From assembly GCF_024053505.1 (NCBI RefSeq), contig NZ_JAMXQS010000010.1, forward strand, positions 124,001 through 188,000: DNA of 64,000 nucleotides, written 5' to 3'. The position numbers and the translations under genes were made by a program. Numbering within the stretch: position 1 is the stretch's first letter; every line of letters begins with the position of its first letter. The DNA comes from Mesorhizobium liriopis. Lineage in GTDB: Bacteria; Pseudomonadota; Alphaproteobacteria; Rhizobiales; Rhizobiaceae. Shown here piece after piece: positions 1 through 64,000 of this stretch. The notes below the pieces were generated by a model. The model saw only the letters and a program-made list of their open reading frames with translations, was not told the origin of the DNA and made no database searches.

Positions 1-65
1 TTGCTTATTGAGGTTCATGGACCGCTATCCCTGCCTATCGCCGTTGAAACGGCTCTTTCGCAAAC

Positions 66-638
66 TTAGTGCGAGACGGGCAGCGTGCCGAGGTCGGGAT
101 GAATTTCTGCTGCGGTAAGTCCTTTTGTACCGCGTCCGAAGCGGATCAACACAACCTGACCGGGCCGTAGCTCCGCGATGCCGAAGCGACGAAGGGTTTC
201 CATATGGATGAAAATGTCTTCGGTGCCCTCGCCGCGCGTCAGGAACCCGAACCCCTTGGTGCGGTTGAACCATTTCACCAAGGCTCGCTCCAGCCCGCTT
301 TCGGGCGCAACAGCAGAATGCGCGCGGGTCGGCACTTCGGAAGGATGAATGGCAGAGCTCGTATCCATCGAGACGACACGGAAGGCCTGGCGTCCCCGCT
401 CGCCCTGCTTCACCAGACACACCACGCGCGAGCCTTCCGGCGCGGTCTGGAACCCATCGCGGCGCAAGCATGTGACGTGCAGGAGCACATCGCCGCCCTC
501 ATCGGTATCCGGCAGAATAAAGCCATAGCCCTTGGCCACGTCGAACCACTTGATGGTTCCCGCGACTTCGGTCACCCCCGGTTCACCCAGCTCCACAAGT
601 TCATCCTCGGGGCGAGTGTAGGAGCCCTTATCCTCCAT
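66..638 (-). CDS. Two-domain cold-shock (CspA-type) protein
   Basis: Nucleic-acid-binding protein with two cold-shock domains, about 190 residues. Domain 1 (residues ~20-85) carries [12 protein letters not shown] and the RNP2-like DVLLHV. Domain 2 (residues ~115-185) carries [12 protein letters not shown] and DIFIHM. Both aromatic RNA-binding motifs look intact. Duplicated cold-shock proteins of this length are typical of Rhizobiales, where they are thought to act as RNA chaperones. I chose the ATG at 638 because a GAGAAGGG sequence lies upstream and homologues start with M(E/D)DKG; an in-frame TTG at 665 would add nine residues. It is transcribed divergently from gloA, with 225 bp between the two starts. 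Confidence 0.93.
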
Positions 639-863
639 CCGACACGAACCCTTCTCTACCGACAACGCACGCTGATTCTTCTTTCACATTGCCTTGGTGG
701 TTCGCCTCGGCGCAAGGCCTGCTTTCGGCATTTTTCCCAGCTGTGTCTTCCCTGCCGGTTATCCCAATCGCCAAGCCGAGGTTGCCCTGGAAAAACACTG
801 CCGCATATGGTGCATCGAAGCTGGAAGCAGACATCCGCATTCCAGACATTTCCAGGGAACGCC

Positions 864-1304
864 ATGCGCTATCTACACACCATGGTCCGGATCACGGACA
901 TCGACCAGTCGCTCGACTTCTACTGCACGAAGCTCGGCTTGAAGGAAGTTCGTCGGTTCGAGAACCGCGAAGGCAAGTACACGCTGATCTTCCTCGCCGC
1001 GCCCGACGACGAGCACTCGGGCGTGACGGAGAAGGCGCCACTGGTGGAGCTGACATACAACTGGGATGCCGAAGAGTACAAAGGTGGACGCAATTTCGGG
1101 CACCTCGCCTACGAGGTGGACGACATCTACGCGACATGCCAGCGCCTTCAGGATGCCGGCGTCACCATCAACCGGCCGCCGCGCGACGGCAACATGGCCT
1201 TCATCAAGTCGCCGGACGGTATTTCGATCGAACTGCTTCAGAAGGGTGAAGCGCTGGAAAAAGCGGAGCCTTGGGCTTCGATGCAGAACACCGGAAGCTG
1301 GTGA
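864..1304 (+). CDS. gloA: Lactoylglutathione lyase (glyoxalase I)
   Basis: Converts the methylglyoxal-glutathione hemithioacetal to S-lactoylglutathione, the first step of cytosolic methylglyoxal detoxification. The protein has 146 residues in the vicinal-oxygen-chelate fold. The four expected metal ligands are visible: His near the N-terminus (LHTM), Glu in VELTYNW, His in FGHLAYEV and Glu in ISIELLQ. The YNW and GHLAYEVDD motifs are diagnostic of GloA. The ATG at 864 begins the conserved MRYLHTM sequence; reading frames starting further upstream are non-homologous extensions. It is followed closely by a small convergent gene. Confidence 0.95.
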
Positions 1305-1340
1305 GTCCAGGCAGCCGACAGGCTTTCGCAGCAGAGGAGA

Positions 1341-1520
1341 TCACGCCGCCCGCGTGATCTCATGATACTCATCGAGATCGACATAGAAGAGGTTGAGAAG
1401 CTCTGAAAGCATCTCGGCCTCGTCCATTCCCTGCTCTTGGAACGTCTGCACCGCGCGCAGGATATCCATCTTTTCCGTCAGCCGACGCTTCTGATGGTCA
1501 TCCATGGGGCGGTAGCGCAC
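1341..1520 (-). CDS. Small acidic hypothetical protein (59 aa)
   Basis: Short reading frame of 59 residues, not recognised as a named family. It has a basic N-terminus (RYRPMDDHQKRRLTEKM), then a helix rich in Leu, Glu and Met and an acidic C-terminal half (LLNLFYVDLDEYHEI). A GTG start at 1520 has GAGG about ten bases upstream; an ATG at 1505 would give 54 residues but has no clear ribosome-binding site. It is convergent with gloA and lies 94 bp upstream of the cckA stop on the same strand, so it is probably transcribed after cckA. The amphipathic composition looks like a real small protein rather than noise, but the function is unknown. Confidence 0.55.
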   Translation of the reverse strand: MRYRPMDDHQKRRLTEKMDILRAVQTFQEQGMDEAEMLSELLNLFYVDLDEYHEITRAA

Positions 1521-1614
1521 GCTGAAACATCCTCGACCGTGGGAAGGCGCTATCGCCTGCCGCTCTGATGGAGAATGTGGCGCGATGCTTGCGCGTGGCT
1601 GATCGTTCAGCGCC

Positions 1615-4206
1615 TTACGATTTTTCTTCCAGCATATCCTTCACCGCCGTCGCCAACTGCTTCAGCGAGAAAGGCTTGGGCAGAAAACCGAACTGCGCAT
1701 CGGCCGGCAGGTGTTTGGCGAATGCATCTTCCGCATAGCCGGATACGAAGATGAATTTGATGTCCGGTTGGATCTGGCGCAACTCGCCGAGCAGTGTCGG
1801 ACCATCCATCTCCGGCATCACCACATCGGACACGACGATATCGACCTTGCCACCGACCGACTCGAACACTTCCAGCGCTTCCACGCCGGACGACGCTTCG
1901 AGCACGCGATACCCCTTGGAGGAAAGAGCGCGCATGCCGCCCATTCGGACAGCGTCCTCGTCTTCCACGAGAAGCACGGTGGCCGAGCCGGAAAGATCGC
2001 CGCTTGCCTGGGTGGGTTTCGGCGCGCTCGCAGGCTGCGCATCGCCAGCGGGTGCTTCAACGATAGCAGGCTGCTGCGCAGGAACATGGCGTGGCAAGAA
2101 GATGCGGAATGTGGCCCCCTCACCCGGCTCGGATTCACAGAAGATGAAGCCACCCGTCTGCTTGACGATGCCATAGACCATTGAAAGCCCGAGGCCTGTG
2201 CCCTTGCCGACCTCTTTCGTGGTGAAGAACGGCTCGAAAATCTGAGCCTTGATGTCGGCGGGAATGCCAGTGCCGCTATCGGCCACTTCCACCAGCACAT
2301 ACTCACCCGGGGTCAGCTCGCGATAACCCATGCTCTCGCTCTCAATAGCCGACACGTTACGCGTCCGCACGGTGACCTCGCCACCTTGAGGCATGGCATC
2401 GCGAGCGTTCACGGCGAGATTGACGATCACCTGCTCGAACTGCCCGAGATCGGCGCGGACCGGCCAAAGATCCCGGCCGTGTTCGATCTTGAAGTTCACT
2501 TCAGTGCCGACGAGGCGGATCAAAAGCATTCTCAAGTCGGCGAGCACATCGGTGAGGTTGAGCACCTCCGGCCGCAGGGTCTGGCGGCGCGAGAACGCAA
2601 GAAGCTGGCGCACGAGTGACGCCGCGCGGTTCGCGTTCTGCTTGATGTTCATGATGTCCGGGAAGGAAGGATCCGACGGACGCTGATTGGTCAGCAGCAG
2701 ATCGGAGGACATGATGATGGCTGTCAGAACATTGTTGAAGTCATGCGCGATGCCGCCGGCGAGCTGGCCGACCGCCTGCATCTTCTGGCTCTGAGCCATC
2801 TGCGCCTCGAGCGCCTTCTGCTCCGTGGTTTCGACGGCGTAGACGATGGCTGCTTCTTCGGCGCCTTCACCGTCAGTTCCATCGGCAACCGCATTGACGT
2901 AGAAGCGCATATGGCGCTCTCCACCGCCCGGAAGCTGCGTGTCGATCGGTGCGATGTCGGCTTGCCGGTGTCGCGCTTTCTGAAGCGCTGCCGCAAAGGC
3001 CGGGCGGTCGCGCTCATGGATCACCGTGTCGAGCTTGACATGCCGATCCACGGTGTCGCGATCCACCACGGACGCGAAAAGCTGGAGAAACGGCGCGTTG
3101 GTACGCAGAATGCGCCCGTCACGGTCCACGCCCGCAATGGCCATCGGTGTCGAGTTGAAAAAGCGCGTGAAACGGACCTCCGCCGCGCGGAGGTCAGCCG
3201 AGGCGTCCTCGCCCTGCGCGCGATTGAGAACGATGGTACGGGTGGGACCGACTGCACCGTCGCGGCTGGTGGTGACACGGTGGAGAAATCGAACAGGAAG
3301 CGCCTTGCCGCTTGCGGTCGCCAGATCGAGGTCGATCACCGCATTGCGGGTCGTGCCGGGATCCGCCTTCACGGAACGCACCAGCGCCATACCATCGCCC
3401 GCCACGATTTCCTTGAGCATCACGGCGCCGGGTACGAAACCGGCAAGGTCGATGCCGAGCCAGCCGGCGAGTGTCGCATTCACGTAAGTGACGCGACCGT
3501 CCGGATCGGCGGCGAAGAATCCCGCAGGGGCATGATCGAGATGGTCGATGGCCTTTTGCAGGTCGAGAAAGAACCGCTCCTGCTCGGCACGCTCACGCGA
3601 GATATCCGCGAGCTGCCAAGCCGAAAGGAATTGCCGACGTCCGGGCACCGCGAACGGTCCCGCACGCAGACGATACCAACGCGCACCGGGCTCGGCGCCC
3701 GGGCGAATCGATTGGCCGAGACGGAATTCGCCATCGCCCTGCTGACCGTCTCTCAAACCCGTCGCGAGGCGCTCCACGATCGGCGAGGCTTCAGGTACGT
3801 CTGACAGAAGACCTTCCACCGTGCGCAGATCACCGGAACCGCTCGCGCCCGTCATTTCGCCATAGGCGCGGTTGGCATAGATCACGCGATCCTTGGCATC
3901 GGTCACGAGCAGGCCTTGCGGCATGGCGTCGATGAACGCCTTCGACATCTCATCACCGCTCGACTGCGGCGCAACGCGGATGAAGCCGACGGCGGTTGCG
4001 AAAAGGTAGCCCACGCCGATCATTGCGAGCACTCCTAAGAGACCGACCAGAAACGGCTCGCCGAGCTCATCGCGGAACAGGCTGAACAGAACAGCGGCCC
4101 CGATCAGCACAGCGACGAAGATCAGCAGGCGCGTAACAGCGCTCGGCGAGCCGCCCAGATCGATCACTGGCGTGGGATAGAAGTCGCTTTTTGGCCGCTC
4201 TGCCAT
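1615..4206 (-). CDS. cckA: Cell-cycle hybrid histidine kinase CckA
   Basis: Bifunctional kinase/phosphatase heading the CckA-ChpT-CtrA/CpdR phosphorelay that controls alphaproteobacterial cell division. The protein has 863 residues. Two membrane helices lie near residues 26-44 and 53-75. PAS-like sensory segments follow, including [13 protein letters not shown] and [13 protein letters not shown]. The HisKA box [11 protein letters not shown] has its phospho-acceptor at His488. Next come the ATPase N, G1 and G2 boxes ([30 protein letters not shown]). A C-terminal receiver ([19 protein letters not shown]) has its phospho-acceptor at Asp794. I chose ATG 4206 because of its AGAGGG ribosome-binding site and the conserved MAERPK start; the frame is open 25 codons further upstream. 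Confidence 0.97.
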
Positions 4207-4399
4207 GAACCCTCTGCGCCCGTCTCGCAGGCCCGTGTCAGCGGTGCTTGAATCACATTGCCCCGCCTCGCGGCAAGCCATGACGAAACTGTGCTGAAAG
4301 GCAAGGCATTCGAGCCGTGGAAGGGAGGGAAACGCAGCTTGCGGGTCCGCGCGGCAACGGTCTAGTCTCCGCCCAACTCACGCGAAGCGGGGATATCGG

Positions 4400-5278
4400 A
4401 TGCGCAGTTGGCTGGAGAGCTTGGCGGGGCCGACTTATGTCGATGCCATCCTCTGGACGCTCCTTGCGCTGATCGGCCTCGTGCTGGTGCTCGGACTCGT
4501 GAAGCTGGCGCGTAACCTGAACGCCGGCACTTTCGTGCAGGGTGGCCGCAACCGGAAGAACCGCTTGGCGGTCATGGATGCGACGCCGGTGGACAGCCAC
4601 CGCCGGCTGCTGCTGGTGCGTCGTGATGATGTCGAGCACCTGATCCTGATCGGTGGACCGACAGACGTAGTGGTCGAGCAGAACATTCGCGTCGCCGTCC
4701 AACGTCGACGCGAACCACCTCGCGATGAGCAGATCGTTCAGGACGAACCGGAAGCCGAGCGCCTGTCGCAACAGGCGCGACCTGCGCTCACTGCGAACGC
4801 TGCACCGGCACGCATCGAAGAAAAGCCTCGCCCGGCGGCCACGCAGCAGCCCACGCAGAAGCCGGAGAAGCCAGCGACAGCTGTCACGCCCCGTCAGATT
4901 ATGGAATCGCCTCGCGCGCCGGCCGCAGCACAATCTCAAAATGGCAGAACGCAGCGTACTGAAGCCAGCAGCCAGCCGCCCTCTTCGCCCGAGCAGGCTC
5001 CAAAGCCCCTTCAGACATTCGTTCCGACGCGTCCCGAACACTCGGTCGCTCGTCCTACGGCAGCTCTTACCTCAACAGAAACGGCCCGCCCCGCGCAGCC
5101 TTCCATGCCAGCGGCGCCCGTGCCCGCAACCGTTCAGGCACCGCTTGAAGCGGCACCCCAAGCCGGCAATGAGAATGGAGCGGAAGACAAGACGTCGCTG
5201 CTCGATCGCGCAACGCCATCGCTCGATGACGAGATGACCCGTTTGCTGGGAGAGTTGACCAGCCGCCGCCGTCAGTAG
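4400..5278 (+). CDS. FliO-like flagellar biosynthesis membrane protein
   Basis: 292-residue protein with one membrane helix at residues ~15-35 (AILWTLLALIGLVLVLGLV). A compact FliO-type domain follows, with RLAVMDATPVDSHRRLLLVRRDDVEHLILIGG and VVVEQNI in sequence. From about residue 110 onward it is a low-complexity Pro/Ala/Gln tail, probably disordered. FliO assists assembly of the FliPQR export gate in flagellar type III secretion. The same protein is often found beside dksA and cckA in Rhizobiales, away from the flagellar cluster, so a flagellar role is inferred rather than shown. It is divergent from cckA and convergent with dksA (30-bp gap). Confidence 0.75.
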   Translation: MRSWLESLAGPTYVDAILWTLLALIGLVLVLGLVKLARNLNAGTFVQGGRNRKNRLAVMDATPVDSHRRLLLVRRDDVEHLILIGGPTDVVVEQNIRVAVQRRREPPRDEQIVQDEPEAERLSQQARPALTANAAPARIEEKPRPAATQQPTQKPEKPATAVTPRQIMESPRAPAAAQSQNGRTQRTEASSQPPSSPEQAPKPLQTFVPTRPEHSVARPTAALTSTETARPAQPSMPAAPVPATVQAPLEAAPQAGNENGAEDKTSLLDRATPSLDDEMTRLLGELTSRRRQ

Positions 5279-5308
5279 CCCGGCGGCGCTTAAAATTGGG
5301 CGAGCTTC

Positions 5309-5725
5309 TTACTCGTCTCGATAAACCTTCTCGCGGCGCTCGTGGCGCTCCTGCGCCTCGATCGAAAGCGTGGCTATCGGTCGGGCCGAAAGACGCTTCA
5401 GCGAGATCGGTTCGCCGGTTTCCTCGCAGAAGCCGTATGTGCCGTCTTCGATACGGAAAAGTGCCGAATCGATCTTGGAGATCAGCTTGCGCTGGCGATC
5501 ACGGGCGCGCAGCTCGATGGAGCGATCCGTTTCGGACGAGGCTCGATCGGCCAGATCGGGATGGTTGGCATTCTCTTGCGCAAGGCTTTCCAGCGTCTCG
5601 CGCGCCTCTCGAAGGATGTCGTTCTTCCAGTCGAGAAGCTTGGCCCGGAAATAGGCCTTCTGCCGCTCATTCATGAACGGCTCGTCGTCGGTAGGAACGT
5701 ACACGGCGGTTGTTGTTTCGCCCAT
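5309..5725 (-). CDS. dksA: RNA polymerase-binding transcription factor DksA
   Basis: 138-residue DksA/TraR-family protein that binds the RNA polymerase secondary channel and works with ppGpp in the stringent response. The coiled-coil region spans ~35-105 (DWKNDILREARETL through RKLISKIDSALFRI) and includes the acidic tip DLADRASSETD. The C-terminal zinc-finger region keeps the fold (GTYGFCEETGEPI) but has only one of the four cysteines of the E. coli protein. This low-cysteine form is, as I recall, usual in Rhizobiales. ATG 5725 fits the family start. A plausible promoter lies at 5757-5785. Confidence 0.95.
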   Translation of the reverse strand: MGETTTAVYVPTDDEPFMNERQKAYFRAKLLDWKNDILREARETLESLAQENANHPDLADRASSETDRSIELRARDRQRKLISKIDSALFRIEDGTYGFCEETGEPISLKRLSARPIATLSIEAQERHERREKVYRDE

Positions 5726-5756
5726 AACACTAGTCCCCCAAGACCGTTTTGCGCGC

Positions 5757-5785
5757 CATATACCCGTATGGCGGGCGCTGCACAA
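5757..5785 (-). promoter_or_regulatory. Possible dksA promoter
   Basis: On the minus strand, TTGTGC (5785-5780), a 17-base spacer and TATATG (5762-5757) resemble a housekeeping sigma promoter. The -10 element is about 32 bases upstream of the dksA ATG. The -35 match is only partial, so this is a suggestion based on spacing and position. Confidence 0.4.
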
Positions 5786-5926
5786 GCATGGCGCCGAGAT
5801 GGGTCACGCAAATGTCAGGCCAGTTCGCAAACTCATGATATTGCAGTGCCACATTGCCACAGTGCGGCTTGCCCGAATCTTGGGTCAAACCACTTGAGCG
5901 TTCGTAACCATTTTCGAGACAGGCTG

Positions 5927-6421
5927 ATGACGACGCTCTTTCTTCTCCGCCACGCCAAAGCCGTCAAAGCCAAAGCAGGAATGCGCGATTTTGATCGGCC
6001 GCTCGAGGCGCGCGGCAAGGAGGATGCACAGCGCTTGGGCGGCACGATTTTCGAGCGATTCTCACAGCCGGAGCGCGTACTCTGCTCGGCGGCATTGCGA
6101 ACACGCCAAACGCTCGAAGGTCTCGGCGCGAGTTGGGGGGATAGCGCCGTAGACTATTCCGAAGACCTGTTCGATGCGGATGCCAGAGGCTATCTGGACC
6201 TCGTCAAACAATCGGATGCGCCGTCTCTCCTGATCATCGGCCACAATCCTTCCATCTCCGAACTGGCATTCGATCTGGTAGGGGATGGCGATGCCCATGA
6301 GCGCGCGAGGATGGCCGGTGGTTTCCCGACCTGCGGACTGGCAGTGCTGGAGAGCGATGGACAATTGAGCGAACTGACGCCGCGCAGCATGGTGCTAACA
6401 GCCTATATCACGCCGAAATAG
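5927..6421 (+). CDS. sixA: SixA-like phosphohistidine phosphatase
   Basis: 164-residue histidine-phosphatase-superfamily protein. The catalytic RHA motif is at the N-terminus (LFLLRHAKA) and the second active-site histidine is in LLIIGHNPSI. In E. coli SixA removes phosphate from phosphohistidine proteins such as NPr of the nitrogen phosphotransferase system; the substrate here is unknown. ATG 5927 puts the RHA motif at its usual place near residue 9. It is divergent from dksA and followed after 65 bp by ycjX. Confidence 0.9.
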   Translation: MTTLFLLRHAKAVKAKAGMRDFDRPLEARGKEDAQRLGGTIFERFSQPERVLCSAALRTRQTLEGLGASWGDSAVDYSEDLFDADARGYLDLVKQSDAPSLLIIGHNPSISELAFDLVGDGDAHERARMAGGFPTCGLAVLESDGQLSELTPRSMVLTAYITPK

Positions 6422-6486
6422 CCGCCGCTGTTTCAAACGTCGTCGCACTTCCCTATATCCCAGCCGCATTCACCGAGGCGGCTTGA

Positions 6487-7941
6487 TTGGCGCGAACCAC
6501 CAGTTTCACCGATGAAGCGCTGATCGCGCTGGACACGCTCGCAGGCCGAACAAGCGAACTTTTCGCGCCGGCCCTTCGCATCGGCGTGACAGGCCTGTCT
6601 CGCGCGGGCAAGACGGTGTTCATTTCCTCGCTCGTCCACAATATCGTCCATAGCGGTCGCCTGCCGGTGTTTGAAGCGGCCCGCTCGGGCCGCATCGCTA
6701 AGAGCTTTCTCGAAGAGCAGCCCGACGATGCCGTGCCGCGATTTCAGTACGAAGATCATATCGACTCCCTGGTGAAGACGCGCGTCTGGCCTGATTCTAC
6801 GCGCGCTATTTCAGAACTTCGGCTGACCATCGAATACGAGTCGGCGTCGGCCTGGAATCGCCTGCTCGGGCGCGGCAAGCTCTCGCTCGACATCGTGGAC
6901 TATCCCGGCGAGTGGCTTCTCGACCTTCCACTGCTTGGAAAAAGCTATGCCGAATTTTCGCGCGAAGCTTGGGAGCTTGCCGAACTGCCGGTGCGCCAGG
7001 ATCTATCGGCCGAGTGGCGCGAACGTGCGAAGACTGCCTCGCCTGCCGGGCCTGCGAACGAAATGGACGCTCGCTCGCTTGCCGAGAGCTTCGCCGCGTA
7101 CCTGCGCGCCTGCAAAGCAGATCGCCGCGCGCTCTCGACCCTGCCACCCGGCCGCTTCCTGATGCCTGGTGATCTGGACGGCTCTCCCGCGCTGACCTTC
7201 TCGCCTCTTCCTCCGCCGAACGGCGCGACACCGAAGAGCGGCTCGCTTCATGCGATGATGGAGCGGCGCTACGAGGCCTACAAGACCCACGTGGTGAAGC
7301 CGTTCTTCCGCGAGCATATCGCACGTCTCGACCGGCAGATCGTGCTCGTGGACGCGCTTCAAGCGCTTAATGCCGGGCCTGCCGCTCTTGCCGATCTTGA
7401 ACGCGCGCTGACCGAAATTTTGGCCTGCTTCCGCCCGGGTCGTGGTTCGCTGCTCGGCGACCTCTTCGCGCGGCGCATCGATCGCATTCTGGTTGCCGCC
7501 ACCAAAGCCGATCATCTGCATCATACAAGCCACGACCGGCTTCAGGCCATTGTGCGACGCCTCACCCAGCGCGCCATCGAGCGCGCGGGCGTGGAAGGTG
7601 CGGATGTCGATGTGGTCGCTATGGCCGCGGTGCGCGCAACGCGTGAGGGCACGGCGAGGCAGGGGATCGATACCCTGCCCGTCATCATCGGTACGCCGCT
7701 TGAAGGTGAGACCATCGACGGAAAGACCTTCGATGGCCACTCCGAAACCGCGATCTTCCCTGGCGATCTGCCGCGCAATCCGGACGCGGTATTCGAAGCG
7801 CGTGCGGACGATCCGATGATCCGTTTCGTACGGTTCAAGCCGCCGAAGCTCGAACGCGGGCCTGACGGCTTGACACTTTCCCTGCCCCATATCCGGCTCG
7901 ACCGCGCGATCCAGTTCCTCGTGGGAGACCGCCTCGCATGA
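6487..7941 (+). CDS. ycjX: YcjX-family (DUF463) P-loop GTPase-like protein
   Basis: 484-residue protein of the DUF463 family. The Walker A motif is GLSRAGKT at residues ~35-42, followed by FISSLVHN and SGRLPVFE, which are characteristic of the family. A TKADHLH segment further on is consistent with an NKxD-like base-recognition loop. In gamma-proteobacteria ycjX and ycjF belong to the phage-shock regulon, but no pspA or pspF is visible here. The start is TTG at 6487 with GAGGCGG upstream; homologues begin at the same point. Its stop overlaps the ycjF-like start by 4 bp, so the two are translationally coupled. Confidence 0.93.
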   Translation: MARTTSFTDEALIALDTLAGRTSELFAPALRIGVTGLSRAGKTVFISSLVHNIVHSGRLPVFEAARSGRIAKSFLEEQPDDAVPRFQYEDHIDSLVKTRVWPDSTRAISELRLTIEYESASAWNRLLGRGKLSLDIVDYPGEWLLDLPLLGKSYAEFSREAWELAELPVRQDLSAEWRERAKTASPAGPANEMDARSLAESFAAYLRACKADRRALSTLPPGRFLMPGDLDGSPALTFSPLPPPNGATPKSGSLHAMMERRYEAYKTHVVKPFFREHIARLDRQIVLVDALQALNAGPAALADLERALTEILACFRPGRGSLLGDLFARRIDRILVAATKADHLHHTSHDRLQAIVRRLTQRAIERAGVEGADVDVVAMAAVRATREGTARQGIDTLPVIIGTPLEGETIDGKTFDGHSETAIFPGDLPRNPDAVFEARADDPMIRFVRFKPPKLERGPDGLTLSLPHIRLDRAIQFLVGDRLA

Positions 7942-8981
7942 GCGACCAGCGCCGGCGCCCTGCTTCGTTTTCGGTCGATCCGGTCGAGGTGCCGGTCGAA
8001 CCCGCGCGACGCCCCAGCGCGTTCGATTTGCGAGACGACAAAGTCGCGCTTGACGAAATCGACGCTTTTGCCCCGACCGAGCTTGAAGAAACTATTCAGC
8101 CGGTTGCGCCGCGGAAACGTCGCTCGAAACTCACAAGCATTTTCTTCGGCGCGCTCGGCGTCCTGCTGTCGCTCGCCTTCGGACTGTGGACAGATGCTCT
8201 TTTGCGCGATCTCTTCGCGCGGGCCGAATGGCTCGGTTGGGTCGGGGCCGGCGCTGCAGGCATAACGGTGCTGGCTTTGGCCGCCATCTTCCTGCGCGAA
8301 GGTTTGGCCCTGCGCCGCCTCGCCTCTGTCGAAGCCATGCGTGAACGCGCGCGGCAGGTGCTTGAGACAAACGATGCCAGCGCGGCACGCAGCCTCGTCG
8401 GCGACCTCGAATCGCTGCTTTCTTCCCGCCCTGAAACGGCCTCCGGCCGACGCATTCTCGATGAGTTGCGCGATGACGTGATCGACGGCGACTCGCTGCT
8501 CCGGCTGGCTGAGACCGAACTCCTTGGCCCGATCGATACGCGCGCTCAAGCCTTGGTGCTGGAAGCGGCCAAACGTGTTTCGCTCGTCACCGCCGTCAGC
8601 CCAAGGGCAGTCTACGATGTGGCTTTCGTTCTCTTCGAAGGCAGCCGGCTGGTGCGGCGGCTCGCGGAACTCTACGGCGGGAGGCCGGGTACGCTCGGCT
8701 TCCTTCGCCTTGCCCGGTCGGCCCTCGCACATTTGGCCGTTACCGGCTCGATTGCGGCCGGTGACAGCGTGATCCAGCAACTTGTCGGCCACGGCCTTGC
8801 GGCACGGCTCTCGGCGAAACTGGGCGAAGGCGTCATCAACGGCACGATGACCGCGCGCATCGGCATTGCTGCCATGGAAGCCGCACGTCCCCTCCCTTTC
8901 ACAGCCGTGCCGCGTCCCGGACTTGGCGATTTCGTGAGCGCTTTGGCGCGTGTCGCTGCGCGTTCGCGCACTGAAAAGTAG
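7938..8981 (+). CDS. YcjF-like (TIGR01620) inner-membrane protein
   Basis: 347-residue membrane protein. It has a Pro/Arg-rich cytoplasmic N-terminus (residues 1-60), two membrane helices (about 70-92 and 95-120: FFGALGVLLSLAFGLW, WVGAGAAGITVLALAAIFL), and a helical C-terminal domain. That domain includes AVYDVAFVLFEGSRLVRRLAELYGG in sequence and a glycine-rich stretch NGTMTARIG, typical of the YcjF/TIGR01620 family. Homologues pair with YcjX in envelope-stress contexts. The start overlaps the ycjX stop by four bases. The molecular function is not established. Confidence 0.9.
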   Translation: MSDQRRRPASFSVDPVEVPVEPARRPSAFDLRDDKVALDEIDAFAPTELEETIQPVAPRKRRSKLTSIFFGALGVLLSLAFGLWTDALLRDLFARAEWLGWVGAGAAGITVLALAAIFLREGLALRRLASVEAMRERARQVLETNDASAARSLVGDLESLLSSRPETASGRRILDELRDDVIDGDSLLRLAETELLGPIDTRAQALVLEAAKRVSLVTAVSPRAVYDVAFVLFEGSRLVRRLAELYGGRPGTLGFLRLARSALAHLAVTGSIAAGDSVIQQLVGHGLAARLSAKLGEGVINGTMTARIGIAAMEAARPLPFTAVPRPGLGDFVSALARVAARSRTEK

Positions 8982-9045
8982 CGAAGCATTAACCTTGATT
9001 GGCGATGGTCGGATCAACCGATCACCTCGCCAGAGGGTATGCCCC

Positions 9046-9576
9046 ATGAAATCTGCCTTGATCCTGGCGCTTGCGCCCTCGCTTCTCTTTGCTTCGGCTT
9101 CCTACGCCGCCGACAAGGAAAAGGAGTTTTTTTCCAACGCGCGTGGCAACTGGGTCGGTCCCGGCGAGATCGTCGCTGGCAAATTCAAGGGCACGAAGTT
9201 CGTCTGTACCTTCGTCGGCACCACGCCAGACAAGAAAATGGGCCTCACCCTCGACGGCGGCTGCCGTGTCGGCGTGTTCACGCAGAAGATGACCGCAACT
9301 GTCGAGAAGGACGGGAAAGCCTCCTACAAGGGCAAGTTCCAGGACGGCGCCAAGGGCGAAGGCCTCGACATCGTTTCAGGTAGCGTCGTCGACAAGACCA
9401 AGATGGTGCTCGGCATCAATCGCAACCAGCTCAAGGGCGCGATGCTCGCCAAGATTTCCGATCCGGACAGCATGACCGTGACCGTCTCGGTGCGGGTCGA
9501 GAAGGAATTGGTGCCGGTGATCGGCATGAGCCTCAAGCGCGTGGACGAGGTGGCCACCAGTTCGGTCCCTGAGTAA
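9046..9576 (+). CDS. Exported hypothetical protein
   Basis: 176 residues with a clear signal peptide (MKSALILALAPSLLFASASYA, cleavage probably after SYA). The mature part is beta-rich and basic, with several short motifs such as GNWVGPGEIVAGKFKGTKF and VKVE-like strands ending in VIGMSLKRV. I do not recognise the family with confidence; similar periplasmic proteins are annotated as hypothetical in Rhizobiales. The ATG at 9046 follows an AGAGGG ribosome-binding site. It lies 64 bp after the ycjF-like gene and 93 bp before the antiporter gene, so it could share a transcript with either. Confidence 0.85.
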   Translation: MKSALILALAPSLLFASASYAADKEKEFFSNARGNWVGPGEIVAGKFKGTKFVCTFVGTTPDKKMGLTLDGGCRVGVFTQKMTATVEKDGKASYKGKFQDGAKGEGLDIVSGSVVDKTKMVLGINRNQLKGAMLAKISDPDSMTVTVSVRVEKELVPVIGMSLKRVDEVATSSVPE

Positions 9577-9669
9577 ACACCCGCTCGCATTGCGTTTGTC
9601 ACCTGCGCTTCCCATAGTCTGACCGCGCAGGCCCTTCCGGACTTGCAGGTTGAGTCGGGGGATGAAGTC

Positions 9670-11508
9670 ATGGCGGTCGAGGCAGGCGCGAACAGCGATC
9701 TTGTTCAGGTGGTGGCGCTGCTTGCCGCCGGCGTCATCGCGGTTCCGATCTTCAAGAAGCTCGGTCTCGGCTCGGTTCTCGGCTACCTTGCAGCTGGCGT
9801 CGTCATCGGTCCGTTCGTTTTCGGCCTTTTTACCGATGCGCAGTCCATCATCCACGTTGCCGAACTCGGCGTGGTGATGTTCCTCTTCATCATTGGTCTC
9901 GAAATGCAGCCCTCGCGGCTCTGGAGCCTGCGTCGGCAGATTTTCGGGCTCGGCGTAGCGCAGGTGCTCGTGTGCGGAATCCTGCTGACTTTCGTCGGCG
10001 TCGCGGCCGGCTTTCCGGTCGCAGCGTCCTTCATCGCCGGAATGGGGTTCACGCTCTCCTCGACGGCAATCGTCATGCAGCTGCTTGAGGAACGCGGGGA
10101 AACGGCGACGCCGGATGGCCAGCGAGCCGTCTCGATCCTTCTCTTGGAAGACTTGGCCATCGTGCCGCTTCTGGCGCTTGTCGCACTACTCGACACGACG
10201 GGCGAAGTGACCACGGCCTCCGATCGCTGGCAGGCCGTCGGCATCGCCATCGGCTCGCTCGGCCTGCTCGTGGCTGCGGGTCTATGGCTACTCAATCCAC
10301 TGTTTCGCCTGCTCGCCGCTGTTCAAGCACGCGAGGTGATGACGGCCGCAGCTCTACTCGTTGTGTTGGGCGCTGCATTGGCAATGCAACTCGGCGGTCT
10401 TTCCATGGCAATGGGTGCGTTTCTCGCTGGCGTCCTGCTGTCCGAATCGACCTTCCGCCATCAACTCGAAGCGGACATTGAACCCTTTCGCGGCATCCTG
10501 CTTGGCCTGTTCTTTCTGGGGGTCGGCATGTCGCTCGACTTCCGCGTGATCGCTGCGCAGTGGCCACTCATCCTTGGCGCTGTCATCAGCTACATGCTGG
10601 TGAAAGGCATCGGCATATACCTCGTGGCTCGCCTCACACATTCAGATAACCGGTCCGCCTTTCATCGCGTCGGGCTTTTCGCGCAGGGTGGCGAGTTTGC
10701 GTTCGTGCTGTTCTCCGCAGCGACCGCAGCCCAAATCTTTTCGGTCGAGACCAACGCGGTGATGACCGCGACCGTCATCCTGTCCATGGCGCTGACGCCA
10801 CTTCTTCTGATTGCCATCGAGCGGATCACCCCAGCGCGCGAGCAGTCGCTGGAAGGTGTTGATGTTGCGGATGGCCTCGATGGAAAAGTGCTCATCATCG
10901 GCTTCGGCCGTTTCGGCCAGATCGTCAGCCAGCCACTCCTGCTGCGCGGGGTGGACGTCACCATCATCGACAACGATGTCGAGATGATTCAGGCTGCGTC
11001 GAATTTCGGCTTCAAGGTCTATTACGGCGACGGCACGCGGACCGACATGCTTCACGCCGCCGGCGCAGGTAATGCTGAGGCCGTGCTGATCTGCGTGAAC
11101 GATGGCGACATCGCTCTTCGTATCGCCCGGAACATGCGCGAAGAGTTTCCACTTATTCCCGTCCTCGCGCGCGCCTACGATCGCGGCACGGCCATTCAGT
11201 TGATCGGCGAAGGTGTCGAATATCAACTGCGCGAAACATTCGAGTCGGCACTCCTTTTCGGCCGCGCCACGTTGGACGAGCTGGACATCCCGGAAGAGGA
11301 AGCCGACGAGATCATCGAAGAAGTTCGGCGCCGCGACACGGCCCGGTTAGAAGCGCAGATCGCAGGCGGCCTGCAGGCCGGCCGTGGCTTCATGAAGGGC
11401 AATATGCCCGTGCCGACGCCGCTCACCCAACCGCGTCACAAGGGTCGCGCGATGAATGCGGAAACGGCCGACAAGCTCAGGCCCACAGAGCAGGCCGCAT
11501 CGAGCTAG
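9670..11508 (+). CDS. Kef-type monovalent cation:proton antiporter (CPA2)
   Basis: 612-residue inner-membrane antiporter. The N-terminal two-thirds is a CPA2 transporter domain with about 12 membrane helices; GLGSVLGYLAAGVVIGP and MFLFIIGLEMQP are typical of KefB/KefC. The C-terminal RCK/TrkA-N domain begins near residue 405 with the nucleotide-binding motif IIGFGRFGQ. Such proteins export K+ in exchange for H+ and are gated by nucleotide or glutathione binding in E. coli; the ligand here is unknown. ATG 9670 has GGGGGA upstream; the frame is open nine codons earlier from a TTG. The stop shares a CTAG with that of the convergent folK. Confidence 0.93.
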   Translation: MAVEAGANSDLVQVVALLAAGVIAVPIFKKLGLGSVLGYLAAGVVIGPFVFGLFTDAQSIIHVAELGVVMFLFIIGLEMQPSRLWSLRRQIFGLGVAQVLVCGILLTFVGVAAGFPVAASFIAGMGFTLSSTAIVMQLLEERGETATPDGQRAVSILLLEDLAIVPLLALVALLDTTGEVTTASDRWQAVGIAIGSLGLLVAAGLWLLNPLFRLLAAVQAREVMTAAALLVVLGAALAMQLGGLSMAMGAFLAGVLLSESTFRHQLEADIEPFRGILLGLFFLGVGMSLDFRVIAAQWPLILGAVISYMLVKGIGIYLVARLTHSDNRSAFHRVGLFAQGGEFAFVLFSAATAAQIFSVETNAVMTATVILSMALTPLLLIAIERITPAREQSLEGVDVADGLDGKVLIIGFGRFGQIVSQPLLLRGVDVTIIDNDVEMIQAASNFGFKVYYGDGTRTDMLHAAGAGNAEAVLICVNDGDIALRIARNMREEFPLIPVLARAYDRGTAIQLIGEGVEYQLRETFESALLFGRATLDELDIPEEEADEIIEEVRRRDTARLEAQIAGGLQAGRGFMKGNMPVPTPLTQPRHKGRAMNAETADKLRPTEQAASS

Positions 11509-12017
11509 ACGTCAGTCAGCCACCAGTCGTTGTCACCGGGCTCGCGCTTGATGCCGCTGGTGTCGAGGCGCTCGATCCAAGCGCCGATCGGCTTGTCTGC
11601 TACGGTCAGCTGTGGCGCGATTTCCTGAAGGGGTACGAGCACGAATGCGCGCTCGACCATGCGCGGATGCGGTACTTCGAGCCCTTCTTCCTTCAGCACG
11701 GCACCGCCGAACAAAAGAATATCGAGATCGATGAGGCGCGGTCCCCACCTCTCGCCACGCTCACGTTTGAGCGCTTTTTCGGTGTCGAGGCAGAGATCGA
11801 GAAAGGCACGCGGGCTGAGCACGGTATCGACCGCCGCAGCGGCATTGAGAAAATCCGGTTGGTCGATTTTCCCCCAAGGTGGCGTGCGATAGCAGGCTGA
11901 GACCGCGACAACTTTGCAGCGCTCGTTCGCATCGAGCGCCCGCAACGCCTTCGCCATAGCCCCACGTGGATCGCCGAGATTGCCGCCGAGGCTCAAGTAA
12001 ACGCGCGAAAGGCTCAA
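11505..12017 (-). CDS. folK: 6-hydroxymethyl-7,8-dihydropterin pyrophosphokinase
   Basis: Transfers pyrophosphate from ATP to 6-hydroxymethyl-dihydropterin in folate synthesis. The protein has about 170 residues. HPPK signatures are present: YLSLGGNLGD at the N-terminus, TPPWGKIDQPDFLN, and RWGPRLIDLDILLF, which holds the Mg-binding Asp pair. No ATG lies in the right place. The best start is TTG at 12017, whose TTGA overlaps the folB stop, giving tight coupling in the folP-folB-folK operon. At the other end its TAG shares CTAG with the kef-type gene's stop. Confidence 0.93.
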   Translation of the reverse strand: MSLSRVYLSLGGNLGDPRGAMAKALRALDANERCKVVAVSACYRTPPWGKIDQPDFLNAAAAVDTVLSPRAFLDLCLDTEKALKRERGERWGPRLIDLDILLFGGAVLKEEGLEVPHPRMVERAFVLVPLQEIAPQLTVADKPIGAWIERLDTSGIKREPGDNDWWLTDV

Positions 12018-12376
12018 GGCAGCGTCACGCTCACTTCGGCATGGTCGAGAATTCCAGCTATCGGCACGGACGGCTTGCGGATCGTGATGGTCACCGCCTT
12101 CGTCGCCGGGAATTGCGAGAGGACCTGTCCGCCGACCGCGTAGGCGAGCGCTTCGATAAGATCGAATCGCTCGTTGGTGACGATCTTTTCGATCAGGTCG
12201 AAAACGTGCCCGTAGTGGACCGTATCTTCCACCTTGTCGCTTTCGAGTGCCATGGGCGCATCGACGTGAAGCTCGGCATCGACAAAGAATCGCTGCCCCA
12301 GCGAAGCCTCCTCCTTCAGCACGCCATGGCGCGCATGAAAGGCACAATTCTTGAGCCGGATCACATACATGCTCAA
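12014..12376 (-). CDS. folB: Dihydroneopterin aldolase
   Basis: Cleaves 7,8-dihydroneopterin to 6-hydroxymethyl-dihydropterin and glycolaldehyde. It has 120 residues, the usual length. Visible motifs are the N-terminal FHARHGVLKEE, with its substrate-binding region, and the ALAYAVGG and VTITIRKP segments near the C-terminus. It overlaps folP by 4 bp at its start and folK at its stop, so the three folate genes form a compact operon read from folP to folK. Confidence 0.94.
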   Translation of the reverse strand: MSMYVIRLKNCAFHARHGVLKEEASLGQRFFVDAELHVDAPMALESDKVEDTVHYGHVFDLIEKIVTNERFDLIEALAYAVGGQVLSQFPATKAVTITIRKPSVPIAGILDHAEVSVTLP

Positions 12377-13233
12377 AGATCCTGACTCTCAATATGAGCG
12401 CCCCGCGCAGCATCCGCGATCAGCAACGCGTCACGCGAGGCTCTGACGTTGTGAACGCGGAAGATGTCGGCACCTTGCAAACGCAGGAGAGCGTTGGCCG
12501 CAGCGGTGGCAACATCGCGCGCCTCAGGTTCGCGCCCGGTCAGCGTACCGAGAAAGCGCTTGCGCGAAACACCGACGAGAAGCGGATAGCCGAGGTTAAG
12601 GATCTCGCGCGTGCGCGACATGAGAGCGATGTTTTCGTCTGCCGTCTCTTTGGCAAATCCGAAGCCGGGATCGAGTATGATCTGCTCTCGGTGAACACCG
12701 TAAGATTCCGCTTTCTCAAGCGCTTCCCTCAGAAACTGAAACTGGTCTTCGATGACATCCGGCAGCTTGTGGCGTCCCCGTCCGGTATGCATGATGACGA
12801 GCCCCGCGCCGGTCTCCGATGCAACACGCGCGATGCCCGGTTCGCGGCTCAAGCCCCAGACATCGTTGACCACATGCGCGCCAGCCTGCACCGCGAGCCG
12901 TGCGGTCTCCTCGCGATAAGTATCGACCGAGATGAGAATGTCGGTCGAAGCCAGCGCTTCGACAACCGGCAGAACGCGTCGTTGTTCTTCATCCGCCGTC
13001 ACCGCTTCGGCGCCAGGCCGCGTGGATTCGCCGCCCACATCGATGATGGCCGCTCCCTCATCAGCCATGCGGCGCGCTTGGTCCACGGCAGCGTCGACCG
13101 CAGCAAACCTCCCGCCATCCGAAAAGCTGTCGGGCGTAACGTTCAGGATGCCCATGATCACCGACGCATCTCCCAAGTCGAGATGCCGGCCATGCGCAAG
13201 ATGCCAGCGGCGAACGGACATTGTTGGGGACAC
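12373..13233 (-). CDS. folP: Dihydropteroate synthase
   Basis: Condenses hydroxymethyl-dihydropterin pyrophosphate with p-aminobenzoate; the sulfonamide target. It has 286 residues. The two family signatures are intact: MGILNVTPDSFSDGG (~residues 27-41) and IIDVGGESTRPGA (~60-72). The later catalytic-loop motifs ILDPGFGFAKE and VGVSRKRFLG are also present. It is the first gene of the folP-folB-folK operon and divergent from the DUF922 gene, with 79 bp between starts. Confidence 0.96.
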   Translation of the reverse strand: MSPTMSVRRWHLAHGRHLDLGDASVIMGILNVTPDSFSDGGRFAAVDAAVDQARRMADEGAAIIDVGGESTRPGAEAVTADEEQRRVLPVVEALASTDILISVDTYREETARLAVQAGAHVVNDVWGLSREPGIARVASETGAGLVIMHTGRGRHKLPDVIEDQFQFLREALEKAESYGVHREQIILDPGFGFAKETADENIALMSRTREILNLGYPLLVGVSRKRFLGTLTGREPEARDVATAAANALLRLQGADIFRVHNVRASRDALLIADAARGAHIESQDL

Positions 13234-13312
13234 GGGCTCGTTATGCGGCGCTTTCGCCGCGCAATGCGTTAGGGTGCGCGAGCGCCTAGCTCAAGGTGCG
13301 GCAGGAGGCAAC

Positions 13313-13927
13313 ATGCTGAAACCCATTCTGATCGGCGCTCTATTGATGATGGGCGGCACCGGCAGCTCTCTGGCCGCAAGCGTCTCCAAGACCTACAGCT
13401 ATTTTTCTGTCGGCGGTTCGACCCTGTCCGAAATCGAACGCGAGCTCGATCGTCGCGGACCCCAGATCGCAGCGACCGGCAAGCGCCATCCGGGCGCGAC
13501 CACGCTGGAGTTCACCTCGAAGCTCACCTTCGCCCGCGAGAATGGCTCCTGCCGCATCGCGAATGCCGACATATCGGTGAAGGCCTCGGTCAAGCTGCCA
13601 CGCTGGAAACGACCCAATCGAGCGGATCAGGGAACGCGTCTCATCTGGGATACGCTCGCCTCGGACATCAAGCGGCATGAGGAAAGCCATATCGGCATCG
13701 CCAAAAATCATGCCCGGCAGTTGGAAGCCTCACTGGAACGGCTTGGACAATTCCCCTCCTGCCGCGCCGCACAGGCAAGCGCGCAGGCCGTCAGCACGAG
13801 GGCGCTCGCCCAGCACGACGCCGATCAGGCGCGGTTCGACCGGATCGAGGGACGCAACTTCGAGGACCGGATCATCACCCTGCTGAAATACCGCCTACAG
13901 CGCATGGAAGCGGCAAACGGGAAATAG
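13313..13927 (+). CDS. Secreted DUF922-family Zn-dependent protease-like protein
   Basis: 204 residues with an N-terminal signal peptide (residues ~1-23, ending GTGSSLAA). The mature protein has the pattern of the DUF922 family: SYFSVGG and STLSEIERELDRRGP near the start, then an HExxH-type zinc motif (KRHEESHIGIAKNHA) at about residues 122-136. The C-terminal third is helical and rich in Ala and Gln. Members are predicted periplasmic metalloproteases, but activity has seldom been shown. The ribosome-binding site GCAGGAGG lies ideally before ATG 13313. The stop is only 2 bp from that of the convergent ferredoxin reductase. Confidence 0.88.
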   Translation: MLKPILIGALLMMGGTGSSLAASVSKTYSYFSVGGSTLSEIERELDRRGPQIAATGKRHPGATTLEFTSKLTFARENGSCRIANADISVKASVKLPRWKRPNRADQGTRLIWDTLASDIKRHEESHIGIAKNHARQLEASLERLGQFPSCRAAQASAQAVSTRALAQHDADQARFDRIEGRNFEDRIITLLKYRLQRMEAANGK

Positions 13928-13929
13928 GC

Positions 13930-15308
<1,379 letters not shown>

Positions 15309-15364
15309 GAAATCCTGCCTGGCTGCCTCCATCCGAGATAAAGGGGCCGCGGATGGTGTCAACG

Positions 15365-15724
15365 CTACGAGAGGTCGCGCAGCCTTGCGCGTGCCGCGCC
15401 ATCGGCCTCAAAGATGGCGGCTACCAACTTGGCGCGATCGGGCTCGCTTTCGGCGTTCTCGTAGCGCTCGGCAAGCTCTGCCAAACCCCATGCCCCGACA
15501 GCACGCGCGCTGCCCTTGATCGTGTGCGCCAGCTCACCCGGCAGCGACTCGTTCGGCTCGGCCAACCGCTTTCCAAACAGTTCGGCCTGCTGGATGAAGG
15601 CGGTCAGCACTTCTGCTTCCAGCGCCCGATCATCGAAAGTTTGCCGGGCGAGATGATCGAGATCGAGCACCCTGCCCGCAGCCCCTTGATTTTGCTTGCT
15701 GCTGTCCGGTTGTCCACCGCTCAT
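15365..15724 (-). CDS. Histidine phosphotransfer (Hpt) domain protein
   Basis: 119-residue single-domain Hpt protein. The phosphorylatable histidine is His67 in [13 protein letters not shown], followed by an amphipathic helix ([13 protein letters not shown]) as in other Hpt bundles. It probably relays phosphate between a hybrid kinase and a response regulator; which ones cannot be told from sequence. It is not ChpT, the usual CckA partner, which has a different dimeric fold. It is divergent from the giant polar-protein gene and shares the upstream region containing a CtrA-type site. Confidence 0.88.
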
Positions 15725-15848
15725 CCCCTGAATCCTTCGTTAACACAGCGCTTTAAACTAGCGCTTCCCCATGCATCCGGGCTTAATGGCACGCAGTTTA
15801 TACGGTTCCACGAGGGATCGGCCCGATCAGGGGAACACCGCGCCTGCC

Positions 15849-15864
15849 GTTAACTTTATCTTAA
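15849..15864 (-). promoter_or_regulatory. CtrA-type binding site upstream of hpt and the giant gene
   Basis: On the minus strand the sequence reads TTAA-GATAAAG-TTAAC, a perfect match to the alphaproteobacterial CtrA consensus TTAA-N7-TTAAC. On the plus strand it also gives TTAA-N7-TTAA. It lies 124 bp before the hpt start and 144 bp before the giant gene's ATG at 16009. Additional TTAA half-sites lie nearby at 15740, 15753 and 15904. Binding itself is inferred. Confidence 0.6.
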
Positions 15865-16008
15865 AGTTTTAGGCTTCGGGCGCTTTTGCGTGTTTCCTTT
15901 GCTTAACGGCGCCTTTACCCTGTGGGATAGTGCATGAGTAGCCTTCCTCATCCGCCGGCGACCCCCGCGCCGGGCTTTTGGATAGGGCGAGTACAGGGTA
16001 GCGGCGAC

Positions 16009-19000
16009 ATGGCTCGAAATCCGTCAAGCACCAAGACCAGCAGCGACGTGTCGCGCGATCTTGATGACGACCTCGAACTCGACCTTTCGAGCAGCGATCT
16101 CGATTTCTCGATGGACGATCTGGAAGCGCAGATTTCCCAGGCCGCCGACGAGATCGTGCGCGAGGGCCGCAACGGTCAGGAGCCGGTCGCGGATGCCGCA
16201 CCCGCTTCTGTCGCCGCTGCTGCTGCGACGACCGTCGTTGCAACGTCAGAACCTGCTCGCCCGCGCATGTCGCCGCTCAAGCCGGAAGGTCATTCTCCTG
16301 CAAACGACGACTCCGCCGCTGCCACGACCACGATCGCCCGCCCGCCGCTGACCGAGCGCAAGCCTTCGAACGGCATTTACTGGGCCATGGCGCTGCTCTC
16401 GCTCGCCTGGATCGCGGGCGGCGTCGTGGTGGCCGACACGGTCGCTGCGCCCGGCCTGTGGAGCATCACGTCCCTTTCCGATTTCATTGCGCGTCCAGCC
16501 TTGCTCGGCGTGGTCGTCGGCGTGATCGTGCCGATCATGCTGTTCTGGGCATTTGCTGCTATGGTCCGCCGCGCACAGGAAATGCGCCTGGCCGCGGAAG
16601 CCATGACCGAAGCCGCCCTCCGCATCGCCGAGCCGGAGAGCGCCGCGCAGGAGCGCATGATGTCGGTCGGCCAGGCTGTGCGCCGCGAAGTGGCTGCCAT
16701 GAACGAGGGTATCGAGCGTACCCTCACCCGCGCGGTCGAACTCGAAACGCTGGTGCACACCGAGGTCAACCAGCTCGAGCGCTCCTATGCCGAAAACGAG
16801 AAGCGTATCCGCTCTCTCGTGGACGGCTTGGGCAGCGAGCGTGAGGCCGTGGTCAGCCACGCCGAGCGCGTGCGCGCGTCGATTTCCGGTGCCCACGAGA
16901 CCCTCAAGGATGAACTCTCGGCTGCCAGCGAGATCATCGGCAAGAACATTTCCGATGCTTCGTCCCATCTTTCCGGCGTCATCGCCGGCTCCGGCGACAG
17001 CCTGATCGAGCGCCTGAACGAGAGCGGCAAGTCGATCGCCGGCATCATCGACGAACGCCTCGACGGCATCGATGGCCGCATGAACGCGTCTGGCGAGCAA
17101 TTCGCCGGCCTGATCGACGCGCGCCTCGATGCGCTTCAGTCTCGCACGGAAGGCGCCGCTCAACACCTTTCCGCGGTCCTCGAAGAGCGCACCAGCGGCA
17201 TGGTCGCAGCGACCGATGAGGCGACACGCTTACTCAACGAGCGTTTCGATGCGCGTGTCACCGACATGCAGCGCTCGCTTTCCGAGGGCGGCGACGCCCT
17301 TCTCGGCGAGTTCGACGCCCGCGTGGCTGCCTTCGATGCTGGCGGCGAGCGACTTCACAACGCGCTCGATGGCCGCGCCCGCGCGATCAACGACACCTTG
17401 CTCGAACGCGCTCGCGAGATCGGTGACGCCTTCAACACCGGCCGTGACGAGTTCGCGCGCGTCGTGGAAGATAGCCGTGCCCGCATCGGCACGGATATCG
17501 CCAGCCTCGTGGATCACGCGTCCGAAATCATGGAAGCGCGCCGCATCGAACTGACCGACCGCTTCGCCGAAGGCCGCACTGAACTGTCGCGCATTCTGGA
17601 AGATGATCTGGCACGACTGGGTGATGCCCGCTCCAAGCTCGACGAGGGCATTGTCGAACAGGCCCGCCTGCTCGACGACCGCGCAGCCGCGCTCACCGAC
17701 CAGCTGGCCGCTGGCCGTTCTACGCTCGCCACGGCTCTGGAAAACGATCTGGAAAAGATCGCCGAGGCGCGCGGTGCTGTGGACGCCGTCTTCGCAGAGC
17801 ATACGCGCTTTATCGATGATCGCAGCAACGCGTTTGTCAGCCAACTGGCTGATGCCCGGTCCAAGCTTGCCGAAACGCTTGAAGACGATTTGAGCAAGCT
17901 TTCGGATGCACGCACTGCGGTTGACGCCGTCTTTACCGAGCAAAGCCGTTTCGCCGAGGAGCGTAGCGCGGCGTTCGCCGGGCAGCTGTCGGAAGCACGA
18001 GACGCCCTTTCCCGGACGCTGGAACACGACCTTGCGAAGCTCTCAGATGCCCGTGCGGCAGTGGACGCTGTGTTCGCAGAGCAGGGCCGCCTGACGGAAG
18101 AGCGCACCACAGCCTTTGCTGCTCGGTTGGCGGATGCGCGTGACGCACTCTCACGAACCCTCGAAGATGACCTTTCCAAGCTTTCCAACGCCCGCGCAGC
18201 GGTAGACGCCGTGTTCGCCGAGCAAGGCCGTTTTGCCGAAGAGCGGACCGCTGCTTTCGCCGGTCAGTTGGCGGATGCCCGTCAGATCCTTTCGCGCTCG
18301 CTCGAGGACGATCTCGCTCGGTTGTCCCAGACGCGCGGCGAGATCGACGCGCTGGTTTCACAGCACGCCGATATGCTCGAAGCGAGCCGCGCTGGCATGA
18401 CTGCGGCGCTGAACACAGAACTGGCCAAGTTCGATCAGACCCGCGCTGCGCTTGATGATGCCATTGGTGAGCACGTGCTGAAACTGGCGGAGGGCCGTAC
18501 CGGTCTGTCCGACGCGCTTGAAACCGATATCGCCCGCCTGGGCGAGCTTCGCACCGGCATTGACGAGGCCCTGAACGAGCAGCTTCGCCGGATCGAAGAC
18601 GGCCGCAACGCGCTGGCTCATTCGCTCAACGACGATCTGCAGAAGCTCGGTCACACCCGCACGCAGATGGACGAATCCATCGCCAAGCATATCGGCCGCC
18701 TCGCTGAAGGCCGTAGCCTGCTGGCGCGTGCGCTCGACAACGACCTGATAAAGCTGGGCGACGCCCGCTCTTCCATCGACGGTCTGGTGTCACGCCAGGT
18801 CGAGAAGCTGGCCGAGGGTCGCGATATCCTGCGTCGCGCGCTGGAAGCCGATCTTTCGAAGATCGAAGAGTCGCGCGCCGATGTCGCCGTGTCGCTCTCG
18901 ACCCTGATCGCCGATCAGGCCAAGCATCTCGAAAGCGGCCGCGAAATGCTTTCGCGCACGCTGGAGAACGATCTCGAAAAACTGTCGGTCGCCCGTTCCT

Positions 19001-22000
19001 CCATCGACGGCCTCGTGTCTCGTCAGGTCGAGAAACTTGCCGAAGGCCGCGACATCCTGCGTCGCGCTCTGGAAAGCGACCTGCAGCATGTGGAAAAGGC
19101 GCGCATCGACATCGATGACATGCTGAACGGCCTCATCAGCCGTCAGGCTGAACAGCTCGCGGAAGGCCGTGAGACGCTTTCCCGTTCGCTCGAAGCCGAC
19201 CTCGCCAAGCTGGGCGAAAACCGAGCCTCGATCGATGAGATGGTCGCAGCCCAGGTTGGTAAGCTCGCCGAGGGTCGTGAGCGCCTGCGCGAGGCCATGG
19301 AAGCCGACCTTCACGCTCTCGCCGAAGGTCGCGCAGACCTCGACGCCCGCATGAACGCAATCGCTGCGGAACATCAGCGCATGGTCACCGAAGGCCGCGG
19401 GAACCTCGCCCGCGCGCTCGAAACTGATCTCGCCAAGCTCGCCGACAGCCGCGCTGCCGTCGATGACATGATGGCCATCCATATCGAGCGCATGGGCGAA
19501 GGCCGCGCCGACCTGCAGCGCGCGCTGGAAGACGACCTCTCCCGCCTCGCCTCCTCGCGCGGTGATCTCGACGATCGCGTCAAAAGTCTTTCCGCCGAGC
19601 ATGAGCGGCGTCTTATTGAGAGCCGCGACGAGCTGGCCCGTGCCTTTGAAGCCGATCTCGTTCGTCTCGCTGAGGAGCGCACGGCGCTCGACGGAATGCT
19701 GGTTGCCCAGGTCGGCAAGCTCGCGGAAGGTCGCGAGGCTCTGTCGGATGCGCTCGAAGCCGATCTGGCGCGCCTCGCTGAAAGCCGCGCCTCGGTCGAC
19801 AGGCTCCTCTCCGATCATTCGCGCGTTCTTTCCGATGGCCGCGCCGAGCTGGCGCGTGCGGTCGAGACCGATCTTTCACGTCTGGCCGATGCCCGTTCGG
19901 AACTCGATGCGCGCATTGGCACCATCGTCGGCGAGCACGAGCGGTCGCTGGCTTCGGGTCGCGAGGCGCTTTCACGTGCGCTCGAACAGGATCTCGAAAA
20001 ACTCGCATCGAGCCGCGCCTCGATCGACGGGATGGTGACGGGTCAAGTCGAGAAGCTGGCTGAAGGCCGTGACATCCTGCGTCGCGCGCTGGAAGCGGAC
20101 CTGTCCCGCTTGGCCGACAGCCGTGCCTCGCTCGATGCGATGGCGAAGGATCATGCCCAGCGCTTCATCGAAACGCGCAACGCCATGGGCGATGCGCTCG
20201 AAGACGACATCGCGAAGCTGTCTCAGGCTCGCGACGCCATCGCCGCGGCCGTTACGAGCATTGCGAAGGAGCAGGCTGCAACGCTCGCGGCGGGTCGCGA
20301 AGAGCTGGCGCGCTCGCTCGAAGACGATCTGGCCAAGCTGAACGAGAGCCGTGTCGCCATCGATGCCATGGTGACAGCGCAGTCCGACCGCATGGCGGAA
20401 GACCGCGATCGGTTGCGCGCAGCCCTCGATGCCGACCTTCTCAAGCTCGAAGAAGCGAAGGCTTCGGTGGAAGCGCTTGCCAACATTCAGGTGCAGAAGC
20501 TGGCCGAAGGACGCGACGTGCTGTCCCGCGCACTGGCGGAAGACCTTGGCAAGCTTGAGGAACACCGCGCTTCGATCGATACGCTCGTTTCGAGCCAAGT
20601 CGAAAAGCTGGCTGAGGGCCGCGCCATCCTGCGTCGCGCGCTGCAGGCTGATCTCGATCAGATCACCGAGGCTCGCGCCGACTTCGAGGGCCGCGTGGGT
20701 GAGGAAATCAACGGTCTCGCCGATCGACGCCTCGCCTTCACCCGTGCGCTCGATGAAGATCTCGATCGCTTGGGTGACGCCCGCACCGAACTCGACCGCC
20801 ACTTAGCCTCGCATATCGAGACTTTCGCTGATCGTCGCACAGAAATCACCGGCGCGTTGGCGGGTGATGTCGCCCGCATCGATGAGGTCTTCCGCGCCCA
20901 TGCCGACAATATCGGCACCCGCACCGCCGACCTGTCGCGCGCTTTGGAAGGCGGCGTGCAGAATGTGCGCGAAATTCTCGAACTGGGCGCCGCCAACGCC
21001 GCAGGCGCGCTCCACGACAAGGTGATCGAGCTGACCACCATGTTGGTGGAAGAGTCCGGCCAGGCGCTCAACGACGCCGACGAGCGTTTGGCTCGCCGCG
21101 CAGAGCAGACGGCAGAAGCCTTGGCGGCTCGCACGCATGAGATCGCCGACACCTTCGATCGCGCGGACCGCCGTCTGGTCGAGCGTGCCGAAGCAACTTC
21201 TGCTGCGATGCTCGCGCGAAACGAGAATGCAGCAGGTGCGATGTCCGACCTCGCGGTTGACCTCGAGCGCCGCTTCGAGACGGCCCAGCGCAACCTCGCA
21301 GAGCGGGTCGAACTGTCGAGCGCAGACCTTTCGAACCGCGTCGAGAGCTTGGCTTCCGCGCTGCAAGAGCGCACCGGCGAGATCGCCGCGAACTTCGAAC
21401 GCGCGGATGCGATCCTGACGGAACGCGCCGTACAGACGGCGATGGAAGTCGCCGGCCGCGGCGCAGAGATGTCGCGCGAGTTGCATGACCGTGCCCGCGA
21501 AATGGTAGAAGGCTTTGAGGACGCCGGTCGCAAGCTGGCAACTCAGACCGAAGCCAATGCCGAGGCGATCACCGCCCGCGCCGCCGATCTCGGCCGCGAA
21601 TTGTCCGATGCGGCTCGCTCGGTCAACGCCTCGTTCGACGTATCCGGTCGCACCCTTGCCGAGCGTGCTTCGGCGGTCGGCGAGACCTTGGCCGCCAAGG
21701 CCGCGGAGATCGGACAGATCTTCCAGGATGCGGATCGCCAGCTCGGCACCCGCAACGAGGAAACGGCCCGTGCCGTGGCGCTGCGCGCCGAAGAGATCGT
21801 CCGTATCTTCGAGGATGGCGACCAGAAGCTCGTAGCACGCGCCGTCGATACGGCCAGCACGCTCGCCCGTCGCGCCGTTGAGCTCGTCAAGACGTTCGAA
21901 GACGCGGACGGGCGAATTGCCCGCCGTGTCGAGCAGGTCGCGGGCGAACTCACGGCACGCGCCGAAGCAATTGGTGGTTCCTTCGAGGAGGCCGAACGCC

Positions 22001-24246
22001 AGTTGGCCGCCCATGTCGATCTGACCGCAGCCTCGCTCGGTGCCCGTGCCAACGAAATCGCCGGCGTGTTCGACGATGTGGATCGTCGTATCACCGCCCG
22101 CATCGGCCGCAGCGCGGCCGAGATCGGCGCACGTGCTGGCGACATCACGGAAAGCCTCGAAAAGGCGCAGACGCGCGTGGTCGAGATTTCCGAGCGCGCC
22201 AGCGAGCAGTTGGAAGAGCGCGCCGGTCAGTTGGCCGACGTTTTCACTCGCGCCGAGGAGCGTGTCGTCGACATGTCCCGCCGCACGGCCGACGACCTCG
22301 GCGGTCAGGTGGAGGCGCTGTCGTCGCGCTTCGATGAGGCAGCACAGCGCATCAGCGGCCGCATCGTTGCAACCGGCAACGAGCTCGACGCTCGCACTCG
22401 CGCCATCGACACAGCTATCGTTTCAGCCGCCGAGCGTCTCGCCATCGGCACCGATGCCGCGGTCGGGCGCGTCACCGAACAGCTCGGCGAGGCGCAGGCG
22501 CGCATCACCGAGACTGCGGAAGCCTTGGGCCGCACCGTTCGCGCGTCCATCGCGGATGGTGAGCGCCAACTCTCGGCACGTGCCGATGTCATCTCGAACA
22601 CCTTCGCGGTGGTCGGGCAGCACATCACGGAGGCCACCAACGAGGCTGCGCGCAATATTGGCGACAACACGCGCGAGATCAGCCGCATTCTGGACGAGCG
22701 CACCAATGCGATTGCCGGTGTGCTCGACAACACGGCCCGTCCGCTCGTGGAACGCTTCATGACAGGCGGCAACGAGTTCCAGCGTGCCATTGAAGCTACC
22801 ACGGCCCGTGCCGCAGAGCGCTTGCGTGCTGAAAGCGAAGCGGTTCGGGGCGAGTTCGCCCGCAGCACCGAGGAAACGATACAGGCCGCGTCGTCTGCGG
22901 GTGATCGCCTCACCGGTGGCGTCGGCGAGCTGGTCGAGAAGATTTCCGGATCGAGCCAGCAGCTCAACGAACTGGTCGACCTCGCCAAGGAGAGCCTGGA
23001 AACCGTCGATCGGCGCCTCAACCAGAGCACGCAGCATTTTGCGGCGAGCACTGAGAAGGCCGCGCAGACTTTTGCCTCCTCAGCGCGTCTCATCGACGCC
23101 AATGTCGGCCGCGTGGCGGATATGTCGTCGCAGACGCTCACCGAAGTGGCGAGCATCGCCAGCCGCTTCGAGGAGCATGCGCGCCTGTTGACGACCGCCT
23201 CCGACCTCCTCGGCTCGGCACAATCCAACCTCGTCTCCACGCTGGACGATCGCCAGAACGCGCTCGAAGACTTGGCCGTGTCGCTGGTCAGAAAGTCGGA
23301 AGACATCGAGCGCCTGATGCGGTCCTTCGAGTCCTATATCGGTGACGTCCTCGACAAGGCGCAGGATCGCACCAAGGCGACGACGGAAGGCATCCGTGGT
23401 GCGATTACCGAAGTGGTCGAAGCTGCAACCCAGCGCTTCACCGATGCGACGGAAGAATTGCGCCGCACAGCCGGCTCGATCCGCTCCGAGCTGTCGGAAA
23501 CACGCGCGGAACTGAAGCGCGGCGTGCTCGACATGCCGGAAGAGGCTAAGCAGTCAACGACCGCTATCCGCCGTGCCGTGAGCGAGCAAATCAATGCGCT
23601 CAAGGAACTTTCGGATATCGTGGCCCGGACCGGCCGCACCGTCGATATCGTAGAACCGCGCCCCGCACCTCGCCAGGAGACGCCGCGCCCGCCGGAATCG
23701 CCCCGTCCGCAGGCCGCGGTGCGTCAGCCGGATGCTGAAGTCGAAGCCGATCTGCGAGGCACGCTCGACGGCAATGTGACGGTTCTACCGGCCCGCGAGC
23801 AGCGCCCAGCCGAAGCGCCGAAGCCTGTGCGTAAGCCTGAGCCGGTTCAGGAAGCGGGCCAGCCCGCCACAGCACCTGCTCTCAAGACCGAAGACAACGC
23901 AGTCGGCGGTATGCTCGACTCGCTGAATTCGCTCTCGGTCGATATCGCACGCGCCATCGACCACGACGCCTCGGTCGAGCTGTGGGATCGCTATCGCCGC
24001 GGCGAGCGCGATATCTTCACGCGCCGCCTCTACACCCTGAAGGGCCAGCAGACTTTCGAGGAAACGAAACGCAAGTATCAGGCCGACCCGGAATTCCGCG
24101 CGATCGTCGATCACTATTGCGAGGATTTCCAGACGCTGATCCGCCAAGTCGCCAAGACAGACCGGGCGGCGACGCAGAAGTATCTCACTTCCGATACGGG
24201 CAAGGTTTACACGATGCTCGCTCACGCATCAGGGCGGCTAAAATAG
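16009..24246 (+). CDS. gpr: Giant coiled-coil polar-growth scaffold, GPR/RgsE-like
   Basis: About 2,745 residues. The N-terminal ~110 residues are acidic and disordered (DLDDDLELDLSSSDLD), followed by two membrane helices at ~122-141 and ~164-188. Almost all the rest is predicted helix: array 1 (about residues 529-1630), array 2 (about 1715-2150), a Pro-rich linker (~2560-2610), and a conserved C-terminal domain (ELWDRYRRGERDIFTRRLY, YLTSDTGKVYTMLAHASGR). This architecture matches the apolipoprotein-like growth-pole-ring protein of Agrobacterium (GPR, about 2,115 residues as I recall) and Sinorhizobium RgsE, which organise unipolar growth. The present protein is notably longer. ATG 16009 starts the MARNPSS sequence; an in-frame ATG at 15934 would add 25 residues. 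Confidence 0.9.
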   Translation: MARNPSSTKTSSDVSRDLDDDLELDLSSSDLDFSMDDLEAQISQAADEIVREGRNGQEPVADAAPASVAAAAATTVVATSEPARPRMSPLKPEGHSPANDDSAAATTTIARPPLTERKPSNGIYWAMALLSLAWIAGGVVVADTVAAPGLWSITSLSDFIARPALLGVVVGVIVPIMLFWAFAAMVRRAQEMRLAAEAMTEAALRIAEPESAAQERMMSVGQAVRREVAAMNEGIERTLTRAVELETLVHTEVNQLERSYAENEKRIRSLVDGLGSEREAVVSHAERVRASISGAHETLKDELSAASEIIGKNISDASSHLSGVIAGSGDSLIERLNESGKSIAGIIDERLDGIDGRMNASGEQFAGLIDARLDALQSRTEGAAQHLSAVLEERTSGMVAATDEATRLLNERFDARVTDMQRSLSEGGDALLGEFDARVAAFDAGGERLHNALDGRARAINDTLLERAREIGDAFNTGRDEFARVVEDSRARIGTDIASLVDHASEIMEARRIELTDRFAEGRTELSRILEDDLARLGDARSKLDEGIVEQARLLDDRAAALTDQLAAGRSTLATALENDLEKIAEARGAVDAVFAEHTRFIDDRSNAFVSQLADARSKLAETLEDDLSKLSDARTAVDAVFTEQSRFAEERSAAFAGQLSEARDALSRTLEHDLAKLSDARAAVDAVFAEQGRLTEERTTAFAARLADARDALSRTLEDDLSKLSNARAAVDAVFAEQGRFAEERTAAFAGQLADARQILSRSLEDDLARLSQTRGEIDALVSQHADMLEASRAGMTAALNTELAKFDQTRAALDDAIGEHVLKLAEGRTGLSDALETDIARLGELRTGIDEALNEQLRRIEDGRNALAHSLNDDLQKLGHTRTQMDESIAKHIGRLAEGRSLLARALDNDLIKLGDARSSIDGLVSRQVEKLAEGRDILRRALEADLSKIEESRADVAVSLSTLIADQAKHLESGREMLSRTLENDLEKLSVARSSIDGLVSRQVEKLAEGRDILRRALESDLQHVEKARIDIDDMLNGLISRQAEQLAEGRETLSRSLEADLAKLGENRASIDEMVAAQVGKLAEGRERLREAMEADLHALAEGRADLDARMNAIAAEHQRMVTEGRGNLARALETDLAKLADSRAAVDDMMAIHIERMGEGRADLQRALEDDLSRLASSRGDLDDRVKSLSAEHERRLIESRDELARAFEADLVRLAEERTALDGMLVAQVGKLAEGREALSDALEADLARLAESRASVDRLLSDHSRVLSDGRAELARAVETDLSRLADARSELDARIGTIVGEHERSLASGREALSRALEQDLEKLASSRASIDGMVTGQVEKLAEGRDILRRALEADLSRLADSRASLDAMAKDHAQRFIETRNAMGDALEDDIAKLSQARDAIAAAVTSIAKEQAATLAAGREELARSLEDDLAKLNESRVAIDAMVTAQSDRMAEDRDRLRAALDADLLKLEEAKASVEALANIQVQKLAEGRDVLSRALAEDLGKLEEHRASIDTLVSSQVEKLAEGRAILRRALQADLDQITEARADFEGRVGEEINGLADRRLAFTRALDEDLDRLGDARTELDRHLASHIETFADRRTEITGALAGDVARIDEVFRAHADNIGTRTADLSRALEGGVQNVREILELGAANAAGALHDKVIELTTMLVEESGQALNDADERLARRAEQTAEALAARTHEIADTFDRADRRLVERAEATSAAMLARNENAAGAMSDLAVDLERRFETAQRNLAERVELSSADLSNRVESLASALQERTGEIAANFERADAILTERAVQTAMEVAGRGAEMSRELHDRAREMVEGFEDAGRKLATQTEANAEAITARAADLGRELSDAARSVNASFDVSGRTLAERASAVGETLAAKAAEIGQIFQDADRQLGTRNEETARAVALRAEEIVRIFEDGDQKLVARAVDTASTLARRAVELVKTFEDADGRIARRVEQVAGELTARAEAIGGSFEEAERQLAAHVDLTAASLGARANEIAGVFDDVDRRITARIGRSAAEIGARAGDITESLEKAQTRVVEISERASEQLEERAGQLADVFTRAEERVVDMSRRTADDLGGQVEALSSRFDEAAQRISGRIVATGNELDARTRAIDTAIVSAAERLAIGTDAAVGRVTEQLGEAQARITETAEALGRTVRASIADGERQLSARADVISNTFAVVGQHITEATNEAARNIGDNTREISRILDERTNAIAGVLDNTARPLVERFMTGGNEFQRAIEATTARAAERLRAESEAVRGEFARSTEETIQAASSAGDRLTGGVGELVEKISGSSQQLNELVDLAKESLETVDRRLNQSTQHFAASTEKAAQTFASSARLIDANVGRVADMSSQTLTEVASIASRFEEHARLLTTASDLLGSAQSNLVSTLDDRQNALEDLAVSLVRKSEDIERLMRSFESYIGDVLDKAQDRTKATTEGIRGAITEVVEAATQRFTDATEELRRTAGSIRSELSETRAELKRGVLDMPEEAKQSTTAIRRAVSEQINALKELSDIVARTGRTVDIVEPRPAPRQETPRPPESPRPQAAVRQPDAEVEADLRGTLDGNVTVLPAREQRPAEAPKPVRKPEPVQEAGQPATAPALKTEDNAVGGMLDSLNSLSVDIARAIDHDASVELWDRYRRGERDIFTRRLYTLKGQQTFEETKRKYQADPEFRAIVDHYCEDFQTLIRQVAKTDRAATQKYLTSDTGKVYTMLAHASGRLK
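17593..20871 (+). repeat. Array 1: 29 helical repeats with 36/40/47-residue spacing
   Basis: Inside the giant gene. A motif of the form (A/S/T)LExDL recurs 29 times, from ILEDDL at 17593 to ALAGDV at 20854. Spacing between successive motifs is 47 residues for the first five intervals, then 36 (17 times) or 40 (6 times); these sum exactly to the 1,087 residues between first and last. A typical unit reads ALEADLSKLADSRASIDxLV then SSQVEKLAEGRDILRR. Units 10/11 and 12/13 share an identical 20-residue block 76 residues apart, which suggests fairly recent duplication. Confidence 0.92.
21151..22431 (+). repeat. Array 2: FExAD helical repeats with 29/40-residue spacing
   Basis: Second array within the giant gene. 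An anchor of the form (x)FExAD recurs at 21151, 21271, 21391, 21511, 21631, 21718, 21805, 21892, 21979, 22066, 22153, 22240, 22327 and 22414. The first four intervals are 40 residues and the next nine are 29 (sum 421). A unit reads like TFEDADGRIARRVEQVAGEL then TARAEAIGG. The consensus differs from array 1, so the two arrays probably expanded separately. Confidence 0.88.
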
Positions 24247-24270
24247 AGGCCGGTTCGAACGATGAAAATG

Positions 24271-24296
24271 CGGGGCGCTTCGGCGCCCCGTTTTCG
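24271..24296 (+). terminator. Rho-independent terminator of the giant gene
   Basis: Perfect 8-bp stem CGGGGCGC/GCGCCCCG with a TTCG tetraloop, followed by TTTTCG, 25 bp after the stop codon of the giant coiled-coil gene. Confidence 0.85.
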
Positions 24297-24752
24297 TCCA
24301 AGGCCTCGGTCAGGCAGCCGCGCCAGTGAACCGCATGTCGGACACTGAGTGAATTCTCAGGTCGCATGGCGGTGAGCAACAAAGGGCAGGGATTATCGCG
24401 TCAAGCCTGAGAGGCCATGTCGTGCGCAGCGTAGTGCGAGTAGGGCCGAACAGGCGCCACGTTTTTGGGCTGCAGGCTAAAGCGCGGAAAATCAGTTGAC
24501 GGACGCAACAACGATCAGGCTCTGCCGCCGGAACAGAAGGCGCTCATGGCATTCGAGGCCAAAATTCGGCTAATCGCCAAGCCTTCGCCGATGCGTCTCG
24601 GCGCCGACCTGTCGAAGCGCTAGAATGCTCTAATTAATGACTGAACTGGGCTGCATCGGGCCGTGAGTGCAGAGGCAGGCGGTTGAGAGATGCTTCGCCT
24701 CGCCGGCCAGTTGTTGCCCAAAAAGCGAAAAGTGCAACCAAACTCGGCCGGC
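24297..24752. other. Intergenic region, no confident gene
   Basis: About 460 bp between the giant gene's terminator and the convergent lipoprotein gene. I find no tRNA, no clear promoter and no recognised protein. One plus-strand frame stays open to a TAG at 24621-24623 (…QALPPEQKALMAFEAKIRL…) but has no good start or ribosome-binding site. It could be the eroded tail of a former gene. A short AT-rich patch (CTAATTAATGACTG) follows at about 24630. Confidence 0.5.
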
Positions 24753-25349
24753 TCAAACCCGGCTGCGTGTCCAGTCCACGATTTGTGTCGCGGCCTGACC
24801 GAAAGCGGCGCTCAAAGCATCGACGTAAGCCGCGTTGCCGGCGCCCGATACCGGCGCACGGCCGGTAAATTCACGTGTCGCGCGCACCGTGCCATTCTTG
24901 TCGTTGAGAAGTTTCACGAAGAGCTCGACATCGGCCGTGCGGCCGCCGTTGACCGAGATGCCGAAGCGACGGATTTCCACGATGACTTGATAGTCGATCG
25001 CGAGGCCCTCGCCTGGACGGCCTACGCCGCCAAAGCCGCCGGCCTTCTGGAATGTCTCCGCGAGACGCAATTGCACGATGCGTGGCAGACGGTCGGACCA
25101 CTGGGCGCCGCTGAGATATTCGACGGCGCCGGGACGCGGCGAAATGACGATGTTCTGCCCGTCCAGTGCCTTGAGCGCGGTCGGGTCGGCGATCAGGATT
25201 TGGGTGCGCCCGCGTGCCGGGCGCTCACTGATCGAGGGTGCCGTCAGCTCATAAGTATCGAGCGGTGCGGGCCCACCACCGAGCGCGGCGCAACCGGCGA
25301 GCAAGCTTGCCAGAAGCATGACGCTGACCGCTTTAGAAGCTCGTTTCAC
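24753..25349 (-). CDS. ABC-type transport auxiliary lipoprotein (PqiC/MlaC-position)
   Basis: 198-residue lipoprotein. The lipobox LLAGC is at residues ~16-20, so the mature protein should be lipid-anchored. The body matches the ABC-transport auxiliary lipoprotein family (PqiC/DUF330-like), with YELTAPS, GAQWSDRLPRIVQLRL and IEIRRF-type strands. These proteins work with MCE-family transporters in lipid traffic between the membranes. It follows mlaD on the same strand after 278 bp and probably belongs to the same operon. I see no mlaA or mlaC nearby. Confidence 0.88.
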   Translation of the reverse strand: MKRASKAVSVMLLASLLAGCAALGGGPAPLDTYELTAPSISERPARGRTQILIADPTALKALDGQNIVISPRPGAVEYLSGAQWSDRLPRIVQLRLAETFQKAGGFGGVGRPGEGLAIDYQVIVEIRRFGISVNGGRTADVELFVKLLNDKNGTVRATREFTGRAPVSGAGNAAYVDALSAAFGQAATQIVDWTRSRV

Positions 25350-25574
25350 GCGAAACCCTCACTCGTCCCGATCATTCGCGCCCGATCGAGTCAGGCGCAT
25401 TGTCTCCGACCCTGTGTTGCATCGAAGAGCAATGAAACGCTGTCACTTGCCGGCAACAGCCTTCGAAAAGTTAAGGTTGCGTAAGCACAAGGCAGGGCCG
25501 CGCATGAGCAACGATGCCTGTTTGCACTTCAGCGTTCGGCTATGCATTCCGCAGATGAGCGCTGCGAGAATGCA

Positions 25575-25594
25575 GCGAGCCGATATCGGCTCGC
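25575..25594. repeat. Perfect 20-bp palindrome between mlaD and the lipoprotein gene
   Basis: GCGAGCCGATATCGGCTCGC is a perfect 20-bp palindrome in the 278-bp gap downstream of mlaD. As RNA it would form an 8-bp stem with a four-base loop. No U-run follows on the minus strand, so it is not a classical terminator. It may be an operator or an mRNA-processing or stability hairpin. I see no gene in this gap. Confidence 0.5.
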
Positions 25595-25627
25595 AAACAG
25601 CATCTCAGCGAGGCGGAGGCAATAAGA

Positions 25628-27136
25628 TCAGCGCCGCGCGCGTCCCCCATCATAGCGGCGCACTTCGCCCTCGCCGCCCGACAGGATGCGCTGCGGATTG
25701 TCGCTGAAATCCGTGATGGCGCGCTCGATCCGATTGATCGACTGCTGCGTGCTGCGCACGAGATCATTGACGTTTTGCAGACCCTGACCCGTAAACCGCG
25801 TCAAGCCATCCGTGATCGGCCCGATGCGCCCATTGAGCGTCTCGGCGACGCGTCGGAAACTCGCCAGCGTCGCATTGGCATTGTTGGCAATAGCCTGCGC
25901 GTCCGGCGACTGGACGATCTTGTTGATCGAATCCGCCGTCTCACGGAAAGATCGGAAGGTTGCACCAGCATCGGCGATCAGACCCTCGGTGTTGTCGGAA
26001 GCCAGCAGGGAATCGACCTTCTGAAGGATGCCATCGACCCGAACCGATGCCGCGTTCAGCCGCGTGGCGAGCTGGCTCGCGTCGGCGATGGCACGGTCGA
26101 TCTCATCGGTACGGCCACCGACCGTGCTCGTCACACGCTGGATGTCCTGCAAGGCATTCTGTGCGCCTTGGCTGACATCCTGCAGAGTGACCAATGCGGC
26201 GTTGGCCGTGCGGCTCGCCTGCTCGATATTAGAGATCGCGCTGCGGATCTGATCGCGGTCAACGGAGTCGAGAATGCCGTTGACCTTCCCAACCGCCGTG
26301 TTGCCGTTGGTCGCAAGGTTCGAGAAGTTGGAAAGCGCGGTATCGACGCCTGCCACAACACGGTCGAGGCTGGCGCTGGTGCGACGGACATCGGCTGTGA
26401 TGCCATTCACATTATCCACGATCTGTCGAATCTGGTTTGGATCGACCGATTCCAGAATATTCTGAGCGGCCTGAATGGACCCGTCGAGCTTACCCGATAA
26501 CCCGGACAACTCATTCGAAACAGCTGTCACACTTTCCAAAAAGCGGTCGATGCCATCGGCATTGGCCGCGAGCGCGTCGGAGAATGTCTGCACGTTGCGC
26601 GCGGTGTCCGTCAGCGGTCCCCGTACATCCTTGGAAAAACCCTCCAATTGGCTAATCACATTGTCCGCACGCTCGAAGATGTCCTGAGCGGTTTGGAGCA
26701 GGTTCGTTACTGCCGAGGGATTGGCGGAGATTTCAGCGACCCGCCCCTGTTCCTCAGCCTCGGTGATGAGGTTCGGTTCCTGAAGGTTTCCGCCCTTCAG
26801 TTCGATGTTAGCCTGACCGGTAAGGCCTGCGAGGCCGATATCGGCCTGTGTCGAACGCGTGATCGGCGTCAAACGATCGACGAGCGTGTCGGCAATCGCA
26901 GCGCTCGGGTTCTGCGCGTCGATGAAGACACGCTGGATGTCACCGATCTTCACACCGTTGAACAAAACTGCACTGCCGCGCCCGAGGCCGGACGCAGAGC
27001 CGGGGATACGCACGCGAAGGATAGCCGTTTCACCGCGGTCGCCGATGCCCGCGGTCCAGTACACGAAGCCGAAGGCGGCGAGCACGGCCAACAGCGTGAA
27101 TATGCCGACGATGACGTAATTTGCTCTGGTTTCCAT
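25628..27136 (-). CDS. mlaD: MCE-family phospholipid-binding protein MlaD
   Basis: 502-residue membrane-anchored MCE protein that binds lipid in the periplasm. One N-terminal membrane helix (residues 7-29, VIVGIFTLLAVLAAFGFVYW) is followed by a single MCE domain (~40-120, GLGRGSAVLFNGVKIGDI). A long helical C-terminal part follows, with repeated segments such as SVDPNQIRQIVDNVN and SVDRDQIRSAISNIEQ. The extended C-terminus is longer than E. coli MlaD (about 180 residues), as is usual in alphaproteobacteria, and may form a periplasmic tube. It lies 12 bp after mlaF. Confidence 0.93.
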   Translation of the reverse strand: METRANYVIVGIFTLLAVLAAFGFVYWTAGIGDRGETAILRVRIPGSASGLGRGSAVLFNGVKIGDIQRVFIDAQNPSAAIADTLVDRLTPITRSTQADIGLAGLTGQANIELKGGNLQEPNLITEAEEQGRVAEISANPSAVTNLLQTAQDIFERADNVISQLEGFSKDVRGPLTDTARNVQTFSDALAANADGIDRFLESVTAVSNELSGLSGKLDGSIQAAQNILESVDPNQIRQIVDNVNGITADVRRTSASLDRVVAGVDTALSNFSNLATNGNTAVGKVNGILDSVDRDQIRSAISNIEQASRTANAALVTLQDVSQGAQNALQDIQRVTSTVGGRTDEIDRAIADASQLATRLNAASVRVDGILQKVDSLLASDNTEGLIADAGATFRSFRETADSINKIVQSPDAQAIANNANATLASFRRVAETLNGRIGPITDGLTRFTGQGLQNVNDLVRSTQQSINRIERAITDFSDNPQRILSGGEGEVRRYDGGRARR

Positions 27137-27148
27137 CGGTCCGTGTTT

Positions 27149-27973
27149 CTAGCTGCGCGTTTCCATGTCGAGCTGGCGCGCGCGCTTCCCCCGGAAATAG
27201 CTTTTCACCCACGGCTCTTCGCTCGCGAGCATTTCTTCGATCGTGCCTTCGACCATCACCTTCTTCTGGCCGAGCACCGCCACGCGGTCGCAAACGGAGA
27301 AGAGGCTGTCGAGGTCGTGCGTCACCATGTAGACGGTCAGTCCCATCGTGTCGCGAAGTTTGGCGACGAGCTCGTCGAAATCGGCGGCGCCGATGGGATC
27401 GAGGCCGGATGTCGGCTCATCAAGGAAAACCACATCGGGATCGAGCGCCAACGCGCGCGCAAGCGCCGCGCGCTTGATCATGCCGCCGGAAAGCTCCGAC
27501 GGAAACTTGTTCGCCGCATCGCGCTTCAAACCGACCAGCTCGATCTTGAGCATGGCGAGTTCGTCCATGAGCTCTTTCGGCAGATCCAGATATTCGCGCA
27601 TCGGAACCTGCACGTTCTCGAGGACGGTGAGCGCCGAGAACAGCGCGCCGTGCTGGAACAGCACGCCCATCCGCATATCCACCCGCGTCTTGTCCTCGTC
27701 GGACGCATTGTCGATATCGGTACCGAAAATCTTGACCGTACCCTCCTGCTTCTGGTTCAGCCCCAGAATGGTTCGCAGAAGGACGGACTTGCCTGCGCCC
27801 GAAGGACCGACAAAACCGAGGATCTCGCCACGGCGAATATCGAGATTGAGGTGTTCGAGCACGGTCTTGCCGCCGAAGCCGACGGTCACGTCACGCGCTT
27901 CGATGATGATCTCGTTCGGATCGCCATGCGGCGCTTGTTGTTCGGCAGGGGCTTCTTGCACGGTCTGGTCCAT
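27149..27973 (-). CDS. mlaF: Phospholipid ABC transporter ATP-binding protein MlaF
   Basis: 274-residue ATPase driving the Mla lipid transporter. Walker A is GPSGAGKS (~residue 56), the signature motif is LSGGMIKR, Walker B is VVFLDEPTSGLD, and the switch histidine is in VTHDLDS. The ABC core starts at EIIIEARDVTVGFGG. ATG 27973 overlaps the mlaE stop (TGATG), indicating coupled translation. The 80 or so residues that could be read upstream belong to another frame of mlaE. Confidence 0.96.
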   Translation of the reverse strand: MDQTVQEAPAEQQAPHGDPNEIIIEARDVTVGFGGKTVLEHLNLDIRRGEILGFVGPSGAGKSVLLRTILGLNQKQEGTVKIFGTDIDNASDEDKTRVDMRMGVLFQHGALFSALTVLENVQVPMREYLDLPKELMDELAMLKIELVGLKRDAANKFPSELSGGMIKRAALARALALDPDVVFLDEPTSGLDPIGAADFDELVAKLRDTMGLTVYMVTHDLDSLFSVCDRVAVLGQKKVMVEGTIEEMLASEEPWVKSYFRGKRARQLDMETRS

Positions 27974-29178
27974 CAGAAGTCGATTGCCGCGTAGAAGATG
28001 GCGAAGAAGCCGTCGACGATGATGACCACGAAGATGGCCTTCACCACGGAAGCCGTCACACGGGCGCCCAGCGACTCGGCGCTGCCACCCACTTTCATGC
28101 CCTCGACCGATGCCAGCGTGCCGATGATGAGTGCCATGAAGGGCGCCTTGATCAGTCCGGCGAAGATCGTGCTGATGTCGATCGTCGCCCTCATGCGCTC
28201 GATGAAAGTTTCGGGCGAAATGCCTGAATACATATAAGTCACGAAGATTGCGCCGCCGAGCGCAGCAAAATTGGCCGCGATCGTCAGGCAAGGAACTGCG
28301 ATCACCAGCGCGACGAGGCGCGGGAAGACAAGCACACCGACCGGGTTGAGGCCAATGACCTTGAGAGCGTCCACCTCTTCACGCATCTTCATTGAACCGA
28401 TTTCGGCCGTGATCGCGCTGCCCGAACGGCCCGCGATCATGATGGCTGTGAGCAAGACGCCCAATTCGCGCCAGACGAGGATGCCGACCAGATCGACGAC
28501 GAAGATCTCGGCGCCGAAATAGCGAAGCTGAAAGGCACCCTGCTGCGCCACGATGGCACCCACGATGGCCGACATCAGAACCACAACCGGAATGGCGCCC
28601 ACGCCCATCTTGTCGATGTGGTGAACGATAGCAGTGATATTGACCGAATGGCCGGCACGGCCCGCTTTGGACTGCGCGCCCGCAATAGTGGCGCCAAGGA
28701 TATTCATTGAGGCAATGAAGTCATCCTTCATCGCGTAGACGCCGCGCCCGATCGCCTCGAGCATGCGGATAACGATGTTGCGCGTGTCGCCGGAAGGCTG
28801 CTCGTCCTTGTTGTGCGCCGACTCGCCTACTGCGTCCAGCAGCGTGGATGCGGCTTCGCTCCCACCTGTGACTTCGGTTTCGGTGCCCTTGTCTGAAAGT
28901 GCAGCGATCAACCGCTCCACAACCCACGCACCGGCCGTATCCATTTTGGAGACACCGGAAAGGTCTAGCACAAGCTTGCCGCCTTCACGGTTGGCCAGCT
29001 CACGCATTTCCTTGTCGACGAGCCCGATCATACGTGTCGTCCACACGCCCGCCAGGGCGACATGCAGCGTGCTGCCGTCTTCGCGCGTCTCGATGCTCGG
29101 ACGCACATCGGCGGCGCGGGCGTCTGGCTCGCGGCCCGCTTCTGGCTGGCTTGCGTCGGTATCTGCAGTCGTCAACAT
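27973..29178 (-). CDS. mlaE: MlaE permease with fused N-terminal STAS domain
   Basis: 401-residue inner-membrane permease of the Mla system. Residues ~30-125 form a STAS/MlaB-like domain (LVLDLSGVSKMDTAGAWVVERL). From ~residue 150 the MlaE domain follows with five or so membrane helices and the family signature MREEVDALKVIGLNPV. The fusion replaces the separate mlaB gene of E. coli; this arrangement is common in alphaproteobacteria. ATG 29178 is preferred to an in-frame TTG at 29202. It is the first gene of the mla operon. Confidence 0.94.
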   Translation of the reverse strand: MLTTADTDASQPEAGREPDARAADVRPSIETREDGSTLHVALAGVWTTRMIGLVDKEMRELANREGGKLVLDLSGVSKMDTAGAWVVERLIAALSDKGTETEVTGGSEAASTLLDAVGESAHNKDEQPSGDTRNIVIRMLEAIGRGVYAMKDDFIASMNILGATIAGAQSKAGRAGHSVNITAIVHHIDKMGVGAIPVVVLMSAIVGAIVAQQGAFQLRYFGAEIFVVDLVGILVWRELGVLLTAIMIAGRSGSAITAEIGSMKMREEVDALKVIGLNPVGVLVFPRLVALVIAVPCLTIAANFAALGGAIFVTYMYSGISPETFIERMRATIDISTIFAGLIKAPFMALIIGTLASVEGMKVGGSAESLGARVTASVVKAIFVVIIVDGFFAIFYAAIDF

Positions 29179-29281
29179 CTGAATGACCGGGAGGGATTCC
29201 AATCCGTCATAGCGTGGCGTAAGCGCCCTGTCACTTTCCCGGCTCGCCTATGGTTGCCGAACACTCAGGAGTGAATCTCTT

Positions 29282-30265
29282 ATGCCACGCCAGTTGTCGG
29301 TCCAGGTCGAGAGTTTCCCGATTGCCGGCACGTTCACGATCTCGCGCGGCTCGAAGACCGAAGCCGTCGTGGTGACCTGCACGATCACCGATGCCCAAGT
29401 CGCAGGTCGGGGCGAATGCGTGCCCTATGCGCGCTACGGTGAGAGCATCGAGAGTGTCTGTGCGCAGATCAGAACCGTGCAGGATGCGATCGAACACGGC
29501 GCTGACCGAAACGAACTCGAACGCCTCTTGCCGGGCGGCGCAGCGCGCAACGCGGTGGATAATGCGCTGTGGGATCTGGAAGCCAAGCTCGCACGGCAGC
29601 CGGCTTGGGAACTGGCAGGGCTTCCCGCGCCAAGTCATCTCGAAACCGCCTACACATTGTCTCTGGGCACCGCAGAGGCGATGGCCGGACAGGCACGCGA
29701 GCACAACCATCGGCCCCTCCTCAAGATCAAGCTGGGAGCGGGGGGTGACGTCGAGCGTATGGAGGCTGTTCGCCAAGCTGCGCCGCAAAGCAAGCTTATC
29801 GTGGATGCAAACGAAGGCTGGAGCGCAATCGATATCGAGGCCAATCTAGCCGTTGCGCGGCGTTTTAGCGTAACGCTTGTCGAACAGCCGCTACCGGCCA
29901 ATCAAGACGATCTGCTCAGCCGGATCGACCATCCGGTGCCGATCTGTGCGGATGAAAGCGTACACGGCCTCGAAGATCTCGACCGGCTCGCAACCCTCTA
30001 TGACGCCGTCAACATCAAGCTCGACAAGACGGGCGGGCTGACTTCCGGCCTAAAGCTCAGGCGTGAAGCTGAAAAGCGTGGGCTGCGGATCATGGTCGGC
30101 TGCATGGTCGGCACCTCACTCGGCATGGCACCGGCTGTTCTTCTGGCGCAGGGCGCCGAGTGGGTGGACCTCGATGGTCCCCTTCTTCTGGCGCGAGACC
30201 GTGAACCCGGCCTTTCCTACAAAGGTTCGCTCGTCTCGCCTCCACCCCCAGCCCTCTGGGGCTGA
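29282..30265 (+). CDS. Enolase-superfamily dipeptide epimerase (L-Ala-D/L-Glu type)
   Basis: 327-residue member of the muconate-lactonizing subgroup. The catalytic lysines are in LKIKLGAG (KxK) and VNIKLDKTGG. The metal ligands appear as DANEGW, VEQPL and CADESV. The terminal DLDGPLLL motif fits L-Ala-D/L-Glu epimerases that recycle murein peptides. E. coli calls this gene ycjG, but ycjX and ycjF here are 20 kb away. The last 49 bp overlap the 3' end of a convergent MFS gene, an unusually long overlap. Confidence 0.88.
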   Translation: MPRQLSVQVESFPIAGTFTISRGSKTEAVVVTCTITDAQVAGRGECVPYARYGESIESVCAQIRTVQDAIEHGADRNELERLLPGGAARNAVDNALWDLEAKLARQPAWELAGLPAPSHLETAYTLSLGTAEAMAGQAREHNHRPLLKIKLGAGGDVERMEAVRQAAPQSKLIVDANEGWSAIDIEANLAVARRFSVTLVEQPLPANQDDLLSRIDHPVPICADESVHGLEDLDRLATLYDAVNIKLDKTGGLTSGLKLRREAEKRGLRIMVGCMVGTSLGMAPAVLLAQGAEWVDLDGPLLLARDREPGLSYKGSLVSPPPPALWG

Positions 30266-31437
30266 CGCAGGCCGATCAGGATGAGGCCCAAGCCCACGCC
30301 TGCAATGAGCGCCATCGACAGAAAGCCATAAGCGCCGACATGGGTGTAAAGATAGCCCGCGAGCAGCGTGAAGAGGCCCACGCTGGCCTGATTGGCCATG
30401 AAGGTGACCCCTTGGGCGCCGCTCGTTTGCTGCTCGGGTATCAGTTCCGCGATGGCCTTTTGCACGCCTATAATAATCAACCCGGTCGAGAGCGCATGCA
30501 GCGCTTGAAGCACGGTGAACCCTACAGCCCCGAAGCCGAGCGGCTCCGAAACGGAAAAAGCCAGCCAGCGCAGAACTGCGGCGACACCTGCAATCGCGAT
30601 GATCGTCTGCGCCGAAAAGCGACTCAGCAGGCGCGGAAAGACCAGGAAAAGCAGAACCTCCGCTAACGTCCCAAGCGCCCAGAAGGCACCGATCACACTG
30701 TCCGAGAAGCCGAGGCTGCGCCAGTAGATCGAGGCAAAACCGTAAAGGAAGGCGTGGCTTCCCTGAATAGCAGCGACCGCCAGAACCGTCGACAGAAATG
30801 CGCGGTTGCTGAGCAGTCTGACACCATCGGCTGGGTTCGCGACGGTCGGCGTTCGTGGCCGCCCAAGACGGGGTGTCGAAAGCGAGACGAGGACCATCAG
30901 TCCATAACCCAGGATCAGCAACCACGGAACGATGCCCGCATCCGACCGGGCCAGCACGACACCAGCGATCACATTGCCTGCCAGGTAGGAAATCGAGCCC
31001 CAGATGCGCATTTTCGAATAGTCGGAACGGTAGCGTCGGACGCCGGAAACGGCGATCGAATCCGTCAATGTCTGCTGCAGCGGCTGGAAGATGGAGTGCG
31101 CCAGCGTCACGGCCAGAACGAGTGTGAAAGACGGCGGCAGAAGATAGAAGCACGTGATCGCGAAAGTGCCGATTGCCGTCCCGATCAGCATCGGCGCTCG
31201 GTCGAGCAAACGGTCCGCCAGCGTCGAGAGGGCCGGGGTCGCGACCACGCGCATGAAAAGCTGCGCGGACAGAATGATCGAGATAGCGCCTGCATCGAAG
31301 TGCAGATGTTCAAGCCAGAGAGGCAGGAACGGCGTCATCACCCCGTTCGGCAGGAATACCGCGATGTAGAGCAGCGCGATACGCGTCTCGAACCAATGCG
31401 GCTTCGGCGGCAGCGCGTCGGTTGTGGGATGCGTCAT
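30217..31437 (-). CDS. MFS transporter, HcaT/LacY-like
   Basis: 406-residue integral membrane protein with about 12 helices. The N-terminus (FETRIALLYIAVFLPNGVMTPFLPLWLEH in sequence) and KMRIWGSISYLAGN in the central loop resemble the 3-phenylpropionate permease HcaT and related nucleoside/sugar:H+ symporters. The substrate cannot be assigned; no catabolic partner genes adjoin. The C-terminal 16 codons overlap the epimerase gene on the other strand. Confidence 0.85.
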   Translation of the reverse strand: MTHPTTDALPPKPHWFETRIALLYIAVFLPNGVMTPFLPLWLEHLHFDAGAISIILSAQLFMRVVATPALSTLADRLLDRAPMLIGTAIGTFAITCFYLLPPSFTLVLAVTLAHSIFQPLQQTLTDSIAVSGVRRYRSDYSKMRIWGSISYLAGNVIAGVVLARSDAGIVPWLLILGYGLMVLVSLSTPRLGRPRTPTVANPADGVRLLSNRAFLSTVLAVAAIQGSHAFLYGFASIYWRSLGFSDSVIGAFWALGTLAEVLLFLVFPRLLSRFSAQTIIAIAGVAAVLRWLAFSVSEPLGFGAVGFTVLQALHALSTGLIIIGVQKAIAELIPEQQTSGAQGVTFMANQASVGLFTLLAGYLYTHVGAYGFLSMALIAGVGLGLILIGLRQPQRAGGGGETSEPL

Positions 31438-31575
31438 GAAGAAACAATCGATCAGCTTTTGGCCGCCCTATCATGCACGGGCGCCGCTCACTATGGGCCA
31501 GCCATGCAAATCGGTTCAGCGGTTGCGACCAGGCATTCGGCGACGTAAGGCTCTACGCGCAATTCGGAGAAAGCG

Positions 31576-32343
31576 ATGGATCTTGGGTTGAGGGGCAAAC
31601 AGGCGATCGTCTGTGCATCGAGCAAAGGACTCGGGCGCGGATGCGCAACCGCACTTGCCGAGGCCGGCGTTTCGCTGGTCCTGAACGGCCGAGATGAGAC
31701 CGTGTTGCGTGCCACCGCTCAAGATATCCGCGCACGTTTCGATGTCGAGGTGCAGGAGGTGGCAGGCGACGTCTCCGACAGAGCTATCCAGGACGCCCTG
31801 CTCGCGGCCTGCCCGGAGCCGGATATTCTCGTCAACAACAATGGCGGTCCGCCGCGGCGCGACTTCCGCGAACTCGACCGCGAAGCGATCCTGAAAGGCG
31901 TCACGCAGAATCTGGTGACCCCATTCGAACTGATCCAGCGCGTGGTGGACGGGATGGCCGAGCGCGGTTTCGGGCGTATCGTTAACATCACCTCGCTCTC
32001 CGTCTATGTTCCTATCGAAGGGCTGGACCTGTCGTCGGCCGCGCGGGCGGGTTTGACGTCGTTTCTCGCCGGCATCGCGCGCGGCGTCGCCGAGCGCAAT
32101 GTGACGATCAACAATCTGCTTCCGGGCAAGCTCGACACCGATCGAATCCGCTCGGCCTTCAAGGCTGGCGCTGGCACCGAGGAAGAAAACAAGGCGCGCA
32201 TCGCAGCCGACATTCCGGCGAAGCGCCTGGGAACGCCCGAGGAGTTCGGCCAGATCTGCGCTTTCTTGTGCTCAGTCCAAGCCGGCTACATGACCGGCCA
32301 GAACATCCGCGTTGACGGCGGACTCTACCCTTCAGCATTCTGA
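31576..32343 (+). CDS. SDR-family oxidoreductase with altered catalytic motif
   Basis: 255-residue Rossmann-fold protein resembling 3-oxoacyl-ACP reductases. The cofactor loop is ASSKGLGRG in place of TGxxxGxG, and NNNGGPPR replaces the NNAG motif. The Ser of the catalytic set is present (ITSLSVY), but the usual YxxxK is SxxxR in LSSAARAGLTSF. C-terminal VDGGLYPS is typical of SDRs. A known SDR-like subgroup lacks the canonical tetrad in this way, so it may not be an ordinary dehydrogenase. GGAGAA precedes ATG 31576; maeB begins 10 bp after the stop. Confidence 0.88.
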   Translation: MDLGLRGKQAIVCASSKGLGRGCATALAEAGVSLVLNGRDETVLRATAQDIRARFDVEVQEVAGDVSDRAIQDALLAACPEPDILVNNNGGPPRRDFRELDREAILKGVTQNLVTPFELIQRVVDGMAERGFGRIVNITSLSVYVPIEGLDLSSAARAGLTSFLAGIARGVAERNVTINNLLPGKLDTDRIRSAFKAGAGTEEENKARIAADIPAKRLGTPEEFGQICAFLCSVQAGYMTGQNIRVDGGLYPSAF

Positions 32344-32353
32344 GACAGCATCG

Positions 32354-34681
32354 ATGACCGACAAGCCAGACCTGTCCGAACTGGATCAGGCAGCCCTCTT
32401 CTTCCATCGCTATCCGAAGCCCGGAAAGCTTGAGATTCAAGCGACCAAGGCTCTCGGCAACCAACGTGACCTGGCGCTTGCCTATTCTCCGGGCGTCGCG
32501 GCCCCCTGCCTTGCGATCAAGGACGATCCTGAACTCGCAGACGACTACACGAGCCGGGCAAACCTGGTCGCCGTGGTTTCGAACGGAACGGCAGTACTCG
32601 GCTTGGGCAATATCGGGCCGCTTGCCTCCAAGCCCGTCATGGAGGGCAAGGCCGTTCTCTTCAAGAAATTCTCCGGCATCGACGTGTTCGACATCGAGAT
32701 CGACGCGCCCACGATCGAGCGCATGGTCGATACTGTCTCCGCGTTGGAACCGACCTTTGGCGGCATCAACCTCGAAGATATCAAGGCGCCCGAATGCTTC
32801 GAGGTCGAGGAGCAACTCAAGGCGCGGATGAACATCCCGGTCTTTCATGACGACCAGCACGGCACGGCCATCATCGTCGCGGCCGCCGTCCTCAATGCGC
32901 TCGAGTTCGCGAGCAAGAAGATCGAGGACATCAAGATCGTCAGTTCCGGCGCAGGTGCGGCGGCACTCGCCTGCCTCAATCTTCTCGTCTCGCTCGGCGC
33001 TCAGATCGAAAACATATGGGTCACGGACCGTCACGGCGTCGCCTACAAGGGCCGGCTCGACGAGATGGATCGATGGAAGGACCCTTACGTCAAGGACACC
33101 GATGCGCGGACGCTGACCGATGTGATCGGCGGTGCCGACGTGTTTCTAGGGCTCTCGGCCGCCGGCGTGCTCAAGCCCGAGCTGCTGCAGCACATGGCGG
33201 AGCGCCCGCTGATCCTGGCACTTGCCAATCCAACCCCTGAGATCATGCCGGAGACGGCGCGCGCGGCTCGCCCCGATGCCATGATCTGCACCGGGCGCTC
33301 GGATTTTCCGAACCAAGTCAACAACGTCCTCTGCTTCCCCTACATCTTCCGCGGCGCTCTCGATTGCGGGGCGAGTGCCATCAACGAAGAAATGAAGATG
33401 GCCGCCGTGCGCGCCATCGCAGCGCTTGCCCGCGAGGAGCCATCGGATGTTGCGGCCCGTGCCTATTCGGGCGAGACGCCGACTTTCGGTCCCGACTTCC
33501 TGATTCCCTCGCCTTTCGACCCGCGCCTGATCCTGCGTATCGCGCCGGCAGTCGCCGAGGCCGCAGCAACGAGCGGTGTCGCGCGCAGGCCTATCGAAGA
33601 CATGCCGGCCTATATCGATCGGTTGAACCGCTTCGTGTTCCGTTCGGGTCTCGTGATGAAGCCGGTTTTCTCGGCTGCCAAGGCGGCGCAGGAGAAGCGC
33701 GTCGTTTATGCCGATGGTGAAGACGAACGCGTGCTGCGGGCTGCCCAGGTGGTGCTGGAAGAAGGTATCGCCAAGCCGATCCTGATCGGCCGCCCTCACG
33801 TCATCGACGTGCGCCTCAAGCGCTACGGCCTGAAAATCCGGCGCGGCGTCGATTTCGATCTGATCAATCCAGAAGACGATCCGCGCTATCGCGACTATGT
33901 CGATCTCTTGGTCGAACTCGCAGGGCGTCGCGGCTTCACGCAGGAGGGCGCGCGCACCACCGTGCGCACGGATAATACGGTCATCGCAGCACTGGCCCTT
34001 AAACGCGGCGACACAGACTGCATGATCTGCGGCCTGGAAGGCCGTTTCGAGCGTCATCTGCGCAACGTGTCGCTCATCATCGGTGCGCGGAAAGGCCTGA
34101 AATATCCGGACCTTTCCGCACTCTCCATGCTCATTTCACAAAGCGGCGTGACCTTCTTCACCGACACCTACGTGACGGTCGACCCTTCAGCCGAGGAGAT
34201 CGCCGAAATGACCGTGCTCGCCGCAGAAGAAATCCGCCGCTTCGGCATCGAGCCCAAGGCTGCCCTGCTCTCGCATTCGAATTTCGGCTCCCGCGATTCC
34301 CCGAGCGCGCTCAAGATGCGCGAGGCTGCAGCTATCCTGAAAGAGATTGCACCTGATCTCGAGTCAGACGGTGAGATGCACGGCGACTCCGCGCTTTCGG
34401 AGGCCTTGCGCAACCGCGTTTACCCGCATTCACGGATCAAGGGAGAAGCCAATCTGCTGGTTTTCCCGAACCTCGATTCGGCAAACATCGCGCTGACGAC
34501 GGCCAAACAGATGACGGACGCGCTCCATGTCGGCCCGATCCTGCTTGGCACCGACAAGCCTGCACATATTCTGACGCCCTCGGTCACCTCGCGCGGCATC
34601 GTGAATATGACGGCGCTGGCCGTTGTCGAAGCGCATCAACAGCAGGCGCGAGCGGGCCAGACTATCGGCGACGCGATCTGA
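32354..34681 (+). CDS. maeB: NADP-dependent malic enzyme, MaeB type
   Basis: 775-residue enzyme decarboxylating malate to pyruvate. The N-terminal malic domain (1-~190) has the catalytic region around YSPGVAAPC and the metal-binding [10 protein letters not shown] and DDQHGTA. The NAD(P)-binding domain is ~170-420 ([10 protein letters not shown]). The C-terminal third (~450-770) is a phosphotransacetylase-like domain lacking that activity in known homologues and acting in acetyl-CoA regulation. Length and domain order are those of the fused MaeB class. The start is the ATG 10 bp after the SDR stop. Confidence 0.96.
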
Positions 34682-34688
34682 CGCTTTG

Positions 34689-36062
34689 TCAGGGACGCCG
34701 AGCCAGCGTCCCCTCGCGGCCGAGCAGCGGAAGCAGCTCGGCCAATTCCGGCCCGGAGGACAATCCCGTCAGTGCCACGCGGAGAGGGAGAAACAACTCT
34801 TTTCCCTTGCGCCCCGTCGCCTGCTTGACCTGATCGGTCCAATGCTTCCATGTGCGCCGGTCGAAGGGCTCGTCGGGCAAAAACTCGAATGCTTCACGCG
34901 CGAAATCACGATCCGCGCCTGAGAGCTCGTCGGTCGGTTCCGGCCCGTTTCGCACGATCTGCCACCAGCGCGCGGCATCGGTCACGCGCGTGAGATTGCC
35001 ACGAACGGCATTCCAGAACGGTTCGGCTTCAGGACCGGAAATGCCCATCGCGAGGAGCCGCACGGCAACGTCCTCGAAACTCATCGCATGAACGATGGCC
35101 TTGTTCAGCGTATCGAGATCGGCTGGATCGAATTTTGCCGAAGATTTCGAGGTCGCTGCCGGATCGAACTTATCCGCGAGTGCGGCGAGGTTGGGCTCCG
35201 GGGTCACCTGCTCGGCGCTGCCGATCAGCGTGGCGAGTGAAGCAACCGCCATCGGCTCGAGCCCATCCTCGCGCAGCGATGCGATGGAGAGCGCGCCAGT
35301 GCGCTTCGACAGCCCCTCGCCGGTCGAGGTCGTCAGGAGGTTATGGTGCCCGAAAACAGGCGGCTCCGCCCCGAGTGCCCTGAATAGGGCGATCTGGACG
35401 CCCGTATTCGTCACGTGATCGTCACCGCGGATCACGTGTGTGATCTCCATGTCGATATCGTCCACCACGGACGGCAATGTGTAGAGATAGGTCCCGTCCT
35501 CGCGCACGAGCACAGGATCGGAGAGCGACGCAAGATCGACCGTTTCGTCGCCGCGCACGAGATCGCTCCAGTGCACATCCGTGCGCTCGGTCTCCTGCGG
35601 ATTGCCGCGGAAGTTCGGCAGCAGGAAGCGCCAGTGGGGACGTCGGCCTTCCGCTTCGAATGCGGCTTTCTGCTCATCCGTCAATTGCAACGCTTCGCGG
35701 CCATAGACCGGCGGAAGCTTTCGCGAGAGCCGGATCTTGCGTTTCAGCTCCAGCTCTTCGACGGTCTCATAGCAGGGATACAGCAGACCGGACGCCTTCA
35801 GCCTCTCGACCGCCGCATCGTATGTATCCGTCCGCTTGGACTGATACTCGACGGTATCCGGAAAAATTCCGAGCCAGTGCAGATCGTAGAGAATGCCGTC
35901 GGCAAAGGCCTGCGTCGACCGCGCTTGGTCGGTGTCATCGAAGCGCTGTATGAAACGTCCGCGATTCTGGCTCGCGAACAACCAATTGAATAGTGCCGTG
36001 CGCGCATTGCCGATATGGATGCGGCCCGTCGGAGAGGGAGCAAAACGTACTGTAACCGTCAT
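34689..36062 (-). CDS. gltX: Glutamyl-tRNA synthetase (GluRS)
   Basis: 457-residue class I synthetase. HIGH-like HIGN is at residues ~16-19 ([15 protein letters not shown]) and the KMSKS-like motif is GLSKR (~240). [20 protein letters not shown] and [12 protein letters not shown] are standard GluRS motifs. Alphaproteobacteria often carry two GluRS genes; this shorter form resembles the GltX2 group, one member of which may charge tRNA-Gln for amidation. Which paralogue it is cannot be settled without the rest of the genome. Confidence 0.95.
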
Positions 36063-36139
36063 GCGCGCCGGTTAAACCCGAGCTGTGGCGATGGCAAGGC
36101 GCGTCGATGGGCGCTTTTTCACATCCCCCCGGCTCTGGG

Positions 36140-36496
36140 TCAGGCGAGAAGCGCGATGCGTTGCACGAGAGCGCCGATCCAGATACCGGCTGTCAGGATG
36201 ATCGCAATCAGGACTGCCAGCGAGCCGCAGTCTTTGGCGAGTTTGATCTCAGGCCGAAAATCCCGCGTCACCGCATTGCATGTGGCTTCGATTGCCGTGT
36301 TCAGCACTTCCACCAGCATCAAAAAAAGGATCGACGCGAGAAGCATCGCGAAACCAAGCCAGCTTGTGGACAGGAGGTAGGCCAAGGGAATGGCCAGAAC
36401 AAAGAGCGCGGCCTCCTCCTGGAAGGCGCGTTCGCTGCGGATCAGGAGATCGAACGCTCGCGCGGAATGGCGAAACGCGTTGAGGAGGCGCTGCAA
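36140..36496 (-). CDS. dgkA: Diacylglycerol kinase DgkA
   Basis: 118-residue inner-membrane kinase that phosphorylates diacylglycerol to phosphatidate, recycling lipid from periplasmic glucan synthesis. Three membrane helices and the family motifs are visible: the N-terminal RSERAFQEEA (catalytic Glu), LVEVLNTAIEA and AKDCGSLAVL. It follows the GFA-domain gene by 10 bp and precedes gltX by 77 bp on the same strand. Confidence 0.93.
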   Translation of the reverse strand: MQRLLNAFRHSARAFDLLIRSERAFQEEAALFVLAIPLAYLLSTSWLGFAMLLASILFLMLVEVLNTAIEATCNAVTRDFRPEIKLAKDCGSLAVLIAIILTAGIWIGALVQRIALLA

Positions 36497-36506
36497 GAAT
36501 TCGACC

Positions 36507-36929
36507 TCAGTCGTCGGAGTAAGAGAAGCATGGCAAGCCGTCGGCGACCGTGTAGTAGTCGCCCTTCTCGTTCGTGAAAATATGGTATCCGCCCTTGAGC
36601 CCGGTTGGGCTGTCGAAAAGCCCCGCCATGATCGAGGTCACCTCGCTGGCCTCACGCTTCCAGAACAAGGCCGAGCCGCAAACCCGGCAAAATCCCCGCT
36701 TCGCAGCGGCCGATGCCGCATACCAAGTGATATGTTCTTCCCCAGTGACGTAGAGGCGAGCGTCTTCAACACTCGTCGCGGCATAGTAATGCCCGCTCTG
36801 TTTGCGGCATTGCTGGCAATGGCAGAAGATCACATTGCGCAAGTGACCTCTGGTTTCGAACTTGACCGAACCGCATATGCAGCTTCCAGTCCGAAACTCG
36901 TGGTCACTGTCTTGATTTGGGTCAGTCAC
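36507..36929 (-). CDS. GFA-family zinc-binding protein
   Basis: 140-residue protein of the glutathione-dependent formaldehyde-activating enzyme (Gfa/CENP-V) family. The zinc-binding cysteines are seen as CICG, HCQQCRKQSG and FCRVCGSALFW. Most members have no proven substrate. It lies immediately upstream of dgkA and is divergent from the GGDEF gene; a near-CtrA site (TTAA-N7-TTAG, 36943-36957) is in the shared upstream region. Confidence 0.9.
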   Translation of the reverse strand: MTDPNQDSDHEFRTGSCICGSVKFETRGHLRNVIFCHCQQCRKQSGHYYAATSVEDARLYVTGEEHITWYAASAAAKRGFCRVCGSALFWKREASEVTSIMAGLFDSPTGLKGGYHIFTNEKGDYYTVADGLPCFSYSDD

Positions 36930-37110
36930 GATGATCTTGCCTTTAATGAAACTTTAGCAGTGCGCGCCTAGGGTCGTGAACAGCCTTTCACGAGGGTTCC
37001 GCATGAAGCGGAGTTCGAAACCAGCCGCTGTTGGCGCCTCATGAAAGACCGTTGCCGAACGATTTGGCAACAGGACACGGTCGGGGGACCGTTCGAGGCT
37101 TGGTGGGACG

Positions 37111-38181
37111 ATGCAGGCTGCTGCCGCACAAACGGAACGGGTGACTGACCTGCCGGCCACGGTCGTCGCGACCATGCGGCAACTCGGTGTGGCTGGCCTA
37201 CCGAGAAACTACGAAATTTTCTACGAAGCGCTCGCAGGCACGAATCGGGAGTTGAGCCTTGAGGTCGTGTCGCTGCCCAAGCGCCCCGCGCAAGAGGATC
37301 TCGACAAGATCGGCCGCCGCTTCTTCGCCCATCATCACGGTTTCAACGTCGTGGACAATGCGCGTGCGATCATAGCGAGCGAGCTCGAGGAAGTCGCATC
37401 TCTGCTGCGCAATGAGCGGTCGCATCTCGAGAAGTACGGACAGATCCTGCATCAGACATCGGACGGCCTGTCAGGGCGCAGTGCCGCAAGCCGTGAGCTG
37501 CTGCAAAAAATTCTCGGCGTCATGACCGTTGCGACCGCGACTACGATCGAGCACGGCAAGCAAACGGCGGCGACCCTCAATGAGAAGTCCGCAGAGCTGG
37601 AAAGCGTCAAATCGAAGCTCGAAGAATATAAGAGGCTGGTCGATACGGACCCACTCACCCAGATTTCCAACCGTCGCGCCTTCGACCGTGAGCTGACCCG
37701 TATCTATGATTCGCAAAGCGGCATCCTGTTCCACGCGCTCATCCTGGCCGATATCGACCGCTTCAAGGACGTGAACGACCGCTACGGCCACCCCGCCGGC
37801 GACAAGATCATTCAAGCCATTGCCAGCATCTTTCGCGCGAACACGCGTGCGGACGTCTTTGTCGCGCGCACAGGCGGCGAAGAGTTCGCGATGATCGTGG
37901 AAGGCGGCGCGGAGGATGCGGTTGCGAGCGTTGCCGAGCGTATCAGGCAGGCCGTCGAGCAGACGTCGCTGACACATCAGTTTGCACCTGGCCATGGCGC
38001 GTTGACCATCTCGATGGGTCTGTGCATGGCGTCCGAAGCGGACGGCCCCGAAGACCTCTATTCGAAAGCCGATCAGGCTCTTTATCGCTCGAAGGTCGAG
38101 GGAAGGAACCGCGTCACGCGCAATTCGAGCTCGAAAGACACGCGCAATGCCAAGAACTGGATGCTTTATCGCAAGGATTGA
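37111..38181 (+). CDS. GGDEF-domain diguanylate cyclase
   Basis: 356-residue soluble protein. The N-terminal half (1-~175) is helical, including the coiled segment LNEKSAELESVKSKLEEYKRL (21 residues in sequence, split at SVKS), with no membrane helix. The GGDEF domain (~180-340) starts at DTDPLTQISNRRAF and carries the active-site TGGEEF (GGEEF at 255-259), compatible with c-di-GMP synthesis. I do not see a canonical RxxD inhibitory site just upstream, so feedback control may be weak. A strong terminator follows 28 bp after the stop. Confidence 0.92.
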   Translation: MQAAAAQTERVTDLPATVVATMRQLGVAGLPRNYEIFYEALAGTNRELSLEVVSLPKRPAQEDLDKIGRRFFAHHHGFNVVDNARAIIASELEEVASLLRNERSHLEKYGQILHQTSDGLSGRSAASRELLQKILGVMTVATATTIEHGKQTAATLNEKSAELESVKSKLEEYKRLVDTDPLTQISNRRAFDRELTRIYDSQSGILFHALILADIDRFKDVNDRYGHPAGDKIIQAIASIFRANTRADVFVARTGGEEFAMIVEGGAEDAVASVAERIRQAVEQTSLTHQFAPGHGALTISMGLCMASEADGPEDLYSKADQALYRSKVEGRNRVTRNSSSKDTRNAKNWMLYRKD

Positions 38182-38208
38182 ATCCAGAGAGAGAGAGTTC
38201 ACTGAACA

Positions 38209-38243
38209 AAAAAGGCGGGAGTTGATCCCGCCTTTTGTTTTTC
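38209..38243. terminator. Bidirectional terminator, GGDEF gene / DAHP synthase gene
   Basis: An 11-bp stem AAAAGGCGGGA/TCCCGCCTTTT with a GTTGA loop, followed on the plus strand by GTTTTTCC and flanked by A-runs that become a U-run on the minus strand. It sits between convergent genes and should stop transcription from both sides. Confidence 0.88.
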
Positions 38244-39620
38244 CTACTCGTTCACGGCCCGGCGTCGCTCCTGCCCCGCCCGATCCTTTTTCAGCAGATC
38301 GGAAACAAGAAAGGCCAGCTCGATAGCCTGATCGGCATTGAGACGCGGGTCGCAATGAGTGTGGTAGCGATCCTGTAACTCGTCCGCCGTGATCGCCCGC
38401 GCACCGCCTGTGCACTCGGTGACGTTCTTGCCCGTCATCTCGACATGGATGCCACCCGGATGCGTGCCTTCAGCACGATGCACCGAGAAGAAGCTTTCGA
38501 CTTCACGCAGGATGCGGTCGAAAGGCCTGGTCTTGTAACCGGCAGCCGTGATCGTGTTGCCATGCATCGGGTCGCAAGACCAAACGACCTTGCGGCCCTC
38601 ACGCACCACAGCGCGCGCAAGCTTGGGCAAGTGCTCCTCGACTTTGTCATAGCCGAAACGCGCGATGAGCGTGAGTCGGCCAGGCTCGTTCTCTGGATTG
38701 AGAATGTCGATCAGCCGCAGAAGCCCATCGGGATCGAGCGATGGCCCGCATTTGAGGCCGAGCGGATTCTTGATGCCGCGACAATATTCGACATGCGCAT
38801 GGTCGGGCTGACGGGTGCGATCACCGATCCAGATCATGTGACCCGATGTGGCGTACCAGTCGCCGGACGTGGAATCGACGCGTGTCAGCGCCTGCTCGTA
38901 ACCGAGCAGAAGCGCCTCGTGGCTCGTGTAGAAATCCGTCTCGCGCAGGGCGTAGTTGGTTTCCGACGTGATGCCCACCGCCCGCATGAAATCCATGGTC
39001 TCGGTGATGCGGTTGGCGAGCGCCCCATAGGCCGCACCCTGCGGGCTGTCGGACACGAAACCGAGCATCCAGCGATGCACGTTTTCGAGGCTCGCATAGC
39101 CGCCTTGCGCGAAGGCACGCAGGAGGTTAAGTGTCGCAGCCGACTGGCGGTAGGCCATGGTCTGGCGCGCCGGGTCGGGAATACGCGACTTCTCGTCGAA
39201 CTCGATGCCGTTGATGATGTCGCCACGATATGACGGCAGTGTCACGCCGTCCTTGGTTTCCTCGCCCGACGAGCGCGGCTTGGCGAACTGCCCAGCGATA
39301 CGCCCAACCTTCACGACCGGCTGCGAACCGGCGAAGGTCAGCACGACCGACATCTGCAGGAACACACGGAAGAAATCGCGGATATTGTCCGCGCCATGCT
39401 CGGCAAAGCTCTCGGCGCAGTCGCCGCCCTGCAGCAGAAAGGCTTCGCCCTCTGCGACAGCGGCCAGTTGCTTCTTAAGCTTGCGCGCCTCGCCTGCAAA
39501 AACGAGCGGCGGAAAAGTGGCCAGACGGGCTTCGGTATCGGCGAGTGCGCTTGCGTCCGGATAGGCCGGAACTTGGCTGATCGGCTTGCCGCGCCAAGAA
39601 TCCGGGGTCCACTTCTTCAT
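38244..39620 (-). CDS. Class II 3-deoxy-7-phosphoheptulonate (DAHP) synthase
   Basis: 458-residue plant/type II DAHP synthase, the first step of the shikimate pathway. Family motifs are WTPDSWR at the N-terminus, [11 protein letters not shown] with the metal-ligand Cys, [33 protein letters not shown] and [14 protein letters not shown]. The length is normal. ATG 39620 begins the conserved MKKWTP. It is downstream of the agmatinase-like gene on the same strand (97-bp gap) but shows no functional link to it. Confidence 0.95.
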
Positions 39621-39717
39621 TGTCTTCGACCTGTTTCGTTCGGGAAAACTCGCAGGCCTGCCCCAAAGGCAAGCCGGCAAGTGGCGGCTCTATACAGGAA
39701 CGAAACCGCTTGGTCCA

Positions 39718-40668
39718 TCAGCCCTTTGGCGAGTGAACCTTGGCGAGACTGCCGATCACATTGACGAGGACATTGGCTGCCGTCAGCGCGCCGACCCCGT
39801 GGTGGTCGCGCTCCGCCACGAACTCGACCATGGCGAAACCGACAAGTTTCCCCCGTTTCACCGTGCCGGCGATGAGACCCGTCACCTGGTCGTAGGTTAA
39901 CCCGCCCGGCGCAGGTCCCGCGACCGCCGGCATGATCGCCGGATCGAGTGCGTCGCAATCGAGCGTGACGAGCACGTTGCCGCCCTCGGGCAAAAGGTCG
40001 AGGACGGCTGCAATGCCCTTTGTGTGAACGTCACGCGCAGGTATGAATTCCACGCCCCATGCCTTTGCCGCTTCGACCTCTTCGCGTCGGGCGCTGCCCA
40101 AACCGCGCATGCCGACCTGCACGATCTTCGTCACATGGCTCATCTCGGAGGCACGGCGCATGGTGCTCGAAAAGCCGAGCGGCTCGCCACGTCGCTCCTC
40201 GCGCCAATCGATATGGGCGTCGATCTGGAGGATCGTCAGCGGTGCCTGATCGGAAAATGCCGAAATGAAGGGGATCGGCACCGAGTCGTCGCCACCGATC
40301 ATGATCGGCACAGCGCCCACGTCGAGGATCTTACGCACCGCCTGCTCGATCAGGTCGCGGTTCGCTTCACCTTCGCCGGGCGCCGTGCGGAGATCTCCCA
40401 GATCGAGCAGCCGGAAACCGTTGTCGCCCAGCATCGGCGCATCGAAATCCCAGTTCCAATGTCCTGCCCAATCCGCATCGGCATGAAGCGCGTGACGCAA
40501 TGTGTCGGCAGCCGAGGCGTAAGGACGATTGTCGATCTCGGGATAAGGCGTGCCGTGCGGGGCGCCGAAAATGGCAGCGTCGCAGCCTTCGGCGCCGGCG
40601 GCAAGCGAGGCGCCGAAGAAGGGCCAGCGGGGCGTATTGAATTCGATCGCGGTCGAGGATTCTGTCAT
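39718..40668 (-). CDS. Agmatinase-like ureohydrolase
   Basis: 316-residue arginase/agmatinase-family protein, probably a binuclear Mn hydrolase of a guanidino compound. DAHIDWR and LDCDALDPA preserve the two main metal-binding motifs. The first motif, normally GGDHS, is GGDDS: the histidine ligand is replaced by Asp. This variant occurs in a group of agmatinase-like proteins of unproven substrate, so agmatine should not be assumed. ATG 40668 overlaps the aldo/keto reductase stop by 4 bp (ATGA). Confidence 0.85.
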   Translation of the reverse strand: MTESSTAIEFNTPRWPFFGASLAAGAEGCDAAIFGAPHGTPYPEIDNRPYASAADTLRHALHADADWAGHWNWDFDAPMLGDNGFRLLDLGDLRTAPGEGEANRDLIEQAVRKILDVGAVPIMIGGDDSVPIPFISAFSDQAPLTILQIDAHIDWREERRGEPLGFSSTMRRASEMSHVTKIVQVGMRGLGSARREEVEAAKAWGVEFIPARDVHTKGIAAVLDLLPEGGNVLVTLDCDALDPAIMPAVAGPAPGGLTYDQVTGLIAGTVKRGKLVGFAMVEFVAERDHHGVGALTAANVLVNVIGSLAKVHSPKG

Positions 40669-41720
40669 GGGCAAGGGTTTCCGTATTTTTGATGAAGGTC
40701 GTTGACCGCGTTCTGCATCTCGGGCGTCCATGTGATGTCGGCGGATGCGAGCGCGGTTTCCAGCTGCGGAATGCTTGTGGCTCCTATGATGTTGGATGTG
40801 ACGAATGACTGATTGACGACAAAGGCGTTGGCGAAAAGCGCCGGCTCCATGCTGAACTCCCGCGCGAGCGTATTGTAGGCCAGAATGGCTTCAGCGGCAT
40901 TCGGCGTCTCGTAGCGTTGGGAGCGGTTGAAGAGCACTTTGCGGGAGCCCTCCGGCAACGCGCCATTATCGTATTTGCCTGACAGAAAACCTTGCGCGAG
41001 CGGCGAGTAAGGCAGGAACGCGACCCGTTCGCGCTCGCAGACCTCGGTTAGGTTCACTTCAGCGGTGCGGTTGACGAAGTTGTAGGCATTCTGAAGCGAG
41101 GCAACACGCGGGCCAACGCCCTTTTCGCTTTCGAAGATGAAGCGCATCACACCCCAAGCGCTCTCGTTGGAAAGGCCAAGATGTCTGATCTTTCCGGCTT
41201 TCTGAAGCTCGTCGAAAACCGTCAGGGTTTCAGCGATCGGTGTCTCGTCGGATAGGCGCTCGACCGGCTCGGTTGGCTGACGGTTCGGGTTCGAGCCGAA
41301 GCCCGACGTATTCCGTTCCGGCCAGTGGATTTGGTAGAGATCGATCACGTCCGTTTGGAGGTTGCGCAGCGAGCGCTCGATGGCATGTACGATATCCTCG
41401 CGCACTAGCTTCGACGGTCGGCCGCCGCGGAACCAATCCATCGCCGTACGCCCGACGACCTTGCTGGCGACCACGACTTTGTCGCGGCTGCCGCGGGCCT
41501 TTAGCCACGTCCCGATGATGCGCTCCGTGCTGCCTTGCGTCTCCGGCTTCGGTGGGATGGAATAGAGCTCGGCCGTATCGAGAAAGTTGACGCCTCGGTC
41601 CAGAGCCAGGTCGAGCTGGGCATGGCCTTCGGCTTCGGTGTTCTGCTGGCCCCAGGTCATCGTGCCGAGGCAGATCTTCGAAACCAGCAAGCCGGTTTCG
41701 CCGAGCGGACGTTTCTGCAA
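40665..41720 (-). CDS. Aldo/keto reductase, Tas-like
   Basis: 351-residue NADPH-dependent reductase in a TIM barrel. The catalytic tetrad is visible: Asp48 and Tyr53 (NFLDTAELY), Lys87 (VVVASKVVG) and His in LYQIHWPER. The NTEAEGHAQLD and GLSNESAWGV segments are typical of the Tas/YghZ branch. The substrate is unknown. It is co-transcribed with the agmatinase-like gene, which overlaps its stop codon. Confidence 0.92.
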   Translation of the reverse strand: MQKRPLGETGLLVSKICLGTMTWGQQNTEAEGHAQLDLALDRGVNFLDTAELYSIPPKPETQGSTERIIGTWLKARGSRDKVVVASKVVGRTAMDWFRGGRPSKLVREDIVHAIERSLRNLQTDVIDLYQIHWPERNTSGFGSNPNRQPTEPVERLSDETPIAETLTVFDELQKAGKIRHLGLSNESAWGVMRFIFESEKGVGPRVASLQNAYNFVNRTAEVNLTEVCERERVAFLPYSPLAQGFLSGKYDNGALPEGSRKVLFNRSQRYETPNAAEAILAYNTLAREFSMEPALFANAFVVNQSFVTSNIIGATSIPQLETALASADITWTPEMQNAVNDLHQKYGNPCP

Positions 41721-41811
41721 GTTGAGTCTCCGGGGAGGACGGATAGGAAGGAGCGCCGGTCTAGCGCAGCAATCGGCTCAGTCCAACCCCTCGGTCCGAC
41801 TTAGGGCTCGG

Positions 41812-42246
41812 CTACCGGTAGCGCGAAAGCGCCTCATCGATCAGGGAATTTGCGATCTGCATCCGCTTTTCAGCATTCTCGCGCAAATGCGGCGCGACGC
41901 GATCCGGATGGTTGTGAAGCGCGAACAGGCGCCGAACTTGAGGCAGATCCGACGGTCCGCAAAGGGCAAGCCCGAGTTCGACCGCGATTTCGTCAGGGAC
42001 CAGCGACGGCGCTTCGATCAGCCCAACTGCGTGCTTCTCTTCGATCAGAGCGGTGAACTCGTCTTCAAGCGAGAAATCGCGGTACGCGGCCACCGCGTCC
42101 TGCGCGCTGGCGGGTAAGGACACCGTCTCGATATCCTCCAGCGCTGCAAGATAATCGACACTCGGGGAGAGCGGGACGCTCACCGCAGGTTGCGCCGCCT
42201 CGATCAGTTCTTCCAGAAGTGATGCAAAGTCGTGCGGCTGTTCCAT
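41812..42246 (-). CDS. J-domain-like hypothetical protein
   Basis: 144-residue protein. The C-terminal 45 residues (LPQVRRLFALHNHPDRVAP in part) contain an HPD tripeptide flanked by helices, as in the DnaJ J domain, but the domain is short. The N-terminal half is acidic and has no recognised domain. Similar proteins exist in Rhizobiales with no known role; an Hsp70 co-chaperone function is inference from the HPD motif. It precedes the aldo/keto reductase on the same strand (91-bp gap). Confidence 0.72.
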   Translation of the reverse strand: MEQPHDFASLLEELIEAAQPAVSVPLSPSVDYLAALEDIETVSLPASAQDAVAAYRDFSLEDEFTALIEEKHAVGLIEAPSLVPDEIAVELGLALCGPSDLPQVRRLFALHNHPDRVAPHLRENAEKRMQIANSLIDEALSRYR

Positions 42247-42334
42247 TGGCTTCTCCTAGCGCGGGAAATGCCAAGGAAACCGGAACGCTCCGGCCATTCT
42301 TCGGGACTGGTTAAGATTTTATGACAGGGTGCAC

Positions 42335-42394
42335 TTTAATCGGCATGGCAGCCATGCGAATGCTGCACTGCACAATTTTTTCCGGCCGATTAAA
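42335..42394 (+). promoter_or_regulatory. Nested inverted repeats upstream of the DUF1127-like gene
   Basis: TTTAATCGGC (42335-42344) and GCCGATTAAA (42385-42394) are exact 10-bp inverted repeats enclosing a second dyad, GCATGGC-A-GCCATGC (42343-42357). The whole structure lies 35 bp before the start of a small plus-strand gene and 88 bp before the divergent J-domain gene. It could be a 5'-UTR structure, a small RNA or an operator; I do not recognise a named family. Confidence 0.5.
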
Positions 42395-42429
42395 TTCTGT
42401 TGCGGGAGGCATCCTTTTGAGGTGTCATC

Positions 42430-42603
42430 ATGGGGTTCATGACTGAGTTTTTTTCGCGGCCGCGCTACAAGCACGAGCAGCGATACCGCACAGCGCTCGA
42501 CATGCTCGTCGCCATGTCAAATCGCGACCGTGCAGATATCGGCATCAAGCCGGCGGATTTTCCGCGCATCGCGCGTGAAATGGCAGAGCGGCAGCACGCT
42601 TAG
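42430..42603 (+). CDS. Small DUF1127-like (YjiS-type) protein, 57 aa
   Basis: 57-residue basic protein. The segment YRTALDMLVAMSNRDRADIG followed by IKPADF resembles the DUF1127/YjiS pattern (helix, D-R-x-L-x-D-I-G). Such small proteins in alphaproteobacteria bind RNA and affect sRNA turnover or phosphate and carbon metabolism, but this case is untested. GAGGTG lies before ATG 42430. Its TAG overlaps the TAA of the convergent hydrolase (TTAG, 42600-42603). Confidence 0.75.
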   Translation: MGFMTEFFSRPRYKHEQRYRTALDMLVAMSNRDRADIGIKPADFPRIAREMAERQHA

Positions 42604-43472
42604 TTCGTTGCGGAGAGCATCCAGTTGAGCGTTTCACGCCAGTCCGTCATGCGGATCGGTGTGCCATGCGTACCGTTCTCGAATGAAACGAAGCGCGCAG
42701 GATAATCCGGCGAAGCTGCGAGAATTAAGCGGAAGAAAGCCATCTGCTTCTCGAGCGGAAATACCTTGTCACGCGCGCCCTGCCCGAAAAAGATCGGCAC
42801 GCGCGCCTTGAAGGCCGGGCTTTGCAGGAAACTATCGTCCCAATGCGAGCCGAGGAGAAGCAGGCCGCCAAGGCGCTCGACGACCTCGGGCTTTCTCGCC
42901 AATTCGTAACACAGTCCCCCGCCCATGGACCCACACGCCACGAAGACCTTCGCACTTGGCGAGAGCGCGGCGTAGTGGTCGATCAGCGCACTGATCTCAC
43001 GTCCCCCGCCCTCCCCAAAATCCGAAAAGTCAGGTGAGAGGTACAGACCGTTCGCGCTGACCACGAGGTTCTTTACACGGTTGAAGTTCCCGCCAAAAGT
43101 GAAGTCGTCCGCGCCCTGCCGCCGACTGCCGCCCTGCCCGTGCAGATAAAGCACGATCATCGAGGCGCCCTTCTGTCGCCCGACAGCGACAGTGCGAACT
43201 TCGCCCGCTTTGGTTTGAACTTTCACGTCGTTCTGCTGGCTGCGCACCGCCAGCGATACATATTGTCGTTTCACCCGCCGCTCCGGCACCTCATCGCGTC
43301 CGTTGATGTCGCGCGCCTCCTGGTAATCGACAGTGCGGAAACGGCCGTTGTCGGCGCGCGCCAGCTCGGCGGGATAGGCAAAGAGATCGTCCTTATATGC
43401 CCCGATCTGCTGGGCGAGAGCCGAGCCGGTGAAGAGCGTAAGAGCGAAAGCAGCAGAAAGAACGAGCTTCAT
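42600..43472 (-). CDS. Exported alpha/beta hydrolase
   Basis: 290-residue protein with a signal peptide (MKLVLSAAFALTLFTGSALA). The mature part has an alpha/beta-hydrolase pattern: oxyanion region YLHGQGGS, a nucleophile elbow ACGSMGGG (Ser in G-S-M-G), an acid region near GQGARDKVFP, and a C-terminal His in ENGTHGTP. It is probably periplasmic; the substrate is unknown. It is followed after a short gap by the molybdenum-cofactor gene upstream on the same strand, but no functional link is evident. Confidence 0.85.
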   Translation of the reverse strand: MKLVLSAAFALTLFTGSALAQQIGAYKDDLFAYPAELARADNGRFRTVDYQEARDINGRDEVPERRVKRQYVSLAVRSQQNDVKVQTKAGEVRTVAVGRQKGASMIVLYLHGQGGSRRQGADDFTFGGNFNRVKNLVVSANGLYLSPDFSDFGEGGGREISALIDHYAALSPSAKVFVACGSMGGGLCYELARKPEVVERLGGLLLLGSHWDDSFLQSPAFKARVPIFFGQGARDKVFPLEKQMAFFRLILAASPDYPARFVSFENGTHGTPIRMTDWRETLNWMLSATN

Positions 43473-43516
43473 GGCGCGTTCTTATCAGCAATCGGCCTCG
43501 AAAGAAGAGGCGATGG

Positions 43517-45115
43517 TCAGACCTGGAAGACGCCGCCTGCGGCCACCAGCGCTTCCGGCGTATCGACATCCAGAAGCGCGCCCTCGCCGATCTCCGCTTC
43601 GATAACCTCGGCGCCCTCGATGATCGCCCGCGCGCCGGCATCCCCTTCGAGCTTTGCGATATCGGAAAACAGCGCACGCGGCAGGATCACCGGATTGCCG
43701 CGCTTCCCGGCACTCGACGCGCGCACCACCGCGCCACCTCCCTGACGAAACGCAGCAATCATTCGGTCTAGGCTCACTACGTCAACAGCCGGCATGTCGC
43801 CCAGTACGACGATTACGGCCGCTGCATCGTCTGGCACGGCCGAGATGCCGGCCTTGAGCGAACTCGCGAGCCCCAAGGCGAAATCGGGATTATGGACGAG
43901 TTCAATATTGAGTCCTGCCAAGGCCTCAGCGATCTCCTCACGCTCATGCCCCGTCACCACCGTCACGCCAATGGCTTCCGATCCCACAACCCGCTCAGCG
44001 ACCAAGCGTATCAACGGCTCTCCCTCGAACCATGCCAGTAGCTTGTTCGGCCCACCCATGCGACTCGAACGCCCGGCCGCAAGGATGACGGCATGAACGT
44101 CGCCTAGTGTGGTCTCCTTCACTTCGCGGGGCTGCGGCCGTGTAGGGATCTCGGTCAGCAAGCCGCCGACGCCCATGCCTGCGATATCATTGTGAGAAAC
44201 CGGCAGCCCCGCCAGTATGCGGTCCAGCACCCAGTCGAATCCATTCTCCTTCGGACTGCGCGCACAGCCGGGTGCGCCGATCACCGGCGTACCGGCCACC
44301 TCACCCAGTACCAGGAGGTTGCCCGGATCGACCGGCATCCCGACGCGGTGCACCGTGCCACGCGCAGCGCGGATCGCCGCCGGAATAACATCGTAAGCAT
44401 CCGTCACGGCCGATGCGCCGAACAGGATCACAAGGTCGCATTTGCCGAGCGCCATACGGATGGCCCGCGCGACCGCAGAAGCGCTGTGCGGCACGCGACG
44501 GTCGATCACGATCCGGCTTCCCGATCGCGCCAGCCGTTCCGCCGTCACTCGGGCCGTCTTGTCGAGCACGGATGATTTAAGGCTCGGGAGTTCGGTTTGG
44601 ATCAACGCCACGCGATGTGGTTTGAACGGATGGACGCTCATGGCATCACGTCCCGCACAGAGCTTGGCGACATTCGACAGGTCTTCGGGCGACACCGAGA
44701 ACGGAATGATTTTCACCGTCGCCACCATCGATCCACGTTCGACGCGTGCGAAAGGCGGCAGAGTGGCGAGTGTGATGTCGGGCGTCACTGCATTGATGGC
44801 ATCCACCAAAGCGCGGTCGAGTGTCAGAATGCCAGACGCCTCGGCATGAAGATTGACTCGGCCCGTCACAGCTTCTTGCCGAAGGATGCCGGATAGCCGA
44901 AGCGCCTCGGCGACCGTCCGCGCCGCTGTGTCCTCTCCTACGTCATCCGGCGAGAGCATCGCGGCAACGACGCGCTGCACACCCGCTGCCTTCAAGGCGA
45001 CGACTTCCTCACGCCCGATCTTTTGTCCCTTGCGGAGCCGCGTCCCGTCTGTGACCAACGAGTGTGCCAAGATCGCACCTTCGGCCTCGGCCACAGGCAG
45101 CGGTCCGAACTTCAA
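43517..45115 (-). CDS. MoeA/MoaB-like and MobA-like fusion protein (MoCo maturation)
   Basis: 532 residues, two parts. Residues ~1-330 resemble molybdopterin-binding proteins, with LVILFGASAVTDAYD and VDPGNLLVLGEVAG. Residues ~340-525 are a nucleotidyltransferase of the MobA/MocA type, with the substrate loop LAAGRSSRMGGPNKLL and later VVLGDMPAV. Such fusions accompany XdhC-like proteins and are thought to modify the molybdenum cofactor (cytidylylation and/or sulfuration) for xanthine-oxidase-family hydroxylases. It overlaps the adjacent XdhC-type gene by 4 bp. No hydroxylase structural gene is present in this window. Confidence 0.85.
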   Translation of the reverse strand: MKFGPLPVAEAEGAILAHSLVTDGTRLRKGQKIGREEVVALKAAGVQRVVAAMLSPDDVGEDTAARTVAEALRLSGILRQEAVTGRVNLHAEASGILTLDRALVDAINAVTPDITLATLPPFARVERGSMVATVKIIPFSVSPEDLSNVAKLCAGRDAMSVHPFKPHRVALIQTELPSLKSSVLDKTARVTAERLARSGSRIVIDRRVPHSASAVARAIRMALGKCDLVILFGASAVTDAYDVIPAAIRAARGTVHRVGMPVDPGNLLVLGEVAGTPVIGAPGCARSPKENGFDWVLDRILAGLPVSHNDIAGMGVGGLLTEIPTRPQPREVKETTLGDVHAVILAAGRSSRMGGPNKLLAWFEGEPLIRLVAERVVGSEAIGVTVVTGHEREEIAEALAGLNIELVHNPDFALGLASSLKAGISAVPDDAAAVIVVLGDMPAVDVVSLDRMIAAFRQGGGAVVRASSAGKRGNPVILPRALFSDIAKLEGDAGARAIIEGAEVIEAEIGEGALLDVDTPEALVAAGGVFQV

Positions 45116-45810
45116 ACCTCCGTCTCCTCGATGCCGCGTGAGCGCAAGGCGCCGATCACTTCGGCAAGAATCGAAACGGCGATCTCCGCCGGGCTCGCGG
45201 CCCGGATCGGCAAGCCGATGGGCGCACGGATCGTTGCTAGCCTGTCTGCGCTCAATCCGGCTTCCCCAAAACGCTCCAACCGCTTCGCATGCGTTCGCCG
45301 ACTGCCCAAGGCGCCGACATAGAAGCAGCCGGTACGCAGCGCCTCGGTCAGTGCGAAATCATCGATCTTTGGATCATGCGTGACGGCGGCAAGCGCAGTA
45401 TAGGGATCGAGCGGCTGCTGGCGCAGCCAGTCCTCCGGCCATTCGGCATGGAGTCGTAGATCGGGGAAGCGCTCGGGCGTGGCGAAGGCCGTGCGCGGAT
45501 CGACCACCACGACATCGAAGCCGGCGATATGGGCCATCGGCGCCAAGGCCTGGCTGATATGCACCGCACCGACGATGACGAGCCTCGGTTCGGGCGCGCA
45601 GACTGACAAGAACCACTCACGCCCTGCTGCTTCGACAAGAGTGGATTTGCCGTTCGCGAAAGCGCTCCGTACTGGCCCGGTCAACTCCGCTTCGACCACA
45701 TCGCCCTCGCGGATAACCCGGCCGGAACCGGTCGCGACATCGCTCAGATAGATGACCGCGCGGCGTGCCTCGCGCTCGCGATTGATCGCGCGAAGGGCGG
45801 CGATTTCCAC
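45112..45810 (-). CDS. XdhC-family protein, C-terminal (Rossmann) part
   Basis: 232-residue protein matching the XdhC C-terminal Rossmann domain: VIVGAVHISQALAPMA, VVVDPRTAFAT, ALAAVTHDPKIDD and YVGALGSRRTHAKRL. XdhC-type chaperones insert the sulfurated molybdenum cofactor into hydroxylases. Here the N- and C-terminal modules of XdhC are separate genes, 3 bp apart. It overlaps the MoeA/MobA-like gene's start. Confidence 0.9.
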   Translation of the reverse strand: MEIAALRAINREREARRAVIYLSDVATGSGRVIREGDVVEAELTGPVRSAFANGKSTLVEAAGREWFLSVCAPEPRLVIVGAVHISQALAPMAHIAGFDVVVVDPRTAFATPERFPDLRLHAEWPEDWLRQQPLDPYTALAAVTHDPKIDDFALTEALRTGCFYVGALGSRRTHAKRLERFGEAGLSADRLATIRAPIGLPIRAASPAEIAVSILAEVIGALRSRGIEETEV

Positions 45811-45813
45811 GAC

Positions 45814-46149
45814 TCAGTTCAGCTTCTCGACAAAGACGCGAATGCGTCCGCCGCACGACAAGCCAACGCGCCATGCCGTTTCATCGGCGACGCCAAACTC
45901 AAGCATCCGCGCCTTTCCATCTACGATCACATCCGCGGCTTCGGCGACAACCGCGCCTTCGACACAGCCGCCAGAAACGGACCCTTGAAAACTGCCATCG
46001 GCGTCGATCACCAGATGGGAACCGGCAGGACGCGGCGCTGAGCCCCATGTCTCGACCACGGTTGCGAGCGCGACCGAGCGACCCTCATCGATCCAGCTCT
46101 CGGCGATGCCCAGCGGGTCGAGCGTCTCGCTTGATTGAATGAGCGTCAT
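45814..46149 (-). CDS. XdhC/CoxI-family protein, N-terminal part
   Basis: 111-residue protein equal to the XdhC_CoxI domain: ALATVVETWGSAPRPAGSHLV, GSVSGGCVEGAVV and GLSCGGRIRVF. The conserved SGGCVE and SCGG cysteines are kept. It is the partner of the next gene, the two together making one complete XdhC. Such split forms occur near carbon monoxide dehydrogenase-like clusters in Rhizobiales. Confidence 0.92.
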   Translation of the reverse strand: MTLIQSSETLDPLGIAESWIDEGRSVALATVVETWGSAPRPAGSHLVIDADGSFQGSVSGGCVEGAVVAEAADVIVDGKARMLEFGVADETAWRVGLSCGGRIRVFVEKLN

Positions 46150-46159
46150 GGCCCTCGCC

Positions 46160-46684
46160 TCACAAAACCCTGTAGGTTCTGTCGTAATAGATAAGCGGCG
46201 AGGTGCTTTCGCCTAGCCGCACACCCACCACACGGCCGAACATAACCCTGTGAGTGGCAACCTCCTTGGCCTCGATCAGCTCACAGTCGAACACGGCCAG
46301 TGCGTCGGAAAGGGTCGGTGCGCCGCTGACGATGGTGTCCCAAGAGCCATGGCGAAAGCGCTCCTCACTGGAAAGACCCGTGATGCCGGAAAAGGCGACC
46401 GATAATTCCTGATGATGCGCGGAAAGCGTGTTAAGCGCGAACACGCCATTGTCCACGAACAGGTCATTGGCTTGGCTTCGGCGATTGACGCAAACCAAGA
46501 TCGTCGGCGGCTCGTCTGAAACGGAACAGGCTGCGATCACGGTCGCACCACGCGGCCCAGCCGGACCAGCAGTCGTAACGACATGGACGGCACCGGCAAA
46601 GCGACTCATCGCGTCGCGATAGGTTTGCGGCTCGACAATCGACTTCGTCAACATGGAAAGGAGGGCCTCGAGGGCGACAGACAC
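46160..46684 (-). CDS. Flavin reductase-like FMN-binding protein
   Basis: 174-residue member of the flavin reductase/HpaC-like (DIM6/NTAB) family. The core begins at YRDAMSRFAGAVHVVTT, and the flavin-binding region includes ATVIAACSVSDEPPTILVCV and NDLFVDNGVFALNTL. It probably supplies reduced FMN or FAD to an oxygenase that is not visible here. GTG at 46684 and ATG at 46654 are both possible starts; neither has a strong ribosome-binding site. It precedes the split xdhC genes by 10 bp on the same strand. Confidence 0.88.
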   Translation of the reverse strand: MSVALEALLSMLTKSIVEPQTYRDAMSRFAGAVHVVTTAGPAGPRGATVIAACSVSDEPPTILVCVNRRSQANDLFVDNGVFALNTLSAHHQELSVAFSGITGLSSEERFRHGSWDTIVSGAPTLSDALAVFDCELIEAKEVATHRVMFGRVVGVRLGESTSPLIYYDRTYRVL

Positions 46685-46791
46685 ATGGTGAACCTATATG
46701 GAGCTTGTGGCCTCCTGCGCAACGTGTCCTTCAATCGGTGCACAGGCTGCCGCTTTAGGTTCGATTTTCCTGCTTCGCGCGACAAGACTCC

Positions 46792-47856
46792 GTGACCCGC
46801 CGCAAGACAAGAACACTGCTCCTTTCGCTCGCCGGCATCGCCTTTTCCTTGGCGGCGAACAGCGCCGCATGGGCACAAGAGTTGACGGTAGGCGTCGTCG
46901 CACCTTTGAGCGGGCCGAACGCCATTCTCGGGCGGCAGGTTGTGGATGGCGCACGTGTCGCAGCGAGGGAGCGCGCCAAGATCGCCGAGGCGGACGATGC
47001 CTGCACGGCAGAGGGTGGACGCGCGACGGCCGAACGGCTCGTCGCGGCAAAGGTTCGGATCGTCATCGGCTTCCTTTGCACCGAATCAATCGAAGCCGCC
47101 CTTCCCGCATTTTCTCAGGCCGGTATTCCGGTCATCACGGTCGGCGTCCGCACTGACAGTCTAACCGAGCGTCGAGAGAAGACCGGCTGGAACGTCTTCC
47201 GTCTCGCTCCCCGCGCCGATGCCGAACGCGCGGCGGCCAGCGAGATCATTCCTCGGCTCTGGCGCGACGTTCCCTTCGCCATTGTGGATGATGGCACGAT
47301 CTACGGTCGCGAACTCGCGGAAAGTGTGCGTGCCGCCGCAGAGCAACGCGCGCTCCGTCCTGTCTTTGTGGATACCTACCGCCCGCAATTGGACAACCAG
47401 ATCGGCTTGGTGGGTCGTTTGCGCCGCTCGGGCGCCTCGGCGGTATTCGTTGGCGGCGATGTCGAGGATGTCGCCATCATGGCGCGTGATGCCGCGCAGA
47501 TCGGCGCGGACTTGATCTTCGGCGGTAGCGAAACGCTACGCCAGCCCTCTGAAGCTGCACCGCTGCTGGCCGGCACCATCATGATCGGCTTGCCTGATCC
47601 GGTCTCGCTCGCCCCACAAGCCACGCTCGACGCCCTGCGCGACAAGGGTGTGATCCCGGACGGCTACGTGCTGCCCGCCTATGCCGCGATGGAGATCGCG
47701 CTTCAGTCGCAGGGCGTGGTGGCCGCGATTGCCAATGGCCGCTTCGACACCGCGCAAGGCTCGATTGCGTTTGACCCCAAAGGCGATCTTGCCACATCGC
47801 CGTACCGGCTCTTTCGTTTCGACGGCACGAAGTTCGAAGAGATCGCGCTGCCATGA
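46792..47856 (+). CDS. Branched-chain amino-acid-type ABC substrate-binding protein
   Basis: 354-residue exported binding protein. A signal peptide (LLLSLAGIAFSLAANSAAWA) precedes the LivJ-type Peripla_BP_6 fold (LTVGVVAPLSGPNAILGRQ). The binding partners, permease and ATPase genes, are not adjacent, so it may be an orphan or act with a remote transporter. The start is GTG 46792. Its stop overlaps the next gene (P1 peptidase) by 4 bp, so the two are likely co-expressed, hinting at peptide or amino-acid uptake. Confidence 0.88.
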   Translation: MTRRKTRTLLLSLAGIAFSLAANSAAWAQELTVGVVAPLSGPNAILGRQVVDGARVAARERAKIAEADDACTAEGGRATAERLVAAKVRIVIGFLCTESIEAALPAFSQAGIPVITVGVRTDSLTERREKTGWNVFRLAPRADAERAAASEIIPRLWRDVPFAIVDDGTIYGRELAESVRAAAEQRALRPVFVDTYRPQLDNQIGLVGRLRRSGASAVFVGGDVEDVAIMARDAAQIGADLIFGGSETLRQPSEAAPLLAGTIMIGLPDPVSLAPQATLDALRDKGVIPDGYVLPAYAAMEIALQSQGVVAAIANGRFDTAQGSIAFDPKGDLATSPYRLFRFDGTKFEEIALP

Positions 47857-48860
47857 GCTTCCGGCCCGGCCCACGCAATCTCCTGACGGATGTCGCCGGC
47901 TTGCGTGTGGGGCAGGCAAAGGATGACGATCTGAAATCCGGCGTCACCGCCATCATTTGCGACGAGGCATCGGCGGCGGGCGTGCAGATCCTCGGCGGCG
48001 CGCCGGGAACACGCGAGACAGACCTGCTCGAGCCGCACAACACCGTGCCCGGTGTCAACGCCATCGTGCTCTCAGGCGGCTCGGCTTTTGGTCTCGACGC
48101 CGCGAGCGGCGTGCAGTCGGCTTTACGCGAGGATGGGGTCGGCTTCGCCGTTCGGGATTTTCGCGTCCCCATCGTGCCCGCCGCGATCCTCTTCGATCTC
48201 GCCAATGGCGGAAACAAAGACTGGGGGCGCCATTCCCCTTATCGCGAACTGGGCTATCAGGCGGCGCGCATCGCGTCTGCCGATTTCGCGCTTGGCAGCG
48301 AGGGTGCGGGTACCGGCGCGTTGGTTTGCGGTCTCAAGGGTGGCCTTGGTTCCGCTTCGGTCATGCTCGAATCCGGCATCACGGTAGCAGCCTTGGCGGC
48401 CGTCAACGCAGTCGGCAGCGTGACGGTCGGTGACAGCTCGCATTTCTGGGCCGCGCCGTTCGAAATCGATGGCGAGTTCGGCGGCCTTGGCTTGCCGCCA
48501 CTCACGCCGGATGCGGTCACGCCTCGCACGAAGTTCCAGACGCAAACCTCTCCCCTCGCGAACACGACCATCGCTGTGATCGCGACCGATGCGGTGCTCG
48601 ACAAAGCCGGCGCGAAGCGCTTGGCCATCGCCGCGCATGACGGCTTCGCCCGCGCCATCTGGCCTGCGCATACCGTGGCCGATGGCGATCTCGTCTTCGG
48701 CCTGGCCACGGGCAGCGCCGGCAAGGTGCCCGACTTCGCCCAAACCGTCGAACTTCACGCCGCAGCCGGGGCGGTCATGGCCCGCGCCATCGCACGCGGC
48801 GTGTTTATGGCTACGCCTGCGCCGAACGACCTTTTCCCCACATGGGGCGCAAGGCGTTGA
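47853..48860 (+). CDS. P1-family (S58, DmpA-like) aminopeptidase
   Basis: 335-residue N-terminal-nucleophile-fold peptidase. Family motifs include LTDVAGLRVGQA, VLSGGSAFGLDAASGV, GTGALVCGLKGGLGSASV and the later GLATGS and PDFAQTVELHAAA. Relatives (DmpA/BapA) self-cleave before a Ser or Thr and hydrolyse N-terminal residues or beta-amino peptides. Whether autocleavage occurs here is uncertain. It starts within the stop of the substrate-binding protein gene. Confidence 0.9.
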   Translation: MSFRPGPRNLLTDVAGLRVGQAKDDDLKSGVTAIICDEASAAGVQILGGAPGTRETDLLEPHNTVPGVNAIVLSGGSAFGLDAASGVQSALREDGVGFAVRDFRVPIVPAAILFDLANGGNKDWGRHSPYRELGYQAARIASADFALGSEGAGTGALVCGLKGGLGSASVMLESGITVAALAAVNAVGSVTVGDSSHFWAAPFEIDGEFGGLGLPPLTPDAVTPRTKFQTQTSPLANTTIAVIATDAVLDKAGAKRLAIAAHDGFARAIWPAHTVADGDLVFGLATGSAGKVPDFAQTVELHAAAGAVMARAIARGVFMATPAPNDLFPTWGARR

Positions 48861-48918
48861 GCCTTCTCGCCCCCTCTGTTACAGGCACCTCGATTTTCCA
48901 GTTCCAAAGAGTTCGCCC

Positions 48919-50220
48919 ATGATCCCGCGCTACTCGCGCCCGGAAATGACCGCCATCTGGTCACCCGAAACCCGCTTCCGCATCTGGTTCGAGATCGAAG
49001 CCTACGCCGCTGACGCGATGGCCGAGCTTGGCACGATCCCCAAGGACGCGGCGGCAAAGATCTGGGAGAAGGGTCGGGACGCCGTGTTCGATGTCGATCG
49101 CATCGACGAGATCGAGCGCGAAACCAAGCACGATGTCATTGCCTTCCTGACGCATCTCGCCGAGATCGTCGGACCCGAGGCACGCTTCGTCCATCAGGGG
49201 ATGACGTCATCGGACGTGCTCGACACCTGCCTGGCTGTACAACTCGCTCGCGCCAGCGACATCCTGCTTGCCGACATCGACGCCCTGCTCGCCGCTCTCA
49301 AGCGGCGCGCGCTGGAGCATAAGGACACGGTCACCATCGGCCGCTCGCACGGCATCCATGCCGAGCCCACAACCTTCGGCATCAAACTGGCGCTGGCCTA
49401 TGCCGAGTTCACGCGCTGCCGCGAGCGTTTGGTTCATGCCCGCGAAGAGATCGCCACCTGCGCAATCTCGGGCGCGGTCGGCACCTTCGCCAACATCGAT
49501 CCGCGCGTGGAAGAGTATGTCGCCGACAAGCTCGGCCTCAAGCCTGAGCCCGTCTCGACGCAGGTCATCCCGCGCGACCGCCACGCTATGTTCTTTGCGA
49601 CGCTGGGCGTCATCGCCTCGTCCATCGAGCGGCTGGCGACCGAAATCCGCCACCTGCAGCGCACCGAGGTTCTGGAAGCGGAGGAGTACTTCTCGCCGGG
49701 CCAGAAGGGCTCGTCGGCTATGCCGCACAAGCGCAACCCCGTCTTGACCGAAAACCTCACCGGCCTCGCCCGCATGGTCCGGGCCTTCGCCCTCCCGGCT
49801 ATGGAGAATGTGGCGCTTTGGCACGAGCGCGATATCTCGCACTCCTCGGTCGAACGCATGATCGGCCCGGATGCCACGGTGACGCTCGACTTCGCGCTTG
49901 CCCGCCTCACCGGCGTGATCGACAAGCTCGTCGTTTACCCGAAGAACATGGAAGCCAATCTCAACCGCTTCCGCGGCCTCGTTCATTCCCAGCGCGTGCT
50001 CCTCGCACTGACACAGGCCGGCGTGTCACGCGAGGATTCATATCGGCTCGTCCAGCGCAACGCGATGAAGGTGTGGGAACAGGGCGCGGACTTCTTGGAA
50101 GAGCTGCTCGCCGACAAGGATGTCCGAGCGGCCCTTTCCGAGGATGTCATCCGCGAGAAGTTCGATCTCGGCTACCACACGCGGCACGTCGATACGATCT
50201 TCTCGCGTGTCTTCGGCTAG
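48919..50220 (+). CDS. purB: Adenylosuccinate lyase
   Basis: 433-residue enzyme acting twice in purine synthesis: SAICAR to AICAR, and adenylosuccinate to AMP. The fumarase/aspartase-superfamily motifs are HDVIAFLTHLAE, GMTSSDVLDT, TIGRSHGIHAEP and the signature loop GSSAMPHKRNP with its catalytic Ser. It is the first of the window's purine genes, 3 kb before purC. Its TAG shares CTAG with the stop of the convergent VOC gene. Confidence 0.97.
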   Translation: MIPRYSRPEMTAIWSPETRFRIWFEIEAYAADAMAELGTIPKDAAAKIWEKGRDAVFDVDRIDEIERETKHDVIAFLTHLAEIVGPEARFVHQGMTSSDVLDTCLAVQLARASDILLADIDALLAALKRRALEHKDTVTIGRSHGIHAEPTTFGIKLALAYAEFTRCRERLVHAREEIATCAISGAVGTFANIDPRVEEYVADKLGLKPEPVSTQVIPRDRHAMFFATLGVIASSIERLATEIRHLQRTEVLEAEEYFSPGQKGSSAMPHKRNPVLTENLTGLARMVRAFALPAMENVALWHERDISHSSVERMIGPDATVTLDFALARLTGVIDKLVVYPKNMEANLNRFRGLVHSQRVLLALTQAGVSREDSYRLVQRNAMKVWEQGADFLEELLADKDVRAALSEDVIREKFDLGYHTRHVDTIFSRVFG

Positions 50221-51026
50221 TCCTTCGCCACTACCCTGACTTCCGTGCCCCATGGGTCGCGGAAGTCTTGCGGTTCCTTCGCCTCGCGCGAAGCCAGCTC
50301 GAACCAACTCAGCCCCGCGCGCTTCGGATCGCGCGGACCGGCACCTCGGCTCTGCCAGACATTGGCGCCGACATGGTGGTGATAGCCGCCGGTGGACATG
50401 AAGGCCGCCGCATCACCATAGCGCGCCACCGTGTCGAAGCCGAGATTGTCCTTCCACCAGCTTTCCGCCTGACGCGGATCACCGACGCGCAGATGGATGT
50501 GTCCGACCATTGCGTCATCCGGCACGCCCTGCCAGCCCGCATCCCCTTCCGGCAAAGACCTCAGCAGGTCTTCAACATTCAGCCGCACCGTCGCCATCTC
50601 GACCTGGCTGCCGTTCCACTTCCATTCGTCCGGCCTGCGGTCGCGGTAGATTTCGATGCCGTTGCCTTCCGGGTCGTCGAGATAGACGGCCTCGCTGACG
50701 AGATGATCCGACGCGCCGCCCACCGGCAGAAGTTTTTCGGCGGCATAGCGCAGCCAGCGTGCGAGATCGGCGCGTTCGGGCAGGAGGAAAGCCGTGTGGA
50801 ACAGGCCCGCGCTACGCGGCGCGTCGGGTTCGGCAGACGGATCGCTTTCGATCCGAAGCAGTTCGCGATTTCCCGCTCCGAGACGGATCGCGCCGTTCTC
50901 GCGGCCGAGTTCGCGCATGCCCACGACCGTTTCATAGAATCGCGCGAGGTTGTCGGCATCACGCGCACGGAGCGCCACGCGCGAAACATGGATCGGCGTC
51001 GTGGCTGCGAAAGGCAGGCTGCTCAT
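50217..51026 (-). CDS. VOC-family dioxygenase-like protein (CatE type)
   Basis: 269 residues containing two vicinal-oxygen-chelate modules, as in catechol 2,3-dioxygenases of the Bacillus CatE/YfiE type. Metal-ligand candidates are His in LFHTAFLLP, His in MVGHIHLRVGD and the acidic residue of GNGIEIYRDRR. YHHHVGANVWQSRG is characteristic of the branch. A ring-cleaving function is possible but no aromatic pathway adjoins. I chose ATG 51026 for its GGAGA ribosome-binding site; the frame is open 25 codons earlier. Confidence 0.9.
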   Translation of the reverse strand: MSSLPFAATTPIHVSRVALRARDADNLARFYETVVGMRELGRENGAIRLGAGNRELLRIESDPSAEPDAPRSAGLFHTAFLLPERADLARWLRYAAEKLLPVGGASDHLVSEAVYLDDPEGNGIEIYRDRRPDEWKWNGSQVEMATVRLNVEDLLRSLPEGDAGWQGVPDDAMVGHIHLRVGDPRQAESWWKDNLGFDTVARYGDAAAFMSTGGYHHHVGANVWQSRGAGPRDPKRAGLSWFELASREAKEPQDFRDPWGTEVRVVAKD

Positions 51027-51179
51027 CAAGGAAGTCTCCGGCGAGGCGGCTGGTTCGTTTGCCCCGCGCTGTTGTTCCGAAAATCGTCCTTCCGCCGACA
51101 CGGCACAAGCCGACGCCGAGCGAACACGCTGTTCACGCTCCGGATTGCCTCAAAGACGGTGCGTCTCTAAATCGGCGCC

Positions 51180-51734
51180 ATGAAAGTCAAAGACACCGAT
51201 ATCCTGATCGTCCCGGGCTACACCAATTCCGGCCCCGACCACTGGCAGACCCGCTGGGAAGCCAAGCTCTCGACCGCGCGGCGCGTAGAGCAGGCCGAAT
51301 GGTCGAAGCCCGTGCGCGAGGATTGGGTGGATGTTCTCGCCAAAGCCGTGAACGAGGCCGAAAAGCCGGTCGTGCTCGTGGCCCATTCGCTGGGTGTGGC
51401 GACCGTGGTGCAGGCCGTGCCGAAGTTCGAGAAGCCGGTCATCGGCGCATTCTTGGTGGCTCCGCCCGATGTCGCGAACCCGGAAATCCGCCCCAAGCAC
51501 CTGATGACCTTCGGCCCCTATCCGCGCGATCCGCTGCCGTTTCCATCCATCGTAGTCGCGAGCCGCAACGACCCGTTCTCCTCATTCGAGGCAATGGAAG
51601 ACATTGCCGGCGCCTGGGGGTCACTCTTCATCGATGCAGGCGAAGCCGGTCACATCAATTCCGAGGCCGGCTACGGCCCATGGCCCGAGGGCTCGATGAC
51701 TTTCGCGCAGTTTATTTCACGATTGCAGGCCTAG
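51180..51734 (+). CDS. RBBP9/YdeN-family alpha/beta hydrolase
   Basis: 184-residue serine hydrolase. The family start ILIVPGYTNSGPDHWQTRWE is followed by the nucleophile elbow VAHSLG (Ser near residue 69), an Asp in ASRNDPF and the catalytic His in EAGHINSEAGYG. Small hydrolases of this family have unclear substrates. It is divergent from the VOC gene and ends in a CTAG shared with the HpcH/HpaI aldolase gene. Confidence 0.92.
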   Translation: MKVKDTDILIVPGYTNSGPDHWQTRWEAKLSTARRVEQAEWSKPVREDWVDVLAKAVNEAEKPVVLVAHSLGVATVVQAVPKFEKPVIGAFLVAPPDVANPEIRPKHLMTFGPYPRDPLPFPSIVVASRNDPFSSFEAMEDIAGAWGSLFIDAGEAGHINSEAGYGPWPEGSMTFAQFISRLQA

Positions 51735-52498
51735 ATCGAACTTTTCGCTGCCTTCAAAAGTGCTTCGGCACCGAGCTTCATCAGGTTCTGCTCGTTGCCG
51801 AGCGCGAAAAAGCGGAAGCCCATCTGCACGAAACGGCCCATCATCGATGGCTCCATGATATAAATGCCAGCAAACTTGCCCGCCGCGCGGGCACGGGCCG
51901 CGACGTCACCGACCGCTGCCATCATGTCTTCGAGCGTCGGGTCGAGCTTGGCACCATCCGTCCAGGCAATGGAGAAATCCGACGGCCCGACGAAGACGGC
52001 ATCGATGCCGGGCGTCGCCAGTATGCCGTCCAGACTCTCGAGCGCCGCCCGTGTCTCGATCATTGCGAACGAGACTGTCTCCGCATTGGCTTCAGGCAGG
52101 TAGCTCGCGGCCGTCATACGCAGGCGCGGCAATGCGAAGGTCGGCCCCCATGAGCGCTGGCCCAGCGGCGGATAATTCGTCGCGGCAGCAAAGCTTTGGG
52201 CATCGGCCACAGAGTTCACCATTGGCGCAATCACCGCCTCGGCGCCGAAGTCGAGCGCCCGGCTCGCCATGTCCCAGCGCCCCACCGGCACACGGACAAC
52301 CGCATGACGCTCAGCTTGGCGGATCGCTGGGATCGAGCGGACGACACTGTCTTCGTGATGCCCGCCATGCTGCATGTCGAGTGTGATGGCGTCGTAGGCT
52401 TGCGCCGCCATCACCTCCACGGTGAGCGCATCGGGGATGCCCGACCAGCCGGTGATCACCACCTCGTCGCCACGCAGGCGCGTCGCCAGTGTCGGCAT
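51731..52498 (-). CDS. HpcH/HpaI-family aldolase
   Basis: 255-residue class II pyruvate-dependent aldolase. Motifs are ITLDMQHGG (usual active-site His region), AVVRVPVGRW, FAMIETRAALE with the metal-ligand Glu, and FVGPSDFSI with the metal-ligand Asp. The best-known activity is cleavage of 4-hydroxy-2-oxo acids to pyruvate and an aldehyde; the natural substrate here is not evident. It is convergent with the YdeN-type hydrolase. Confidence 0.92.
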   Translation of the reverse strand: MPTLATRLRGDEVVITGWSGIPDALTVEVMAAQAYDAITLDMQHGGHHEDSVVRSIPAIRQAERHAVVRVPVGRWDMASRALDFGAEAVIAPMVNSVADAQSFAAATNYPPLGQRSWGPTFALPRLRMTAASYLPEANAETVSFAMIETRAALESLDGILATPGIDAVFVGPSDFSIAWTDGAKLDPTLEDMMAAVGDVAARARAAGKFAGIYIMEPSMMGRFVQMGFRFFALGNEQNLMKLGAEALLKAAKSSI

Positions 52499-52524
52499 GG
52501 CCAGCCCTCCCCGTTTCGCTCAGG

Positions 52525-52842
52525 TCAGCTTCTAACTTGCTCGGCTGCGACCAGCAGAAGCTCTTCCATCGCCTTGCGCACGTCGGTCTCGGTTTCCTTG
52601 GCGCCGCCGAGCTGGAGGTCGCCATAGACTTTGCGGAACACATCCTCGTCGCCGGCTTCCTCGAAGTCGGCGCGCACGACGTCCTTGGCATAGGCCTCGG
52701 CTTCCTCGTCGGACTTGCCGAGCTTTTCTGCGGCCCAGAGGCCCAGCAGCTTGTTGCGCCGCGCGATCGCCTTGAAGCGGGTTTCCTCGTCCAGCGCGAA
52801 CTTGCGCTCGAAGCCTTCCTGGCGGTCTCTCATATTGGACAC
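52525..52842 (-). CDS. F1-ATPase inhibitor subunit zeta (DUF1476)
   Basis: 105-residue helical protein of the DUF1476 family, shown in Paracoccus to be the zeta subunit that inhibits ATP hydrolysis by the alphaproteobacterial F1-ATPase. Family motifs are REEGFE-like RQEGFERKFALDEE, ARRNKLLGLWAAEKLG and ADFEEAGDEDVFRKV. I chose GTG at 52842 because MSNMRDRQEGFE then aligns residue for residue with homologues, and AAGGAGAT lies upstream. An ATG at 52833 is the alternative. Its position near purC is conserved in Rhizobiales. Confidence 0.93.
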   Translation of the reverse strand: MSNMRDRQEGFERKFALDEETRFKAIARRNKLLGLWAAEKLGKSDEEAEAYAKDVVRADFEEAGDEDVFRKVYGDLQLGGAKETETDVRKAMEELLLVAAEQVRS

Positions 52843-52890
52843 AGGCACCAATCTCCTTTTCACGTTTCCTGGTGGGTTACAGACCAACAA

Positions 52891-52908
52891 CGGTCAAGCC
52901 GGTCAAGC
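52891..52908. repeat. Tandem 9-bp direct repeat in the zeta/purC intergenic region
   Basis: CGGTCAAGC occurs twice in immediate succession in the 257-bp divergent region between the zeta-subunit gene and purC. Two head-to-tail copies are compatible with a regulator site, but no known motif is recognised. The rest of the gap shows no gene. Confidence 0.4.
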
Positions 52909-53099
52909 CGTTGCAGGCTTTGGACAAAGCAGTCCCAGCGGAAATGCGCATTGAGGCTGGAATGTGATTGCGTTAGACACGATCTTATGGGTGGAACGCG
53001 TGCTCCCAACGCGAAGCCCAGCGAACGCTTTTCGAATTCCCATGGATCGCCCCGGCATCCCAACCCGCGCTCGACGCGATCCGAACCAGAGATAGCTCG

Positions 53100-53894
53100 A
53101 TGAAGACTCGCCGCCGCATTTATGAAGGCAAGGCCAAGATACTCTATGAGGGCCCCGAGCCCGGCACGCTCGTGCAGTTCTTCAAGGACGACGCCACCGC
53201 CTTCAACAACAAGAAACACGAAGTGGTGGACGGAAAGGGCGTGCTCAACAACCGCATCTCCGAGCACATCTTCACCCATCTCAACCGCATGGGCATCCCG
53301 ACCCACTTCATCCGCCGCTTGAACATGCGCGAGCAGCTGATCAAGGAAGTCGAGATCGTGCCGCTCGAAGTGGTGGTGCGCAACGTGGCCGCCGGTTCGC
53401 TCGCCAAGCGCCTCGGGCTCGAGGAAGGCACAGTGCTGCCGCGCTCGATCATCGAATTCTATTACAAGGCCGACGCGCTCGACGATCCGATGGTGTCCGA
53501 AGAGCACATCACGGCCTTCGGCTGGGCGAGCCCTCAGGAGATCGACGACATCATGGCGCTCGCCATCCGCGTCAACGACTTCCTGTCCGGCCTTTTCCTC
53601 GGCGTCGGCATTCAACTCGTGGACTTCAAGATCGAGTGTGGCCGCCTCTGGGAAGGCGAAATGATGCGCATCGTGGTCGCCGACGAGATCTCGCCCGATA
53701 GCTGCCGCCTGTGGGACGTGAACACACAGGACAAGATGGACAAGGACCGCTTCCGCCGCGACATGGGCGGTCTGGTCGAGGCCTATCAGGAAGTCGCGCG
53801 CCGTCTCGGCATCATGAACGAGAACGAGCCCCCGCGCCCCACCGGCCCGGTGCTCGTCGCCGGTCGAGACACCAGCCGCGGCAAGCCGCACTGA
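53100..53894 (+). CDS. purC: Phosphoribosylaminoimidazole-succinocarboxamide synthase
   Basis: 264-residue SAICAR synthetase joining CAIR and aspartate with ATP. Motifs: [23 protein letters not shown], the strand [18 protein letters not shown] and DFKIECGR, with [12 protein letters not shown] for Mg-ATP binding. It heads a same-strand set purC-purS-purQ-(lipoprotein)-purL, with a gap of 18 bp to purS. Confidence 0.97.
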
Positions 53895-53912
53895 ATTTTC
53901 CGGAGTAGCAGC

Positions 53913-54152
53913 ATGAAAGCGCGCGTTACCGTCACGCTGAAGAACGGCGTTCTCGATCCGCAGGGCAAGGCCATCGAAGGTGCCCTCGGTACCCTCGGCT
54001 TCGCCGGCGTGGGCTCTGTCCGTCAGGGCAAGGTCTTCGACGTCGAACTCAACGGCACCGACCAGGCCAAGGCCGAAGCAGACCTGAAAGCCATGTGCGA
54101 AAAGCTTCTCGCCAATACGGTGATCGAAAATTACTCGGTGGACTTCGCCTGA
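53913..54152 (+). CDS. purS: FGAM synthase subunit PurS
   Basis: 79-residue small subunit of the three-part formylglycinamidine ribonucleotide synthase, which bridges PurQ and PurL. Family features include KARVTVTLKNGVLDPQG at the N-terminus and VRQGKVFDVEL. CGGAG precedes the ATG. It sits between purC and purQ. Confidence 0.96.
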   Translation: MKARVTVTLKNGVLDPQGKAIEGALGTLGFAGVGSVRQGKVFDVELNGTDQAKAEADLKAMCEKLLANTVIENYSVDFA

Positions 54153-54188
54153 GGGCTTTCGCCCATCAGGCCAATTGCGAACAGAGCC

Positions 54189-54857
54189 ATGAAATCAGCC
54201 GTTGTTCTCCTCCCCGGCCTCAATCGCGACCGCGACATGATCGCGGCTCTCACAAAGGTCTCGGGCCAAGCGCCCAAGACCGTATGGCAAACCGAAACGG
54301 AACTGCCTGATGTCGACTTGATCGTCATCCCCGGCGGGTTCTCCTTCGGCGATTACCTGCGCTGCGGCGCGATCGCCGCGCGTATGCCTGTGATGCGTGC
54401 GGTGGCGGATGCCGCCAAGCGCGGCGTAATGGTGATGGGCGTCTGCAACGGCTTCCAGATCCTGCTGGAGGCGGGCCTTTTGCCGGGCGCGCTGATGCGA
54501 AATTCGTCGCTGCAATTCGTCTGCCGCGAGGTGAAATTGCAGGTGGCGAATGCCAACACCGCCTTCACCCGCGCCTATGCGCCGAATGAGGTGATCCGCT
54601 GCCCTGTGGCTCATCACGACGGCAACTTCTTTGCAGACCCGGACACGCTCGCTCGCCTCGAGGGCGAAGGCCGCGTGGCGTTTCGCTATGCAGAAGACAC
54701 GAACCCCAATGGCTCGCTCAACGATATTGCCGGCATTCTCAACGAAGACGGCAATGTGCTGGGCCTGATGCCCCACCCCGAAAACCTGATCGAGGCCGCC
54801 CATGGGGGCTCGGACGGGCGCGGCATTTTCGAAAGCGCATTGCGGGTCGCCGCGTGA
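54189..54857 (+). CDS. purQ: FGAM synthase glutaminase subunit PurQ
   Basis: 222-residue class I glutamine amidotransferase supplying ammonia to PurL. Cys of the triad is in [12 protein letters not shown] (~residue 86), His-x-Glu is in [10 protein letters not shown] near the C-terminus, and [11 protein letters not shown] is the oxyanion region. Its TGA overlaps the GTG start of the following lipoprotein gene (GTGA). Confidence 0.97.
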
Positions 54858-55273
54858 AGCCCGCATCGTTCGTTGTGGCGCTCGCCGTTCTTGGCGCCGC
54901 CAGCCTTTCCACAGCTTGCCAGTCTTCGAAGCCGACACCTTCGGTTTCCGTAAACAGCGGCAAGAGCGCATCGCTGCGCATCATGGAGCAGGTTTCGACC
55001 GCCGCCTATCGCTGCTGGTTCTCCTCCAAGGACAAGGATTTCCGCGCCTACAGCTTCGCCAACGAGCTCGACTCGCATTCCGGCCAGCCGCGCTTCCTCC
55101 TGGTGCCGGCCAGGAACTTCGGCGGACGCCCGTTGCTGGTCGTACAGGCCAAAGGCAATTCGAGCCGGCTCGACGTGTTCGGCCCGCTGCTCGATGAGCC
55201 GCTCGGCAAGCGCGTGTCATCCGATATCTCGCGCTGGGCATCTGGCCCCACGAGTTGCGGCGCGAGCGCTTGA
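54854..55273 (+). CDS. Putative lipoprotein between purQ and purL
   Basis: 139 residues starting with GTG that overlaps the purQ stop by 4 bp. A signal peptide with a Cys-containing cleavage region ([10 protein letters not shown] at ~13-22) suggests a lipoprotein, though the box is not a perfect LAGC. The mature part includes [14 protein letters not shown] and PTSCGAS, so two further cysteines could form a disulfide. I do not recognise the family. Similar proteins sit at this place in other Rhizobiales, I believe, but a role in purine synthesis is not implied. Confidence 0.8.
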
Positions 55274-55281
55274 TTCCATGC

Positions 55282-55310
55282 CGCGGGCAAGCTGGCTTGC
55301 CCGCGATTTC
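55282..55310 (+). terminator. Strong hairpin between lipoprotein gene and purL
   Basis: An 11-bp perfect stem CGCGGGCAAGC/GCTTGCCCGCG with only TG between the arms, followed by ATTTCC. It lies 9 bp after the lipoprotein stop. The U-run is short, so it may attenuate or protect the message rather than fully terminate it ahead of purL. Confidence 0.55.
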
Positions 55311-55376
55311 CGGTTCATTCCCTGAACGTGCTGCGCTAAGGGAAAGCCGATCCTTTCGCAGATTTCCCTGGTGCGC

Positions 55377-57587
<2,211 letters not shown>

Positions 57588-57678
57588 GAGACCAAGTGGA
57601 ATTCATCGGCGGAGGGCCAGCAAAAAACCGCTGGACCGGCACGAGAACCGTTTCAAATCGTCTCATAGGAGAACCGCC

Positions 57679-57912
57679 ATGCCCATGGACGCACGCGACA
57701 TCGAAGCCATGATCCGGCAAGGTATCCCCGATGCCAAGGTCACGATCCGTGACCTTGCCGGCGACGGTGACCACTACGCAGCGGAAGTCGTGGCGGAGAG
57801 CTTTCGCGGCAAGAGCCGGGTCCAGCAACACCAGATGGTCTATCAGGCCTTGCAGGGTAACATGGGCGGTGTGCTTCATGCGCTCGCCCTCCAAACCAGC
57901 GTGCCGGAATAG
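57679..57912 (+). CDS. bolA: BolA-family protein
   Basis: 77-residue BolA protein. Motifs are GIPDAKVTIRDLAGDGDHY and SRVQQHQMVYQAL, with the conserved His in HQM and a His in DGDHY that binds Fe-S with monothiol glutaredoxins. It stands two genes before the CGFS glutaredoxin grxD, consistent with the known BolA-Grx partnership. TAGGAGA precedes the ATG. Confidence 0.96.
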   Translation: MPMDARDIEAMIRQGIPDAKVTIRDLAGDGDHYAAEVVAESFRGKSRVQQHQMVYQALQGNMGGVLHALALQTSVPE

Positions 57913-57917
57913 AGACC

Positions 57918-58124
57918 ATGTCGATCGTCTCCACCCTCTTCCGTTACGTGCTCAACGGGGCGCTGAGCGAAGTGCTTCGCCGTACGACCCGTTCGCGCAG
58001 CCGCACGCGTTCGACCGGCTTGTCGGAAACCGTCCTGCGCGAGGTGGTCAAGGCCGCGAAGCCGAGCAAACGGCAAGTGCGGCGCAAGCGCAGCACAGCA
58101 TCATCTCGCCGCGACAAGGACTGA
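57918..58124 (+). CDS. Small basic hypothetical protein between bolA and grxD
   Basis: 68 residues with a hydrophobic N-terminus (MSIVSTLFRYVLNGAL) and a very basic C-terminal half (RRKRSTASSRRDKD and RTTRSRSRTRS). No family recognised. It starts 5 bp after bolA, and the spacing suggests co-transcription. It could be a membrane-associated or nucleic-acid-binding peptide; it might also be an open frame of no function. Confidence 0.5.
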   Translation: MSIVSTLFRYVLNGALSEVLRRTTRSRSRTRSTGLSETVLREVVKAAKPSKRQVRRKRSTASSRRDKD

Positions 58125-58215
58125 GCGCGGAAAGACCAACCTTGTAACGACCTGTTCCAAGGGCTAGTTGAAAGACGAAACCGTTTTCCGGCAAGGCCTT
58201 CGAGAGGATTGCACC

Positions 58216-58548
58216 ATGACCGCCATCAACGACTACATCGACAGCGAAGTGAAGAGCCAGGACGTCGTGCTTTTCATGAAGGGTACGCCCGGCTTCCCGC
58301 AATGCGGCTTTTCCGGGCAGGTCGTGCAGATCCTCGACTATCTCGGCGTGGACTATAAGGGCGTGAACGTTCTGACTTCGGCCGAACTGCGTCAAGGCAT
58401 CAAGGACTATTCGTCCTGGCCCACCATCCCGCAGCTTTACGTGAAGGGTGAGTTCGTCGGCGGCTGCGACATCATCCGCGAGATGTTCCAAGCAGGCGAA
58501 TTGCAGTCCTTCTTTGAAGACAAGGGCATTGCGGCGAAGGCTGCCTGA
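58216..58548 (+). CDS. grxD: Monothiol CGFS glutaredoxin
   Basis: 110-residue Grx4-type glutaredoxin for Fe-S cluster transfer. The single active-site cysteine is in FPQCGFSGQ, followed by the glutathione-binding [13 protein letters not shown] and GGCDI. ATG 58216 has GAGAGGA upstream. The terminator at 58607-58640 ends this group. Confidence 0.97.
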
Positions 58549-58606
58549 CCCTTCTTTACTGGGTTGATCTTGGCGGGTGCGAGGACTAGTTTCCCGCCCG
58601 CGGACG

Positions 58607-58640
58607 AAGCGCCGGCCTTTCCCGGCGCTTTTTCTTTTGT
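58607..58640 (+). terminator. Rho-independent terminator after grxD
   Basis: A 9-bp stem AAGCGCCGG/CCGGCGCTT with a CCTTTC loop and a TTTCTTTTGT tail, 58 bp after the grxD stop. Confidence 0.85.
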
Positions 58641-58672
58641 CGTCCCCGCCTCATCATTGCCGGAGCATGCCC

Positions 58673-59938
58673 ATGGATCAGCAGGTTACCCCGCTGTCGA
58701 CGGAACGCCCTTTGGGTATTCCCCGCTGGGAGTTCATCGCACTGGCAGCAGCCCTCATGGCGCTCAACGCCCTCGCCATCGACATCATGCTTCCCGGCCT
58801 TCAACAGATGGGCGAGAGCCTCGGTGTCATGGAGGAAAATCACCGGCAATATGTGATCAGCGCCTATTTCGGCGGGCTTGGCATCGCTTTGTTGTTTTAC
58901 GGTCCGCTTTCCGATCGCTTCGGACGGCGCAAACCGTTGCTGACCGGTCTCGTGATTTATGTTGGTGCAGCCTTCTGCGCAGGCTTCGCACCTAATTTCG
59001 AAACGCTTCTCGCCTTGCGCTTCATTCAGGGCGTAGGTGCAGCTTCGACACGCGTGATTGCCGTTTCCGCCGTACGCGACCGCTTTGGCGGACGTCAGAT
59101 GGCTGAGATCATGTCGCTCGTCTTCATGGTATTCATGGTCATTCCGGTGGTGGCACCTTCGATCGGTCAGCTGGTGATGATCTTTGCCGAATGGCACTGG
59201 ATTTTTATCGTCATGGCGATGGGTGCGGCGTTGATCACACTATGGGCATTTCTGCGCCTGCCTGAGACGCTGGAACCCGAGCGCCGCCGCCCGATCTCGG
59301 TGAGGGCTATCGCGAGTGCCTTCGGCACGGTTCTCACCAACCGCATCTCGATCTTCTACACGCTCGCCTCGACCATCATCTTCGGCTCGCTGTTCGGCTT
59401 CATCAACTCGGCCCAGCAGGTCTATGTCGGCATCTATCAGCTCGGCACATGGTTTCCGGTCGTCTTCGCCCTGGTTGCCGCCTTCATGGCGCTGTCCTCG
59501 TTCCTGAACTCGCGCCTCGTGGTGAAGATCGGAATGCGCAGACTTTCGCATGGCGCCATCATCGGCTTCACGCTCGTCAGCCTGATCTGGCTGGCTTTAT
59601 CCCTTCAGGGGGTCGTGCCGCTGCCGATCTTCCTCGCCCTCTTCGCGCTGGCCATGTTTCAATTCGGCTGGATCGGCTCGAACTTCAACTCTCTGTCGAT
59701 GGAGCCGCTCGGTCATATCGCCGGCACAGCTTCTTCCGTCCAAGGCTTTATCCAGACGATCGGCGGGGGCATCATCGGTGCATTCGTCGGCCAATCTTTC
59801 GATGGAACGACGACGCCGCTCGCCATGGGCTATGCTGGCGTAGGCCTGCTTGGCATCGTGATGGTTCTGATCGCCGAACGCGGCAAACTCTTCGGCACGA
59901 CCTCGGGCGCGGTCCCGGTCGAGCCCGGCGGGCACTAG
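58673..59938 (+). CDS. Bcr/CflA-type MFS drug efflux transporter
   Basis: 421-residue, 12-helix MFS transporter. The N-terminus ([20 protein letters not shown]) and loop [16 protein letters not shown] match the Bcr/CflA branch, which exports bicyclomycin, sulfonamides and similar compounds. The substrate is not known. ATG 58673 has GGAG at 7-base spacing; an ATG two codons earlier is too close to it. Its stop shares CTAG with the convergent ttcA. Confidence 0.92.
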
Positions 59939-60783
59939 GCGCTGGGCGTGAGGCCGGCGAAATCGAACAGCGCGCGGTCGAGCAGATGCGATGGCCGCGC
60001 GTTGGCAAGTGCACGCAGCATCGTGTCCTTGCGGCCCGGCATGCGCTTCTCGATATCGTCAAGCATCGCCTTGGTGAGGTTGCGCTGAAGCCCGTCCTGG
60101 CTGCCACAGAGATCGCACGGAATGATCGGAAAACGCATCGCTTCGGCAAAGCGCGCGAGATCGCTTTCCGCGCAAAGGCTGAGAGGCCGAAGCAGCGTTA
60201 AATCACCTTCGTCGTTCAAGAGCTTCGGTGGCATGGCGGCAAGCCGCCCACCGTGGAAGAGATTCATGAAGAAGGTCTCGAGAATATCCTCGCGGTGATG
60301 CCCGAGCACCAGCGCCTGACACCCCTCCTCACGCGCCACGCGATAAAGGTTGGCACGGCGCAGGCGTGAGCAGAGCGAGCAATAGGTCGCGCCTTCCGGT
60401 ACCTTCTCCTTCACCACCGAATAGGTATCGCGATACTCGATCCGATGCGGCATGCCATGGCGCGTCAGCCAGTCTGGCAGCACGTGTTTCGGAAAGTTCG
60501 GCTGGCCCTGATCGAGATTGCAGGCGATCAGCTCGACAGGCAGCAGCCCGCGCCATTTGAGATCGAGCAACAGCGCCAGGAGCCCGTAAGAATCCTTGCC
60601 ACCCGAAAGCGCCACCAGCCAGCGTTCGCCGGGGCGGACCATCGCATAGTCATCCAGCGCTTGGCGCAGGTTTCGATGAAGCCGCTTGCGCAGCTTGTTG
60701 AACTCGACGGAACGCGGCGCCTCCAGAAACATCGGATGGCAGGCGCTCGCATCGTCGTCGGGAACTGGCACGTGCTGGTTCAT
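59935..60783 (-). CDS. ttcA: tRNA 2-thiocytidine synthase TtcA
   Basis: 282-residue ATP-dependent thiolase acting on cytidine-32 of tRNA. The PP-loop is [11 protein letters not shown] near residue 62. The Fe-S cysteines are in [10 protein letters not shown] and [13 protein letters not shown]. The length matches the family. ATG 60783 is preferred to an earlier in-frame start that falls inside the rpsD terminator. It is transcribed after rpsD but beyond a strong terminator. Confidence 0.94.
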
Positions 60784-60797
60784 GATTATTCCATAGA

Positions 60798-60831
60798 CCA
60801 AAAGAAAAGGCCGCGCACGGGGCGCGGCCTT
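60798..60831 (-). terminator. Rho-independent terminator of rpsD
   Basis: A 10-bp stem AAGGCCGCGC/GCGCGGCCTT with a short loop. Read on the minus strand it is followed by TTCTTTTGG. It lies 25 bp after the rpsD stop and just before the ttcA start. Confidence 0.85.
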
Positions 60832-60855
60832 ATCCAATTCAGTGAGCTGAACCGA

Positions 60856-61473
60856 TCAGCGCGAGTAGAACTCGACCACGAGGTTCGGTTCCATCTGGAC
60901 CGCGAACGGCACGTCGGCCAGACCCGGAACGCGGTTATAGGTGGCGGTCAGCTTGTTGTGGTCCGCTTCGATATAGTCCGGAACGTCGCGCTCGGCGAGC
61001 TGAACGGCTTCGAGCACGATCACGAGCTGCTTCGACTTCTCGCGCACCTCGATCACGTCGCCCGGCTTGCAGCGGTACGAGCCGATATTGGTGCGGCGCC
61101 CGTTCACGTTCACATGGCCGTGGTTGATGAACTGGCGTGCGGCGAAGATGGTCGGCACGAACTTGGCGCGGTACACCACCGCATCCAGACGCGACTCGAG
61201 CAGGCCGATCAGGTTCTCCGAGGTGTCGCCCTTGCGGCGGTTGGCCTCGTCATAGGTCTTGCGGAACTGCTTTTCGGAGATGTCGCCATAGTGACCCTTA
61301 AGCTTCTGCTTGGCGCGCAGCTGCAGGCCGAAGTCGGACATCTTGCCCTTGCGGCGCTGGCCGTGCTGGCCGGGGCCGTATTCACGACGGTTGACCGGGG
61401 ACTTCGGGCGGCCCCAGATGTTTTCGCCGAGACGGCGATCGATCTTGTATTTCGCGGATTCGCGCTTGCTCAT
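60856..61473 (-). CDS. rpsD: 30S ribosomal protein S4
   Basis: 205-residue primary rRNA-binding protein of the small subunit. [20 protein letters not shown] at the N-terminus and the S4 RNA-binding domain ([34 protein letters not shown] in sequence) are typical. In E. coli S4 also regulates its own operon. Here it is a single gene with its own promoter, a structured leader and a terminator. Confidence 0.98.
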
Positions 61474-61539
61474 CGCATTTCCTCAAATGATGAAGAGGCT
61501 TCGCGGACGGCGAAACCTCAAGGAAACGCGCCCTCCTCT

Positions 61540-61634
61540 GGCTCCCTTTTTCGGAGCCTGACAGGACCACCGCCAACGCTTGGAGGGGTAGTCCACGGGA
61601 CACGTCAAATGAAACACCGGGCTTTGCGGCCCGG
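61540..61634 (-). promoter_or_regulatory. Hairpins in the rpsD leader
   Basis: Two hairpins lie between the rpsD promoter and start: CCGGGC/GCCCGG with a 6-base loop (61617-61634) and GGCTCC/GGAGCC with a 7-base loop (61540-61558). They would make up part of a leader of about 165 nt. They could serve S4 autoregulation; the upper one could alternatively terminate read-through from murI. Confidence 0.5.
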
Positions 61635-61645
61635 CGTTGGCGGGC

Positions 61646-61674
61646 TGGATAGTGGATTGATAAAGCGGTGTCAA
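61646..61674 (-). promoter_or_regulatory. rpsD promoter
   Basis: On the minus strand, TTGACA (61674-61669), a 17-base spacer and TATCCA (61651-61646). Extended by a base at each element, it fits the alphaproteobacterial housekeeping pattern CTTGAC-N17-CTAT. It lies about 170 bp before the rpsD start. Confidence 0.65.
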
Positions 61675-61712
61675 GGAACGGTATCGAATTGAAGCAGTGG
61701 CAGCCAAAGTCA

Positions 61713-62504
61713 TCATGCTGCCAGCCCGAACCCCTGCATCATCCGTCGCGTCACGTAGTTGATCTTGCCCGAAGTGAACACGGCCTGATCCACTCCGGAC
61801 ACGCCCTCGCCTTCCGCCAGCTCTGGCAGCAGCGAAACTGCCCGCCGCGCGATCGCTTCGGCCGGGTCCAGCCAATCCACCGGCCACGGCGCGGTCTTCC
61901 GCATGCGGTTCGCTAGAAACGGATAATGCGTGCAGGCAAGCACGACGATATCCGTCCGTCTCTCACCCTGCTCGATGAAGCACGGCTCGATCTCGGCGCG
62001 CACCGCCGCCTCGTCCACGAAGCCGTCGCGCATATAGGTTTCGGCAAGCCCCGCGAGCGCGACGCTGCCAACCAGCCGCACATGGCACTTCGAGGCCCAT
62101 TTGCTGATCAGGTCGCGCGTATATTGCCGCTTCACGGTACCTGGCGTGGCGAGCACTGAAACGAGCCCCGACGCCGTGCGCTCTGCCGCCGGCTTGATGG
62201 CCGGCACCGTGCCGACGAAGGGATGACCCGGGAACCGCTCGCGCAAGGCGTCGATCACCAGCGTCGATGCCGTGTTGCAAGCGATCACAGACACGGCGGG
62301 CCGATAGGTCTCGAGAAGCGTCGCGAACAGATCGAGGATATGCGATTTCAACGCCGGCTCCTCCCAATTGCCATAGGGAAACGCCTTGTCATCCGCCACA
62401 TACACGAAACGCCGTCCCGGCATCAGCACGCGGGCTTCGCGCAAGACCGTCAGCCCACCCACGCCGGAATCGAACATCAGAACCGGCGCATCACGCATTC
62501 TCAT
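61713..62504 (-). CDS. murI: Glutamate racemase
   Basis: 263-residue enzyme making D-glutamate for peptidoglycan. Catalytic regions are [11 protein letters not shown] (N-terminal), VIACNTAS with the first Cys, and VLACTHYPF with the second Cys. ATG 62504 has AGGAG close upstream; ATG 62498 is the alternative. Its start lies inside the 3' end of trmJ, so the two are co-transcribed. Confidence 0.96.
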
Positions 62505-63330
62505 CGCTCTCCTGGCCGCGACCCGTGCCTGCCGCGCGATCGGCCTCGGCCTTTCGTTCAGGGTATCCCTGCCCACGCGGCTCCTTGGGCGAAAAGTAGT
62601 CGAGCGATGCGACGATGCCGCGCAAGACCTTGATCTCCGCTTCGGTGAAACTCGGACGGGTCAGCACGGCGCGCAGGTTGTCGACCATCTTGGGCTTCTT
62701 CGGGGCGGGTCGGAAATAGCCGCGCGTATCCAGCGCGCTTTCGAGATGGTCGAGCAGACCCTGAAGCTGGTGCTTCTCGGCTGGAATCATTTCCGGGCTC
62801 GAGAATGCCGTGTCGGTCTCCTTCGCGAGACCCGACTTCATCCATTCATAGGCCATCAAAAGCACAGCCTGCGCGATGTTGAGCGAGGCATAGTCTGGAT
62901 TGACCGGGAAAGTGACGATGGCATCCGCCAGCCCGACCTCTTCGTTGTAAAGCCCGAACCGCTCGCGACCGAACATGATGCCAGTGCGCTGCCCTGCCCG
63001 CTCGCGCGCCCGCAAAATGCCCGCAGCTTCCACCGGTGCCAGCACGGGCTTGAAGTTGTCGCGCTGCCGTGCGGTCGTAGCGAGCACATGGGTAAGATCG
63101 GCGAGCGCGGACGGCAGGTCCGGGAACACTTTGGTCGCAGCGATCACATGGTCGGCACGGCTCGCAGCGGCCACCGCCTTTTCGTTCGGCCAGCCATCGC
63201 GTGGATTGACGAGGCGCAACTCATCCAGGCCGAAATTCGCCATGGCGCGCGCTACCATGCCGATGTTCTCGCCGAGCTGCGGCTCGACCAGCACGATCAC
63301 CGGTCCTGCGGTCTTCTTTTCTTCGCTCAT
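62491..63330 (-). CDS. trmJ: SPOUT tRNA methyltransferase TrmJ
   Basis: 279-residue SPOUT-class enzyme methylating the 2'-OH of nucleotide 32 in tRNA. Motifs are [18 protein letters not shown] at the N-terminus and [16 protein letters not shown] for the AdoMet knot. ATG 63330 begins MSEEKKTAG. Interestingly, ttcA in the same window modifies the same tRNA position. It is divergent from icd. Confidence 0.95.
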
Positions 63331-63358
63331 TCCAGCTCGCTGAACCGCCCACGCGGCT

Positions 63359-63386
63359 TTGCCTGTCACGATGCGGGTGTTATAGG
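63359..63386 (+). promoter_or_regulatory. Possible icd promoter
   Basis: TTGCCT (63359-63364), a 16-base spacer and TATAGG (63381-63386), about 52 bp before the icd start. Both boxes are imperfect, so this is tentative. Confidence 0.4.
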
Positions 63387-63438
63387 GGCCGCGCTCCTAT
63401 TTCCATATGGCCCAGTGCCGAACGCGCGAAGGTAGATT

Positions 63439-64000
63439 GATGGCGAAGATCAAGGTGGACAATCCGGTCGTCGAACTCGACGGCGATGAAATGACCCGGA
63501 TCATCTGGCAGTTCATCAAGGACAAGTTGATCCACCCCTATCTCGACATCCCGCTCGAATATTACGACCTCTCCGTCGAAAACCGCGACGCCACCGAGGA
63601 TCAGGTGACGGTCGATGCGGCCAACGCCATCAAGAAGCATGGCGTGGGCGTCAAATGCGCCACCATCACGCCTGACGAAGGCCGCGTGAAGGAATTCAAC
63701 CTCAAGAAGATGTGGCGGTCGCCCAACGGCACGATCCGCAACATTCTGGGCGGCGTGATCTTCCGCGAGCCGATCATCATGCAGAATGTGCCGCGCCTCG
63801 TACCCGGCTGGACGCAGCCGATCATTGTCGGCCGTCACGCCTATGGCGACCAGTATCGCGCGACCGATTTCAAATTCCCCGGCAAGGGCAAGCTTACGAT
63901 CAAGTTCGTCGGCGAAGACGGCCAGACTATCGAACATGAGGTTTTCGACGCGCCGAGCTCGGGTGTGGCGCTCGCCATGTACAATCTCGACGACTCGATC
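63439..64000 (+). CDS. icd: NADP-dependent isocitrate dehydrogenase (5' part)
   Basis: Partial gene cut by the window end; 187 codons are visible. The start [20 protein letters not shown] is that of the eukaryote-like homodimeric NADP-IDH common in Rhizobiales. Active-site motifs [16 protein letters not shown] and [19 protein letters not shown] (in sequence) are present. The enzyme converts isocitrate to 2-oxoglutarate in the TCA cycle. Divergent from trmJ. Confidence 0.96.

Follow-up and report, generated by a model that had tools for sequence, protein, structure and literature searches.

In known systems CckA is the upstream kinase of CtrA, and its phosphorylation of CtrA via ChpT is established in other Alphaproteobacteria. 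GPR/RgsE is a main organiser of the growing pole in Rhizobiales, and we know of no relation between it and the Caulobacter protein PodJ. The gene for PodJ, likewise a protein of polar organisation, has a CtrA motif in its promoter P1 (TTAA-N6-TTAA at −49; PMC4287350). Full CtrA sites as described for Caulobacter and Hyphomonas follow the form TTAA-N7-TTAA(C) (PMC4287350, PMC7200025), and a stricter consensus, TTAA-N6-GTTAAC, is quoted for Alphaproteobacteria (PMC7003649). The targets reported for CtrA include flagella, pili and the cell cycle in S. meliloti (PMC4433202), and division, cell wall and outer membrane in Brucella (PMC10787603). In Agrobacterium, L,D-transpeptidases have been linked to polar growth, and CtrA motifs have been predicted before the genes of these enzymes (PMC11527210). 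The giant helical proteins GPR of Agrobacterium (2115 aa) and RgsE of Sinorhizobium (2089 aa) are described as having apolipoprotein domains together with a membrane region at the N-terminus, and RgsE homologs are reported in all Rhizobiales families; the main texts of both papers do not contain the terms CtrA and Hpt (PMC8262873, PMC7327166). Knock-down of RdsA in R. etli is reported to leave GPR expression normal and ctrA also unchanged, which is neutral for a link between CtrA and gpr (PMC9022086). No link of CtrA to gpr/rgsE or to a neighbouring Hpt protein was seen in the literature searched, and the site described here may already stand in published ChIP-seq data.

Like the Caulobacter and Hyphomonas sites, its box is intergenic and matches the consensus exactly, and other exact sites in the same genome stand near cell-division, envelope and flagellar genes. 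Unlike those sites (PMC4287350, PMC7200025), the target here would be a Rhizobiales polar-growth scaffold gene, the position relative to transcription would be near −79 to −64, and the spacer is conserved in relatives. An L,D-transpeptidase gene here also has an exact box, which recalls the Agrobacterium prediction; whereas that prediction came from a motif scan of a single genome (PMC11527210), the present box is accompanied by conservation across genera and by a fixed spacing to a promoter-like block. The regulator CtrA is itself known, and what is new is a candidate target site.

The box and its neighbouring genes

The window, by which we mean the whole analysed stretch of 64,000 nucleotides, holds a CtrA-type box, TTAAGATAAAGTTAAC, on the minus strand at 15849–15864 (plus-strand reading GTTAACTTTATCTTAA), 160 bases before the revised gpr start. 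The earlier note had read this site as an exact match to the CtrA consensus, and so it is: TTAA-N7-TTAAC occurs a single time in the 64 kb, where 100 dinucleotide shuffles give a mean of 0.01, and the box is again the sole exact match in the window when the stricter TTAA-N6-GTTAAC is applied. Two further boxes with one mismatch each, at 15903–15918 and 15729–15744, were set aside, no conserved counterpart of either being seen in the aligned relatives. The hpt–gpr intergenic region has a GC content of 0.57 and is somewhat AT-richer than most of the window. An Rfam scan of the window returned no family at the gathering score.

As the earlier note had placed it, the box lies between the gene of an Hpt protein and a giant gene, which diverge around it. 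On the minus strand, hpt (15365–15724) encodes a single Hpt-domain protein of 119 aa (Pfam PF01627) in which His67 is invariant in 16/16 aligned homologs, and the protein thus has both the domain and the phospho-accepting histidine of an Hpt phosphotransfer protein. Behind hpt come genes for a 2Fe-2S ferredoxin and a pyridine-nucleotide reductase (13930–15724 for the three), and a similar ferredoxin gene adjoins hpt in several relatives' loci too. On the plus strand, the giant gene (16009–24246) encodes a protein of 2745 aa with apolipoprotein A1/A4/E repeats, for which Pfam PF01442 scores 93.7 bits against a cutoff of 90 over six stretches (in the 2770-aa version that starts at 15934), and two hydrophobic N-terminal stretches were read by eye. 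Its start has been moved from 15934 and is probably the ATG at 16009, because the aligned relatives mostly begin MA[KR]. Judged by domain, size and relatives, the gene appears to be GPR/RgsE-like and fits the description of both GPR and RgsE; the likeness is one of description, and the protein is larger than either of its two described counterparts.

The window also contains cckA (1615–4281, minus strand; NCBIfam equivalog NF046020, 1410.9 bits against a cutoff of 1000), whose presence the earlier note had drawn into its case for CtrA. The gene is real, but its nearness to the box (11.6 kb) carries no weight; ctrA is encoded on another contig, and the presence of CckA in the window is context only and not evidence for the CtrA reading. 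The ctrA gene itself is recognised by NF045991 (420.5 bits against a cutoff of 350), and its product is 82% identical to an approximate CtrA sequence of Caulobacter across 226 aa. As a check on autoregulation, 3.7 kb around ctrA were scanned in this genome, and no box at ≤1 mismatch was found there.

Conservation of the box and of the surrounding element

The relatives compared at gpr are the best 80 of 569 and thus the nearest, 48 of them Mesorhizobium by title and the remainder including Aminobacter, Pseudaminobacter, Nitratireductor, Chelativorans, Shinella and others; many are close kin and not independent. A gpr start was obtained for 79 of the 80, one locus having none, and another locus cut at a contig end was counted as a miss. 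Within 450 bases upstream of gpr, a box at ≤1 mismatch is present in 73/79 of this set drawn from the best 80 of 569, compared with 3/79 for the reversed pattern, and 68/79 have it in minus-strand orientation between −149 and −182 from the gpr start, with the window at −160. The earlier note had named absence of the box from close relatives as a finding that would tell against its proposal; this was checked and is not so, and because relatives keep the box ahead of gpr, CtrA control of this polar-growth gene is a good hypothesis.

A wider sample took one genome per genus. Hpt homologs were found in 53/61 such genomes and 52 loci were fetched, leaving aside a weak match in one genome and a second match in another. 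By a strict pattern, a GPR-type N-terminal stretch stands divergent beside hpt in 38/52 of these loci, some of which are too short to show it. Fifty of the 52 intergenic regions were counted, with the own genome and one region of more than 900 bases left out, and five of the rows kept have no neighbour recognised as GPR by the pattern. In these hpt–gpr regions a box at ≤1 mismatch is present in 39/50; the reversed pattern gives 9, and 40 shuffles average 3.7. Exact boxes number 7, against 1 reversed and 0.1 shuffled. Within the same family the count is 27/31 regions against 3 reversed, while the other families of the order show a weak excess (12/19 against 6). Further exact boxes include TTAAAATAAGGTTAAC in genome G010 and TTAAAAAATGGTTAAC in G048 and G051; the complement of the latter contains TTAACCAT, which is a CtrA motif used in PMC11527210.

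Conservation reaches beyond the half-sites. In an alignment of 31 sequences, comprising the window and 30 loci picked for variety from the 79 relatives, the best conserved 16-base interval upstream of gpr falls in the box (mean identity 0.92, against 0.34 just upstream). The whole conserved element occupies 15849–15871 on the plus strand of the window, where it reads GTTAACTTTATCTTAAAGTTTTA; its form in relatives is GTTAACCyTATrTTTAAAsTTTTA, and the window matches 17/24 consensus positions. Being one base shorter than the relatives' GTTAACCyTATrTTTAAA, the window attains an exact N7 spacing. This genome has probably derived its perfect match from the conserved element, because the relatives usually deviate at one position (TAAA at N7, or TTAA at N8) and an exact box is found in only 1/79 of those among the best 80 of 569. 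A free spacer is a usual property of CtrA sites, with no strict requirement for it, whereas at gpr the spacer CCnTATn is conserved in relatives. The TTTTA tail beyond the half-sites is also conserved in 15 sequences chosen for high score, and the TTAACC and TTTAAA positions are invariant in 15/15 of these (chosen for a score of at least 20/24). An 18-base form of the element, GTTAACCNTATNTTTAAA, occurs in 12/61 genomes, once in each and always before a GPR-type gene, 109–228 bases ahead of the presumed start of a long ORF; the GPR stretch is present in 10/12 of these ORFs, and the other two resemble at their N-termini a locus that has the stretch. Elsewhere in the 61 genomes the 18-base element was sought and none was found outside gpr. 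GTTAACCNTATNTTTAAA is not a general regulon motif, because it occurs once per genome and each time before a GPR-type gene. Upstream of ftsE, scanned in 30 of 40 genomes with a match, a box is present in 18/30 loci and the reversed pattern in 0, and the spacers vary from genome to genome.

Between the box and gpr lie several promoter-like blocks. A conserved TACGATACG block (GTGyCAcTACGATACG), sought in the interval 35–85 bases after the box, starts exactly 60 bases after it in 72/74 loci with box and block, whereas the distance to the gpr ATG is variable. For Shinella and part of the Rhizobium-like relatives, this block stands 63 bases from sequences like GTTAACTTCCTGTTAA, which is complementary to the exact box TTAACAGGAAGTTAAC. 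The place of the relatives' −10-like block GTGCCACTACGATACG is 15909–15924 on the plus strand of the window, 60 bases from the box start, where the TACGATACG block has decayed and the window copy has diverged to GCGCCTTTACCCTGTG (9/16). The conserved GTTT..TT block GTTTCCTTT (15892–15900, plus strand) may be a weak −35 region of gpr, and the GTACAGGGTA block (15991–16000, plus strand), strongly conserved in relatives and placed before the gpr start, would be the ribosome-binding region. GTACAGGGTA also overlaps an arm at 15993–16006 that is complementary to 15910–15923 in the window. A generic promoter scan of the intergenic region returned no plus-strand sigma-70 promoter. If TACGAT is the −10 element, the box would start near −79 relative to the transcription start, compared with a CtrA box near −39 in an example of activation described for Caulobacter (PMC4287350).

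On the hpt side, six loci carry TTATCCACA, a perfect likeness of a DnaA box, next to a GTTAA half-site, at −222 to −229. DnaA boxes were rejected as a general hpt-side feature, TTATCCACA being present in 6/78 of the relatives (best 80 of 569, with the locus cut at a contig end left out) and in 0/50 of the one-per-genus regions, and absent in the window.

Exact boxes in this and other genomes

In the 4.48 Mb genome, exact TTAA-N7-TTAAC has 14 matches at 12 places, compared with 2 for the reversed pattern, and the strict TTAA-N6-GTTAAC has 7 compared with 0. When one mismatch is allowed, 125 boxes stand against 151 for the reversed pattern, and because there is no genome-wide excess, boxes with one mismatch carry no weight alone. 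By our reading of the ORF lists, all 12 places of exact boxes lie between ORFs. A Pfam scan of ten chosen neighbouring genes, with the neighbour at the C20:254584 site left out, returned DUF1465, two outer-membrane beta-barrel proteins, a GNAT acetyltransferase, a BTLCP protease, a Mur ligase, an L,D-transpeptidase, a flagellin and an ABC ATPase, and one protein without a family. The Mur ligase is MurE by our reading, and the ABC ATPase is FtsE by NCBIfam. The exact box before the L,D-transpeptidase gene is on contig C18 (1501–1516 of locus L010). Exact boxes in this genome are enriched and stand before genes of CtrA type, and such neighbours fit the targets reported in S. meliloti and Brucella. 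Across 61 genomes, one per genus, the exact motif is commoner than the reversed pattern in 41 and not in 20, where the reversed pattern is equal or commoner.

Gene served, candidate binder and proposed role

The earlier note had assigned the box to an upstream region shared by hpt and the polar gene. The region does lie between two divergent starts, with the box about 125 bases from the hpt ATG and its minus-strand reading pointing towards hpt, but fixed-distance conserved blocks are seen only on the gpr side, and the hpt side of the alignment shows none apart from a loosely placed GTTAA. Genomes G032 and G035 keep the box at gpr with no hpt found by tblastn within 1.5 kb. In G032, hpt is about 10 kb from the gpr box, and the scanned stretch ahead of hpt yielded no box; the search of G035 gave no hpt at all, and its box is still at gpr. 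The box is best assigned to gpr, because of its fixed 60-base spacing to the gpr-side block and because G032 and G035 keep it without an adjacent hpt. Six Rhizobium-like loci carry a second box towards hpt, of the form ATGGTTAAC and with a TAAA-like distal half-site, and since this separate box is nearer hpt, hpt may have a box of its own in some Rhizobium-like relatives. Even with these further boxes and the orientation towards hpt in its favour, we find it quite unlikely that the box in the window serves hpt, or both divergent genes equally, when the hpt side has no fixed block and the box persists in G032 and G035.

An accidental match in AT-rich intergenic DNA, or an A/T tract resembling an UP element and bound by no specific regulator, would agree with the lack of genome-wide enrichment of one-mismatch boxes and with the somewhat lower GC of the region, but it is extremely improbable given the exact match in the window at 0.01 expected, the conservation well above that of the reversed pattern and the invariance of TTAACC and TTTAAA in the 15 sequences chosen for score. 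The element might instead belong chiefly to a different factor, or be a joint site for CtrA and a second factor, dedicated to gpr, with its CtrA likeness only partial. Such a composite site or other binder has some claim because the spacer and TTTTA tail are conserved at gpr while the ftsE boxes of related genera vary in spacer; the 18-base form, a single copy confined to gpr in 12/12 genomes having it, and the unusual distance from the putative −10 point the same way. Against this, the window genome and G004, G010 and G034 keep the TTAA half-sites at exact N7 with other positions changed, and CenR, the one other envelope regulator compared, was rejected as a binder, its motif in Rhodobacter (TGA-N8-TGA; PMC9275681) not fitting the element. 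On balance another factor or a composite is a minority possibility that we consider rather improbable. We think it unlikely, too, that gpr has in this element a composite switch found at no other promoter. In such a switch, CtrA half-sites within a 24-base element locked 60 bases from the promoter block would, with a second factor, tie the growth-pole ring to the cell cycle in a large part of the family, and the divergent Hpt protein may pass phosphate to or from the same relay, closing a loop between polar growth and CckA–CtrA.

The reading we favour, and hold to be likely, is that phosphorylated CtrA binds this box in the gpr/rgsE promoter region; the box is real and conserved, and is probably a functional CtrA-type site at a growth-pole-ring gene. 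With ctrA and cckA both present in the genome, CckA would act via ChpT to yield CtrA~P, which would bind both TTAA half-sites, some 160 bases ahead of gpr. This binding would alter gpr transcription during the cell cycle, and the polar ring protein would thereby be made when the new growth pole is set up. Activation of gpr is more likely than repression, and a placing near −79 would suit an activator acting from upstream. A conserved CtrA-type box at the gpr promoter would bear on how unipolar growth in Rhizobiales is timed, and would provide a direct, testable link from the cell-cycle master regulator to the growth pole.
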